From an uncultured Bacteroidales bacterium (GTDB lineage Bacteria; Bacteroidota; Bacteroidia; Bacteroidales; Muribaculaceae), in NCBI GenBank assembly GCA_902760865.1, contig CACWID010000021.1:1-47187 (forward strand): a stretch of 47,187 bases of DNA. The letters run 5' to 3'. Shown here one piece after another: positions 1 to 47,187 of the stretch. The position numbers and the translations under genes were made by a program. The notes beneath the pieces are model-generated. The model searched no databases. It saw only the letters and a list, made by a program, of their open reading frames with translations, and was not told the origin of the DNA. Within the stretch, counting starts at the first letter, position 1. The number at the start of each line of letters is the position of its first letter.

Positions 1-28
1 TTTTCTGATACGCAATAGTCCTCTTGAA

Positions 29-94
29 TTTTCATCCTGCAATTTGACCTATAGAACCACTATAAGTCAATTTCATCCTGCAAAATGACCTATA
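29..94. repeat. Two direct repeats of about 24 bp at the window edge
   Basis: A segment beginning TTTCATCCTGCAA and ending TGACCTATA occurs at about 30-53 and again at about 71-94, a spacing of 41 bp, with two mismatches in the middle. The second copy stops about 12 bp before the coiled-coil repeat array begins abruptly at 106. Two copies are too few for an array call. It could be the end of a mobile or duplicated element that lies mostly outside the window. Confidence 0.5.
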
Positions 95-105
95 CACCAT
101 ACAAT

Positions 106-443
106 ACCTCGCAAAAGAACTGGAAAAAGCCCAAAAAGAAAACGCCCAAGTAGCCGAAGAAAAGGCTATGCTGAATACCCAAATACGAGACCTCGCAAAA
201 GAACTGGAAAAAGCCCAAAAAGAGAAAGCCCAAATAGCCGATGAAAAGGCTGTGCTGAATACCCAAATACATGACCAAACAAAAGAACTGGAAAAATACA
301 AGATAGAAAACGACCAAATGGCCGAAGAAAAGGCTATACTGAATACCCAAATACAAGAATTAAAAGAGAAGCTAGAAGAATCTCAGAAAAAGAACTCCCT
401 GATAGCCGAAGAAAAGGCTATGCTGAATACCCAAATACAAGAA
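106..443 (+). repeat. 84-bp tandem repeats inside a coiled-coil gene
   Basis: Units start at 171, 255, 339 and 423, each opening with the codons for LNTQI, exactly 84 bp apart. A partial unit is recognisable from 106. The unit length of 28 codons equals four heptads, so a gain or loss of units keeps both the reading frame and the coiled-coil register. The first partial unit starts mid-repeat, which marks a sequence junction at about 105/106. Confidence 0.9.
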
Positions 444-995
444 TTAAAAAAACAAATACGAGATCTTTATTACCAAATAAACGAAAAAGACAAACTCTCA
501 CAGATAACGTATGTACAATTATCTGAACTAACCCTCAAATTAGAGGAAACAGAAAAGAATAATCACGAATTAGAACAACAACTTAACAAACAATTCCATT
601 CAAGAGAAGAGGAATACCAAGTTTTATTAGAAACAAGCAAAGACAATGAAAACAAGTACAAAAGTCAAATAGCCGAGCTGGAAAGAAAAATTTCAGAATT
701 AACAAAAACTTTAGAAAAAAATTCTTCTTCGCAGAAGAGTGCATCGAAGAAAAAGAACATACCTAACAAACAATATATTTATGATGTAATTTTGCCACAA
801 TGCTCGTCTAAAAATCAATCCCATCGCTTGTTTGGAATTCGTCGCGATGATGACAAAAATGTAATCAACCTATCAAAACTGATAAAGCTATTGAAAGACG
901 ACTACGGCATAACAATGAATATGCAACAGTTTAATTATTGTTATACTGTGTTAGGTATTGTCAACCAGATTGCCGCGGAAGCGAACGTCAGCTAA
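168..995 (+). CDS. Coiled-coil protein with 28-residue repeats, probably 5'-truncated
   Basis: The product is 275 residues if translation begins at the ATG at 168. The frame is open from 66 but offers no ATG before 168, and that ATG lies inside a repeat unit, so the true N-terminus may be lost. Residues 1-85 are three and a partial 28-residue repeats (LNTQI...KELEK...EEKA). Coiled coil continues to about 195 with heptad leucines and isoleucines. A basic KKK stretch follows, and then a small mixed globular-looking C-terminal region (about 205-275). No signal peptide or membrane segment is visible. The coding sequence is much richer in A and T than the genes from 1174 onward, which suggests transfer or relaxed selection. 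I do not recognise the C-terminal region and assign no function. It could be a pseudogene remnant or a structural or surface coiled-coil protein. Confidence 0.6.
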   Translation: MLNTQIRDLAKELEKAQKEKAQIADEKAVLNTQIHDQTKELEKYKIENDQMAEEKAILNTQIQELKEKLEESQKKNSLIAEEKAMLNTQIQELKKQIRDLYYQINEKDKLSQITYVQLSELTLKLEETEKNNHELEQQLNKQFHSREEEYQVLLETSKDNENKYKSQIAELERKISELTKTLEKNSSSQKSASKKKNIPNKQYIYDVILPQCSSKNQSHRLFGIRRDDDKNVINLSKLIKLLKDDYGITMNMQQFNYCYTVLGIVNQIAAEANVS

Positions 996-997
996 GC

Positions 998-1103
998 AAT
1001 AATCAGCGATAATCAGCGTAATTCGCGTTAAAAAACTCGTCCGCGGATGCCATCAGAAGATTCAGATGAATCAGTTGTTATATAATTCGCGTAATTCGTA
1101 GTT
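998..1103. repeat. Degenerate intergenic short-period repeats (about 9-10 bp)
   Basis: Right after the stop codon of the coiled-coil gene the unit ATAATCAGCG is repeated at about 999 and 1009 and grades into TAATTCGCG at 1019. A second patch at 1083-1100 repeats TAATTCG with a 9-bp offset. The gap otherwise holds only the promoter of the next gene. The patches resemble the short-period arrays in other gaps of this window. Confidence 0.6.
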
Positions 1104-1111
1104 TCAAAAAG

Positions 1112-1141
1112 AGCGTATTCCGTCAGAAAATTGTATTTTTG
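1112..1141 (+). promoter_or_regulatory. Bacteroidota-type promoter of the 1174 gene
   Basis: A perfect -7 box TATTTTTG (TAnnTTTG consensus) lies at 1134-1141. A weak -33 element TTTC lies at 1112-1115, 18 nt upstream. It would give a leader of roughly 25-30 nt before the ATG at 1174. Confidence 0.6.
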
Positions 1142-1173
1142 CCGTTGCAACCGCTAACGGCGGCACATCGACA

Positions 1174-2400
1174 ATGAGACTGACGGCACGCATACTGGTC
1201 ACTTACCTCGCGCTGACACTCCTGTTCACAGGGGCGATGACAGCGGCATTCTGCATCCCCACCAGCGCCATTGACGCCAACGTCAAACAGTCCGTCGAAC
1301 AAGTGACCGCCGACGGCAAGATGTTCACCCTGAGCATCGGCCCCGTCAAGCCTTACAAGCTCGGCGTCTTCAGCGACTGCCTGATACTCGGCATTGCCTA
1401 CTGCGGCGACAGCAGCCACCCGCTGCAGTCCGCCATGAGCGACAAGTTCATGATGAAGGACGGCTCGCCCATCATCGGTGCCCGGCAGATGTTCGACGCC
1501 GACAGCGCCAGCCGTCTGCAACCCGTCATCTACAGCCGCTACTGGCACGGCAACCAGGTGGTGATACGCCCTCTGCTGTGCGTGACCACCGTCCACGGCA
1601 TCCGCATCATCAACATCGTCCTGCTGGCAGTCCTTTGGCTGGCGTTGCTCGTCGTCATGTGGCGACGCACTGACCCCGCCAGCGCGCTCATCGTCATGCT
1701 CTGCCTGGCCGCAGTGATGATTCCCAGCGTACCGCTGTGCCTCAACTATGTCTCCACCTTCGTCATCGCCCTCACAGCCTCGCTGGTCATCCTGCTATGG
1801 CGCCCCGCCACGGCAAGCCGGGACAACGCGGTAATCACCTTCATGGTCATCGGTGCCGTCACCACCTTCCTCGACCTGCTGACCACCCCGCTGGTGACGA
1901 TGGCAGTGCCCCTGGTAGCCTATATGCTCCAGCGCAGGCCCCAACGCACCTGGCGCACCGTCATCCTCCTGTCACTGGCATGGCTGCTGGGCTACGCCTC
2001 CTTGTGGGCCACCAAGTGGCTGCTCGCTGCCCTCATCACGGGTCACGCCACGCTGACCGATGCCATGGGCGCCGTCACGCAGCGCACCGTCGGCCACGAC
2101 GAGGGTGACTACATGCTGTGGTGCCTCAAGGCCACCGCCATCATCTTCGCCGCCGTCTGCCTGCTCACGGCCGCCGTCTCGGCCCTGTTCGGCAAGTCCC
2201 GCCTGTCGCTGCGACGTCACTCCTGGATGCTGCTTGTGGCCTTGTCAAGCTTCGTGTGGGCCTTCGTCCTGCTCGAGCACACCTGGCACCACCTGCACTT
2301 CACCTGGCGCACCTTTGTCGTGCTGGCCATCGGCCTCGGCCTCTACTGGAGACACACGCTGGAACTCAAACACTTGAACAACAACGATAAACGACTATAG
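1174..2400 (+). CDS. Multi-pass membrane protein, probable GT-C-like glycosyltransferase partner
   Basis: A 408-residue integral membrane protein. One membrane helix lies at about 8-28, then an extracytoplasmic loop of about 105 residues, then eight or more hydrophobic segments from about 143 to the end. Near the C-terminus it carries HTWHHLHFTWR, reminiscent of the NHSxxHxxFTYR-type motif in uncharacterised bacterial membrane proteins. The stop codon is 3 nt before the ATG of a DPM1/GtrB-like GT2, so the two are very probably co-transcribed. Known systems of that kind pair a polyprenyl-phosphate-sugar synthase with a polytopic GT-C enzyme that moves the sugar outside the membrane, and by inference this is the GT-C-like partner. 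I see no convincing catalytic aspartate motif, so it could instead be a flippase or an unrelated membrane protein. The start is supported by the promoter just upstream. Confidence 0.75.
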   Translation: MRLTARILVTYLALTLLFTGAMTAAFCIPTSAIDANVKQSVEQVTADGKMFTLSIGPVKPYKLGVFSDCLILGIAYCGDSSHPLQSAMSDKFMMKDGSPIIGARQMFDADSASRLQPVIYSRYWHGNQVVIRPLLCVTTVHGIRIINIVLLAVLWLALLVVMWRRTDPASALIVMLCLAAVMIPSVPLCLNYVSTFVIALTASLVILLWRPATASRDNAVITFMVIGAVTTFLDLLTTPLVTMAVPLVAYMLQRRPQRTWRTVILLSLAWLLGYASLWATKWLLAALITGHATLTDAMGAVTQRTVGHDEGDYMLWCLKATAIIFAAVCLLTAAVSALFGKSRLSLRRHSWMLLVALSSFVWAFVLLEHTWHHLHFTWRTFVVLAIGLGLYWRHTLELKHLNNNDKRL

Positions 2401-2403
2401 CTC

Positions 2404-3342
2404 ATGAACCGCATTGCAGTGATCATACCTTGTTACAACGAGGAAGCCACCATCGCACAGGTGGTCAACGACTTCGCCAGGGCCTTGCCCGAGGCCATCA
2501 TCGTGGTGGGCGACAACAACTCGTGCGACAACACCGCTCAAGTGGCACGCCAGGCCGGCGCACGCGTCGTTAGCGAGGGCAAGCAGGGCAAGGGCAACAT
2601 GCTGCGGACGCTGCTCCACGCGGTGGACGCCGACTGCTACCTCATGGTCGACGGCGACGCCACCTACCCCGCCAATAGCGCCCGCCAGCTCTGTGACAAG
2701 GTCCTCAACGATGGTTGCGACATGGTCATCGGCGACAGGCTCTCTTCCACCTATTTCAAGGTCAACCGGCGCCCCTTCCACAACAGCGGCAACCGCCTCA
2801 TGCGGTCGCTCATCAACTGGATGTGCCACAGCAACGTGCGCGACATCCTTTCCGGCTACCGTGCCATGAGCCGACGATTCGTCAGGAACTTCCCCCTCAA
2901 GTCTCAGGGCTTCGAGGTCGAGACCGAGATGACCGTACACGCTCTCGAACACAGCTTCACCGTCTATTCCATCCCCATCGACTACAGCGACAGACCCGAA
3001 GGCAGCCACTCCAAACTCAGCACCTGGACCGACGGTTGGCGCGCCATCAAGACCGCCGTAACGCTCTTCGCCCAGCACCGCCCCCTGCGCTTGTTCAGCA
3101 TCATCGCCGCCCTGCTCCTCCTGCTCTCGCTAGTGCTCTTCATCCCCGTACTCATCGAGTACCTGCACACCGGACTCGTGCCACGCTTCCCCACCCTCAT
3201 CGTCAGCGGCTTCATCGCCCTACTCGCCATGCTCCTCTGGACAGGAGGGGTCATCCTCCAGATCATCTCCAACAACCAGTGGAAACTCTTCGAACTCATG
3301 CTCCTGCACGACACCGACCCCAACAAACCACACAACCCATAA
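2404..3342 (+). CDS. GT2 family glycosyltransferase, DPM1/GtrB-like polyprenyl-phosphate sugar synthase
   Basis: A 312-residue protein with an N-terminal GT-A domain (about 1-225) and two C-terminal membrane helices at about 232-252 and 265-287. Family motifs are the start IAVIIPCYNEE, the nucleotide-binding DNNSCDNT, and the metal-binding VDGDATYP (DxD-type, about 81-88). SGYRAMSR and the basic SKLSTW loop are typical of dolichyl/polyprenyl-phosphate mannosyl- or glucosyltransferases. It probably transfers a sugar from a nucleotide donor to undecaprenyl phosphate at the inner face of the cytoplasmic membrane and supplies the polytopic partner encoded 3 nt upstream. The sugar cannot be read from the sequence. 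The gene is last in its unit, and the 577-bp gap that follows begins with a T-rich stretch. Confidence 0.88.
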   Translation: MNRIAVIIPCYNEEATIAQVVNDFARALPEAIIVVGDNNSCDNTAQVARQAGARVVSEGKQGKGNMLRTLLHAVDADCYLMVDGDATYPANSARQLCDKVLNDGCDMVIGDRLSSTYFKVNRRPFHNSGNRLMRSLINWMCHSNVRDILSGYRAMSRRFVRNFPLKSQGFEVETEMTVHALEHSFTVYSIPIDYSDRPEGSHSKLSTWTDGWRAIKTAVTLFAQHRPLRLFSIIAALLLLLSLVLFIPVLIEYLHTGLVPRFPTLIVSGFIALLAMLLWTGGVILQIISNNQWKLFELMLLHDTDPNKPHNP

Positions 3343-3478
3343 GGAATCAAGAAAACGATAAACATATTTCATTGATTATCAATAAATTGTTTTTCTTGTA
3401 TTTCTTGTTTTTTAAAAATGGAGCAGCCGACACTGGAGACTCAAGATGATGCATATCTGCAGGGCGAAAGCCAAATAA

Positions 3479-3553
3479 CTACTTGTGCTAGTTGTCTTTT
3501 AAAAAGTTGTACTAGTTGTCTGAAAAAAACCTTAGCGTCCTAGCGCCTTAGCA
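3479..3553. repeat. Degenerate arrays with 9-bp and 8-bp period
   Basis: Between 3479 and 3521 the pattern nCTAnTTGT recurs three times, two copies 9 bp apart. From 3530 to 3553 three 8-bp units of the form nCnTAGCn follow each other (CCTTAGCG, TCCTAGCG, CCTTAGCA). They are low-complexity intergenic sequence with no coding role. Confidence 0.55.
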
Positions 3554-3603
3554 TGAGACACAGAGCGCGGACACCCATTCATTTGGAGTTGATTTGTAGC
3601 ATT

Positions 3604-3635
3604 TTGCCATTGACGGCAACGTGGCAACTCTTTTT
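3604..3635 (+). terminator. Possible intrinsic terminator
   Basis: TTGCCA at 3604-3609 can pair with TGGCAA at 3622-3627, followed by CTCTTTTTC. An alternative inner hairpin (TTGCC with GGCAA at 3615-3619) competes. The position, 260 nt after the GT2 stop codon, makes the assignment weak. Confidence 0.3.
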
Positions 3636-3828
3636 CTTTGTAGTAGAGAACAAGAATATAGTACGTTTTAACACTCATTAAGAATTCCCCCCGCTTTTTT
3701 TTCGTGGGTAAATTTGCGAACTATCTGGTGATCAACGATTTGCGAAAATCGGATTGCCAAACCACCATTTGTTCTTTGACGTCTCCTGAAATCCGCATAA
3801 CCATCCAATTAGCTTCCTTGGGAAAGAA

Positions 3829-3863
3829 AACTACGAACTATCGGCTGAGGACTAACGACTTTT
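3829..3863. repeat. Degenerate 7-bp array upstream of lysS
   Basis: Five consecutive 7-mers from 3829 (AACTACG, AACTATC, then three more ending in GACTTTT) share a GACTAnC-like core. The last unit abuts the lysS -7 box. Confidence 0.5.
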
Positions 3864-3866
3864 TTG

Positions 3867-3874
3867 TATCTTTG
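3867..3874 (+). promoter_or_regulatory. lysS promoter -7 box
   Basis: TATCTTTG matches TAnnTTTG and lies 45 nt before the lysS ATG. No clear TTTG element is visible at the expected upstream distance. Confidence 0.55.
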
Positions 3875-3919
3875 CAGCTTGAACAAGAAAAAGAACATCA
3901 CTAAACAACGATAGACAAT

Positions 3920-5665
3920 ATGAACGTACTTGAATTGAGCGAACAAGAGATTAATCGCCGAAACAGTCTGGAACAACTCAAGGCCCTGGGTATCAACCCT
4001 TATCCCGCCGATGAGTATGTCGTTAATGCCTACAGCGACGACATCATTGCAAACTTCAGCGACGATGCCGCACCACGACAGGTGAGCATCGCCGGACGAA
4101 TGATGAACCGGCGCATCATGGGCAAGGCCTCATTCTTTGAGCTGCAGGACTCACGCGGTCGCGTGCAGGTCTATGTCAGCCGTGACGACCTCTGCCCCGG
4201 CGAGGACAAGGAGATGTACAACACTGTCTTCAAGAAACTTATGGACATGGGCGACTTCGTCGGCGTGCAGGGCTTCGTCTTCCGTACCCAGACCGGCGAA
4301 ATCAGCGTACACTGCCAGTCGCTCAAGCTCCTGAGCAAGTCGCTCAAACCGCTTCCTGTGGTCAAGGTAAAGGACGGCGTCACCTACGACGCCTTCGAGG
4401 ATCCCGAGCAGCGATACCGCCAGCGCTACGTTGACCTTGTGGTCAACAAGGGCGTCAAGGAAACCTTCCTCAAGCGTGCACAGGTTGTCAAGACCATGCG
4501 ACAGGTTCTCGACGACGCCGGCTACACCGAGGTCGAAACCCCCACCCTGCAGGCCATCGCAGGTGGTGCCACGGCAAGGCCCTTCATCACCCACTTCAAT
4601 GCGCTGAACATTCCCATGTACATGCGCATCGCCACCGAACTCTACCTCAAGCGCCTGATTGTCGGCGGTTTCGAGGGTGTATACGAGATCGGCAAGAACT
4701 TCCGCAACGAGGGCATGGATCGCAACCACAACCCCGAGTTCACCTGCATGGAGCTGTACGTGCAGTACAAGGACTATAACTGGATGATGTCGTTCACCGA
4801 GCAGCTGCTCGAGACCATCTGCACCGCAGTCAACGGCAAGCCCGAGACCGAAATCGACGGCCAGGTCATCAGCTTCAAGGCGCCCTACCGCCGTCTGCCC
4901 ATCCTCGAGGCCATCAAGGAGAAGACCGGCTATGACCTGGAGGGCAAGAGCGAAGACGAAATCCGCGCCGTGTGCCACGAACTCAAGCTCGAGATCGACG
5001 ACACCATGGGCAAGGGCAAACTCATCGACGAGATCTTCGGCGAGTTCTGCGAGGGCACGTTCATCCAGCCCACCTTCATCATCGACTATCCCGTCGAGAT
5101 GTCGCCGCTGACCAAGATGCACCGCACCAAGCCCGGACTGACCGAGCGTTTTGAGCTCATGGTCAACGGCAAGGAGCTGGCCAACGCCTACAGCGAGCTC
5201 AACGACCCCATCGACCAGGAGGAGCGCTTCAAGGAGCAGATGCGCCTGGCCGACAAGGGCGACGACGAGGCGATGATCATCGACCAGGACTTCCTGCGCG
5301 CATTGCAGTATGGTATGCCCCCGACGAGCGGTATCGGCATCGGCATCGACCGCCTGGTGATGCTCATGACCGGCAACAGCTACATCCAGGATGTGCTGCT
5401 CTTCCCGCAGATGCGACCCGAGAAGGTGCCCGCACGCGACAAGGTAGAGGCCTTTACCGCACTGGGCATCCCCGAGGAGTGGGTAGCTCCCATCCAAAAG
5501 GCCGGCCTGCTCACCGTGGCCGCCCTCGGTGCTCTCGAAAAGCCGGGCAAACTCTTCCAGGATCTGCTCGACATCAACAAGAAGTATAAGCTGGGTTACA
5601 AGGTGCCCGTCGTTGACGAGGTCAAGAAGTGGGTTGAGGCTGCAGCAGCTGCCACCGCCGAGTAA
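3920..5665 (+). CDS. lysS: Lysyl-tRNA synthetase (class II)
   Basis: Charges tRNA-Lys with lysine in the cytoplasm. The 581-residue product has an N-terminal OB-fold anticodon-binding domain (about 50-155, including SIAGRMMNRRIMGKASF) and a class II catalytic core. The core carries motif 2 (FRNEGMDRNHNPEFT, about 257-271) and motif 3 (GIGIGIDRLVM, about 472-482). Compared with the roughly 505-residue enterobacterial enzyme it has an extra C-terminal region of about 75 residues with a helix-hairpin-helix-like sequence (ALGIPEEW...LLTVAALGAL), as I recall for lysS of other Bacteroidota. The ATG at 3920 follows a promoter box by 45 nt. The gene appears monocistronic and is followed by a very long palindrome. 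Confidence 0.98.
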   Translation: MNVLELSEQEINRRNSLEQLKALGINPYPADEYVVNAYSDDIIANFSDDAAPRQVSIAGRMMNRRIMGKASFFELQDSRGRVQVYVSRDDLCPGEDKEMYNTVFKKLMDMGDFVGVQGFVFRTQTGEISVHCQSLKLLSKSLKPLPVVKVKDGVTYDAFEDPEQRYRQRYVDLVVNKGVKETFLKRAQVVKTMRQVLDDAGYTEVETPTLQAIAGGATARPFITHFNALNIPMYMRIATELYLKRLIVGGFEGVYEIGKNFRNEGMDRNHNPEFTCMELYVQYKDYNWMMSFTEQLLETICTAVNGKPETEIDGQVISFKAPYRRLPILEAIKEKTGYDLEGKSEDEIRAVCHELKLEIDDTMGKGKLIDEIFGEFCEGTFIQPTFIIDYPVEMSPLTKMHRTKPGLTERFELMVNGKELANAYSELNDPIDQEERFKEQMRLADKGDDEAMIIDQDFLRALQYGMPPTSGIGIGIDRLVMLMTGNSYIQDVLLFPQMRPEKVPARDKVEAFTALGIPEEWVAPIQKAGLLTVAALGALEKPGKLFQDLLDINKKYKLGYKVPVVDEVKKWVEAAAAATAE

Positions 5666-5687
5666 TCCGTAGGCTTCAGGATTTGTT

Positions 5688-5746
5688 TTTCAGGCTTTAG
5701 GCTATCAGTGGTCCGCATTTCTGCCACTACAGCCTAAAGCCTGAAA
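5688..5746 (+). terminator. Long palindrome 3' of lysS built from 7-bp units
   Basis: TTTCAGGCTTTAGGCT at 5688-5703 pairs perfectly over 16 bp with 5731-5746, and AGTGG (5707-5711) pairs with CCACT (5724-5728). Both arms have a 7-bp internal period (nnAGGCT). It starts 23 nt after the lysS stop codon. There is no T-tract after it, so it may act as an RNA 3'-end stabiliser rather than a classical intrinsic terminator. Confidence 0.6.
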
Positions 5747-5828
5747 CATATCATGCAATTTGCAATTTTTAAGAAAGTTTTATTGTTCTTATTCAGAGGA
5801 AAAAGGCATTTTTCTCGTTATTATTTTA

Positions 5829-5836
5829 TACCTTTG
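5829..5836 (+). promoter_or_regulatory. -7 box upstream of the porZ-like gene
   Basis: TACCTTTG (TAnnTTTG) lies 94 nt before the ATG at 5931. It supports 5931 as the start rather than an upstream in-frame ATG at 5760, which precedes the promoter. Confidence 0.5.
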
Positions 5837-5930
5837 GCAGTTGATTCAGTGGGTTTTGGGTAAAATCTCCACTTATCCCGCTGTGAATCATCACATTAAT
5901 ATAGCTGAAATAAATTTAAACAGACTTGAT

Positions 5931-8288
5931 ATGTTAAAGAAAAATCTTATTTTTTCGATTGTGCTCATGGTGATGTCGGTACTGTGTGCCAATGCCAGCA
6001 CCTGGAAGATGCATAACTACTATGTGCCCAATAAGATGCAAAACATCTATGATGCCGGCGACAAGGTTTACTACCTGAACAGTAACAGCCTTTTCAGATA
6101 TGACAAGGCTACAGGTATAACTGAAGCTCTGAACAAGCAAAATCTCCTGTCTGACAACCGTATTTCTCAGATTTACTACGATTGGGAAAACCGTTTGCTC
6201 TTCATTGCTTACACCAACTCCAATATCGACGTCATCGATGCCAATGGCAAAGTGACCAATATCCCCAATATCAAGAACATCGTTTCAGTGGTCCACAACT
6301 ACAGCCTGGTACAAGGTGATATCAGCAGTTCCGTGAGCAAGGAAATCAGGGATATCACTTTCGGTGGAGGCATGGCCTATGTAACCTTTGGCTACGGCTA
6401 TGTCACCATCGACGAGAGCACCTTGAAAGTGACCAACACTTATGACCTTGGCCAAAGCATCTGCATCAACTCGGTATGCCTCATGGGCGAGACCCTGATT
6501 ATCCTGTCTAACAACAGGTGCTACTGGGGCGCTCCCGGTGAGACCGACCCGATCAAGAATTACCAAAACAAGACAGGTGATTTTTCCTACGCCAACAGGA
6601 AAACATACCCCTTGAGCGATAATTCTTTCTTTATCTACGGTGCAAGTGGCGGTGTTTACAGATGTGATTTCGAAACGGGAAGCCCTGTCACCACAAGGGT
6701 TTCAACTGGTAGCGTTACCTCAATTCAGAAGTGTCCTAGTGGTTTTTATGCCAACTTTGTCGGCGTTAAAGCTTATCAGATCATTAATGCTACAGGTACT
6801 TCCTCTAGCCAGTATTCTGAGCTGGCCATCTTGAGCTCCGACCCGCTGGGTGACGGCACTGTCTGGATGACCGATGCCAACGGCCTCCACATCCAGGGCA
6901 GCACCGACTACCACATGATTAACTCTGTTACGACCGATGAACCGTTCTGGCTGCGCTATAACGGTGTACTCAACAAGCTCTATGTCGGCGTTACCGGTCC
7001 CAACAAGATTTACAACACTTCGGGCGTAGGCGTTGCCAACGTCATCAACACCTATGACGGCAACACTTGGGCTAATGCTACGGCCTACACCTCATCCGGT
7101 GCCGGTTACCAATTTGAGTTCAACCCCACTGATCCCCACATGTATGTCCGTGCCGGTTGGTCAAATGGTGTCCACAAGGTGAGGGACGATGTCCGTATCA
7201 CCAACTACACCAGCAATAATTCTTTGATCAGCAATGTGAAACCGACGCCCTGCTTTGACAAGTACGGAAACCTGTGGGTGGTAAGTTCCTATAATGCTCC
7301 CGCCAATCCCGGCGTCGTTCTCACCCGTGACAAGGTCAACAAGACTACCGTTACCAAGACCGACTGGTTTGTACCCACTGGCCTGCAGCAGCTCAACACA
7401 GTGTCGATGCAGCGCTCCCGCTTTATCGTTTCGAAAAAGACCAACCTGAAGATCTTCACCGACGGTGACTTCCCCACGCTCGCTACTGGTGCCGGCTATA
7501 TCTGGTGCTGGGACAACGGCAACGAGGATCCCACTGTTGATACCTACCAGCTGTCCAAGATTGCCCATTTCGTCGATCAGGACAACAGACAGATTGACTG
7601 GGTACACATCAATGCCCTCGAGGAGGACCGCGACGGCAATATTTGGGTAGGCCATGATGCCGGTGTCTTCATGTTCAACCCCTCTGTCGCATTCGACCTG
7701 ATGCCTCGCGCAACCCGTCCCTATACCAGCAAGTTTAGCGAGGGTAAAGGTTTCCTGTGCGACACCTACATGGTCTATGACATCGGTATTGACCGCGAGA
7801 ACAACAAGTGGATTGCCACCAACGGCAACGGTTTGTACTATGCTTCGCCCGATGGCAGTGAGGTTTACAATCACTTCACGATTGAGAACAGCGACATTCC
7901 CAGCGATGTCGTCTATAGCGTGGAGTGCGACACGGTCAACAACCGCGTGTACATCTTTACTGACAACGGATTTGCTGAGTTTATCGAGGCCGGTGACGCT
8001 CCTGCTCTCAATTTCGACAATGTCTATGCGTTCCCCAACCCCGTTGAGCCCAACTTCACGGGTATGATCAAGATTACCAATCTGATGGAGAACTCCTACG
8101 TGACCGTAACCGACCACGACGGCAACACCGTGGCACAGTTCGGTCCCGTGATGGGTAGCGCATTGTGGGACGGCAGCGGTGCCGACGGCGAGCGACTGCC
8201 CACCGGTGTTTACAACATCTATGCGGCCAAGGGCGCACAACCAGCAACAACCGGCACGCCCCACGCTACGTTGATGATCATCAAGTAA
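5931..8288 (+). CDS. porZ: PorZ-like type IX secretion beta-propeller protein
   Basis: A 785-residue exported protein with a signal peptide at about 1-22 (MLKKNLIFSIVLMVMSVLCANA). Repeated blades of the two-component-regulator-propeller type run from about 30 to 680 (for example NLLSDNRISQIYYDWENRL, NIWVGHDAGVFMF, NKWIATNGNGLYY). A C-terminal beta-sandwich of about 85 residues starts at VYAFPNPVEP and contains GERLPTGVYNIYAA. The length, two-propeller layout and this C-terminal domain match PorZ of Porphyromonas gingivalis (about 776 aa), a surface component of the type IX secretion attachment complex. The C-terminal domain also resembles type IX sorting domains, so a propeller protein that is itself a cargo is the alternative. 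It is flanked by unrelated genes, so context adds nothing. The start at 5931 is chosen because the longer frame places the signal peptide internally. Confidence 0.75.
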   Translation: MLKKNLIFSIVLMVMSVLCANASTWKMHNYYVPNKMQNIYDAGDKVYYLNSNSLFRYDKATGITEALNKQNLLSDNRISQIYYDWENRLLFIAYTNSNIDVIDANGKVTNIPNIKNIVSVVHNYSLVQGDISSSVSKEIRDITFGGGMAYVTFGYGYVTIDESTLKVTNTYDLGQSICINSVCLMGETLIILSNNRCYWGAPGETDPIKNYQNKTGDFSYANRKTYPLSDNSFFIYGASGGVYRCDFETGSPVTTRVSTGSVTSIQKCPSGFYANFVGVKAYQIINATGTSSSQYSELAILSSDPLGDGTVWMTDANGLHIQGSTDYHMINSVTTDEPFWLRYNGVLNKLYVGVTGPNKIYNTSGVGVANVINTYDGNTWANATAYTSSGAGYQFEFNPTDPHMYVRAGWSNGVHKVRDDVRITNYTSNNSLISNVKPTPCFDKYGNLWVVSSYNAPANPGVVLTRDKVNKTTVTKTDWFVPTGLQQLNTVSMQRSRFIVSKKTNLKIFTDGDFPTLATGAGYIWCWDNGNEDPTVDTYQLSKIAHFVDQDNRQIDWVHINALEEDRDGNIWVGHDAGVFMFNPSVAFDLMPRATRPYTSKFSEGKGFLCDTYMVYDIGIDRENNKWIATNGNGLYYASPDGSEVYNHFTIENSDIPSDVVYSVECDTVNNRVYIFTDNGFAEFIEAGDAPALNFDNVYAFPNPVEPNFTGMIKITNLMENSYVTVTDHDGNTVAQFGPVMGSALWDGSGADGERLPTGVYNIYAAKGAQPATTGTPHATLMIIK

Positions 8289-8365
8289 CTCTATTTACCA
8301 TCAAGTGAGGTGACTAATCAATCCAGAACTTGAGATTAATGGTTAATTTAGGGTAAGTAATATCT

Positions 8366-8398
8366 AAGAGGGCATGCTACATGATGGCATGCCTTCTT
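8366..8398 (+). terminator. Hairpin after the porZ-like gene
   Basis: AAGAGGGCATGC (8366-8377) pairs with GCATGCCTTCTT (8387-8398): 12 bp with one G.T pair and a 9-nt loop, 77 nt after the porZ-like stop codon. The T-tract is weak. It overlaps an in-frame upstream ATG of the next gene (8381), which argues for the start at 8444. Confidence 0.5.
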
Positions 8399-8443
8399 AT
8401 CAAATGGATATCGCCTCCACGATATAACGCGACAGACCGACCG

Positions 8444-9889
8444 ATGCTATTCAACTCGTTCACATTCATGATTTTCTTGCCAGTGGTGTTCTTGCTCTAC
8501 TGGTTCGTCTTCAGGAAGCTGAGGTGGCAGAATCTGCTCATCCTCGTGGCGAGTTACGTCTTCTATGGCTGGTGGGACTGGCGTTTCCTCATCCTCATCG
8601 TCATCACATCGGCGAGCAGCTTTGCCAGCGGCTTGCTCATCAAGCACTATGAGGGACGGCGCACCTGCCAGCGTGCAGTCAGTGCTGCCAATATCGTTCT
8701 CAACCTGGGCATCCTGGGCGCCTTCAAGTACTTCAACTTCTTTGCCGGGAGCCTGGCATCCCTGCTGGCGACGTTCGGCCTGACAGTGGACTGGCCCACG
8801 CTGCACATCATCCTGCCCGTGGGAATCTCATTCTACACTTTCCAGGCCCTGAGTTACTCCATCGATGTGTATGCCCGCCGCATCGAGCCGACCCGTGACC
8901 CGATCGCGTTCTTCTCGTTCATCAGCTTCTTCCCGCAGCTGGTGGCGGGCCCCATCGAGCGTGCGACCAGCCTGTTGCCCCAGATGCTGCGTGAGCGTTC
9001 CTTCGACTACGCCGTGGCGGTTGATGGCATGCGCCAGATGCTGTGGGGATTTTTCAAGAAACTGATTATTGCCGACGGCTGTGCAGAGGTGGTAAACCGC
9101 ATGTGGGACGGCATGGAGGGCGCCAGCGGCTCGATGCAGCTAGTTGCCTCACTGCTGTTCACTTTCCAGATTTATGCCGATTTCTCGGGCTACAGTGACA
9201 TCGCCATCGGCTGTGCCAAACTGTTCGGCATCCGCCTGACGACCAACTTCAGGGTACCTTATTTCTCGCGCAACGTGAGGGAATTCTGGCGCCGCTGGCA
9301 CATTACGTTGATGAACTGGTTTACCCAGTATGTCTATTTCCCGCTGGGTGGCAGTCGCCGCGGTCGCGCCCGGACGATTCTCAACACCGTCATTGTGTTT
9401 GCGCTGAGCGGACTGTGGCACGGTGCGGACTGGACCTTTGTCCTGTGGGGACTCTACCATGCCCTGCTGTTCATTCCGCTCATCATCCTGGGACGTGGCA
9501 AGGAGAAAGACACCGTCGCCCACGGCAGGATGCTGCCTTCGCCCGGAGAGTTCCTGTCGATGCTGGTGACGTTTGTACTCATCAACTTCGGATGGATCCT
9601 GTTCCGCGCGCCTGACATTGCCGGTTTTGCCACCTTCATGTCGCACCTGATGTCACCGTCCCTGTTTTCCGTTAACGGCCTGTCGATGCAGATGGCCCAG
9701 ATGCTCCTGTGGTGCGCCGGCCTGCTGCTTGTCGAGTGGATGCAGCGTGAACGCGAGCATGTGCTGCAGATCGACGGCTACCGCATCTTTGCCTCACAGT
9801 GGGTGCGTCTTGCGTTATATGCGGTGATGGTTGCTCTCATCTTCTACTTTGCCGGCAAGGTACAGACTTTTATCTATTTCCAGTTCTAG
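8444..9889 (+). CDS. AlgI-like MBOAT family O-acyltransferase
   Basis: A 481-residue polytopic membrane protein with about 11 hydrophobic segments. It has the AlgI/DltB-type MBOAT signatures SYVFYGWWDWRFL near the N-terminus, ISFYTFQALSYSID and QLVAGPIERA in the middle, FRVPYFSRNVREFWRRWH, and the active-site sequence SGLWHGADWTFVLWGLYHA with the conserved His at residue 326. The family moves acetyl groups from a cytoplasmic donor across the membrane for O-acetylation of surface or secreted polysaccharide. The SGNH/AlgJ-like gene starts 14 nt downstream, the usual two-part arrangement. The start at 8444 begins the protein directly at the first family motif; a longer frame from 8381 would run through a hairpin. 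The acetylated polymer is unknown. Confidence 0.93.
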   Translation: MLFNSFTFMIFLPVVFLLYWFVFRKLRWQNLLILVASYVFYGWWDWRFLILIVITSASSFASGLLIKHYEGRRTCQRAVSAANIVLNLGILGAFKYFNFFAGSLASLLATFGLTVDWPTLHIILPVGISFYTFQALSYSIDVYARRIEPTRDPIAFFSFISFFPQLVAGPIERATSLLPQMLRERSFDYAVAVDGMRQMLWGFFKKLIIADGCAEVVNRMWDGMEGASGSMQLVASLLFTFQIYADFSGYSDIAIGCAKLFGIRLTTNFRVPYFSRNVREFWRRWHITLMNWFTQYVYFPLGGSRRGRARTILNTVIVFALSGLWHGADWTFVLWGLYHALLFIPLIILGRGKEKDTVAHGRMLPSPGEFLSMLVTFVLINFGWILFRAPDIAGFATFMSHLMSPSLFSVNGLSMQMAQMLLWCAGLLLVEWMQREREHVLQIDGYRIFASQWVRLALYAVMVALIFYFAGKVQTFIYFQF

Positions 9890-9903
9890 AGCGCATTTGA
9901 GCC

Positions 9904-10947
9904 ATGAAGAAGTTCCTCATCAAGATATCCTACACCGTGTTGCCCGTCTGGCTGTTGCTGGTCGGCATGGCCATCTATCTGTCGGTGACCGGAGACAACT
10001 CGGGCGACCTGATGCGACTGGGCCTTATCGATGGCGGACCGGAGTATTCCGACTCCATCATCGCTGCCGACGCTTTACCCGAGGTGTACTACGGGAGCCT
10101 GGAAAATGACAGCCTCATGGCTATGGACACCTGCGACGTGGTGGTCATCGGCGACTCTTTCTCTCACGGCGGAGGCGTCGGCAAGCAGGGAGACTTCGTC
10201 AACTTTTTGGCACACGACAGTGGCCGTCGCGTGGTTGTCTATACTCCGGCCGGCGATGCACAGGCCAGCCCGATGCAGATGGCCTATGATGCGCTGCGGC
10301 TGGGCATTATCGACTCCACGCATGTCAGGAACCTGGTCGTGCAGGAGGTAGAGCGCTATCAGGTGGGCCGCCATAGCTCATTTGTTGACAACCACACGGC
10401 GATGCCCCAAGCCCCTGAGGACGCAGCTGAGGCTACCGCGGCTGTACAGGCTAAGGACTCCAGCCCGCTGATGCGCGTCAAGGACTATGTGTTCTACCGC
10501 TTCTTCGGTGCCAATCCCATCTACAAGTGCCGGCTGTCCCGACCGATGTTCAGCAGCAAGGAGCCCGACATGCTCTACTTCTATAACGACGACGTGAAAC
10601 TGGGCTTTGACGTCAACGGCGACCAGCAGCAGTCCATCAAGTATTGCTACGGTAAACTCATTGAGGAAGCACGGAAGTGCGGTGTCAACCTGGTGATTGT
10701 GGTAGCCTGTGACAAGTATGATATGTACCAGGAATTCATCGTCGATAACCCCTACCCTGCCAAAACGCTCAACGAGGACATCGAGCGATGGATGTCTTCA
10801 GAACTCAAGCATTTTGTCTTCACCAAGCGCGTGCTTCACCCCCTCGTGGAGCAGGGCGTGAAGGATGTGTATCTGTTTAACGACACCCACTGGTCCCCGG
10901 CCTCGTCACGGCTCGTTGCCCGAGAGGTCATCAACCGACTCAAGTGA
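9904..10947 (+). CDS. AlgJ/AlgX-like SGNH-fold acetyltransferase partner
   Basis: A 347-residue protein with one N-terminal membrane anchor (about 10-30) and a periplasmic SGNH-hydrolase-like domain. The nucleophile motif is VVVIGDSFSHGGG with Ser85, and the second catalytic block is FNDTHWS with Asp327 and His329, the D-x-H arrangement of the AlgJ/AlgX/DltD-like superfamily. It probably accepts acetyl groups delivered by the MBOAT protein encoded 14 nt upstream and transfers them to a polysaccharide in the periplasm. About 15 residues around 160-180 are rich in Ala, Glu and Pro and probably form a disordered loop. The stop codon overlaps the ATG of the next gene by one base (TGATG), so the three genes are translationally coupled. 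Confidence 0.85.
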   Translation: MKKFLIKISYTVLPVWLLLVGMAIYLSVTGDNSGDLMRLGLIDGGPEYSDSIIAADALPEVYYGSLENDSLMAMDTCDVVVIGDSFSHGGGVGKQGDFVNFLAHDSGRRVVVYTPAGDAQASPMQMAYDALRLGIIDSTHVRNLVVQEVERYQVGRHSSFVDNHTAMPQAPEDAAEATAAVQAKDSSPLMRVKDYVFYRFFGANPIYKCRLSRPMFSSKEPDMLYFYNDDVKLGFDVNGDQQQSIKYCYGKLIEEARKCGVNLVIVVACDKYDMYQEFIVDNPYPAKTLNEDIERWMSSELKHFVFTKRVLHPLVEQGVKDVYLFNDTHWSPASSRLVAREVINRLK

Positions 10948-11408
10948 TGGACATCAACTCCCCGGAATTCTATACCCTGGCCTTTGTAGTGGCAATGGCA
11001 CTCGTGGCCCTGCTCATGGGACGACGTGAGAAGCGTCCTCCCAGCACCTATATCGAGCAGTTACACACGGCCCCCGACGACGACCCTGAGGCGGAGGATA
11101 TCCTTTATCTGGAGCCCGCTGAAGGCGGCAAAATGCTGCTGCGACGCACCGGGATCACCCTGGGCGCCGAGGAGACGGCCAACCTGGTCATCACCATCCA
11201 GGAGGACAACTGCAGCATCGTTGAGAAGAAGGGTGTCAGGAAAAGAGGCGTCAAGGGTGAGCCTGTCAAGGGTGAAGCGAGGCTTAAGTGTCTGCGGCCC
11301 GGACACAAGTACCGCGTCCGCTACGAGAGCCAGCTCACCAGCGCCTGGGCTTCATTCACGCTGGACACGAACAAGCGCGACACCTTGCAGATACCGCTGA
11401 AATACTAA
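10947..11408 (+). CDS. Small membrane-anchored protein of the O-acetylation operon
   Basis: A 153-residue protein that starts at the ATG overlapping the preceding stop codon (TGATG at 10945-10949); a GTG one codon earlier is less likely. One membrane helix lies at about 8-27 (YTLAFVVAMALVALLMG), followed by an acidic linker and a beta-rich C-terminal domain (about 95-153) that ends in a fibronectin- or Ig-like pattern. A local basic duplication, GVRKRGVKGEPVKGEA, interrupts the domain. I do not recognise the family. Its position as third gene suggests an accessory or structural role in polysaccharide O-acetylation, which is inference only. It ends 46 nt before the end of the convergent acyltransferase gene. 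Confidence 0.75.
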   Translation: MDINSPEFYTLAFVVAMALVALLMGRREKRPPSTYIEQLHTAPDDDPEAEDILYLEPAEGGKMLLRRTGITLGAEETANLVITIQEDNCSIVEKKGVRKRGVKGEPVKGEARLKCLRPGHKYRVRYESQLTSAWASFTLDTNKRDTLQIPLKY

Positions 11409-11454
11409 AACAAATACGTTTATTAATGTATGGGAGCTGGTGCGCCGGTTGCCC

Positions 11455-12501
11455 TTACTTGATGCTGCCGCGGGACTTGCCCAGCATCCAGGGGAAATAG
11501 CGCTCCACAATGAGTGCCAACGGATAAAGGATGAGCATGACGACGAAGCCGATGACAAACTTCCACAGAATATTTTCATCAAGTTGCTCGGGGCCGACAA
11601 GCCTGGAGACAATCATCTTCATGATGCCGATCAGGTAATTCTGAAGTCCCAGGAAGGTAATGCCTGTGATGGCCACATTACGCGCCACGCGACTGGGGCC
11701 GAACACCGAGGCCACCCACTTGCACAGCGAGACATAGAGCGGGATGAAGAGCAGCGATGCCAATGGGGCGAGGACATAGGCCAGTCCGGGCTCCATATCC
11801 ACCGGGGCAATTATCAGGAACGCCATGCTTGCTGCAGTCGCCAGCAGCATGACCAGTACTGTCACAGGCCCTGATACGGCAGGACGCGCGTCATTGTCCC
11901 ACTTCAGTCCGGACAGCGAAACAGAATCCACCAGCCGCTTGCAGCAGTTGCCGAAGGCGAACAGCGGCATGTACAGCAGCGCGCGGTCAAAGTTCCAGTA
12001 GCGCATCCAGTCCACGTCGGGCAGGACGAGCAACGACAAGCACAACAGCACCGCGACGACAAACGGCCAGTAGCCGCTCAGGTAGCGCCTAATGGGATAG
12101 TAGATGAGTTGCAGGGTAAACATCGTGGCCAGAAACCAGAACGGAGCGACAACGACGTCAGGACGGCCCTTAATGAACTGCCATAGCGGTGTAAGTTTGT
12201 CAATGGCCATCTCCTCGGGACCGGCCATGCGACGGCCTACGACGAGCCACAATGCATAGAAGACGATGAAGAATGTGGTGTAAGGAACCAACAGTTGACG
12301 GGCACGCTGACGCAGAAAAGTGAAGAAATCCTTCTGCTTGGCTATGTTGAACAGGTAGCCCGAGGCAAAAAAGAACATCGGCATGCCGACATAGATGAGT
12401 GCCTGCTCATGTGAGGGCTCATACCGCGGCGGGGAGTGGTGAAACACCACAAGCGCCATCGCGATAAACTTCATGTAGTCAATCCATGCCTTTCTTTCCA
12501 T
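11455..12501 (-). CDS. Acyltransferase family 3 (OafA/NodX-like) membrane protein
   Basis: A 348-residue polytopic protein that opens with ERKAWIDYMKFIAMALVVFHHS, the family-3 acyltransferase signature in which the DYMK Lys and the VFHH His pair are typical. MPMFFFASGYLF (about 39-50) is the second conserved block, and about ten membrane segments follow. Members transfer acetyl or other acyl groups to sugars of lipopolysaccharide, capsule or exported glycans. It is convergent with the MBOAT/SGNH operon, so two unrelated O-acylation chemistries lie side by side. It is downstream of serS but separated by a 100-bp gap with a long palindrome, so it probably has its own transcript or depends on read-through. 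Confidence 0.9.
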   Translation of the reverse strand: MERKAWIDYMKFIAMALVVFHHSPPRYEPSHEQALIYVGMPMFFFASGYLFNIAKQKDFFTFLRQRARQLLVPYTTFFIVFYALWLVVGRRMAGPEEMAIDKLTPLWQFIKGRPDVVVAPFWFLATMFTLQLIYYPIRRYLSGYWPFVVAVLLCLSLLVLPDVDWMRYWNFDRALLYMPLFAFGNCCKRLVDSVSLSGLKWDNDARPAVSGPVTVLVMLLATAASMAFLIIAPVDMEPGLAYVLAPLASLLFIPLYVSLCKWVASVFGPSRVARNVAITGITFLGLQNYLIGIMKMIVSRLVGPEQLDENILWKFVIGFVVMLILYPLALIVERYFPWMLGKSRGSIK

Positions 12502-12502
12502 T

Positions 12503-12591
12503 CCAGGTATTAGGCTTTAGGTATTAGGCTTTAGGTGATAGGTGCTTGGCCACACATTTCCTAGCACCTAACACCTAAAGCCTAAAGCCTT
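12503..12591. repeat. 7-bp arrays forming a long palindrome 3' of serS
   Basis: From about 12508 six 7-bp units of the form nTTAGGn follow each other, and from 12560 to 12591 the complementary pattern CCTAnnn recurs with the same 7-bp period. AGGCTTTAGGT (12526-12536) pairs with 12573-12583, and TAGGTGCT (12539-12546) pairs with 12563-12570. The structure sits 17 nt after the serS stop codon (minus strand) and probably acts as its 3' end. The AGGCTTTAGG core is shared with the palindrome after lysS. Confidence 0.65.
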
Positions 12592-12600
12592 GTTATCATA

Positions 12601-13872
12601 TCAATCGATGATGTCAAAGCCCGTGTAGCGCTGCAGGGCAGCGGGGATGCGGATACCCTCGGGCGTCTGGTTGTTCTCGAGCAGGGCAGCGACAATGCGC
12701 GGCAGGGCCAGAGCCGAACCATTAAGGGTGTGGCACAGGTGGGGCTTCTTGTCGTCACCGCGATAGCGGCACTTCAGGCGGTTGGCCTGATAGGTCTCAA
12801 AGTTAGAGACGCTGCTCACCTCGAGCCAGCGCTGCTGGGCGCCAGACCATACCTCAAAGTCAAAAGTGATGGCGCTGGTGAAGCTCATGTCACCGCCGCA
12901 CAGGCGCAGGATGTGCCACGGCAGCTCCAGCTTCTCGAGCAGGGACTGTACGTGGTCCTTCATCTCCTCGAGCGCAGCATAGGAGTTCTCGGGCTTCTCG
13001 ATGCGTACGATCTCAACTTTGTCGAATTGGTGCAGGCGGTTGAGTCCGCGCACGTCCTTGCCATAGGATCCGGCCTCACGGCGGAAACATGCCGAGTAAG
13101 CACAATTCTTCTTGGGCAGTTCCTCCTGGGGGATGATGACGTCACGGTACATGTTGGTCACGGGAACCTCGGCGGTGGGAATGAGATAGAAGTTGTCCAC
13201 CTGGCAGTGGTACATCTGTCCCTCCTTGTCGGGCAACTGGCCTGTACCCAGGCCCGATGCCTCGTTGACCACGAGAGGAGGCTCAACCTCGAGATATCCG
13301 GCCTTGCCTGCCTCGTCGAGGAAGAATTGTATCAGCGCGCGCTGCAGGCGGGCACCCTTGCCCACATAGACGGGGAATCCGGCACCCGTGATCTTGACAC
13401 CCAGGTCAAAGTCGATGAGGTTATATTTCTTGGCCAGGTCCCAGTGCGGCAGGGCATCCTCGCCCAGTTCCGGCATCTTGCCGCCGGTCTTCTCGACGAT
13501 GTTGTCCTCGGCAGTCTTGCCCTCGGGAACGCCGCTATAGGGGACGTTGGGGACACTCAGCAGGATGTTGTTGATCTCCTGCTGAGCGGCACTCAGGTTA
13601 TCATCAATCTCCTTGTTGGCAGTCTTGAGCTCGGCTACCTGAGACTTGACGGCCTCAGCCTCGTCACGGTTGCCCTGCTTCATGAGGGCACCGATCTGGG
13701 CAGCCATCTTATTGAGGACAGCGGCATTGTCATCGCGCTGTTTCTGCAAAGCACGGCGCTGCTTGTCCAGTTCCACAATGCGCATGATGGGTTCACGCCC
13801 ATCAAATTGCTTGACGGCGAGGCGGCGAATCACCTCCTCGGGGTCCTGGTTGATGAGTTGTAAAGTCAGCAT
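12601..13872 (-). CDS. serS: Seryl-tRNA synthetase (class II)
   Basis: Charges tRNA-Ser and tRNA-Sec with serine in the cytoplasm. The 423-residue length is normal. The N-terminal long antiparallel coiled coil that reads the tRNA variable arm spans about 30-100. Class II motif 2 is ACFRREAGSYGKDVRG (about 264-279) and motif 3 is LNGSALALPRIVAALLEN (about 385-402). The start MLTLQLINQDPEEVIRRL is typical. It lies last in the long minus-strand run, 72 bp after yqeY, a gap filled with a 7-bp array, so it may be read through from the division operon or have its own promoter. No TAnnTTTG box is visible in the gap. Confidence 0.98.
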   Translation of the reverse strand: MLTLQLINQDPEEVIRRLAVKQFDGREPIMRIVELDKQRRALQKQRDDNAAVLNKMAAQIGALMKQGNRDEAEAVKSQVAELKTANKEIDDNLSAAQQEINNILLSVPNVPYSGVPEGKTAEDNIVEKTGGKMPELGEDALPHWDLAKKYNLIDFDLGVKITGAGFPVYVGKGARLQRALIQFFLDEAGKAGYLEVEPPLVVNEASGLGTGQLPDKEGQMYHCQVDNFYLIPTAEVPVTNMYRDVIIPQEELPKKNCAYSACFRREAGSYGKDVRGLNRLHQFDKVEIVRIEKPENSYAALEEMKDHVQSLLEKLELPWHILRLCGGDMSFTSAITFDFEVWSGAQQRWLEVSSVSNFETYQANRLKCRYRGDDKKPHLCHTLNGSALALPRIVAALLENNQTPEGIRIPAALQRYTGFDIID

Positions 13873-13883
13873 TTCTTCGTTTT

Positions 13884-13923
13884 TAGTCGATAGTCACTAG
13901 TCATTAGTCACTAGTCGCTAGTC
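13884..13923. repeat. TAGTCnn heptamer array
   Basis: Five full 7-bp units and one partial unit, each beginning TAGTC, run without interruption from 13884 to 13923 between yqeY and serS. The two variable positions are GA, AC, AT, AC and GC. This is the cleanest of the 7-bp arrays in the window. Confidence 0.85.
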
Positions 13924-13944
13924 TTTATTTTCTGGTTGTTTTTG

Positions 13945-14400
13945 TTAGTTAGCGGATAACAGCTCTTTGACCTTGGCACTGATGGCACGCCCCTCGGCAC
14001 GACCAGCCAGCTGCTTGGTGGCGATACCCATCACCTTGCCCATGTCCTTCATGCTGGTTGCACCAGTCTGTTCAATCACTTGCTTGATGTGGGCCGTGAG
14101 TTCCTCATCAGTCATCTGTTTGGGCAGGAACTCCTCGATGACCGATGCCTGCAGCAATTCCACATCGGCCAGATCCTGACGGTTCTGGTCGATGTAAATC
14201 TGGGCACTCTCCTTGCGCTGCTTGGCCATACGGACGAGCACCTTCAAGGCATTCTCGTCGCTCACCTCGCCATCGTTGCCGGGAGCCGTCTTGATGATCA
14301 GGAACTCGGCCTTGATGCCCCTAAGGGCTTCCAGGCGTCCCTTGTCATGAGCCTTCATGGCCTCCTTGATGCCATTGTTGACTTGTTCAAAGATGCTCAT
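13945..14400 (-). CDS. GatB/YqeY domain protein
   Basis: A 151-residue cytoplasmic protein of the YqeY family, of normal length. Typical features are the start SIFEQVNNGIKEAMKAHDK, the central FLPKQMTDEELTAHIKQ, and the C-terminal MKDMGKVMGIATKQLAGRAEG. The fold is shared with the C-terminal tRNA-binding region of the GatB amidotransferase subunit, but the cellular role of the free protein is not settled. It begins 18 nt after the ftsZ stop codon and is probably the last tightly linked gene of the dcw operon. Confidence 0.93.
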   Translation of the reverse strand: MSIFEQVNNGIKEAMKAHDKGRLEALRGIKAEFLIIKTAPGNDGEVSDENALKVLVRMAKQRKESAQIYIDQNRQDLADVELLQASVIEEFLPKQMTDEELTAHIKQVIEQTGATSMKDMGKVMGIATKQLAGRAEGRAISAKVKELLSAN

Positions 14401-14418
14401 AATCGGTCTCCTCCCTTA

Positions 14419-15828
14419 TCAGTTGTCACCGAAGTCGATAGTCTGCGAGTCGCTGGTGGGGCGCCTGGTCGAAGCCTTGGGCACCTCGACGGGCTTCTCC
14501 TGGCTTGCGGCCTGCTGGCGCTCCTTAATCTGGGCGCGGAAGTCCTGTTTGCGCTTGTAGGTGGGCGTCTTCTCGATCATGTCGATGACATCGTCGTCGT
14601 CAAGCTCGTCGGGGGCGAGCACTATGTAGCGGGCACGCAGCTGGTTGAGCGTCAGCTCGCTGATGGCCTTGCTGCCGTACTCCACCTCGAGGCGCTCCTT
14701 GTCAGACATCCTGGGCTCGGCGGGAACAGGTTCACGCTTGCCGCTATAGACGCTGCTCACGGGAGCCTCCTTGTCGAGAGATACGCTGAAGCCCGATGCC
14801 AGCACGGTCACCTTGATCTGGTCCTCGAGCGTGTTGTCAAACGCCATACCCCAGATCACGTCAACCTCCTGGTCAAAGTTGGCCATGAACTCCTGAATCT
14901 CGTTCATCTCCTCCATCTTCAGGGGATACTCGCTCTCAGGATTGTAGTAGAAGTTCATCAGAATCTTCTGCGAGCCATACACGTCACGGTTCTTCAGCAA
15001 GGGTGACTCGAGGGCGTTCTCGATGGCCTTGGTCACACGGCGCTCACCCGTACCATAGCCCGAGCTGATGATGGCAGCGCCACCATTGCGCAGGGTGGTG
15101 TTCACGTCGTTGAAGTCCAGGTTGATCTTGCCCCTGACGGTAATCAGGTCACTGATGCTGCGGGCGGCAATGGTCAGCGTGTCGTCGGCCTTGCCGAAGG
15201 CGTTGGTGAAGTCCAAGTCACTGTAGATCTCGGTCAGACGCTGGTTGTTGATGATGAGCAGGGCATCGACATATTTGCCCATCTCGTCAGCACCGGAGAG
15301 CGCCTTGATAATCTTCTTGGGACCCTCGAACAGGAAGGGGATGGTCACGATACCGATGGTGAGGACGCCCTTCTCGTGGGCGATGCGTGCCACGACAGGA
15401 GCAGCACCCGTACCGGTGCCACCACCCATACCGGCGGTAATGAACACCATCTTGGTGTCGTCATCAAAGAGGGCAGCGATCTCAGCCTCACTCTCCTCGG
15501 CGGCACGGCGTGCCGTCTCGGGAATATTGCCGGCTCCCAGACCGTGGGTCGTGTTCGGGCCCAGCAGCACCCTGTTGGGCACCGGCGACTCGTTGAGCTG
15601 CTGCCGGTCGGTGTTGAGGACGACAAAGGAGACGCCCTCGATATTCTGCATATACATGTGGTTGATGGCATTGTTGCCGCCGCCACCGACGCCCATCACC
15701 TTGATGATGGTCTGGGGCGTGTCCTTGTCCTGGAAGCCCGAATTCTCGTCCAGCGTGGACAGGATGTCATGTCCCGGCCTGCGAGAGCCCGTGTTGTTGC
15801 CACCGAAGTTTATCTTGTTTTCTTCCAT
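14419..15828 (-). CDS. ftsZ: Cell division GTPase FtsZ
   Basis: Tubulin-like GTPase that polymerises into the division ring. The 469-residue protein has a short variable N-terminus (1-38), then the GTPase domain with MGVGGGGNNAINHM (45-58), NTDRQQL (72-78) and the signature GGGTGTGAAP (about 135-144), and the T7-like NLDFNDV. The C-terminal linker holds KTPTYKRKQ (about 420-428), which resembles the conserved C-terminal peptide that binds FtsA. Unusually, about 40 further residues of Gln, Glu and Ser-rich sequence follow it and end in TIDFGDN. It lies 55 nt after ftsA in the dcw operon. Confidence 0.97.
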   Translation of the reverse strand: MEENKINFGGNNTGSRRPGHDILSTLDENSGFQDKDTPQTIIKVMGVGGGGNNAINHMYMQNIEGVSFVVLNTDRQQLNESPVPNRVLLGPNTTHGLGAGNIPETARRAAEESEAEIAALFDDDTKMVFITAGMGGGTGTGAAPVVARIAHEKGVLTIGIVTIPFLFEGPKKIIKALSGADEMGKYVDALLIINNQRLTEIYSDLDFTNAFGKADDTLTIAARSISDLITVRGKINLDFNDVNTTLRNGGAAIISSGYGTGERRVTKAIENALESPLLKNRDVYGSQKILMNFYYNPESEYPLKMEEMNEIQEFMANFDQEVDVIWGMAFDNTLEDQIKVTVLASGFSVSLDKEAPVSSVYSGKREPVPAEPRMSDKERLEVEYGSKAISELTLNQLRARYIVLAPDELDDDDVIDMIEKTPTYKRKQDFRAQIKERQQAASQEKPVEVPKASTRRPTSDSQTIDFGDN

Positions 15829-15883
15829 ATTGCGATTGTGTTATTATTGTCGTTAACCTATATTGCGGGTAAATCCTGATCTA

Positions 15884-17212
15884 TTACTGCTCGTCGTCAT
15901 CGTCATCCTCGGTCATGATGCGGTTGATGCGATCCTTCAGACTCTTCATCCATCCGGGCTGCTTGTCGCCCTTCTTGGCTCGCTTGTCTTCCTTCTTGGG
16001 CTCGGCAGGGGTCCTCGGCGTTGTGTCTTGGGGCTTATAATTCTCTGGCATAATGGGACCCTCGACGACAGAGTTGAGTTCTACGCAGGTCTCGTCTTCC
16101 TTGATCTGCTCGGCTGCAGTGGCAAGCAGCGAGAAGATCTCGATGTACTCCATGCGGTTGATATCGCTGTTGAGGATATTGATCGTCGGCGGGTTCTGTC
16201 CCATGCGCACTTTGATCTTGATGGTTTCCTCAAGCTTCTGCTTCAGGCCGCCCAGGTGGGCACATCCGCCGATGAGGACGAGGCTCTTGATCTCGTCCGA
16301 AGAGACGTGGGCATCAGCCAACAGGTTGTTGATGTTGGCGATGATTTCACCTGTACGGGCGCTGATGTAGTTAGCGGCCTCACGGGCATTCACACCCTCG
16401 ATGACAACATTGCTGGCATTGACGGGATCGAGCGGATTGTTGATATTCTTCTTGACATTCTCGGCAGTCTCCTCCATGACGCCCAGACCGATCATGACAT
16501 CGCGCGTCATGTTGCGGCCGCCCAGCGGCAGGGTGTTGAGATAAATGAGCGCCTTGTTCTTGTAGATGGCCACGGTCGTGGTCTCGGCACCCATATCGAC
16601 GAGCATGCAGCCCAGCTCACGGTCACTGTCAGTGAGGATCTGCTCGCCCACGGCCAGCGGAGTCACGATATAGTCCTTAGCAGGAATGCCGAAGGTCATC
16701 AGACGGTTGAGGTTGAGCTTCAACGAGGGCTTGGCAACGATGAGGTTCACCTTGATCTTGATTGATGAGCCGAATTGTCCAACGGGGTTCGGGGTCTCGA
16801 CCTTGTCCACATAGAAGGCGCGCGGCACGATGTCGACCGTGTCGTGGTTGCGGACGGGATTGCTGGAGGCTTCCTTGATGATGCGCTCAATGAGTTCACG
16901 AGTGATGGCCTCGGTGGAGCCCACGCTGCGGTTCACCTCGCTGACGATGCTGTGCAGCGACCTGCCGCTGACACCAAGGTAAACCTGGGTGACGCGGCCA
17001 TCAATCATACCCTCAAGGTTCTTGAGGATGCGGTTGATGCTGCTCTTGACGTTCTCCACATTCTGAACAATGCCATAGCGCACGCAGTTGAGGTGGCGTT
17101 CCTCCTGCAGGTGCCTGATACTCAAGTATCCGGCCGAGGTTTTCTCGGCAATCGCTCCGACGATTTTAGAGCTACCGATTTCAAGTGCTACGATATATTG
17201 ATTCTTTTCCAT
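15884..17212 (-). CDS. ftsA: Cell division protein FtsA
   Basis: Actin-like ATPase that tethers FtsZ to the membrane and recruits the late divisome. The 442-residue product starts with the phosphate-1 motif VALEIGSSKIVGAIAE, and has LGCMLVDMGAETTTVAIY (phosphate 2, about 199-216) and VLIGGCAHLGGL (adenosine motif). A Lys- and Arg-rich tail with an amphipathic stretch (WMKSLKDRINRIM) ahead of the acidic end EDDDDDEQ is the likely membrane-targeting sequence. It lies 73 nt after ftsQ and 55 nt before ftsZ. Confidence 0.96.
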   Translation of the reverse strand: MEKNQYIVALEIGSSKIVGAIAEKTSAGYLSIRHLQEERHLNCVRYGIVQNVENVKSSINRILKNLEGMIDGRVTQVYLGVSGRSLHSIVSEVNRSVGSTEAITRELIERIIKEASSNPVRNHDTVDIVPRAFYVDKVETPNPVGQFGSSIKIKVNLIVAKPSLKLNLNRLMTFGIPAKDYIVTPLAVGEQILTDSDRELGCMLVDMGAETTTVAIYKNKALIYLNTLPLGGRNMTRDVMIGLGVMEETAENVKKNINNPLDPVNASNVVIEGVNAREAANYISARTGEIIANINNLLADAHVSSDEIKSLVLIGGCAHLGGLKQKLEETIKIKVRMGQNPPTINILNSDINRMEYIEIFSLLATAAEQIKEDETCVELNSVVEGPIMPENYKPQDTTPRTPAEPKKEDKRAKKGDKQPGWMKSLKDRINRIMTEDDDDDEQ

Positions 17213-17285
17213 AAATGATTGGTGTATTGATTGTTTTTTTTATTTTGCCTGTTCTATGTTGTTCTTGTTATCACATTCTGCACAT

Positions 17286-18203
17286 TTAGCCGCCTTTCTT
17301 CTTGCCGTCGGGCTGTGAAGCCTTGCCATCGCCAGGCTTGGCGTCTTCGGCCTTCTTCGGCTCTTCGGCCTCGGTCCCTGAGGGTTTCTCCTTCAGCGTC
17401 ATGTCCATCGTCTCGACGTCAGGAGCCTGCTCGTCGTCATCGGGATTATACTCGAAGGTCTGGACCACGGCCTTGACCCGGCGTGTCGCCACAATCTGGT
17501 GGTTCCACTTGACCGAGATGGTGTCAAAGGCATTCCAGCCACGCTTGGGCATCACCTCGCGGTAGAAGAGCTTGAGCTTGGCGAACTTGTTCTCAAAGTC
17601 TGAGGCATTGCCCATGTTGATGACGTGGCCACTGATCTGCGGCACGATGATGATGTTGTTGCTGTCACGCACACAGTACATCGTCACCAGCGAGTTCAGC
17701 AGCGAGTCGCGCGACACATAGTCGATGAGCGGCATCAGGCGGGTAGCGGGATAACTCTTGGTGAAGTGACCCTGCACTACCGGAACATCACTGTGATAAT
17801 AGATGGATGCATCCATCCGCTTGCCATAGCGGTTCACGTAGTAGGAGTTGTCGCCGTCAAAGACCCTCAACACAGGCAGCAGCTGGCTCACGCGGATGAG
17901 CAGCTGGCCGTTCTGGCACTTGACGATGTCGGCAAACTCCAGATAGGGGGACTCACTGAGTATCTTCTCGACATCAGATGCGTTGATGTCGGACATGCGC
18001 TTCCCGACAAACTTCAGTCCCTGGTGCTCGAGATCGCTGAGCACACCCTGCGGGGTAACAAAGGATGTACTGTCAGCATTGATGACCTCGACGTTGACAC
18101 CAGAGCACACCTCACCCTGTGACCTGTAGCGCGCCCACAGTATTCCTGCAATCAGCGCCACGGCCATGATGAGCAGTATGCTATTTTGTATCAGCTTTTT
18201 CAA
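17286..18203 (-). CDS. ftsQ: Cell division protein FtsQ
   Basis: Bitopic divisome protein that bridges early and late division proteins in the periplasm. Of 305 residues, 5-25 form the membrane helix, a POTRA domain follows at about 35-110 (VEVINADSTSF...PYLEFADIVKCQNGQLLIRV), and then the FtsQ beta domain up to about 255. The tail (about 260-305) is disordered and rich in Lys, Glu and Pro. The start is a TTG that overlaps the murC stop codon (TTGA at 18200-18203). The next ATG is at codon 13 and would cut the membrane helix, so TTG is preferred. The position between murC and ftsA is the classical one. Confidence 0.9.
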   Translation of the reverse strand: MKKLIQNSILLIMAVALIAGILWARYRSQGEVCSGVNVEVINADSTSFVTPQGVLSDLEHQGLKFVGKRMSDINASDVEKILSESPYLEFADIVKCQNGQLLIRVSQLLPVLRVFDGDNSYYVNRYGKRMDASIYYHSDVPVVQGHFTKSYPATRLMPLIDYVSRDSLLNSLVTMYCVRDSNNIIIVPQISGHVINMGNASDFENKFAKLKLFYREVMPKRGWNAFDTISVKWNHQIVATRRVKAVVQTFEYNPDDDEQAPDVETMDMTLKEKPSGTEAEEPKKAEDAKPGDGKASQPDGKKKGG

Positions 18204-19582
18204 CGCTCTTGCTGCTTGTATTCAACGCATATCTGATCGAGCAGATTGGCGATATCGCCGGCACCCGCTGTCAATAAGACGTCAAAATTACTCAATTTTA
18301 TTGACTTAATCAAATTTTCCTTCGAGTAAATGATTTTTTTTGCACTCGTGACCCGTTCAAGTATCATTTCACTCGTGACGCCGGGGATGGGGTCCTCACG
18401 GGCGGGGTAAATCGGCAACAGGATGACCTCGTCGGCCAGCGACAACGCCTCGGCAAACCCGTCAGCAAAGTCGCGCGTGCGCGTGTAAAGATGGGGCTGG
18501 AAAATCACCGTCAGACGGCGGCCGGGGTACAGGTCGCGCACCGACGTGATGCTTGCGCGCAGTTCTCCGGGATGGTGGGCATAGTCATCGATCATCACCC
18601 TACCCGTCTTGCCCGGCTCCTTGAGCCAGAACTCAAAGCGGCGCTTGGGACCCATGAATGTGGCCATCGCTTGGCGCATGGCATCGGCGGGGACCTCGAT
18701 AAGGCGGCAAGCGGCCATCGCGGCTATGGCATTCTCGATGTTGATATCGACAGGGACGCCCAGGCTGATGTCCTCCACGACCTCCCACGGGGTCACCAGG
18801 TCAAATGTGATCTCACCGTCACCCTTGCGGATGTTGGCGGCATGGAAGTCGCCCTCCTCGCGGCTGTAGGTATAGGTCTTAACACCCTCTTGGACACGCG
18901 GCTTCAAGGCTAGCCCGGTGTGGATGATGAGTGCACCGCCGGGACGGATCAGCTCGGTGAAGTGGGCAAAGCCCTCCAGGTAGTTCTCGGGCGTGCCATA
19001 GATGTCCAGGTGGTCGGGGTCGGTCGAGGTGATGACGGCAATATGGGGGTGAAGGTGATGGAACGAACGGTCAAATTCGTCGGCCTCGATGACCGAGAAC
19101 GGACTCGTGGACGACAGCAGGAAATTGCTGCCATAGTTACGCAGCACGCCGCCCAGGAAGGCATTGCAGCCGATGCCGCTGCTGTGCAGGATGTGTGCTG
19201 CCATGCTCGAGGTCGTGGTCTTGCCATGGGTTCCGGCAAAACACAGTCCACGGCTGTGAGCCGTCACGACGCCCAACAGGGCAGCGCGCTTGACGACCTC
19301 AAAGCCATGCTGGCGGAAGTAGGTCAACCCCTGATGGCTATCGGGCACGGCCGGGGTATAGACCACCAGTGTGCTCTCCGGGTCACGGCAATAATCGGGA
19401 ATGAGGGCGGGATCCTCGTCAAAGTCGATGTGTACCCCCTCGTCCTGCAGGGCTGCAGTCAGGTCGCTCGGCGTGCGGTCATAGCCGGCAACACGTTTGC
19501 CCTGAGCGAGAAAATAGCGCTCTAGGGCTGCCATGCCGATGCCTCCGGCACCGACAAAATATAGTGAATCAAACTCTTTCAT
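18200..19582 (-). CDS. murC: UDP-N-acetylmuramate--L-alanine ligase
   Basis: Adds L-alanine to UDP-MurNAc, the first amino acid of the peptidoglycan stem. The 460-residue protein starts with the dinucleotide-like loop FVGAGGIGMAALERYF (10-25), has the ATP loop GTHGKTTTSSM (about 117-127), the EADEFDRSF block, and the C-terminal DDYAHHPGELRA (about 329-340) typical of MurC. It overlaps ftsQ by 4 nt and starts 49 nt after murG, consistent with a single dcw transcript. Confidence 0.97.
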   Translation of the reverse strand: MKEFDSLYFVGAGGIGMAALERYFLAQGKRVAGYDRTPSDLTAALQDEGVHIDFDEDPALIPDYCRDPESTLVVYTPAVPDSHQGLTYFRQHGFEVVKRAALLGVVTAHSRGLCFAGTHGKTTTSSMAAHILHSSGIGCNAFLGGVLRNYGSNFLLSSTSPFSVIEADEFDRSFHHLHPHIAVITSTDPDHLDIYGTPENYLEGFAHFTELIRPGGALIIHTGLALKPRVQEGVKTYTYSREEGDFHAANIRKGDGEITFDLVTPWEVVEDISLGVPVDINIENAIAAMAACRLIEVPADAMRQAMATFMGPKRRFEFWLKEPGKTGRVMIDDYAHHPGELRASITSVRDLYPGRRLTVIFQPHLYTRTRDFADGFAEALSLADEVILLPIYPAREDPIPGVTSEMILERVTSAKKIIYSKENLIKSIKLSNFDVLLTAGAGDIANLLDQICVEYKQQER

Positions 19583-19631
19583 TTTTCCTATGTGTGAATT
19601 TATTTATAAAGAACCAAACGGTCAGCTAATT

Positions 19632-20762
19632 CTATCGGTTGACAATCTTCTCCACCTCATCGACGATGTGCTCAGCGGCGTCACGGAGGGCCATCTTGAG
19701 CACATTGGCACTCAACGACGCGATGAGCGTGTCGTCCATGACGGTCGTGAGCATCGTGTCAACAAGCGAGGACACGGCGTCGATATCCTTGACCATCAGG
19801 GCCGCATCGCGGTTTACCAGGGCCAGGGCGTTCTTGGTCTGATGGTCCTCGGAGACATTGGGCGAGGGCACCAGAATCGAGGCCTTGCCCAGCAGCTGCA
19901 GTTCAGAGATGGAGCTGGCACCGGCTCGGGAGACAACGAGGTCGGCGGCACGATAGGCCATGTCCATGTTGCTGATGAACGGCATCTGCACCACGTTCTT
20001 CACGCCCGACGCTTCGAGGGCCTCACGGCACTGCTGGTCATAGAGCTTGCCCGTCTGCCAGATGACCTGGACGTCATAGGCCCGCTCACCGATGTGCTGC
20101 AGGCCGCTGATGATGGCGTTGTTGACGGTGCGTGCTCCCAGGCTGCCGCCGATGATGAGGACGGTCTTCTTGGCAGGGTCAAGGCCCATGGCCTGGCGGG
20201 CCTGTTCGGGCGTCGCCCCACAGTCGAGCAGGTTGCGCCTGACGGGATTGCCGGTAAGCACAATCTTTTCGGCAGGGAAAAAGCGCTCCATGCCTTCATA
20301 GGCCACACAGATGCAGTCGGCCTTAGCGGCCAGCAGTTTGTTGGTCACGCCGGCATAGGAGTTCTGCTCCTGCAGCAGGGTGGGAATACCCTGTTTCTGA
20401 GCCGCCTTGAGCATCGGTCCGCTGGCATACCCGCCCACGCCGATGGCGATGTCGGGCTTGAAGTCCTTGAGGATTTTCTTGGCCATACGCATGCTCTTGA
20501 GCAGCCTGGCGACCACCTTGATGTTGCGTAACAGGTGCTTGCGGTCAAAGCCGCTCACGGGCAGACCGATGATATTGTACCCGGCAGCCGGGACTCGTTC
20601 CATCTCCATGCGTCCCTCGGCGCCGACAAAGAGGATGCGGGCGTCGGGGAAGCGGCGCTGCACTTCGTTGGCGATGGACAAGGCGGGGAAAATGTGGCCG
20701 CCGGTGCCGCCACCGCTCACGAGTACATTCAGTTGCTGATGATGATTGTTACTTCCAGACAT
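19632..20762 (-). CDS. murG: UDP-GlcNAc:lipid I N-acetylglucosaminyltransferase
   Basis: Peripheral membrane GT28 enzyme that converts lipid I to lipid II at the inner face of the cytoplasmic membrane. The start is set at 20762, giving 376 residues, because MSGSNNHHQQLNVLVSGGGT leads straight into the GGGTGGHIFPAL G-loop. A longer frame to 20801 would lie inside ftsW. Other motifs are GGYASGP (about 98-104), LLQEQNSYAGVTNKLL, the second-domain GGSLGARTVN, and SRAGASSISELQLLGK for UDP-GlcNAc binding. The first codons overlap the end of ftsW by 14 nt. Confidence 0.97.
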   Translation of the reverse strand: MSGSNNHHQQLNVLVSGGGTGGHIFPALSIANEVQRRFPDARILFVGAEGRMEMERVPAAGYNIIGLPVSGFDRKHLLRNIKVVARLLKSMRMAKKILKDFKPDIAIGVGGYASGPMLKAAQKQGIPTLLQEQNSYAGVTNKLLAAKADCICVAYEGMERFFPAEKIVLTGNPVRRNLLDCGATPEQARQAMGLDPAKKTVLIIGGSLGARTVNNAIISGLQHIGERAYDVQVIWQTGKLYDQQCREALEASGVKNVVQMPFISNMDMAYRAADLVVSRAGASSISELQLLGKASILVPSPNVSEDHQTKNALALVNRDAALMVKDIDAVSSLVDTMLTTVMDDTLIASLSANVLKMALRDAAEHIVDEVEKIVNR

Positions 20763-22113
20763 TTTTTGGTTTAGGTATAATTTCTGTTGGATTCTCGGCA
20801 TCCAGGCCCTCGATGACGGGGGTCTCGTCCGCCTTGTTCTTCTTGTTTCCTTGATTGGCGATGGTACGGCTCACGCTCAACATCACGCCGAAGGCGATGC
20901 AGATCACCAGCATCGACGAGCCGCCCTTGGAAATGAGCGGCAGGGTCTGGCCCGAGACGGGGAACAGACCGACGTTGATGGCGATGTGGAACAGGGCCTG
21001 GAAGGTGATGAATGATGCCATACCGATGACCAGCAATGACGGCAACACGCGCTTGCTGCGCCGCACAATCATTGCCGCACGTCCCAGTAGCGACAGGTAG
21101 AGCAGCAGCACAAACAGTCCGCCGATAAAGCCGGTCTCCTCGACGATAATCGAGAAGATATAGTCACTGAAGGCCAGCGGCAGACGGCTGCACTCGCGTG
21201 AACGGCCGATGCCAACGCCTACCACTCCGCCGTGGGCCTGAGCCATGCGGGAGAACATCTCCTGCTGGTTCTCGGCCGTAATGGGCTGATAGACCAGCGA
21301 GTCGCTGTTGAGCCACTTCTTGATGCGGTTTATTCGCATGCCGGAGCGGTCCTCCGCATCCTTTTTAGTGGCCGAGGCCTGCGCTTCGTCATCCTCTTCC
21401 ACTATCACTCCTGGCGTACTCGCCTGCATCTCCTTGAACGACTGTTCCTTGCCCTCGTTGTGGCTCTTGATGATGAAGATGCCGCCCACCATGACACAGA
21501 ACAGGACGCCCACGATGAAAATCTTCTTGAGCTGGGCACCGCCGATGAGCAGCATCGAGAAACTGATGGCACCCAGCAGCAAGGTGTTGGTCAGACCGCT
21601 CTTGAACATCAGTGCGCTATACAGCGCCACGACAAGTCCGGCCATTACCAGTCCCTTGTTGGAGATGTCCCGGTTCTTCTGGGTTTTGGCGAATATATAG
21701 GATAGCATGGTGACTATCGACAGTTTGGCAAACTCAGCCGGCTGGATGGAGAACACGCCGGGGATGACGGGCATCGAGCGGCGCGCACCATTGATGATTT
21801 CGCCGAACTTCATCACATAGATCAGGCTGACGACGGTTCCGATGGCCAGAACCGGCACCATCAGATACAGGAATAAGGGGTTATTATAGTTCACACGCCT
21901 GAGCCAGAACACCAGCCCGGCGCCGCATGCCAGAAAAGCACACTGCTTGATGACGGGCTTGTAGATGCCCTCATCCAGAATCTCGCGACTCGACGCGCTG
22001 TAACTCTCCACAATGGAGATAATGACAAGCATGATGAAGATGCCCCAGATCCACGGGTCACCGTACTTCTGGGAAATCTCATTATACTTGTTGGGTTTTC
22101 TCTCTTCAGCCAT
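20749..22113 (-). CDS. ftsW: SEDS peptidoglycan glycosyltransferase FtsW
   Basis: Septal lipid II polymerase, a partner of the class B PBP encoded upstream. The 454-residue protein has about ten membrane helices. Conserved SEDS sequences include GARRSM after the early helices, GIGRSRE, and FSDYIFSIIVEETGF, with the loop Asp and Glu expected for catalysis. Between the helix ending near residue 210 and the NSDSLVYQ segment lies a long charged cytoplasmic or periplasmic loop (about 213-262) rich in Glu, Asp and Lys, longer than in enterobacterial FtsW. It follows murD by 9 nt and overlaps murG. Confidence 0.95.
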   Translation of the reverse strand: MAEERKPNKYNEISQKYGDPWIWGIFIMLVIISIVESYSASSREILDEGIYKPVIKQCAFLACGAGLVFWLRRVNYNNPLFLYLMVPVLAIGTVVSLIYVMKFGEIINGARRSMPVIPGVFSIQPAEFAKLSIVTMLSYIFAKTQKNRDISNKGLVMAGLVVALYSALMFKSGLTNTLLLGAISFSMLLIGGAQLKKIFIVGVLFCVMVGGIFIIKSHNEGKEQSFKEMQASTPGVIVEEDDEAQASATKKDAEDRSGMRINRIKKWLNSDSLVYQPITAENQQEMFSRMAQAHGGVVGVGIGRSRECSRLPLAFSDYIFSIIVEETGFIGGLFVLLLYLSLLGRAAMIVRRSKRVLPSLLVIGMASFITFQALFHIAINVGLFPVSGQTLPLISKGGSSMLVICIAFGVMLSVSRTIANQGNKKNKADETPVIEGLDAENPTEIIPKPKNVWK

Positions 22114-22122
22114 TGCCAGTTC

Positions 22123-23481
22123 TTAATGATTAGTTGCGTTAGCTTTGAACTTCTTGACACACTCCTTGAACTGGTTGCCGCGGTCGGCCATGCCATTGAA
22201 CAGGTCGAAGCTGGCACAGCACGGCGAGAGCAGCACGGTGTGGCCGTCCTTGGCCAGAGCGCGGCACTTGTCCATGCACTCGGCCATGCTGCCGGCGTCG
22301 GTCACGACGGGCACCTTGCCGTCGAAGAAGGCGTGCAGCTTGGCATTGTCCACGCCCAGGCAGACGATGGCGGTGACCTTCTGCTTGACCAGGGGCTCAA
22401 TCTGGCTGTAGTCGTTGCCCTTGTCGATGCCGCCCAGGATGAGCACGCACGGCTCGTTGACGCTCTCAAGCGCATACCAGCAGGCATCCACGTTGGTCGC
22501 CTTGCTGTCGTTGATGTAGCGCACGCCGTCGACGGTATCGACATACTCCAGACGATGGGGCACCGCCTCAAAGTCGGCCAACGCCTCGCGGATGACGTCC
22601 TTGCGGATGTCGAACACCTGTGCCGACAGGCCGGCGGCCATCGTGTTATAGACGTTGTGGAGGCCCTTGAGCGACAGGTCGTCGCGCGCGATGTCCCAGC
22701 GGTCGCCGTCCACGTTGAAGTTGAGCACACCCTCGTGAACCCACGCCGCGTTGCGGTCGTCATCCTCGCCGGTGAAGCTCAGCAGGCGCGACTCCAGGTG
22801 GTGTTGCCGCAGCTGGGAAGCGATGACGGGGTCGTTCTGCCAGTAGATGAACGAGTCGTCGCCGGTCTGGTTGCGCGTGATGCGGAACTTGGCGGCGGCA
22901 TAGTTCTCCATCTTGTAGTCATAGCGGTCCAGGTGGTCGGGCGTGATGTTGAGCAGCACGGCCACGTTGGCCTTGAACTCATACATGTTGTCAAGCTGGA
23001 AGCTGCTCAGCTCGATGACATACACGTCATGATGCTCGGTAGCCACCTGTAGGGCCAGACTGCGGCCCACGTTGCCCGCCAGGCCGACGTTCAGGCCGGC
23101 CTTCTTGAAGATGTGGTAGGTGAGCTTGGTGGTCGTCGTCTTGCCGTTGCTACCGGTGATGCACACCATCTTGGCGTCGGTGTAGCGGCCGGCGAACTCG
23201 ATCTCGCTCACGATGGGGATGCCACGCTCGATGGCCTGAGCCACCATAGGGGCCGTGTCGGGGATGCCGGGACTCTTGACGATCTCGTCGGCATTCAATA
23301 TCTTTTCGGGTGTGTGTCCTCCTTCTTCCCAGGGTATATCATACTGGTTGAGCAGGTCCTTATAGGCCTGGCCGATGTTGCCGGCATCGCTCAGCCACAC
23401 CTCCATGCCCTTGACCTTGGCGAGCACCGCGGCACCCGCGCCGCTCTCGCCGCCTCCCAGAACTACTAATCTCTTTGTCAT
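22123..23481 (-). CDS. murD: UDP-N-acetylmuramoyl-L-alanine--D-glutamate ligase
   Basis: Adds D-glutamate to UDP-MurNAc-L-Ala in the cytoplasm. The start at 23481 gives 452 residues and places MTKRLVVLGGGESG at the N-terminus; an in-frame ATG 27 nt upstream would only add residues ahead of the conserved beginning. Key motifs are the ATP loop ITGSNGKTTTTKL, LNITPDHLDRY, INDSKATNVDACWYAL, and LILGGIDKGNDY, which distinguishes MurD from the other Mur ligases. It lies 30 nt after mraY. Confidence 0.97.
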   Translation of the reverse strand: MTKRLVVLGGGESGAGAAVLAKVKGMEVWLSDAGNIGQAYKDLLNQYDIPWEEGGHTPEKILNADEIVKSPGIPDTAPMVAQAIERGIPIVSEIEFAGRYTDAKMVCITGSNGKTTTTKLTYHIFKKAGLNVGLAGNVGRSLALQVATEHHDVYVIELSSFQLDNMYEFKANVAVLLNITPDHLDRYDYKMENYAAAKFRITRNQTGDDSFIYWQNDPVIASQLRQHHLESRLLSFTGEDDDRNAAWVHEGVLNFNVDGDRWDIARDDLSLKGLHNVYNTMAAGLSAQVFDIRKDVIREALADFEAVPHRLEYVDTVDGVRYINDSKATNVDACWYALESVNEPCVLILGGIDKGNDYSQIEPLVKQKVTAIVCLGVDNAKLHAFFDGKVPVVTDAGSMAECMDKCRALAKDGHTVLLSPCCASFDLFNGMADRGNQFKECVKKFKANATNH

Positions 23482-23511
23482 AATCACTTTTCTAGTTAAA
23501 TGGGTCAATAA

Positions 23512-24771
23512 TTACCTGATTTTCAGCGTTACAAACGTCAATGCGGCGAGCAGGATGCTCACCAAGAAGAATCGCATCACAATCTTGGCCTCGGGGATGC
23601 GATGGTCGGGCGTCTTGATCTTATAGTCCCACGTCAGCTTAGTGGGGTCGGCGGTGAAGTGGTGATGCAGCGGCGTCATCTTGAACAGGCGCATGTTCTT
23701 GCCCTTGTGACGCTTGACGTACCACACCTGCATGATGACCGACAGTTCCTCGACGAGGAAGATACCGCACAACAGGGGGATGAGCCACTCCTTGCGGATG
23801 AGCACGGCGAACACCGCAATGATGCCGCCCAGGCACAGGCTGCCCGTGTCGCCCATGAAGACCTGGGCCGGGAACGAGTTATACCACAGGAAGCCGATGG
23901 TCGCTCCGATGAAGGCTGCCGCATACACTACCAGTTCAGAGCTATCTGGGATGTACATGATATTCAGGTAGGATGAATAGATGACGTTACCGCCCAGATA
24001 GCACATGATGGCCAACGCGACACCGATGATCGCCGAGGTGCCCGTCGCCAGACCGTCAACACCATCGGTCAGGTTGGCACCGTTGCTCACTGCCGTGATG
24101 ACAAAGATGGTCACCAGGATGAACAGGATCCAGCCGCCCAACTGCTTGTACTTGCCCATCCAGCCGGTGAAATAGGCGTAGTCGAAGTTGTGGTTCTTGA
24201 CGAAGGGCAAGGTGGTCTTGGTGGCCTTCACGGCCTGAGACTTGTGGACCTCGACAAGCTCGGGGGTCTCGTTGCGGTTGGTGACATGCACGTTCTCGTT
24301 CATCACGATGGCGGGGCTCAGATACATGGTCAGGCCCACGATGATACCCAGACCCACTTGACCGACAATCTTGAACTTGCCCTTCAGGCCCTCCTTGTTG
24401 TGGTGGAAGACCTTGATATAGTCATCGGCAAAGCCCAGGGCGCCGCACCACAGGGTGGAGACGATCATGAGCAGCATATAGACGTTGTTGAGCTTGCCCA
24501 GCAACAGGCACGGCACCAGTATCGAGATGATGATGATGATACCGCCCATCGTGGGAGTGCCCTGCTTCTGGGCGTTGCCGCCCAGCTTCTCCTCGCGCTC
24601 CTTGTCACACATCTGGCGCTCCTTGAGCTTGAAGATGATGCGACGGCCGATGACGATACCGATGAACAACGACAGGATGAAGGCAAAGCCCGACCTGAAG
24701 GTGATATACTCGAACAGACGTGCGCCAGGCACGTGATACTCTTGCAACCAGTGGAAAAGATAATATAACAT
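23512..24771 (-). CDS. mraY: Phospho-N-acetylmuramoyl-pentapeptide transferase
   Basis: Integral membrane enzyme that makes lipid I from UDP-MurNAc-pentapeptide and undecaprenyl phosphate. The 419-residue protein has about ten helices with the family motifs KQGTPTMGGI (about 70-79), LGFADDYIKV, NLTDGVDGLATGTS (about 233-246, with the catalytic Asp pair region), FMGDTGSLCLGG, and FKMTPLHHHF near the C-terminus. It is longer than the 360-residue E. coli enzyme because of an inserted hydrophilic segment at about 165-205, which I recall from other Bacteroidota MraY. It lies 28 nt after murE. Confidence 0.97.
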   Translation of the reverse strand: MLYYLFHWLQEYHVPGARLFEYITFRSGFAFILSLFIGIVIGRRIIFKLKERQMCDKEREEKLGGNAQKQGTPTMGGIIIIISILVPCLLLGKLNNVYMLLMIVSTLWCGALGFADDYIKVFHHNKEGLKGKFKIVGQVGLGIIVGLTMYLSPAIVMNENVHVTNRNETPELVEVHKSQAVKATKTTLPFVKNHNFDYAYFTGWMGKYKQLGGWILFILVTIFVITAVSNGANLTDGVDGLATGTSAIIGVALAIMCYLGGNVIYSSYLNIMYIPDSSELVVYAAAFIGATIGFLWYNSFPAQVFMGDTGSLCLGGIIAVFAVLIRKEWLIPLLCGIFLVEELSVIMQVWYVKRHKGKNMRLFKMTPLHHHFTADPTKLTWDYKIKTPDHRIPEAKIVMRFFLVSILLAALTFVTLKIR

Positions 24772-24799
24772 AAGTTGATGCTTCTTGTGCGGTTAATAA

Positions 24800-26263
24800 T
24801 CAATCGGTTTCGCCTGCAAACACTTCCTCGACCTGTTCCTTGTCGTCAAAGTGGTGCTTCACGCCTTGGATTTCCTGATAGTCCTCATGACCCTTGCCGG
24901 CAATCAGGACGACGTCGCCGCTCTGGGCCAGCTGGCACGCGGTGCGGATGGCCTGACGGCGGTCGGTGATGGTCAGCGTGGTGGGACGCGACTCGTCGGG
25001 CAGACCCACCTCCATCTGGCGAAGGATCTCGTCGGGGTCCTCGGTGCGGGGGTTGTCGCTGGTGAGCACGACGCGGTCGCTGCGGATGGCAGCCTCACGA
25101 GCCATGATGGGACGCTTGCCGGCATCACGGTCACCGCCGCAGCCACACACGGTGATGATGTGCCCGCTGGTACCGACGACCTCACGGATGGTGTCGAGCA
25201 CATTGACTAGCGCGTCGGGCGTGTGGGCATAATCGACGATGGCGGTGTAGCCTCGGGGCGAGCGCAGCGTCTGGAAACGGCCGGCCACGGGGACCAGCAG
25301 ACTCATCTTGACGAGCACCTCCTGCGGGTCGAAGCCCAGCAGCAGCGAGGCGCCATAGACCGACAGCAGGTTATAAGCGTTGAAGCGTCCGGTGAACAGG
25401 ACCTCGACCAGGTTGCCGTTCAGCTCCAGCGTGGTGCCGTCGAGACGCGACTCGACGATGCGGCCCTTGAAGTCGGCCATCGAGCGCAACGAGTAGTGGT
25501 ACTTGTCGGCGCGGGTGTTCTGCAACATCACGTCGCCCACCTTGTCATCGGCGTTGACCAGCGCAAAGGCGCCGGCGGGCAGCGCGTCAAAGAACATCTT
25601 CTTGGCGGCGATGTAGTTGTCCACCGTCTTGTGGAAGTCCATGTGGTCACGCGTGAGGTTGGTAAAGATGCCGCCGGCAAAGGTGATGCCCTCGATGCGA
25701 TGCTGCACACAGGCGTGGGAGCTCACCTCCATAAAGGCATATTCGCAACCGGCCTGCACCATCTCATACAGCAGGCGGTTCAGCGTCAGGTGGTCGGGGG
25801 TGGTCTGCTTGGCCACCTGCTCGGTGGTATCAACGATGTTCTTGACAGTGGAGAGCAGACCGGCCTTGTAGCCCATCAGGCGTGCCATCTCATAGAGCAG
25901 CGTGGCGGTCGTTGTCTTGCCGTTAGTGCCGGTGACGCCCACAAGGCGCAGGCACCTCGACGGGTGGTCAAACCACTCGTCGGCCACGCGGGACAGCGCG
26001 ATGACGCTGTTCTCGACCTGTATGTAGGTCACATCGTCGCTCAGGGTGGCGGGCATCTCCTCACACACCACGGCGCGGGCTCCGGCAGCAATCACGTCGC
26101 CGATAAAGCGGTGTGAATCGACGGCGACGCCCTTGACGGCGACAAACAGGACGCCCTCTCGGGACTGACGCGAGTCGTTGATGACGTCAGTAATCTCAAT
26201 ATCTGTGTTACCCACTACCTGGAGCGGGTTGATGGCTTTAATCAGTTGTGATAGTATTTTCAT
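24800..26263 (-). CDS. murE: UDP-MurNAc-tripeptide synthetase, meso-diaminopimelate-adding
   Basis: Adds the third stem amino acid to UDP-MurNAc-L-Ala-D-Glu. The 487-residue protein has the ATP loop GVTGTNGKTTTATLLY (about 107-122), EVSSHACVQHRIEG, and in the C-terminal domain LTSDNPRTEDP. The DNPR tetrad is the published signature for ligases that use meso-diaminopimelate rather than lysine, so the cell wall is probably of the A1-gamma type. The divergent lysA 3.5 kb away consumes the same metabolite. It begins 14 nt after the end of ftsI. Confidence 0.96.
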   Translation of the reverse strand: MKILSQLIKAINPLQVVGNTDIEITDVINDSRQSREGVLFVAVKGVAVDSHRFIGDVIAAGARAVVCEEMPATLSDDVTYIQVENSVIALSRVADEWFDHPSRCLRLVGVTGTNGKTTTATLLYEMARLMGYKAGLLSTVKNIVDTTEQVAKQTTPDHLTLNRLLYEMVQAGCEYAFMEVSSHACVQHRIEGITFAGGIFTNLTRDHMDFHKTVDNYIAAKKMFFDALPAGAFALVNADDKVGDVMLQNTRADKYHYSLRSMADFKGRIVESRLDGTTLELNGNLVEVLFTGRFNAYNLLSVYGASLLLGFDPQEVLVKMSLLVPVAGRFQTLRSPRGYTAIVDYAHTPDALVNVLDTIREVVGTSGHIITVCGCGGDRDAGKRPIMAREAAIRSDRVVLTSDNPRTEDPDEILRQMEVGLPDESRPTTLTITDRRQAIRTACQLAQSGDVVLIAGKGHEDYQEIQGVKHHFDDKEQVEEVFAGETD

Positions 26264-26276
26264 GTGCTATAGTGAT

Positions 26277-28400
26277 TTAGGAATTCTTTAATCTCAGATT
26301 GATGCGCTGGCCGCGGGCATAATGCGAACCCGCGGACAGGCTTTGTGAAACGACCATACCCGAACCGGTGAAGTTCACGTTGAGTCCGGCATTCTCCAGC
26401 AGGCGGATGGCCTCACGGATGTCCAGACCGATGACGTTGGGCACGCCCTTCGCCACCTTCGTCGGGCGGGTATAGTGGTGGGGGGACTTCAGTCCCAGAC
26501 CGCGTTGCAGGTTCTTGGACTTGTTCTCGCCCAGCGAAGCGAACATGATGGGATAGTTCTTGTCCGACTGGTTGCCTGTATCCTTCTTGCCCTTAGCCTT
26601 GGCATAGTCGGGGGCGTCACCCAGCAGACCGCAGGCATACATCTTGCGGGCCACGTTCCTCATTACCATACCGCTGCTGGCGCCGGCACCACGGTCGGCA
26701 CCGAGCATCAGGACGATGCAGGAGTACTTGGGGTTCTCGTAGGGGAAGAATCCGCAGAAGGCAAGACGCTTTCTTGCTCCATACTTGCCGTTGATAACCT
26801 CAAAGGCGGTACCGGTCTTGCCGGCAATCTCGACCATCGAGTCCTGTACCCAGTGGCGTGCGGTACCGTGGCTGCCCCACACGACGTCGTGCAGCATCAA
26901 GCGCAGCTTGCGGGCATTCTCGGGAGAGCACACCTGCTTGCGGATGTAGGTCACGGGGATGATGGAGTCTGGTTCGCCCTCACGCGACAACTTGGTGAAC
27001 AGGCGGGGACGCACATACTTGCCGTCGTTGGCAATGGCGTTATACATCGCCAGGGTGCACAACGGCGGGATTTTGCTGCCATAACCATAGGCCTGGCGGG
27101 ACAGCACAACGCGGCCACCGTCCTTGACATCGGCTTTGCTGAACTGCGGAACCTCCTCGCCGGCAATTCCCAGATGGAAGGGCTCAAAGAATCCCATCTC
27201 CTCCAGACGCTGGCGGAAGGCGGGCGGATTGGCACCATACTTCTGGGTGATGATTTTCGCCATGCCGATGTTGGACGAGGTCTCGATGATCTGTCGGGCA
27301 GAACGCGAGGCGGCACCATGGGAGTCGGTGATGGGATTTCCGCCGGCATAAGCCCACGAGTGACCCGTCGGCCACTGTTTCTCGATATCGGTGACAATGC
27401 CGTCCTCCAGGGCGACCATCATCGAGATGGTCTTGACCACCGAACCGGGCTCGTAGCCCAGCACGGCATAGTTGATGCCCTCGACATACTCGTTGGGGTC
27501 GTCCTCACTGCGCTTGAGGTTGCTGATGGCCTTGATGTCGCCGGTAGCTACCTCCATGAGCACACAGGTGCCCCACTCTGCCCCGGTCTCCAGGCACATG
27601 TCGTTGAGCTCGTGCTCGACGATGTCCTGAAGCTGGACGTTGATGGTGGTGGTGATGTCATAGCCCTTGATGGCGGGCACTTTCTCGACGGGGACGATGC
27701 CGTTGGTCAGCTGCAGGTGCTTGGCCTTGCCGGGCGTGCCGTAGAGCAACGTGTCGAGCGCGCGCTCCAGACCGGTCTTGCCGTGGGTGAGCGTGCTGTC
27801 CAGGTTGCCGATGCTTCGTGCGGCCATCGCGCCATAGGGCTTGGTGCGCTTGGCCACTGTCTCGTAGTAGAAGCCCGTCTGGTTCCTCGGTTTCCTGAAG
27901 AAGGGGAAACTGTGCACGCGCTCATATTCCCGGTGGGTGAGCATCTTGCGGAACAGGCGATAGGCATGGTTTGCCCGGGGCTTCTGGCTTTTGTCTTTGG
28001 GGTTGGCGGCATCCAGGATCTTCTGGCGGTCGTCGAGCAGCTTCTTGCGCCACTCCATTGCCGTGAGCGTGGTGTCAAAGGCGGCCAGGCTGTCGCTCAA
28101 GGCACCGATGTACTTGTTCACGGTGTCCCCCTTGATGCCACGGGCCAGCCAGTCGATGCGGACCACATAGTACTCCAGGTTGGCGGCCAGCTCGGTGCCG
28201 TTGTCAGCAAGCAGGCGGCCGCGCTCGGGCGGCGTGTAGATGATGCTGTCGAGCACGTTATTGGCTTTGTCGTTCCACTCCTTGGCATGGACGACGGTCA
28301 GCTTGAACATGCTGGCAATGATCATCACCGAGAACAGCAGCATCATGCCCACGACCAGGCCATAACGCAGCAGGATGTGTCTTTTGTTGTTCTGTTTCAT
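26277..28400 (-). CDS. ftsI: Class B penicillin-binding protein with PASTA domain (FtsI/PBP3)
   Basis: Septal peptidoglycan transpeptidase, anchored in the cytoplasmic membrane by a helix at about 12-34. The 707-residue product has a dimerisation domain (about 50-270, opening with RGRLLADNGTELA) and a transpeptidase domain with the three active-site motifs SVVK (Ser320), SSN (in IETSSNIGMAK) and KTG (in EIAGKTGTAFEV, about 527-529). One C-terminal PASTA domain covers about 645-705 (VPNVIGLDIREAIRLLENAG). A C-terminal PASTA is common in Bacteroidota and Gram-positive septal PBPs but absent in E. coli FtsI. It works with FtsW. It lies 25 nt after the ftsL-like gene. Confidence 0.96.
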   Translation of the reverse strand: MKQNNKRHILLRYGLVVGMMLLFSVMIIASMFKLTVVHAKEWNDKANNVLDSIIYTPPERGRLLADNGTELAANLEYYVVRIDWLARGIKGDTVNKYIGALSDSLAAFDTTLTAMEWRKKLLDDRQKILDAANPKDKSQKPRANHAYRLFRKMLTHREYERVHSFPFFRKPRNQTGFYYETVAKRTKPYGAMAARSIGNLDSTLTHGKTGLERALDTLLYGTPGKAKHLQLTNGIVPVEKVPAIKGYDITTTINVQLQDIVEHELNDMCLETGAEWGTCVLMEVATGDIKAISNLKRSEDDPNEYVEGINYAVLGYEPGSVVKTISMMVALEDGIVTDIEKQWPTGHSWAYAGGNPITDSHGAASRSARQIIETSSNIGMAKIITQKYGANPPAFRQRLEEMGFFEPFHLGIAGEEVPQFSKADVKDGGRVVLSRQAYGYGSKIPPLCTLAMYNAIANDGKYVRPRLFTKLSREGEPDSIIPVTYIRKQVCSPENARKLRLMLHDVVWGSHGTARHWVQDSMVEIAGKTGTAFEVINGKYGARKRLAFCGFFPYENPKYSCIVLMLGADRGAGASSGMVMRNVARKMYACGLLGDAPDYAKAKGKKDTGNQSDKNYPIMFASLGENKSKNLQRGLGLKSPHHYTRPTKVAKGVPNVIGLDIREAIRLLENAGLNVNFTGSGMVVSQSLSAGSHYARGQRINLRLKNS

Positions 28401-28425
28401 CGTTTTAACTCTGTTTTATTCATAA

Positions 28426-28773
28426 CTATTTTGACTTCAGCTTATAAGGGGGGTCCTGAGGGGGCACCAATCCCAGGTGCTTCTCGTTCATGAGCTTGAC
28501 CATCTCGCTCTCGCGTATCATCGAGTTGTACTTCGCACTCGAGCTCACCAGGTCACTCTGGGCATTAGCGAGGTCGGTCTTTAACGTCAGCAGTTCCTGT
28601 ATGCTGCGCTGGCAGGCAAACTTGTTGCCGATGTAGGCCAGCGCCATGGCCACCACAAATACCACATACACCCAGTTACGCTTGAAGAATTCAAGCGAGA
28701 AGATGCGGCCCTGGACAAATCCCTTGGTCGCTTTCCTGCCTGTCGCGGCAGCACTATTTTTTTTCTCTCCCAT
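28426..28773 (-). CDS. ftsL: FtsL-like cell division protein
   Basis: A 115-residue bitopic protein. The N-terminal cytoplasmic part (1-30) is basic, one membrane helix spans about 33-50 (WVYVVFVVAMALAYIGNKF), and a periplasmic coiled coil covers about 52-105. It ends with LVPPQDPPYKL, similar in layout to FtsL proteins of Bacteroidota. The position between rsmH and the septal PBP gene is diagnostic for ftsL, which is otherwise hard to recognise by sequence. It would act in the FtsQLB-like complex. Confidence 0.88.
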   Translation of the reverse strand: MGEKKNSAAATGRKATKGFVQGRIFSLEFFKRNWVYVVFVVAMALAYIGNKFACQRSIQELLTLKTDLANAQSDLVSSSAKYNSMIRESEMVKLMNEKHLGLVPPQDPPYKLKSK

Positions 28774-28799
28774 TTTCGTTTTCAGTTTTCAGTGTCTAA
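28772..28799. repeat. Short 7-bp array between rsmH and ftsL
   Basis: ATTTTCG, TTTTCAG, TTTTCAG and TGTCTAA follow each other directly, beginning at the ftsL start codon. It has the same period as the other intergenic arrays in this window. Confidence 0.5.
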
Positions 28800-28813
28800 A
28801 TCATAACTCTTAT

Positions 28814-29716
28814 TCATTCTACTTTCTCTGCCACTCGCAGCTTGGCACTGCGCGAGCGGGGGTTGCGAGCCACCTCGTCATCGTCGGGGACGATGACCTT
28901 GCCGGTAATCACACGCCACGGGGTGTCAACACGGCCATAGAAGTCCTTCTGCTGGCGACCCTCGACGTTACCCGTGCGCATGAAGTTCTTGACCAGACGG
29001 TCCTCCAGCGAGTGGTAGGTGATGATGGCCAGACGTCCGCCGGGCTTGAGCACATCCAGGGACTGGGACAGCAGACGGCGCAGGGCGTCGAGCTCGCCAT
29101 TGACCTCAATGCGTAAGGCCTGGAACAGCATCGATAGCTCTTTCTTCTCCTGCGAAGCCTTGACCAGCGGACGGGCTACTTCGAGCAGTTCGCCGGTCGT
29201 GGACAGGGGACGGGCCTTGACGATCGCGGCTGCCAGGCGACGTGACTGGCGAAGTTCGCCATAGAGGTACAGCACGTCGGCCAGACGTTCCTCGCTGTAG
29301 GTGTTGAGCAGCTCGCGGGCCGTGAACGAGGCGGCACGGTTCATGCGCATGTCCAGCGGACCGTCGCCACGGAAGGTGAAACCGCGGTCAACGTCGTCAA
29401 AGTGATGGAACGACACGCCCAGGTCGGCAAGGATACCGTCAACGCCCTCAACGCCATAATAGCGAAGGAAATTCTTGAGATAGGCGAAGTTTGCGTGTGC
29501 AAATGTAAATCTCGGGTCGTCAAGACGATTCTGCCACGCATCCATGTCCTGGTCAAAACCGATGAGCCGTCCTTGGGCGCCCAAGCGCTCCATAATGGCA
29601 CGACTGTGGCCGCCGCCACCAAAGGTGGCGTCCACGTAGGTGCCGTCTGCCTTGACGGCAAGCCCGTCTATGCTCGCTTGGAGCAACGCAGGTATGTGAT
29701 ACACAGAGTGTTCCAT
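28814..29716 (-). CDS. rsmH: 16S rRNA (cytosine(1402)-N4)-methyltransferase
   Basis: Methylates C1402 of 16S rRNA using S-adenosylmethionine. The start at 29716 gives 300 residues beginning MEHSVYHIPALLQASIDGL, the family's normal N-terminus; an ATG 36 nt upstream would add residues with no counterpart. The SAM-binding motif is VDATFGGGGHSRAI (about 28-41), followed by GILADLGVSFHHFDD (about 92-106) and RLAIITYHSLEDRLVK (about 238-253). It is the first gene of the dcw operon here: mraZ, which usually precedes it, is absent, and a TACCTTTG promoter box lies 55 nt upstream. Confidence 0.96.
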   Translation of the reverse strand: MEHSVYHIPALLQASIDGLAVKADGTYVDATFGGGGHSRAIMERLGAQGRLIGFDQDMDAWQNRLDDPRFTFAHANFAYLKNFLRYYGVEGVDGILADLGVSFHHFDDVDRGFTFRGDGPLDMRMNRAASFTARELLNTYSEERLADVLYLYGELRQSRRLAAAIVKARPLSTTGELLEVARPLVKASQEKKELSMLFQALRIEVNGELDALRRLLSQSLDVLKPGGRLAIITYHSLEDRLVKNFMRTGNVEGRQQKDFYGRVDTPWRVITGKVIVPDDDEVARNPRSRSAKLRVAEKVE

Positions 29717-29770
29717 TGCTATTTTAACTATTGCCGATAGGGGTAGCCGCATTCCCTAATTTTGGGACTT

Positions 29771-29778
29771 CAAAGGTA
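29771..29778 (-). promoter_or_regulatory. -7 promoter box of the dcw operon
   Basis: On the minus strand TACCTTTG matches TAnnTTTG and lies 55 nt before the rsmH ATG. No TTTG is seen at the usual 17-23 nt upstream distance. Confidence 0.6.
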
Positions 29779-29826
29779 CTATTATTTTCTAAAATAATTT
29801 GCATTCTCAAACCACAAATTTACATT

Positions 29827-29869
29827 CTAAAAGTTATTTTTTATTAACAGGCCTGTCAATAACTTTTAG
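29827..29869. promoter_or_regulatory. Nested palindrome, candidate operator upstream of the dcw operon
   Basis: CTAAAAGTTATT (29827-29838) and its perfect 12-bp complement (29858-29869) flank a second perfect palindrome, ACAGGCCTGT (29847-29856). The element is 50-90 bp upstream of the rsmH promoter box and outside any gene. It has the shape of a protein-binding dyad, or of a transcript hairpin if it is transcribed. The bound factor is unknown. Confidence 0.5.
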
Positions 29870-30062
29870 CTATCCTGAAAATCAACTATTTGAATTATAT
29901 TTGTCAGAAATTTGCAACTGTAAAATTTTGACTGTTTTCGGTAGGGGGTTCGTCTTCGTTGCCAAGAGGAGGAAATGATGGATTCCTGTGGTATTTTTCT
30001 TGAAGACCATCAAAATTTGCATATTTTATAAATCGTAAAGATTTTTTCAATAAAATTTTCCA

Positions 30063-30070
30063 TACATTTG
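30063..30070 (+). promoter_or_regulatory. -7 promoter box of lysA
   Basis: TACATTTG matches TAnnTTTG. It implies a leader of about 220 nt before the lysA ATG at 30299, long for this window. Confidence 0.55.
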
Positions 30071-30142
30071 CAGCCATAATTCATCATTTATTCAACGTGA
30101 ATTCGACGAAAATATCATCTGTAAATGAATGCGTTAGCGACT

Positions 30143-30229
30143 CTCCTTCCGAGAACGGAGGGAGTGTCCGAAGGGCGGGGGCGGTGATGCTACTGCGGCC
30201 AACAACCGCCATCGGCAGCATCGACACTC
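30143..30229 (+). promoter_or_regulatory. Structured GC-rich leader of lysA
   Basis: Several complementary segments lie in the inferred 5' leader. CTCCTTCCG pairs with CGGAGGGAG (30143-30164, one G.T). GAGTGTC (30162-30168) pairs with GACACTC (30223-30229). GATGCT (30186-30191) pairs with AGCATC (30217-30222), and GCGG (30195-30198) pairs with CCGC (30206-30209). The first two pairings share GAG and are partly exclusive. A T-rich run follows at 30251-30255. It may be a regulatory leader or a dispersed intergenic repeat; it does not match the lysine riboswitch as I know it. Confidence 0.4.
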
Positions 30230-30298
30230 AACCAGCCCAGGCATCAGCATCTTTTTCATCGAATCGACTTATTTAGGGCTTTTTTCAACACCATCATC

Positions 30299-31477
30299 AT
30301 GACCAAACGATCCTCCTACCATCATCTGCCCGTCTCGGAATTGCAAAATGCCGCAACTCCGTTCTACTACTACGACCTGGACCTGCTGCACCGGACGCTG
30401 GACGAAATCAGACGGCACACCGCCGGCCTCCCGTGCCGTGTGCACTATGCCGTCAAGGCCAACGGCAATCCTCGCATCCTCAAGGAGATAGCCTCACAGG
30501 GATGGCTGGGAACAGACCTGGTGAGCGGCGGTGAGATCCAGGCCGCTCTCGACGCCGGATTCAAGGCCCGGGAAATGACCTACTCGGGCGTGGGTAAGAC
30601 CGACAGGGAAATCCGATTGGGCCTGACGCATGACATCGGCTGCTTCAACGTGGAATCTATCCCCGAGCTGGAGGTCATCAACGCCATCGCCGGCGAGATG
30701 GGCAAGGTGGCGAATGTCGCCATCCGCACCAATCCCGACATCGACGCCCACACCCACAAGTACATCACCACCGGCACCGCAGACAACAAGTTCGGCATCC
30801 CCATCGAGATGCTCGACCACGTCGTCGGTCAAGCCATCGCCATGCCCAACATCCACCTCAAGGGGTTACACTTCCACATCGGTTCACAGATCACGACGAT
30901 GCAGCCCTACGTCATGCTCTGTGAGACGGCCAACCGGCTCATGGACCACTTCGACGCCATGGGCATCCACTTCGAGATGGTGAACGTGGGAGGTGGCCTG
31001 GGCATCGACTACGAGCACCCCGACGAAAACGAGATTCCCGATTTCGCACAATACTTCGGCGTGTTCAAACGCCTGCTCAAGCTCCGCGACGGCCAGCTGC
31101 TGCACTTCGAGCTGGGGCGCGCCATCGTGGGCCAGTGCGGAACCCTCATCAGCCATGTGACCTATGTCAAGGAGAACCGCGGCAAGAAGTTCGTCATCCT
31201 CGACGCCGGCATGTCCGACCTGATCAGGCCCGCCCTGTACGGTGCCCGTCACCTGGTCCAGAACATGACCACCACGCCCGGCGACAACAGCAGCCTCGAG
31301 CATTACGAGATCGTCGGCCCCATGTGCGAGTCGAGCGACGTGTTCGCCGGCGACTGCCTTCTGCCCGAGACCCGTCGCGGCGACCTGATGGCCATCCGCT
31401 CGGCGGGGGCCTATGGCGAGTCGATGGCCTCGTGCTATAACATGCGCCCCTTGCCCGCCAGCATGTTCAGCGAGTAA
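30299..31477 (+). CDS. lysA: Diaminopimelate decarboxylase
   Basis: PLP-dependent fold III decarboxylase that converts meso-diaminopimelate to lysine, the last step of lysine synthesis. The 392-residue protein has the PLP lysine in HYAVKANGN (Lys53), the glycine loop VNVGGGLGIDYE (about 231-242), FELGRAIVGQCG for phosphate binding, and the active-site block GPMCESSDVFAGD with Cys343 contributed across the dimer. The length is close to the family's usual 400-420. It is transcribed divergently from the dcw operon, whose MurE uses the same meso-diaminopimelate, so flux between lysine and cell wall may be balanced here. An Lrp/AsnC gene follows after 190 nt. Confidence 0.95.
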   Translation: MTKRSSYHHLPVSELQNAATPFYYYDLDLLHRTLDEIRRHTAGLPCRVHYAVKANGNPRILKEIASQGWLGTDLVSGGEIQAALDAGFKAREMTYSGVGKTDREIRLGLTHDIGCFNVESIPELEVINAIAGEMGKVANVAIRTNPDIDAHTHKYITTGTADNKFGIPIEMLDHVVGQAIAMPNIHLKGLHFHIGSQITTMQPYVMLCETANRLMDHFDAMGIHFEMVNVGGGLGIDYEHPDENEIPDFAQYFGVFKRLLKLRDGQLLHFELGRAIVGQCGTLISHVTYVKENRGKKFVILDAGMSDLIRPALYGARHLVQNMTTTPGDNSSLEHYEIVGPMCESSDVFAGDCLLPETRRGDLMAIRSAGAYGESMASCYNMRPLPASMFSE

Positions 31478-31583
31478 CCGGGCAGCGAGCCATGAGCGGC
31501 ATCCCCTACCCACGGTATTAATTATACAAAAAGAAAGTGCAATAAAACAACCAGTTTCAGGGATTTAGAGCGTCAAAAGAGAA

Positions 31584-31608
31584 AATTCAGAAAAATTATT
31601 ACTGAATT
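31584..31608. promoter_or_regulatory. Dyad upstream of the Lrp-family gene, candidate autoregulatory site
   Basis: AATTCAG (31584-31590) and CTGAATT (31602-31608) form a perfect 7-bp inverted repeat with an 11-nt AT-rich spacer. It ends 25 nt upstream of the -7 box of the Lrp-family gene. Lrp/AsnC proteins commonly bind such AT-rich dyads and control their own gene. The assignment is inferred from position and symmetry. Confidence 0.4.
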
Positions 31609-31633
31609 CTATAGCGCAATTAAAAAAAATGGC

Positions 31634-31641
31634 TACATTTG
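31634..31641 (+). promoter_or_regulatory. -7 promoter box of the Lrp-family gene
   Basis: TACATTTG matches TAnnTTTG and lies 26 nt before the ATG at 31668. Confidence 0.6.
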
Positions 31642-31667
31642 CAATTACTTAACGAAAATTTGATCTC

Positions 31668-32138
31668 ATGGAAAAGATTGACACTCTGGACAAAAAGATT
31701 CTGGAAATTGTGATGAATAACGCACGCATCCCTAGCAAGGACGTGGCACAGGTGTGCGGAGTATCAAGGGCGGCTGTGCACCAGCGCATCCAGCGCCTCA
31801 TCGATGATGGTGTCATCACCGGTTCGGGCTACACCGTCAACCCCAAGATGCTGGGATACTCGACCTGCACGTTCATCGGGCTGACGTTGGAGCGTGGCTC
31901 GATGTACCGCACCGTGGTCCCCGAGTTACTGAAGATCAAGGAAGTGGTCGAGTGCCACTTCACCACCGGCCACTACACAATGATGATCAAGGTCTATGCT
32001 CGTGACAATGAGCACCTGATGTCGCTGGTCAACGACCGCATCCAGCACATCGAGGGCGTGGCAGCCACCGAGACGCTCATCTCGCTGGAACAGAGCATCA
32101 GCCGGACCCTGCCCATCTACTACGATAACGACCGATAA
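31668..32138 (+). CDS. Lrp/AsnC family transcriptional regulator
   Basis: A 156-residue DNA-binding protein. The N-terminal winged helix-turn-helix spans about 3-60 (LDKKILEIVMNNARIPSKDVAQVCGVSRAAVHQRIQRL region, with the recognition helix at SRAAVHQRIQRL). The C-terminal RAM ligand-binding domain spans about 65-150 and holds CHFTTGHYTMMIKVYARD. Members respond to amino acids. With lysA immediately upstream, lysine or diaminopimelate is a plausible effector, but the sequence does not show this. It has its own promoter box and a dyad upstream, and manC follows after 61 nt. Confidence 0.93.
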   Translation: MEKIDTLDKKILEIVMNNARIPSKDVAQVCGVSRAAVHQRIQRLIDDGVITGSGYTVNPKMLGYSTCTFIGLTLERGSMYRTVVPELLKIKEVVECHFTTGHYTMMIKVYARDNEHLMSLVNDRIQHIEGVAATETLISLEQSISRTLPIYYDNDR

Positions 32139-32199
32139 GGGAGCCTGCTGAACCCTATTGCCCTTTGACCAAAAACTGAAACAATACATTCACTGCCAT

Positions 32200-33279
32200 A
32201 TGGATAACAACAGATACTGCGTCATCATGTGCGGAGGAGTCGGCAGCCGTTTCTGGCCCTTCTCCAAGGCCGCTTTGCCCAAGCAGTTCATCGACTTCTT
32301 CGGCACCGGACGCTCACTGCTGCAGATGGCCTTTGACCGCGTCAACGGCATCGTCCCCGTCGAGAACATCATCCTGATTACCAACGAGAGCTATGAGCAC
32401 CTCATCAAGGAGCAACTGCCCGAAATCAGCGATGACCGGATTCTGCTCGAGCCGGCCCGACGCAACACGGCCCCGTGTATCGCCTGGGCCGCCCACCACA
32501 TCCAGGCCATCAACCCCGAGGCCAAGATGATGGTAGCCCCCAGCGACCACCTCGTCATCAATGTGGAGAAATTCCGTCAGAGCGTCAACAGCGCCTTTGA
32601 CTTCATCGACAGCCACGACGCCCTCGTCACCATGGGCATCAAGCCCAGCCGCCCCGAGACGGGCTACGGCTACATCCAGGTGGGTGAGACCGTCGAGGGT
32701 GACTTCTCTAACGTCAAGACCTTCACCGAGAAACCCAACGAGGACCTCGCACGCGTGTTCCTCGAGTCCGGAGAGTTCTTCTGGAACTCGGGGATGTTCT
32801 TCTGGAGGGCCGACACCATCATCCGCGCCCTCAACGAGCACGCACCCGAGGTGAACGCCATCTTCGAGAAGGGTGACCAGTACTTCGGCACCCCGGATGA
32901 GAGAAAATACATCGAGGACAACTTCGAGGCCTGCCCCAGCATCAGCATCGACTTTGCCATCATGGAGAAGGCCCCCAACGTGTTTGTCGAGACGGTGGAC
33001 TTCGGCTGGAATGACCTGGGGACCTGGCGATCCCTGTACGAGCATTCGCCCAAGAACAAGGACGGCAACGTCACCCAGAAGTGCAAAGCGCTCATGTACA
33101 ACAGCCACAACAACATCGTCGCCGTCAAGGGCGACAAACTCGTGGTGACCTCGGGACTCGAGGGCTATATCGTCGCCGATGTCGACGACGCCCTGCTCAT
33201 CGTGCCCCTCGAGGAGGAACAGAAAATCAAGAACTACGTCAACGAGGTAAAGTCCAAGTTCGGGGACAAGTACCTGTAA
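32200..33279 (+). CDS. manC: Mannose-1-phosphate guanylyltransferase
   Basis: Makes GDP-mannose from GTP and mannose 1-phosphate, a precursor for mannose, fucose and related sugars in surface glycans. The ATG at 32200 gives 359 residues beginning MDNNRYCVIMCGGVGSRFW; an in-frame TTG at 32158 is less likely. The nucleotide-binding motif CGGVGSRFWPFS is at about 10-21, followed by EPARRNTAPCIAWA (about 85-98), MGIKPSRPETGYGYIQ, FTEKPNED and FWNSGMFFWRAD. It is a short, single-function enzyme without a C-terminal isomerase domain. A strong bidirectional terminator follows 32 nt after the stop codon. GDP-mannose could feed the DPM1-like GT2 at 2404, which is speculative. Confidence 0.94.
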   Translation: MDNNRYCVIMCGGVGSRFWPFSKAALPKQFIDFFGTGRSLLQMAFDRVNGIVPVENIILITNESYEHLIKEQLPEISDDRILLEPARRNTAPCIAWAAHHIQAINPEAKMMVAPSDHLVINVEKFRQSVNSAFDFIDSHDALVTMGIKPSRPETGYGYIQVGETVEGDFSNVKTFTEKPNEDLARVFLESGEFFWNSGMFFWRADTIIRALNEHAPEVNAIFEKGDQYFGTPDERKYIEDNFEACPSISIDFAIMEKAPNVFVETVDFGWNDLGTWRSLYEHSPKNKDGNVTQKCKALMYNSHNNIVAVKGDKLVVTSGLEGYIVADVDDALLIVPLEEEQKIKNYVNEVKSKFGDKYL

Positions 33280-33310
33280 CCACAGCGCTTACTACTAGAA
33301 AGAAAAAAAG

Positions 33311-33347
33311 TCCACGGGACCGCTGCCTGTCGCAGCAATCCCGTGGA
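33311..33347. terminator. Bidirectional terminator between manC and ssb
   Basis: TCCACGGGA (33311-33319) pairs perfectly with TCCCGTGGA (33339-33347), with an inner GCTGC/GCAGC hairpin. An A-rich run precedes it and a T-rich run follows, so it can stop manC (plus) and ssb (minus), which end on either side. Confidence 0.85.
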
Positions 33348-33380
33348 TTTCGTTTCTTCACGCAGTCACGCCATGGGCTA

Positions 33381-33743
33381 TCAGCCCTGGGGCTGCTCGG
33401 CATTCTCGCGAGGACGGGCAAGCAGTTCAAACGTGTCGACGTAGATCTCGGTCGTGTAACGTTTCACCTGGTTGCGATCCTCCCACGCACGCGTGCGCAG
33501 ACGGCCCTCGAGATAAATCTGGGTGCCCTTGCGGATGAAGCGCTCGGCCACCTCGGCGTTCTTGCCCCACATGACGATATTGTGCCACTCGGTGCGTTCG
33601 GGGACCTCCACACCGTTAGCGTTCGTATAAGCTCGATCGGTTGTTGCCAGAGTAAACGAGGCAACAGGCTGGTTCTGTGCCACATAGCGCACATCGGGGT
33701 CCCTACCCACGCGGCCCAACAGAATGACTTTATTTACTGACAT
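33381..33743 (-). CDS. ssb: Single-stranded DNA-binding protein, short form
   Basis: OB-fold protein that coats single-stranded DNA in replication and repair. The 120 residues cover the whole fold: MSVNKVILLGRVGRDPDVRY, EWHNIVMWGKNAEVAERFI, KGTQIYLEGRLRTRAWED and the last strand up to about 110. What is missing is the C-terminal linker and acidic tip (DDIPF-like) that recruits partner proteins; the protein ends RPRENAEQPQG, and the bases after the stop codon do not encode a tip in this frame. It may be a secondary SSB, or a housekeeping SSB whose tail is lost. It is convergent with manC. Confidence 0.9.
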   Translation of the reverse strand: MSVNKVILLGRVGRDPDVRYVAQNQPVASFTLATTDRAYTNANGVEVPERTEWHNIVMWGKNAEVAERFIRKGTQIYLEGRLRTRAWEDRNQVKRYTTEIYVDTFELLARPRENAEQPQG

Positions 33744-33823
33744 GATTACTAATGGTTTTGTTTTTTATATATTGTATATAATGTGTTAATTAAAAATTCT
33801 CAAGTATCTCCATCTTCATTCAC

Positions 33824-34780
33824 CTAGCAGCCGGTGCCCTTCAGGGCCAGACCGGCTCGCTCATGCAGGCCGAACAGCAGGTTCATCATGTGAACAGCGG
33901 TGCCGGCACTACCCCTGAGCAGAAGGTCCATCACGGCATGTACCGTGAGGTCACCCGTGTGCTCGTCCTTCATCAGCGTGAGGAGACACTTGTTGGTGTT
34001 CTCCACGTCGGCGCTGACGATGGGACGGTCGGTCATGAAGACGAAGTTGTGATCGTCATAGTATTGCTCGTATAACTGCTTGACCTTCTCTGCGTCCAGG
34101 CCGCACTTGAAGCGGGCGGCAACAGCCAGCGTCCGTCGCTCGGCAAGCCGGCTGATGGACATTTCCACAGGCTGGTCGAAACCGGGCTGGCACTGTTCCA
34201 AGACTTTTACAACCTCGCATTGCTGCTCCTGGGTCCACTGGATGGCGGTCAGGCCGTCAAGTGTCTTCCCCTCGTCGGGAAAAGCCAGGTCGCCCATCGC
34301 CACTTGCAGGGTTATCGGGCTGTTGAGCAACAGATTGCGCGCCATGGGCATCAGAGCCAGCAACGACGCGATTGCTGCGTTGCCGGGCACGGTTACCAGT
34401 CGGGCATCATGCACGAGTACACGACGCTGCATCTCGCTCATGCCATAGGTCCACGGCAAAGCCTCTCCATGGTCCAGATTGTGGCTACCGCTCAGGTCGA
34501 TGACCTTGACATCCTCACCCAGCGCTGTAGATGAGAGGAATGCCGACGTATCGCTACGGTTGCCGCACAGGAACAGCACATCCGCAGCACCGGGATCGAC
34601 GCTCCGCGACACGACGAGGTCACACTCGCCGATGATACCGGGCACAATCTGGTCCAGACGCTTTCCAGCGCCGCAAGAGCCCGCCGCGCTGATCAACTCC
34701 ACGTCAGGATGGTTGATGAGCACGCGGACCAGTTCGGCGGCACGAGGACGGTCACAGTCAACAATCGCTGCTTTAATCAT
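33824..34780 (-). CDS. ArgC-like protein lacking catalytic residues (probable pseudoenzyme)
   Basis: The 318-residue protein is clearly homologous to N-acetyl-gamma-glutamyl-phosphate reductase along its length: ELVRVLINHPDVELI near the start, YGMSEMQRR (112-120), VENTNKCLLTL, and LLRGSAGTAVHMMNLLFGL at the end. But residues 7-14, where ArgC has the glycine-rich NADP motif GxxGYxG, read VDCDRPRA. At the active site the family's NPGC is VPGN (131-134), so the catalytic Cys is Asn134. The HxHxPE-type loop is TQEQQCE (183-189), with both His changed to Gln. The frame is intact, so it is not an ordinary decayed gene. It overlaps argR by 8 nt, and no other arginine gene is in the window. A non-catalytic, possibly regulatory role is inference. 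Confidence 0.85.
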   Translation of the reverse strand: MIKAAIVDCDRPRAAELVRVLINHPDVELISAAGSCGAGKRLDQIVPGIIGECDLVVSRSVDPGAADVLFLCGNRSDTSAFLSSTALGEDVKVIDLSGSHNLDHGEALPWTYGMSEMQRRVLVHDARLVTVPGNAAIASLLALMPMARNLLLNSPITLQVAMGDLAFPDEGKTLDGLTAIQWTQEQQCEVVKVLEQCQPGFDQPVEMSISRLAERRTLAVAARFKCGLDAEKVKQLYEQYYDDHNFVFMTDRPIVSADVENTNKCLLTLMKDEHTGDLTVHAVMDLLLRGSAGTAVHMMNLLFGLHERAGLALKGTGC

Positions 34781-35351
34781 CGGCAGCGTCGATCGGCTGA
34801 GTCGGAAGGCCTACAGACAAATGGGAATTCTTGGGCATGAACTGCTCAAAAACCGCACGGGCCTGCTCATGGGTAACACCCTCGGCCAGAATCGCTACCA
34901 CGGTGTCAGCACCGGCGATGGTGCCCAGCACCTCGGCGGGACGGCTCATGTCGATATCGTAAGCCAGACCGGGAGCATAACCGTTGCGCGTCTTGATGAC
35001 GGCCAGGTTACCCGAGAAGGTGACAGACACCAGACCCACCTGCTTGGCGGCGTGGGCATCGGTCTGACGCATACTCAGCAGCCTGTCCTGCAACTGGTTG
35101 CTGTCCGGAATAATGTACATGTAAGTGTTGCGGTCGGTAGCCACCTTCGAGATCTTCAAGGCCTTGAGGTCGCGCGACAATGTAGCCTGAGTCACATTGA
35201 TGTTGTGCTCACGCAGCATATCGGCCAACTCGCTCTGGCTGCCGATGCAATTTGTCTTGATCAAATCAGTGATCAATTGTAAGCGGTCACGTTTTCTTTT
35301 CACGAGTACTTTCTTTTTTCTAGGTTTCTTGGTTAATGTTGTAGTCTCCAT
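34773..35351 (-). CDS. argR: Arginine repressor ArgR, variant
   Basis: A 192-residue regulator. A basic N-terminal extension (1-20) precedes the winged helix DNA-binding domain (about 22-80) with TQATLSRDLKALKI, and the C-terminal hexamerisation and arginine-binding domain spans about 105-172. ArgR normally binds ARG boxes with arginine as corepressor. In the conserved effector loop GTIAGDDT of typical ArgR, this protein has GTIAGADT (143-150), so one of the two Asp that hold arginine (D128 in E. coli numbering, from memory) is Ala148. It is also longer than the usual 150-157 residues at both ends. It is co-transcribed with the ArgC-like gene, which overlaps it by 8 nt. Confidence 0.9.
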   Translation of the reverse strand: METTTLTKKPRKKKVLVKRKRDRLQLITDLIKTNCIGSQSELADMLREHNINVTQATLSRDLKALKISKVATDRNTYMYIIPDSNQLQDRLLSMRQTDAHAAKQVGLVSVTFSGNLAVIKTRNGYAPGLAYDIDMSRPAEVLGTIAGADTVVAILAEGVTHEQARAVFEQFMPKNSHLSVGLPTQPIDAADD

Positions 35352-35594
35352 TTTACATATACACTTAAAAATAGGTTATTTGGATTAGATATCAACAATC
35401 GCACGGCAATGCCGCTGATGTCGTATCAATAATTATGTCATGCAAAGGTAAATACTTTTTTGCAAAACCAACAACATATTTATTGATTTTTTCACCCCAA
35501 AATGACAAATCCCATGAATTTTAATGAAATATTCATCTATTTCGGTAAGGTCAATATTACAGGCAGGTTATCTTTTATATATATTCAAGTCTGT
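35352..35594. other. AT-rich gap between argR and the patatin-like gene
   Basis: It holds the argR promoter region. No other gene or strong structure is seen, and no clear terminator follows the patatin-like gene, which ends at 35595 and is transcribed toward argR. Confidence 0.5.
35425..35450 (-). promoter_or_regulatory. argR promoter box with possible ARG-box-like site
   Basis: On the minus strand TACCTTTG (35450-35443) matches TAnnTTTG, 92 nt before the argR ATG. Just downstream, 35440-35425 reads TGACATAATTATTGAT, which partly resembles the 16-18-bp palindromic ARG box. Autoregulation would fit the position. The match is imperfect. Confidence 0.4.
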
Positions 35595-37205
35595 TCAACC
35601 TTTTCTGGGAACCATCCATCGGGGATCCTGCTGAAAGCGCTCCCAGGCTTCAAGCAGCTGGTCTTTCAGGGCGATGAGGGTGTGATGGCCGGCCGTGAGG
35701 TCAACCGGATTCTCCTCGATCCTGAGAATATACTTGAGCAGGTTGTAGCACATCGTGTACTGGCCCGCAGCAAGCAGGGCCTGGGGCATGCCGTTGGACT
35801 TCTCTTCGTCGGTAAACCACAATGTCGTGCCCATGCTGGCGGCGAGGGCGCTATTCTGCTGCATGGCCTCGCTCGGCGTGAGGAAGGCCGTGCGCGAGCC
35901 GTCCTTGTGCAGGCCTCGCCACTGTTCGCCGGGCCGCAGCTCATAGACGGTGCTCGACATGACCCGGTCCTTCCACTGCTCGTCCTCGTAGAGGGCATCG
36001 TAGTTCACTTGGCGCAGGCGCTTGAGGAAGACCTCACTGCTCATCATGAGGACCGACTTGGCGCGGTTCATCACCATGGCGGCAAGGGTGGAGAACTTCA
36101 GGTGGCTGATAAAGGTGGCCCTATTGCCCACAAAGGTCCCGGCCAGCGTACTGAAGAGCTTGTTCTTGGCAACCGCTCCGAGGATATTGGCTCCGGCAAC
36201 GATGGCCAGGATGACCGACATCACGCCCAGCCAGAAATCACTGCCCAGCACCAGGGCAACGATAAACAGCACCATCACGACGGCCAGTGAAATCAGGCCG
36301 TAGTTGCGCAGCCGACCGATGGTCAAGAGGCCGGCTTTCTTGGAGAGCAAGTCCTTGCTGGGCTTGTAACCGTCCATATAGGGGCTGGCCACATCGCTGA
36401 CGATAATGAGGTCAAAGGCCTTGTCGGTACGGGTCTTGTCTTCACGATACTTGCGCATGCGCTTCTCGGCGAGCAGGATGGGATCGATGCCCTGGTTATC
36501 GACAACGCCGCCGTCCATGAGGCCGAAACGCTTCGTGATGCCGCTGGCGATGTCCTCCCGGGTTGACACCTTGAAGTCGTCTGGGAACATCATCGGCTCG
36601 AAACCGCTGGGGAAACACGATGAACAGGCCAACGCCTCTCCCAGGGTGATGTAGCGGACGACACTGCGCCCGATGCTGTGCCGCTGGTTGCCGAACACAC
36701 CGTAACTGATCCGTGAGTTGTCGGTCATGCGGCCCTCCGTCAAGCGGAAGCGGAAGGGCAACGAGTTGTCAAAGTCGGTGGCCAGCGCTGTATAGTCCTT
36801 GACGGGAATGCGGCCAAAGTTGTCGATGATTTCGCCCATCGCCGCGCCGCCGAACAGGTATTTATCATAGATTTCGGCCATGATCTTGATGCTCGAGGCG
36901 TCGGGGTTGGCCTTCTCTTCACTCAGGCGGCTCAGGGCGTGCTCCACCAGGTCCTCGTTGCACAGGAAGGCGAACAGTTCGTTCACCATGTCCTCCACTT
37001 TCTCGCCACGGGCCTTTGTCAACATGTATTTCAACGCCGGGATGGTGCCGCCCGACACCGACGTGAGCGCCGTGACGCAGTCCAGCAGCGTGCGGCCGTC
37101 GTCCAAACGCACGGAGTTCAGCATCGAGAGCGCACCTAGGTCAAAGGTGGCTGCCCGATAGCCTCCACCGGAGAATGTTAAGCCTATGTTCAGTTCGTTG
37201 TCCAT
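35595..37205 (-). CDS. Patatin-like lipase with C-terminal membrane segments
   Basis: A 536-residue protein whose N-terminal half is a patatin/cPLA2-like lipid acyl hydrolase. The oxyanion loop is SGGGYRA (12-18), the nucleophile serine is Ser51 in SVSGGT, and the catalytic Asp is Asp231 in LMDGGVVDNQG. Two hydrophobic segments (about 285-330) follow, then a C-terminal region of about 200 residues that I do not recognise. No signal peptide is visible, so the catalytic half is probably cytoplasmic and held at the membrane. The start at 37205 is chosen because a good TTTG-N20-TACCTTTG promoter lies just upstream, inside a longer open frame. It appears monocistronic. The natural substrate is unknown; phospholipase or toxin-like activity is possible. 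Confidence 0.85.
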   Translation of the reverse strand: MDNELNIGLTFSGGGYRAATFDLGALSMLNSVRLDDGRTLLDCVTALTSVSGGTIPALKYMLTKARGEKVEDMVNELFAFLCNEDLVEHALSRLSEEKANPDASSIKIMAEIYDKYLFGGAAMGEIIDNFGRIPVKDYTALATDFDNSLPFRFRLTEGRMTDNSRISYGVFGNQRHSIGRSVVRYITLGEALACSSCFPSGFEPMMFPDDFKVSTREDIASGITKRFGLMDGGVVDNQGIDPILLAEKRMRKYREDKTRTDKAFDLIIVSDVASPYMDGYKPSKDLLSKKAGLLTIGRLRNYGLISLAVVMVLFIVALVLGSDFWLGVMSVILAIVAGANILGAVAKNKLFSTLAGTFVGNRATFISHLKFSTLAAMVMNRAKSVLMMSSEVFLKRLRQVNYDALYEDEQWKDRVMSSTVYELRPGEQWRGLHKDGSRTAFLTPSEAMQQNSALAASMGTTLWFTDEEKSNGMPQALLAAGQYTMCYNLLKYILRIEENPVDLTAGHHTLIALKDQLLEAWERFQQDPRWMVPRKG

Positions 37206-37224
37206 GTCATCGCAGATTTTTCCA

Positions 37225-37256
37225 CAAAGGTAATGAAAAGCGCCAATAATGCCAAA
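37225..37256 (-). promoter_or_regulatory. Promoter of the patatin-like gene
   Basis: On the minus strand TTTG (37256-37253), a 20-nt spacer and TACCTTTG (37232-37225) form a near-ideal Bacteroidota promoter. The implied leader is only about 10-15 nt. It fixes the start codon at 37205, because the upstream in-frame ATG at 37319 would not be transcribed. Confidence 0.75.
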
Positions 37257-37278
37257 GCGCCAGGCCAAAAAACAAGAA

Positions 37279-37312
37279 CAGACCTCCCGCAACGGGAAGT
37301 CTGCCCTTTTTT
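37279..37312. terminator. Terminator after the first dockerin gene
   Basis: CAGACCTCCCG (37279-37289) pairs with CGGGAAGTCTG (37293-37303), 11 bp with one mismatch and a 3-nt loop. T-rich runs lie on both sides, so it can serve the minus-strand gene that ends at 37360. Confidence 0.75.
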
Positions 37313-37359
37313 CAGTCACACGGGCGCCAAGTTCTGGGGCGCCGCGCTTGCAGTCGGTT

Positions 37360-38844
37360 TTAGTCCTCAGCAGTGCCGCTCAGCAGGATGTTGATCAGAG
37401 CGGTCACGTCACTGATGTTCACCGTGCCAGAGTGGTTCACGTCGGCCTCGACAGGCATGTCCTCGGCATTGGTAAGCAGCAGGTTGATCAGGGCGGTCAC
37501 ATCGGCGATGCTCACCTTCCAGTCGTGGTTCACGTCACCGGCCTTGTACTCGGTGGCAATGGTCACGGTCACCGTGTAGCAGCGCACCTGAGAATTGATC
37601 ACGAAGGAGACCTCATTGTCGATACCTTCCCACGTGCCATCAGAGCCGCCTGTGGTGTAGGTTCCCGACTGGCCCTCGGGCAGCGACAGGTTGCTGGGCG
37701 TGTAGCCGCTGATGCCGTCGAACTCGATTTTCAGGATGGGGGCTCCGGCCGAGGTAAACTTCAGTGCCGACTCGGCGCCGCCATAGATGCGGTAGTGGTC
37801 GCTATAGACCGTACCGTCACCGACGAACATCGTAACCGGGCCTTTCACGATGGTATAGGCATGGCGGTTGGTGTCGCCGTCGCCCTTGTCCACAGTAGCG
37901 TCAAAGGTCACATCAACGATTGTGGGGGGCAGCTTGGTGTAGGTGGCGCTCACTACCTCGCTCTCCACGTCACCCACCTTGGCCTTGGCATAGATGGTCA
38001 GGTCTTCGGTCACGGGGATGGGGTCGATGTACTGGCTCCACTGTTCCTGGTCCAGGCTGTAGTAGATCGTGGCACCCGGGGTGGCACAAGCCAGCGTCAC
38101 CTCCAGGCGGTCCTGGAAGCCGCACGATGCGGGCGTGAACACGGGAGCCTCGACAGTCTGCTCCACCTTGGTGAAGGTGACGGTCACATACTCGCTTATT
38201 TCGCCGCCCTTGCTGGAATAGGCCGTGAAGGTCTTGGTCTCGGTTACATAGAAGGGGCGGCTATAGTATGACCAGTTGGCCCAGTCGCCATCGGGTTCGC
38301 CCTCAAAGTAATAGATCTCGGCGTTCTCGGTCGGGCAGGTCAGCGTCACCTCCAGGCTGCCGGTGAACTCGCCGCCATCGGGATGGAACACGGGAGGAAC
38401 GAGCTCGGTGACAATCGGCTCCTCGATGGTAACGACAATCTGATAGACCCTCGACTGGGATGCAAGATTCAGCTCAACGGCTTCGGCTGGCTCACCCTGC
38501 CAGATGCCCACGTTGCTGCCCGAGTGGCAGCTGTAGCCGTCACCATAGAACTGGTCCGGGCCGTAGCTCTGGGAATAAGATCCCTGGCAGGTGATTTCCA
38601 CCTTCTTGATGTTACCCACAGTCGATTTGATCGCAGTCTTGCTACCGCCACCGAAGCGGTAGGGATTGGTGGCAAACGCGCCACTGGTGCAGGTGATGGT
38701 CACCCCGTCGAGTTCCATCACGTCAAAAGCATTGGCTGCCAAGTTGTTACCAATAGTAGTTCCGGCAACAAAGGTCACGTTCATGTCTGCCCATGCCGAC
38801 AGCGCCAGCAGAGCAACAAAAAGAAGAGAAAATACTTTTTTCAT
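37360..38844 (-). CDS. Secreted protein with duplicated beta domain, two CHB_HEX_C-like repeats and dockerin
   Basis: A 494-residue exported protein with a signal peptide 1-19 (MKKVFSLLFVALLALSAWA). Domain A spans about 22-118. Two chitobiase/beta-hexosaminidase C-terminal-like repeats follow (about 123-210 and 215-305, each with PVFxPxxxxF...LEVTL and ATIYYSLD-type strands). A second copy of domain A spans about 308-425; both copies end in a VRCYTVTVTI or SRVYQIVVTI strand. Last is a dockerin-like pair of calcium-loop repeats (DVNHDWKVSIADVTALINLLL and a second copy, about 432-494). No catalytic motif is seen, so it is probably an adhesin or scaffold-bound protein. It has its own promoter box and terminator. 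Confidence 0.85.
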   Translation of the reverse strand: MKKVFSLLFVALLALSAWADMNVTFVAGTTIGNNLAANAFDVMELDGVTITCTSGAFATNPYRFGGGSKTAIKSTVGNIKKVEITCQGSYSQSYGPDQFYGDGYSCHSGSNVGIWQGEPAEAVELNLASQSRVYQIVVTIEEPIVTELVPPVFHPDGGEFTGSLEVTLTCPTENAEIYYFEGEPDGDWANWSYYSRPFYVTETKTFTAYSSKGGEISEYVTVTFTKVEQTVEAPVFTPASCGFQDRLEVTLACATPGATIYYSLDQEQWSQYIDPIPVTEDLTIYAKAKVGDVESEVVSATYTKLPPTIVDVTFDATVDKGDGDTNRHAYTIVKGPVTMFVGDGTVYSDHYRIYGGAESALKFTSAGAPILKIEFDGISGYTPSNLSLPEGQSGTYTTGGSDGTWEGIDNEVSFVINSQVRCYTVTVTIATEYKAGDVNHDWKVSIADVTALINLLLTNAEDMPVEADVNHSGTVNISDVTALINILLSGTAED

Positions 38845-39146
38845 ACAAATGGTTTAGTGAAGTAAATAAATATAGTTAATAACAGTAGGGTCAAACTTCA
38901 GTCGCCACCCCAAAGGGCACGCCGATTTACACGTCACAAAATTACTAAAAAAATCCATTCCATCGACAGCCCCCACCAGAAATAATCAGAAAAAGGCACC
39001 GCCCCCGACAAGGCATCGCAAGGCTCCGCCTTGCACAAGCCGCCCGGTTCCCCATGCCGCAGCTGAGCTGCAGCCACACAATCTCTCGCCCAGAAGAGAT
39101 CTCCCCGCAGTCAGGGCTAATCAGTAATCGCCATCATGCAGGCTGG
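38845..39146. other. Intergenic region upstream of the first dockerin gene
   Basis: No gene is seen in these 302 bases. It contains a possible minus-strand promoter box, TAATTTTG (38944-38937), 93 nt before the 38844 start, and one copy of a 56-bp GC-rich intergenic repeat (39020-39075). Confidence 0.5.
39020..39075. repeat. 56-bp intergenic repeat, copy 1
   Basis: A GC-rich element that begins AAGGCTCCGCC and ends in an imperfect hairpin around GCCGCAGCTGAGCTGCAGC. It matches the sequence at 40184-40239 at 50 of 56 positions by my count. Each copy lies 3' of a dockerin-protein gene. Confidence 0.75.
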
Positions 39147-40037
39147 TCAACCAGCACTCAGCAGCAAGACAATCAGCGAGGTGACATCGCCGATGTTGAT
39201 TCTGGTATCTTCGTTCACATCGGCATTCACTGCATAGAAGTTGTTGGGATTACTGCTCAGCAGATAGTTGATCAGGGACGTCACGTCAGCGATTGTCACA
39301 TAGCCGTCGCCGTTGACATCGCCGAGCAGTCTCTCGTAGGTGTAGCCGATCTCGGTAACAGGCAGGTCAACATTGGTACCGCAACCTAGCATGGCACTGG
39401 CGTTGGGGAAGCTACTGCCCATGGCATAGTCAACAAAGCTGACCCAATTGTCGGTATAGGTCATCGCCTTGCCCCGAATGCCCGAGGTGTAGAACGGTGC
39501 ATAGGAGCTGCCCATCGTGCAGTTGTCGTCATCCTCGGCATCAAAGACGATGGTCACTACCAGGCTCTTGCCCAGCGTGAACGGGAAATCGGCCTCCATT
39601 TCCATGGCCAGGACCTGGTCCTCACCATAGGATTCAAGCAATTCCAGGTCGTAGCGGCCCTCGGCAACAAGTTCGCCGAGAGGGAAGAATTGCTTCACGC
39701 CATCCTCATTGACGGCGAACTCGGTCGCATCAACCTCCTGAAGATAAACCTTGGCATTGCGGACAATCTCCTCAAAGGATTCATTATAGAACTTGAAATT
39801 CAGGTACTTGATCTTCACGCCGTCCTTGCCTTCCATGCCAGGCAGCAAGTCGGGCGTGTAAATCATCTGCGCTCCGGTGTGGGCCAGATAGAAGTTGGTC
39901 GGCGCCATGTCAAAGTAAGAGCCGTCGTAAACCTCCGTGGGGTTGTAGTAGTCCCCTACCTCAATCCAACCAAGGAACTGGGCCTGTGCCGACATCGCCA
40001 GCACAGCAACAAAGAAGAGAGATAAAAACTTTTTCAT
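39147..40037 (-). CDS. Secreted beta-rich protein with C-terminal dockerin
   Basis: The start at 40037 gives 296 residues with a signal peptide 1-19 (MKKFLSLFFVAVLAMSAQA). An in-frame ATG two codons upstream only adds Met-Ile. The body (about 20-230) is beta-strand rich and acidic, with no family I recognise and no catalytic motif. The C-terminus is a dockerin-like pair: GDVNGDGYVTIADVTSLINY and NADVNEDTRINIGDVTSLIV, each with the Asp/Asn-rich calcium loop followed by a helix. It probably acts as a cell-surface or scaffold-bound protein. It has the clearest promoter in the window. Confidence 0.85.
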   Translation of the reverse strand: MKKFLSLFFVAVLAMSAQAQFLGWIEVGDYYNPTEVYDGSYFDMAPTNFYLAHTGAQMIYTPDLLPGMEGKDGVKIKYLNFKFYNESFEEIVRNAKVYLQEVDATEFAVNEDGVKQFFPLGELVAEGRYDLELLESYGEDQVLAMEMEADFPFTLGKSLVVTIVFDAEDDDNCTMGSSYAPFYTSGIRGKAMTYTDNWVSFVDYAMGSSFPNASAMLGCGTNVDLPVTEIGYTYERLLGDVNGDGYVTIADVTSLINYLLSSNPNNFYAVNADVNEDTRINIGDVTSLIVLLLSAG

Positions 40038-40088
40038 AATCAAGACAGATTAAAAGATAACTATATGAATAACAAGCAGAATCTCCCA

Positions 40089-40119
40089 CAAAAATACACA
40101 ATTACAACATAAAAACAAA
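40089..40119 (-). promoter_or_regulatory. Ideal Bacteroidota promoter of the 40037 gene
   Basis: On the minus strand TTTG (40119-40116), a spacer of exactly 19 nt and TATTTTTG (40096-40089) reproduce the TTTG-N19-TAnnTTTG consensus. The implied leader is about 45 nt. Confidence 0.85.
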
Positions 40120-40183
40120 ACGCCGCCCCTAAAAAACTCAAAACGACACCCACAACCACCATTTCAAGCAGTCGGCACGAAAA

Positions 40184-40239
40184 AAGGCTCCGCCCTGCAC
40201 ATGCCGCCCGGTCCCCCATGCCGCAGATCAGCTGCGGCC
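40184..40239. repeat. 56-bp intergenic repeat, copy 2
   Basis: Second copy of the element at 39020-39075. Here the terminal hairpin is perfect over 7 bp (GCCGCAG, 5-nt loop, CTGCGGC). Confidence 0.75.
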
Positions 40240-40260
40240 CTACAAGCCACCGGCAAGTAA

Positions 40261-40304
40261 AAACTCTCCTCGCTGTTAGGACAAGCCCACAGCAGGGAGA
40301 GTTT
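40261..40304 (-). terminator. Terminator of the 40352-41149 gene
   Basis: AAACTCTCC (40261-40269) pairs with GGAGAGTTT (40296-40304), and GCTGT with ACAGC inside it. On the minus strand the stem runs into a T-rich tract. Confidence 0.8.
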
Positions 40305-40343
40305 CAGCAATATCGGTCATCTATCTCGCGCCGTCTCAAAATG

Positions 40344-40361
40344 GGAGGAATCTATTCCTCC
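40344..40361. terminator. Perfect palindrome over the stop codon of the 40352 gene
   Basis: GGAGGAAT, two bases, then ATTCCTCC: an 8-bp perfect inverted repeat centred on the TAG stop codon at 40352-40354. On the minus strand CATTTTG follows. It could be an overlapping terminator or a translation-linked mRNA hairpin. Confidence 0.4.
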
Positions 40362-41149
40362 GGCACGCGAACGGCACGGACACTGTGTCCATAGTAGCGG
40401 TAACCGTTAGTGCCGTTCAAGAACTGAGTCCATTCCGCCCAATTGAAGCCAATGTCACAAGCGCCGAAGGCATAGGTAGAGATACCATTGCTGGTGTAGC
40501 AAGAGCGAGACCACCAGTCACCTAATGTCCCCGCATCGATAAGCTGATCATTATCACGGTAACCCGCAGCAGGCATGAACAACGAGTTCCCGTTAGAACC
40601 TCTGACCTTGAAACCGTGCACGCCGTTCACGGTGGTCCTGATCCATGTACACTCTTCCATCAACTCTTTCTGCTGCTCAGTAGTCGGCGTACGCCACCAC
40701 GGGCCCCAGTTCACGGTCGCGGCATCGTCCTCAGGCTCAATCTCAGTCTTATTATCAACGAAGCCCCAGTGGCTGTCAGTGTTGTACTTTGTCAAGTCAT
40801 ACATGCTGCCGTTGCACCACTTGTAGGTCTCCCAGGTGTACACCTCCTTAGGAGACGTCTCGCCCCAGGCAAAGTAGTCGCCATATTCCTCAGGGGCATT
40901 GGCACCCACGTTGCACGTCGCCCACAGCGTGCCGCTGGGCAGCCCCAGGTCAACATACTCGTGATTGTCGACAGGAGTCACCGGCTCATCACCCCATGTG
41001 CCCTTCAACAGATAGTCGATCAAGAAGGTCACATCGTCAATGTTTACACGACCGTTCTGGTCCACATCACCACGCTGATATTCAACGCCGGCAGTAAACG
41101 AAGCCAGCATCAGCGACAAAACGGAAATCACTAAAATCGCTTTTTTCAT
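40352..41149 (-). CDS. Secreted protein with half dockerin and FISUMP domain
   Basis: A 265-residue exported protein. The signal peptide is 1-20 (MKKAILVISVLSLMLASFTA), then a single dockerin-like repeat at about 28-52 (RGDVDQNGRVNIDDVTFLI), then one Fib_succ_major (FISUMP) domain from about 62 to 265. That domain begins YVDLGLPSGTLWATCNVGAN and continues GDYFAWGETSPKEVY, and WRTPTTEQQKELMEE; it ends GHSVRAVRVPEE. FISUMP domains are frequent in secreted Bacteroidota and Fibrobacterota proteins, and their function is unknown. An 86-bp stretch encoding the start of the domain is identical to one in the 1637-residue gene upstream. It has its own promoter and terminator. Confidence 0.85.
   Translation of the reverse strand: MKKAILVISVLSLMLASFTAGVEYQRGDVDQNGRVNIDDVTFLIDYLLKGTWGDEPVTPVDNHEYVDLGLPSGTLWATCNVGANAPEEYGDYFAWGETSPKEVYTWETYKWCNGSMYDLTKYNTDSHWGFVDNKTEIEPEDDAATVNWGPWWRTPTTEQQKELMEECTWIRTTVNGVHGFKVRGSNGNSLFMPAAGYRDNDQLIDAGTLGDWWSRSCYTSNGISTYAFGACDIGFNWAEWTQFLNGTNGYRYYGHSVRAVRVPEE
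40857..40942. repeat. 86-bp block identical to 42007-42092
   Basis: The block encodes the GETxPK to GLPSGTLWATC part of the FISUMP domain. It is identical, base for base by my reading, to 42007-42092 in the neighbouring gene, including third codon positions, while flanking FISUMP sequence differs. Two more diverged copies lie near 42895 and 43810. Confidence 0.85.
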
Positions 41150-41274
41150 AATCCAGAATGTTTAGCTGTAAATAAAAATATCATTGTCTATCATTGCATC
41201 AGGCATGATCAATCTTCCTAGCCCGTTCAATTCTCAAATGCAGCAGGACAGAAACCTTCCACCATCCCGCACCA

Positions 41275-41303
41275 CAAAGATATGACCCTGCTCATTCCCC
41301 AAA
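41275..41303 (-). promoter_or_regulatory. Promoter of the 41149 gene
   Basis: On the minus strand TTTG (41303-41300), a 17-nt spacer and TATCTTTG (41282-41275). The implied leader is about 120 nt. Confidence 0.6.
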
Positions 41304-41431
41304 AAACTTTTCTCAACAAAAAGACCACCCACCAACAAAAAAATCCAAAAACCGTCAAATAATTAGACAATCACCGCCCACCACAAGGAGTGAGCATGTC
41401 CATTAAGACGAGGAGATGTGGCATGACACGA

Positions 41432-41460
41432 GAAAGAGGCGGCGGGAAGCCGTCTCTTTC
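41432..41460 (-). terminator. Terminator hairpin after the 1637-residue gene
   Basis: GAAAGAGGCGGC (41432-41443) pairs with GCCGTCTCTTTC (41449-41460), 12 bp with one G.T pair and a 5-nt loop. A second hairpin, CGCGC-ggaa-GCGCG at 41471-41484, lies just before it on the transcript. Confidence 0.65.
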
Positions 41461-41507
41461 AGTTTATCGTCGCGCGGAAGCGCGTTTCTTATTGGGGGGG
41501 CGGATGA

Positions 41508-44500
41508 TTATTGCGTCACGCGGACGGGACGGACGGGGAAGCCGTCCATACGGGAATTATACCAAACCTCCCATTCCCACGAACTGAAGAACTGGATGTA
41601 GGCCTGAGCCGTGCCGGCAGCTTCGATGGGGAGTTGCTCGTAGGAATAGAGCGAGCGTGACCAATAGTAGGCAAATTTGCCCGCATTGAACTGATGATCT
41701 CCTGTGTGGCCTCCCGCAGCAGGCAGGAAGATGGAATTACCGTTAGGACCAGTCACCAGACTGCCATTCACGCCATTCAACTGAGTCCACTGCCAGGTGC
41801 AATGATTACAAAGTTCCTGCATCTGCTGCCATGAGGGCATGCGCCACGACGGCCCTAGATTGGCATAGGCTGCATCGTCCTCAAGGTCCAACTCCATTTT
41901 GTTGTCAACCGTGCCATAATAACTATCGGTGCAATACTTGGTCAACGAGTATTCAGTGCCGTCACACCATTTGTAGGTGCTCCAGTCGTAATTGTCCTTG
42001 GGCGCAGTCTCGCCCCAGGCAAAGTAGTCGCCATATTCCTCAGGGGCATTGGCACCCACGTTGCACGTCGCCCACAGCGTGCCGCTGGGCAGGCCCAGGT
42101 CAACGTAGTCCAGATGTGGGCTGGGGCCGGAAACGACACAGGCACTGATCGGGACAACCGTCCTGCCGTTCACGAGAGACGGACAACGGAAGGTCACGTT
42201 GCCGCTGAATACACCGGGCGTTGTCGCAGTGAACATCACAGTCACCGTCTCGCGGGAGTTGCCCGGCACCACGATGGCCACGCCTAAGGCGCTGCTTCCA
42301 TCCTGTTGCTTGAGCGAGAAGGGTATGCCGGTCAGGGCCGTCACGGTCACGGCTTCGGTGCCATCATTAACGATTGTCAGTACGCCCAAGCGTGTCTCTC
42401 CGATGGGCATCGAGCCCAAGTCAAGGCTATTCTGCTCGATATAGACCTCTACAATCTCGGGAGGCGACACGCGCACGGGGCGGACCTGGTGGCCGTCGTT
42501 ACGGGGGCCCCAGAAGATGTTCCAGGACAAATCTTTCGATTCAATGTCCAGGCCACACGCATAGTCCGGAGAGGAGCCGAGTGTGCGCGACCAATATTCG
42601 CCGTCAGCGGGGAAGAATATGGTGTTACCGTTAGGACCTGTAACCATACGAACGATCACACCGTTCAACTCTACCTTGGTACACGTACAGGAGGTGACCA
42701 GTTCCCTGATTTGAGCAGCTGATGGCATGCACCACGACTCGCCCCAGTTCACGGTGGCGGCATCGTCCTCGGGCTCCAGTTCGGTCAGGTTGTCAACCGT
42801 GCCGTATTCGCTATCGGTACAGTACTTTGTCAGCAAGTGGGAAAAGCCGTGGCACCACTTGTAGGTGATCCAGCTATATTCATTCTTGGGAGCGGTCTCG
42901 CCCCAGGCAAATCGGTCGCCCTTCTGCTTAGGACTATCGGCACCGACATTGCGCGTCGCCCACAGCGTACCGCTGGGCAGGCCCAGATCAACGTACTCCT
43001 GCTGCGGATCGGGAGCGGTAAAGGCAAGGGCATGGACTGGGATGACCTGCTGGCCACCGTCTAATGCCGGGCCCTGGAAAGTCACATTGCCGTCTATCCA
43101 GCCAAGCGTGGTCGCCGTGAACATCACTGTCACTTGGGCACTCGAGTTGCCCTGCACCTCAACTGTGATGGCAGGAACGCTGCTGCCGTCCTGCATGAAC
43201 GAGAAGGGTGCGCTAGTAGTGGCAGTCAAGGTCTGGGCCTCATCGGTGCAATTGATGATGGTCAGAGTGCCCGTGCAGGACTCGCCGACGGCCGCACCGC
43301 CCAAGTCGAGGCTCTTCTGCTCAATGTAAACATCGTCTATCGGCACTCGCACAGGGCGCACGGTACAGCCTTTGCAGCGATGGCCACCAAAATAGCCCAC
43401 GTGACCCGCTTGGGTGAAATCAAGACCATGACCAAAAGCCGGGCCGCTACTGGTGTCGAGTGTGAGTGACCAATAATAGCCGCTCGTGCCTGCTGAATAA
43501 TTCGAATTGCCACCAATCTTTCCAGCAGCGGGCAGGAAGATGGATTTGCCGTTGCGTCCGGTAACCAAATTTCCTCTCACGCCGTTCACTGTCGTCCACG
43601 TCCAATTACATCTCTGCACCAACTCTCTGATCTGGTCTTCGGTCGGCGTGCGCCACGAGGGGCCCCAGTTCACAAATGCGGCATCATCCTCAGGATCCAG
43701 CTCGGTCTTGTTATCAACGATGCCAAGGCTGCTATCGTTACAGTACTTCGTCAACGAGTATCGATCGCCGTTGCACCACTTGTAGTTAATCCAGTCATAG
43801 CGGTCCTTAGGAGCGGTCTCACCCCAGGCGAAGTAGTCGCCAAACTGCTCAGGAACGTTGGCACCCACGTTGCACGTTGCCCACAGCGTGCCGCTGGGCA
43901 GGCCCAGGTCAACGTACTCGTGCTGCGGCTTATCAGTAGCGTTCAGGATGATGCTGATCACGGCATTCTCGTCGGCGATGGTAATCTCGCCATCCTCGTT
44001 CACATCGGCAGCGTCATTGTCGCTGTAACCCAAGATTACATCGATGACGGCGTTCACGTCGGCAATATCGACACGGCCGTCGCGATTCACGTCTCCCTGA
44101 AGTACGCTCAAACCTTTAACTGTAATGATATAGGTCTCACCATAGGCCTCGCACGTGCCTGCCTCGTTGGCAACCCTGTAACGCAGATAATAGGTGCCCG
44201 TATCGTTGAAAGTATAATCCAACTCATCCTGATCGAATTGCAGGACGACATTTTCAAAGTCGGGATCGGTTGCAATCTCCCAGGCCCTTTGGGCCACGGC
44301 ATCGGTGGGATAGCCGTTGAACAAGATCTGCAATGGGGCCATTCCGCTAAGTTCGCCACCGGTATCGATGAGCACGTCGTAATTTGGAGCGTCTACTGTG
44401 GAGCGGCAATCCACTGCCTGAACAGAGAAGTCATAGTTCTCGATAACCTCAGGAATGCCCCAATACTCAAGGAAGCGATCTCCACTTATCTCGAATGATG

Positions 44501-46421
44501 TGCTGCACAGCGGCGGCAAGATTTCAAGCCCCTGGTCCAGGGAAGCAAAGCGTTCGATGATTCTCTTCTCCTGCCACCCCGGATCCTGCCACTCCGGAGT
44601 GTCATCCCACTCCAGCGTGTAGTAAGTCAATTTGATGTCGCGGTCCAGCACATGTCGGTAGCCGTTTACTGCGCAGTAAGGAATCATGTCTCCCTGGCCG
44701 TCAACAGAAATTGTCAGCAAGTCGCACGGGGACTCGTTGTTAAAGTACATATTATTCAACTCGAGATAGTAGTCGGCATAGTTGACTACCCAGTAATAAT
44801 AGGTCTCATTGCCATCCACGATTTTGTAGCCCGTGTTGGGGATAACCTGGTTGAGCGTGGCAGTTGAATCGTCCCAGCTGATGCCGGGGATTTCCTCTGC
44901 ATAGTCGCTGCCTGCAGTGCCAAAGCTGTACCAAACCGGCTGCTCGCCCGATGCCGAGCGGTAGTTCATCCCTACCCCGTCAGTATCATAGACGACATAA
45001 ATCATATTCAGACCGGAACCCGCACTGGGAGCCACCTCAATGACTGGGTAGTCCTCCACTCCGATAAATGTCAACCGGTCGTCGCTAGGCACCAGATCAT
45101 CCACAATCTCTCCGAAGAAGGGACGCCAATGCACATCGGCCCGATAGACATCGGCCATCCCGCGCAGCACATGAAGCGTGCGGCCCGAATAGTCATAATT
45201 GCCCTCGTCGGACAGCATTCTGAACAGTCCAGCCCCAGTCGTCACTATTGAGAGGTCAGGAATGTAACTATACACATCCGTCAGGCCACTGCAGTTCTGG
45301 AATGCATTGGCGCCGATTGAGGTAACGGAACCGGGGATGAACACGCTCCCCATTTCATGGCAATCACCGAACGCAAATTCGCCGATGAGGGTGACAGAGT
45401 TAGGAATGGACACATTCCTCATACCCCTGCAGAAAGCGAACGCATAATCGCCGATGGCGGTGACGGTGCCCGGGATGACAGTGTTTTTACAACCCTTGAT
45501 CAATGTATTGCTGGCCGTCTTAATGATGGCATTACAACCATAGCGGGAATCGTAGGTCGTGTTGCCGGCATCCACGACAATACTCGATAGTTTCATGCAG
45601 CTATTGAACACCTGCTCGCCGATGTTCTGGACAGAGCTGGGGATAGTCACACTCGTCAGTCCGCAGTTATAGAATGCCGCTTTGCCGATAATGGCAACCG
45701 AGTTGGGAATCGACACGCTAGTCAGATCACTGCAGTTAGCGAATGCTTCGCTGGCGATGCCGACGACGGTGCCCGGGATGACGGTGTTTTTACAACCCTT
45801 GATCAAAACATTGCGGGCCGTATGAATGATGGCATTACAATCATTGCGAGAATCGTAGGTCGTGTTGTCGGCATCCACGGCGATAGTCGCCAGTTTGTCA
45901 CATCTGTAGAACGCTCTGGTACCGATGTTTCTGACCGAACTGGGGATAGTCACGCCAGTGAGGCTGACGCAGCCATAGAATGCACCCTCCTTGATGACGG
46001 TGACAGAATTAGGAATCGTTACGTCAGTCAGGCCAAGGCACCACATGAACGCCCATTCACCGATAGTAGTGACCGAGTTGGGGAGGACCATACTCGTCAG
46101 CCCGTTGCAATTACTGAACGCATTCTGGCCGATATCGGTCACTGAGTTGGGAATGCTCAGACTCGTCATCTCATGGCAACCCATGAACGCTGTTTCGCCG
46201 ATGGCGGTGACGTTGTAGTCGGTGCCCGAGTAACTGACAGTGGCGGGAATGTTCACGTCGCCTTTGTAGTCAGCACTATATTGCACACGAGAGGTCACTT
46301 CAACGGTACTGTCGCCCGTGATGTTGTAATAGATGCCGTCAACACTGAAGTCGAAGGCAACAGCAGTGGCCGGCAACAACAGGGCCAGCAACAGCAGTGC
46401 GGTTTTGAAGAAGTTTTTCAT
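41508..46421 (-). CDS. Giant secreted protein: BspA-like LRR, dockerin, three FISUMP and two ASH-like domains
   Basis: A 1637-residue exported protein with a signal peptide 1-22 (MKNFFKTALLLLALLLPATA). BspA/LRR_5-type leucine-rich repeats run from about 65 to 385 (VTIPNSVTVIKEGAFYGC-type units, about 23 residues each). A beta-rich region follows (about 390-770), then a dockerin-like pair (about 775-830: GDVNRDGRVDIADVNAVIDV and ADVNEDGEITIADENAVISI). FISUMP1 lies at about 835-1027, an ASH/choice-of-anchor-like domain at 1030-1137 (YIEQKSLDLGGAAVGE), FISUMP2 at 1140-1317, ASH2 at 1323-1433 (YIEQNSLDLGSMPIGE), and FISUMP3 at 1437-1636. No catalytic motif is visible. BspA-like LRRs mediate binding to host or bacterial surfaces in studied proteins, so an adhesin role is likely. 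The FISUMP-ASH unit is clearly duplicated. Confidence 0.88.
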   Translation of the reverse strand: MKNFFKTALLLLALLLPATAVAFDFSVDGIYYNITGDSTVEVTSRVQYSADYKGDVNIPATVSYSGTDYNVTAIGETAFMGCHEMTSLSIPNSVTDIGQNAFSNCNGLTSMVLPNSVTTIGEWAFMWCLGLTDVTIPNSVTVIKEGAFYGCVSLTGVTIPSSVRNIGTRAFYRCDKLATIAVDADNTTYDSRNDCNAIIHTARNVLIKGCKNTVIPGTVVGIASEAFANCSDLTSVSIPNSVAIIGKAAFYNCGLTSVTIPSSVQNIGEQVFNSCMKLSSIVVDAGNTTYDSRYGCNAIIKTASNTLIKGCKNTVIPGTVTAIGDYAFAFCRGMRNVSIPNSVTLIGEFAFGDCHEMGSVFIPGSVTSIGANAFQNCSGLTDVYSYIPDLSIVTTGAGLFRMLSDEGNYDYSGRTLHVLRGMADVYRADVHWRPFFGEIVDDLVPSDDRLTFIGVEDYPVIEVAPSAGSGLNMIYVVYDTDGVGMNYRSASGEQPVWYSFGTAGSDYAEEIPGISWDDSTATLNQVIPNTGYKIVDGNETYYYWVVNYADYYLELNNMYFNNESPCDLLTISVDGQGDMIPYCAVNGYRHVLDRDIKLTYYTLEWDDTPEWQDPGWQEKRIIERFASLDQGLEILPPLCSTSFEISGDRFLEYWGIPEVIENYDFSVQAVDCRSTVDAPNYDVLIDTGGELSGMAPLQILFNGYPTDAVAQRAWEIATDPDFENVVLQFDQDELDYTFNDTGTYYLRYRVANEAGTCEAYGETYIITVKGLSVLQGDVNRDGRVDIADVNAVIDVILGYSDNDAADVNEDGEITIADENAVISIILNATDKPQHEYVDLGLPSGTLWATCNVGANVPEQFGDYFAWGETAPKDRYDWINYKWCNGDRYSLTKYCNDSSLGIVDNKTELDPEDDAAFVNWGPSWRTPTEDQIRELVQRCNWTWTTVNGVRGNLVTGRNGKSIFLPAAGKIGGNSNYSAGTSGYYWSLTLDTSSGPAFGHGLDFTQAGHVGYFGGHRCKGCTVRPVRVPIDDVYIEQKSLDLGGAAVGESCTGTLTIINCTDEAQTLTATTSAPFSFMQDGSSVPAITVEVQGNSSAQVTVMFTATTLGWIDGNVTFQGPALDGGQQVIPVHALAFTAPDPQQEYVDLGLPSGTLWATRNVGADSPKQKGDRFAWGETAPKNEYSWITYKWCHGFSHLLTKYCTDSEYGTVDNLTELEPEDDAATVNWGESWCMPSAAQIRELVTSCTCTKVELNGVIVRMVTGPNGNTIFFPADGEYWSRTLGSSPDYACGLDIESKDLSWNIFWGPRNDGHQVRPVRVSPPEIVEVYIEQNSLDLGSMPIGETRLGVLTIVNDGTEAVTVTALTGIPFSLKQQDGSSALGVAIVVPGNSRETVTVMFTATTPGVFSGNVTFRCPSLVNGRTVVPISACVVSGPSPHLDYVDLGLPSGTLWATCNVGANAPEEYGDYFAWGETAPKDNYDWSTYKWCDGTEYSLTKYCTDSYYGTVDNKMELDLEDDAAYANLGPSWRMPSWQQMQELCNHCTWQWTQLNGVNGSLVTGPNGNSIFLPAAGGHTGDHQFNAGKFAYYWSRSLYSYEQLPIEAAGTAQAYIQFFSSWEWEVWYNSRMDGFPVRPVRVTQ
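45459..45895. repeat. Near-identical DNA repeat within the LRR region
   Basis: About 125 bp at 45470-45595 recur at about 45768-45890 with scattered differences. Both encode an LRR-linked segment of the form NTTYDSRxxCNAI...LIKGCKNTVIPGTV. This indicates a recent duplication inside the 1637-residue gene. Confidence 0.75.
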
Positions 46422-46465
46422 TATCGTTATGGGTATTTAGTGTTGTTAATTGCTGTCCGATATTG

Positions 46466-46473
46466 CAAATGTA
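46466..46473 (-). promoter_or_regulatory. -7 promoter box of the 1637-residue gene
   Basis: On the minus strand TACATTTG matches TAnnTTTG, 45 nt before the ATG at 46421. A TTTTCCGG segment lies near the -33 position but is not a clean TTTG. Confidence 0.6.
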
Positions 46474-46619
46474 TGATTAAAAGAATTAACCGGAAAATAT
46501 TATTCGACAAAAATGCCCATCATCAGCAAAAAAAACTAAAAAACGTAAAATAATTTGACAATTAAGCAACAGTCCCTGTCTATTCATCTATTTGTCTATT
46601 ATTAGGGTGTCCGGTGAAA

Positions 46620-46763
46620 GCCCCGCTAGGGGCGAAAGGGCTTAGGCAGGGGTGTAACGAGGCGAAGCCGAGTGTAACCCCTGCGGCAGTTGATAACACA
46701 CGTTCAAGCCCCATCGGGGCGGCAGTATGTCATTGACACACAATCTGTCACCCCCCGACGGGG
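46620..46763. repeat. Cluster of four REP-like hairpins
   Basis: GCCCC-gcta-GGGGC (46620-46633). GCAGGGGT (46646-46653) pairs with ACCCCTGC (46677-46684) around an inner GGC-gaa-GCC. GCCCC-atc-GGGGC (46708-46720) and CCCC-gac-GGGG (46753-46763) follow. The alternating GCCCC/GGGGC cores resemble repetitive extragenic palindromes. No IS200-like tyrosine transposase gene is adjacent. Confidence 0.65.
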
Positions 46764-46898
46764 TTAATTGATGATACCGCCCTCGCCGCTGCCACCAAAC
46801 CCAAAATCACAATAAAGCAACTGTGCCGGGAGCGATAAAGCCCTCGGCACAGCCGTCATCGATTAGCCTGTCCAAACTGGGGCAGCTAGGTGTTTACA

Positions 46899-47187
46899 TT
46901 AATTACCGCCACCGTTAGTCAGCAGGTAGTTGACCAGTGCAGTCACGTCGCTGATGGTGAGGTCGCCGCTCTCGTTCATGTCGCCCTCAGGATGCTCGGT
47001 CATGTCGGTGTTGTTGGTCAGCAGCAGGTTGATCAGGGCAGTAACGTCACTAATGTTCACCTTGCCGTCCTTGTTCACGTCACCGCGAATGAACTGAGGC
47101 TGAGGCTCAACATAGGGTGCAAAATCAACGGGATTGAGCATCAATGTGCCGTCGCTACCCTTGACAATAATACCATAGACATTGTAA
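46899..47187 (-). CDS. C-terminal part of a dockerin-containing protein (cut by the window edge)
   Basis: The frame is open to the window end at 47187, so the gene continues outside. The visible 95 residues start YNVYGIIVKGSDGTLM, then a short linker and two dockerin-like repeats: RGDVNKDGKVNISDVTALIN and GDMNESGDLTISDVTALVNY, each with the Asp/Asn calcium loop and following helix. It ends with LLTNGGGN. This is another member of the dockerin-protein series of this region. Its function cannot be judged from the tail. Confidence 0.85.
   Translation of the reverse strand, partial: YNVYGIIVKGSDGTLMLNPVDFAPYVEPQPQFIRGDVNKDGKVNISDVTALINLLLTNNTDMTEHPEGDMNESGDLTISDVTALVNYLLTNGGGN

Follow-up and report, generated by a model that had tools for sequence, protein, structure and literature searches.

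The analysed window, a stretch of 47,187 nucleotides from an uncultured Bacteroidales bacterium whose genus we take to be one of the Muribaculaceae, carries a homologue of ArgC that has lost its active site. It is nearly certain that this protein is a pseudoenzyme of the ArgC family, with a homologous fold and with the catalytic motifs gone across its orthologues. It is best described as a former N-acyl-glutamyl-phosphate reductase without its active site, a dead enzyme that was probably put to a new, regulatory use. As to what this use could be, our best guess, with a probability of roughly 0.4, is that of a non-catalytic co-regulator linked to the arginine repressor ArgR. The starting points for such a reading are the lost catalytic features, purifying selection, an intact predicted fold, a gutted operon, the adjacency to argR and an ARG-box-like site.

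The gene, referred to below as the Cys-less argC, occupies positions 33,824 to 34,780 of the minus strand (on which all window features below are found), from an ATG at 34,780 to a stop codon ending at 33,824. The intact frame described in an earlier sequence-only reading, which gave no strand, proved to be a real ORF of 318 amino acids. Both Pfam domains, Semialdhyde_dh and Semialdhyde_dhC_1, are above their gathering scores, and the NCBIfam argC equivalog TIGR01850 gives 117.9 bits, half of its cut-off of 233.6, which is not reached. On these scores, similarity to the ArgC family is far above chance, and the profiles, together with an AF2 model (pLDDT 94.4) and its fold matches, point to an ArgC/ASADH fold with both domains present. 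The closest known enzyme is ArgC itself, N-acetyl-gamma-glutamyl-phosphate reductase (TIGR01850; structures 1vkn, 1xyg, 2i3a, 7nnq), from which the protein differs in the absence of the Cys, HxH, GxxG motif and Arg101, that is, in those catalytic features of ArgC that can be judged from sequence.

When aligned with canonical ArgC from the same order, the three altered motifs fall where the earlier reading had placed them. VPGN (residues 131-134; 34,379..34,390) stands at NPGC, with Asn134 at the position of the catalytic Cys; TQEQQCE (residues 183-189; 34,214..34,234) stands at the HxHxxE loop, of which QEQQCE retains just the Glu; and VDCDRPRA (residues 7-14; 34,739..34,762) stands at the glycine-rich GGAGYTAG, with D8 and R11 at Gly positions of the NADP motif of canonical relatives. 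The rest of the fold is conserved, as was also claimed: YGMSE, NTNK and GSAGTAVHMMNLLFGL are found at conserved columns, P132 and P145 are invariant, and E189 is almost invariant in the 88-row alignment. The C-terminal core (residues 237-314; 33,839..34,072), which includes YYDDHNF, NTNKC and GSAGTAVHMMNLLFGLHER, has the residues of the canonical Muribaculaceae ArgC rows. A V-H-D motif (residues 123-125; 34,406..34,414) was gained, and its H-D is present in 50 of 67 Cys-less proteins, while the canonical Muribaculaceae rows shown mostly have R-G. The proteins of close relatives often terminate in Cys (window 33,824-33,840; 29 of the 39 that have a GL(A/S/T)LK tail), whereas canonical ArgC rows mostly have Phe or Tyr as the last residue.

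The records of close relatives come from rumen and gut and carry the labels Muribaculaceae, Prevotellaceae, Porphyromonadaceae or Bacteroidales. The pooled loci hold 109 distinct family proteins, of which 67 are without the Cys, 31 are canonical and 11 retain the Cys with Gln at the second His (C_HQ); the GTDB species-genome scan found 131 relatives and kept the best 80 of 131, which favours the Cys-less form. The statement that every catalytic element was lost holds for the window gene and not for some of the 67 relatives, since at least one of the two loop His positions is retained in seven (both in L096), the Gly at the GxxG position in six and the Arg101 column in 16. No other residue takes over at the catalytic positions: the 67 proteins show a mixture at the Cys column (N, P, D, S, A, G, E, T, K, I or V), and 44 of them have Gln at the second His. 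Within the genus, the Cys-less argC is present in 33 of 37 genomes, our own included, and a check for orthologues with intact Cys and His found the Cys in none of these 33 copies; a second, complete argC was likewise sought in the host genome, where canonical ArgC had no match. Two genomes (G004, G031) have canonical ArgC only, two (G009, G016) have neither form, and G022 has both, its Cys-less copy lying on a 4.7-kb contig for which contamination is possible; the canonical ArgC of G004, G022 and G031 sits in a separate arg cluster. G009 is 94% complete and has no match to argR or to the Cys-less argC, with arcA, arcB and an ArgB-like gene present, and could possibly be a natural knock-out of the pair.

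In the ArgC tree, C_HQ proteins (from Duncaniella-labelled and similar records) join the Cys-less group with a fork support of 88/90, divergence inside the Cys-less group is deep, and two changes between Cys-bearing and Cys-less forms are needed. The tree of ArgR, with 86 distinct sequences out of 106 rows, needs three switches between partners with and without the Cys, in a 61-row clade, L119 and L041, which may be losses or gains. L041 comes from another family (genome G057), with no match to argB and neither argG nor argH over the cut-off. Separate losses of the Cys are the simplest reading of the ArgR tree, though branches are long (L041, L119 and L107) and a single origin may also fit. 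Three MAG records in the trees are labelled Clostridiales (L096), Paenibacillus (L109) and Clostridium (L119); their ArgC falls among Bacteroidales rows, as does the ArgR of L119, and the labels are probably mistaken. One Muribaculaceae record (Isolate-110, L116) carries a C_HQ ArgC behind gltX (8001-8969, plus strand) and a second, canonical ArgC at 15243-16202 (minus strand), about 6 kb away.

Upstream of the Cys-less argC lies argR (34,773..35,351), with the domains Arg_repressor (PF01316; 76.3 bits, cut-off 27) and Arg_repressor_C (PF02863; 59.8 bits, cut-off 25); the overlap reported in the earlier reading is real, the Cys-less argC starting 8 nt inside argR. Downstream lies ssb (33,381..33,743), which follows argD-proC in fuller operons and marks the downstream edge of the deletion. 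The full order argR-GNAT-argG-argC-argD-proC-ssb is found in L103, L113 (Muribaculum-labelled), L126 and L129, while argR, the Cys-less argC and ssb follow one another in 44 of the 53 Cys-less loci placed automatically. Among the others, argR was found by BLAST in L077 and L089, where gene calling had missed it, argR is present and the next gene is not ssb in L092, L119 and L131, and no argR adjoins the Cys-less gene in L093, L096, L107 and L127. Comparison of these loci with the fuller operons thus indicates deletion on both sides with argC retained, the operon having been gutted to argR, the Cys-less argC and ssb. In G004 and G031, with arginine genes elsewhere, argR is followed by ssb and the Cys-less argC is gone. 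In its own genomes, the C_HQ form is left behind gltX or the gene after gltX, with argR, GNAT and argG gone. On the same strand upstream of argR, the window holds a gene for a patatin-like phospholipase (PF01734) with a hydrophobic stretch (35,595-37,319) and two for secreted-looking proteins (37,360-38,844 and 39,147-40,043) with duplicated terminal GDVN..ADVT.LI motifs, dockerin-repeat-like by eye.

The earlier suggestion of an ArgR partner remains plausible, and the evidence on it is divided. All 33 genus copies lie directly behind argR despite the deletions on both sides, and spacing is tight: among 43 loci, the two genes share 4 or 8 nt in 21, have a gap of 0-52 nt in another 21 and one of 117 nt in the last. 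In G009 both genes are missing. These observations speak against the alternative that ranks close behind the ArgR-linked co-regulator and to which we would give about one chance in three, namely that the conserved non-catalytic protein is a ligand binder, scaffold or moonlighting factor independent of ArgR and its argR neighbour a leftover of the ancestral operon, from which the adjacency may indeed be inherited. In favour of this alternative, the genomes of the Cys-less relatives L093, L096, L107 and L127 have no match to the ArgR C-domain, nor do any of the 11 C_HQ genomes, seven of them with argG; C_HQ differs from the window protein in keeping the Cys, the first His and the glycine motif, and the residues of the C-terminal core are common to C_HQ and the ArgR-less Cys-less rows. 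Rates of evolution point the same way. The partial correlation of distances between the Cys-less ArgC and ArgR given SSB is 0.77 (41 loci), and branch-wise rate covariation over 41 loci is 0.49 for this pair, 0.35 for ArgR-SSB and 0.23 for the Cys-less ArgC and SSB. However, over 28 loci the control pair with GMP (r 0.71) exceeds the pair with ArgR (r 0.44), so the distance signal is not specific to ArgR, and specific co-evolution was rejected as evidence. G004, G016 and G031 retain ArgR without the Cys-less argC, which also counts against the ArgR link.

In E. coli, an Asp-Asp of ArgR contacts arginine. The window ArgR and the Muribaculaceae-labelled relatives listed have GADT (of the G(A/P/S)xADT type), and Barnesiella and other families have GDDT. 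A lost arginine pocket of ArgR was considered and rejected, as GADT also occurs with canonical ArgC in Muribaculaceae-labelled genomes and L041, with a Cys-less ArgC, has GDDT.

The region before argR contains two candidate control elements. The first, TACCTTTG (35,443..35,450), resembles the Bacteroidales -7 promoter element, and a promoter-like TAnCTTTGC is common to 16 aligned argR upstream regions. The second, GATGAATATTTCATTAAAATTCA (35,515..35,537), is an ARG-box-like site. Its match to the seed is at least 18 of 23 bases in ten of the 16 relatives, with the host counted among them; in six it is weak or missing, and with up to three mismatches the 23-mer occurs in the host genome only upstream of argR. 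A leave-one-out matrix scan placed 12 of 16 argR upstream regions above all 100 shuffles, with the best match elsewhere in L076 and L081. The same search before the arginine deiminase genes gave no arcA region out of 15 above 100 shuffles (two more were set aside for weak arcA similarity) and one arcB region out of 19 (that of L154; one region had no sequence). This outcome counts against the ArgR link and leaves control of that operon by ArgR unsupported, if still conceivable. In the host genome, the arcA-arcB interval has a site with three mismatches, and ATATTCA-like letters are seen by eye at this place in several relatives. A 17-mer with three mismatches occurs at 39 sites in the host genome versus 10 for the reversed control, and L173 was the one site inspected.

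Another explanation, which we consider unlikely, is that the protein is a slowly decaying relic whose fold lingers because misfolding is costly or because argR mRNA or its translation needs the Cys-less argC. Pairwise Nei-Gojobori dN/dS over unsaturated pairs has a median of 0.192 for the Cys-less argC (31 pairs, 34 of 67 genes), three times the 0.063 of canonical ArgC (25 pairs, 14 of 31 genes), with 0.125 for C_HQ (23 pairs, 11 of 11 genes). This relaxation, the loop deletions in the alignment and the absence of the gene from G004, G009, G016 and G031 are what a relic would leave. Nevertheless, the median is far from the value near 1 that the earlier reading had named as a refutation, the 18 Cys-less pairs printed range from 0.07 to 0.28, and the gene is under purifying selection. 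Constraint is also specific to region: when pairs with an overall identity of 0.35-0.60 are compared, residues 151-200, which hold the catalytic loop, have an identity of 0.631 in canonical (160 pairs) versus 0.252 in Cys-less proteins (1189 pairs), while in the C-terminal core the values are 0.614 and 0.586, and in residues 1-150, where canonical pairs are also more alike, 0.556 and 0.414, intermediate between loop and core. In this comparison L046 was excluded from the canonical set, and the early-branching or long Cys-less sequences L041, L093, L096, L107, L119 and L127 were excluded from the Cys-less set, as they were from the 61-row residue statistics. Constraint is thus relaxed in the catalytic loop and not in the core. 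The gained H-D motif and the deep divergence within the Cys-less group also argue against a relic, as do open frames in all 67 Cys-less genes, though an open frame was a condition for entry to the set. With the loss found in 67 of 109 family proteins, a dN/dS of about 0.19 and a constrained core, the view of the earlier reading that this is a maintained pseudoenzyme and not plain decay is well supported.

Still less probable is a new enzyme with a different chemistry in the old pocket. The polar residues H244, C265, H297 and K264, invariant in the 61 Cys-less rows weighed, could suggest one, but they are not new, because the canonical Muribaculaceae ArgC rows shown also have them, and a new active site built from H244, C265 and H297 was rejected for this reason; moreover, the dinucleotide motif, the Arg101 column and the catalytic loop are free to vary among the Cys-less rows.

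The arginine metabolism of the host bears on the last alternative. In further contrast to a typical ArgC setting, the host genome has no match to argG, argH or canonical ArgC, and its argB is only divergent. A full-length argG match is found in three of the 37 genus genomes (G004, G022, G031), at 241-243 bits, which is below the model cut-off (268.2), a shortfall also seen in several other genomes of the order. The same three have argB over the cut-off, and argH is over it in two of 37. In the remaining 34, argG is without a match and argB does not reach the cut-off, nor does argH in 35 of the 37; single gene absences may be assembly gaps, while the pattern across the genus is consistent. Ornithine carbamoyltransferase is over the cut-off in 31 of 37, G004, G022 and G031 not being among them. 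In the host genome, which is 95% complete, arcA, arcB and a gene for an arcC-like kinase follow one another (L149:8205-11719, minus strand) as an arginine deiminase operon, and the known route of arginine synthesis seems closed to the host. Because argG is present in some Cys-less genomes (G022 and those of L093, L096, L119 and L127), loss of the Cys does not strictly require loss of the pathway. The host also has an orphan ArgB-like amino-acid kinase on contig C7 (L143:2715-3482, minus strand; 115.6 bits to argB versus a cut-off of 151.3), which by eye has SGK for the GGN-type GGK/GGN and FSGN for HGGG. It adjoins genes for an aspartate-semialdehyde dehydrogenase and a release-factor-like protein (read in G000 and G003), has full-length matches under the cut-off in 28 of the 34 argG-less genomes of the genus, and looks like a second eroded but retained arginine enzyme. 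That the protein still works as a reductase of the arginine pathway, its catalytic residues having been displaced, as the intact predicted fold would allow, or that the loss is a sequencing error, is hardly credible, given a Cys column without any single replacement residue, the lack of an argG match and of argB and argH over the cut-off in most genus genomes, and a loss common to many separate assemblies.

For the ArgR-linked co-regulator, the following mechanism could be proposed. The Cys-less ArgC and ArgR would be expressed together from a single two-gene unit, which is probably under ArgR's own control; the C-terminal core and the remodelled former substrate pocket would let the Cys-less ArgC bind ArgR, a metabolite or both, and this binding would tune the DNA binding of ArgR as a regulatory output. 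In yeast, Gal80, with its dead oxidoreductase-like fold, binds and tunes Gal4 in a comparable way. The window protein would share with Gal80 that a dead oxidoreductase-fold protein is tied to a transcription factor, but it comes from a different enzyme family, and its contact with ArgR and its ligand are proposals. Yeast Arg5,6, a bifunctional kinase/reductase reported to bind DNA, would likewise combine an ArgC-type reductase with a second, regulatory function; unlike the window protein, it is still catalytic and belongs to a different kingdom. Among open-licence PMC papers, none was found on a dead ArgC, on argC in Muribaculaceae or for Arg5,6 DNA binding. One paper describes Gal80 as a regulator thought to descend from an enzyme (PMC3602430), a review presents pseudoenzymes as allosteric regulators, scaffolds and switches, with no mention of ArgC in a term search (PMC10211241), and a third paper has ArgR controlling both arginine synthesis and catabolism via ARG boxes (PMC4865122). 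The fullest version of the proposal, on balance doubtful, is that a dead pathway enzyme was turned into a partner reserved for ArgR, with a sensor pocket where the active site had been. This would have happened in Bacteroidales on more than one occasion, once the operon had been gutted to argR and the Cys-less argC, and would have given a new arginine-responsive control.

The window gene offers a natural case of one enzyme that outlives its pathway as a pseudoenzyme, and as a whole clade carries the dead ArgC, the case extends beyond a single-gene observation. Related genomes contain ArgC in its canonical form, in a half-eroded form that has the Cys but not the second His, and in the dead form, and among gut and rumen Muribaculaceae an argC annotation is no guarantee of arginine prototrophy. 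If the link to ArgR is true, it would provide a route from a metabolic enzyme to a bacterial transcription co-regulator and would bear on the role of ArgR in cells that have given up arginine synthesis.
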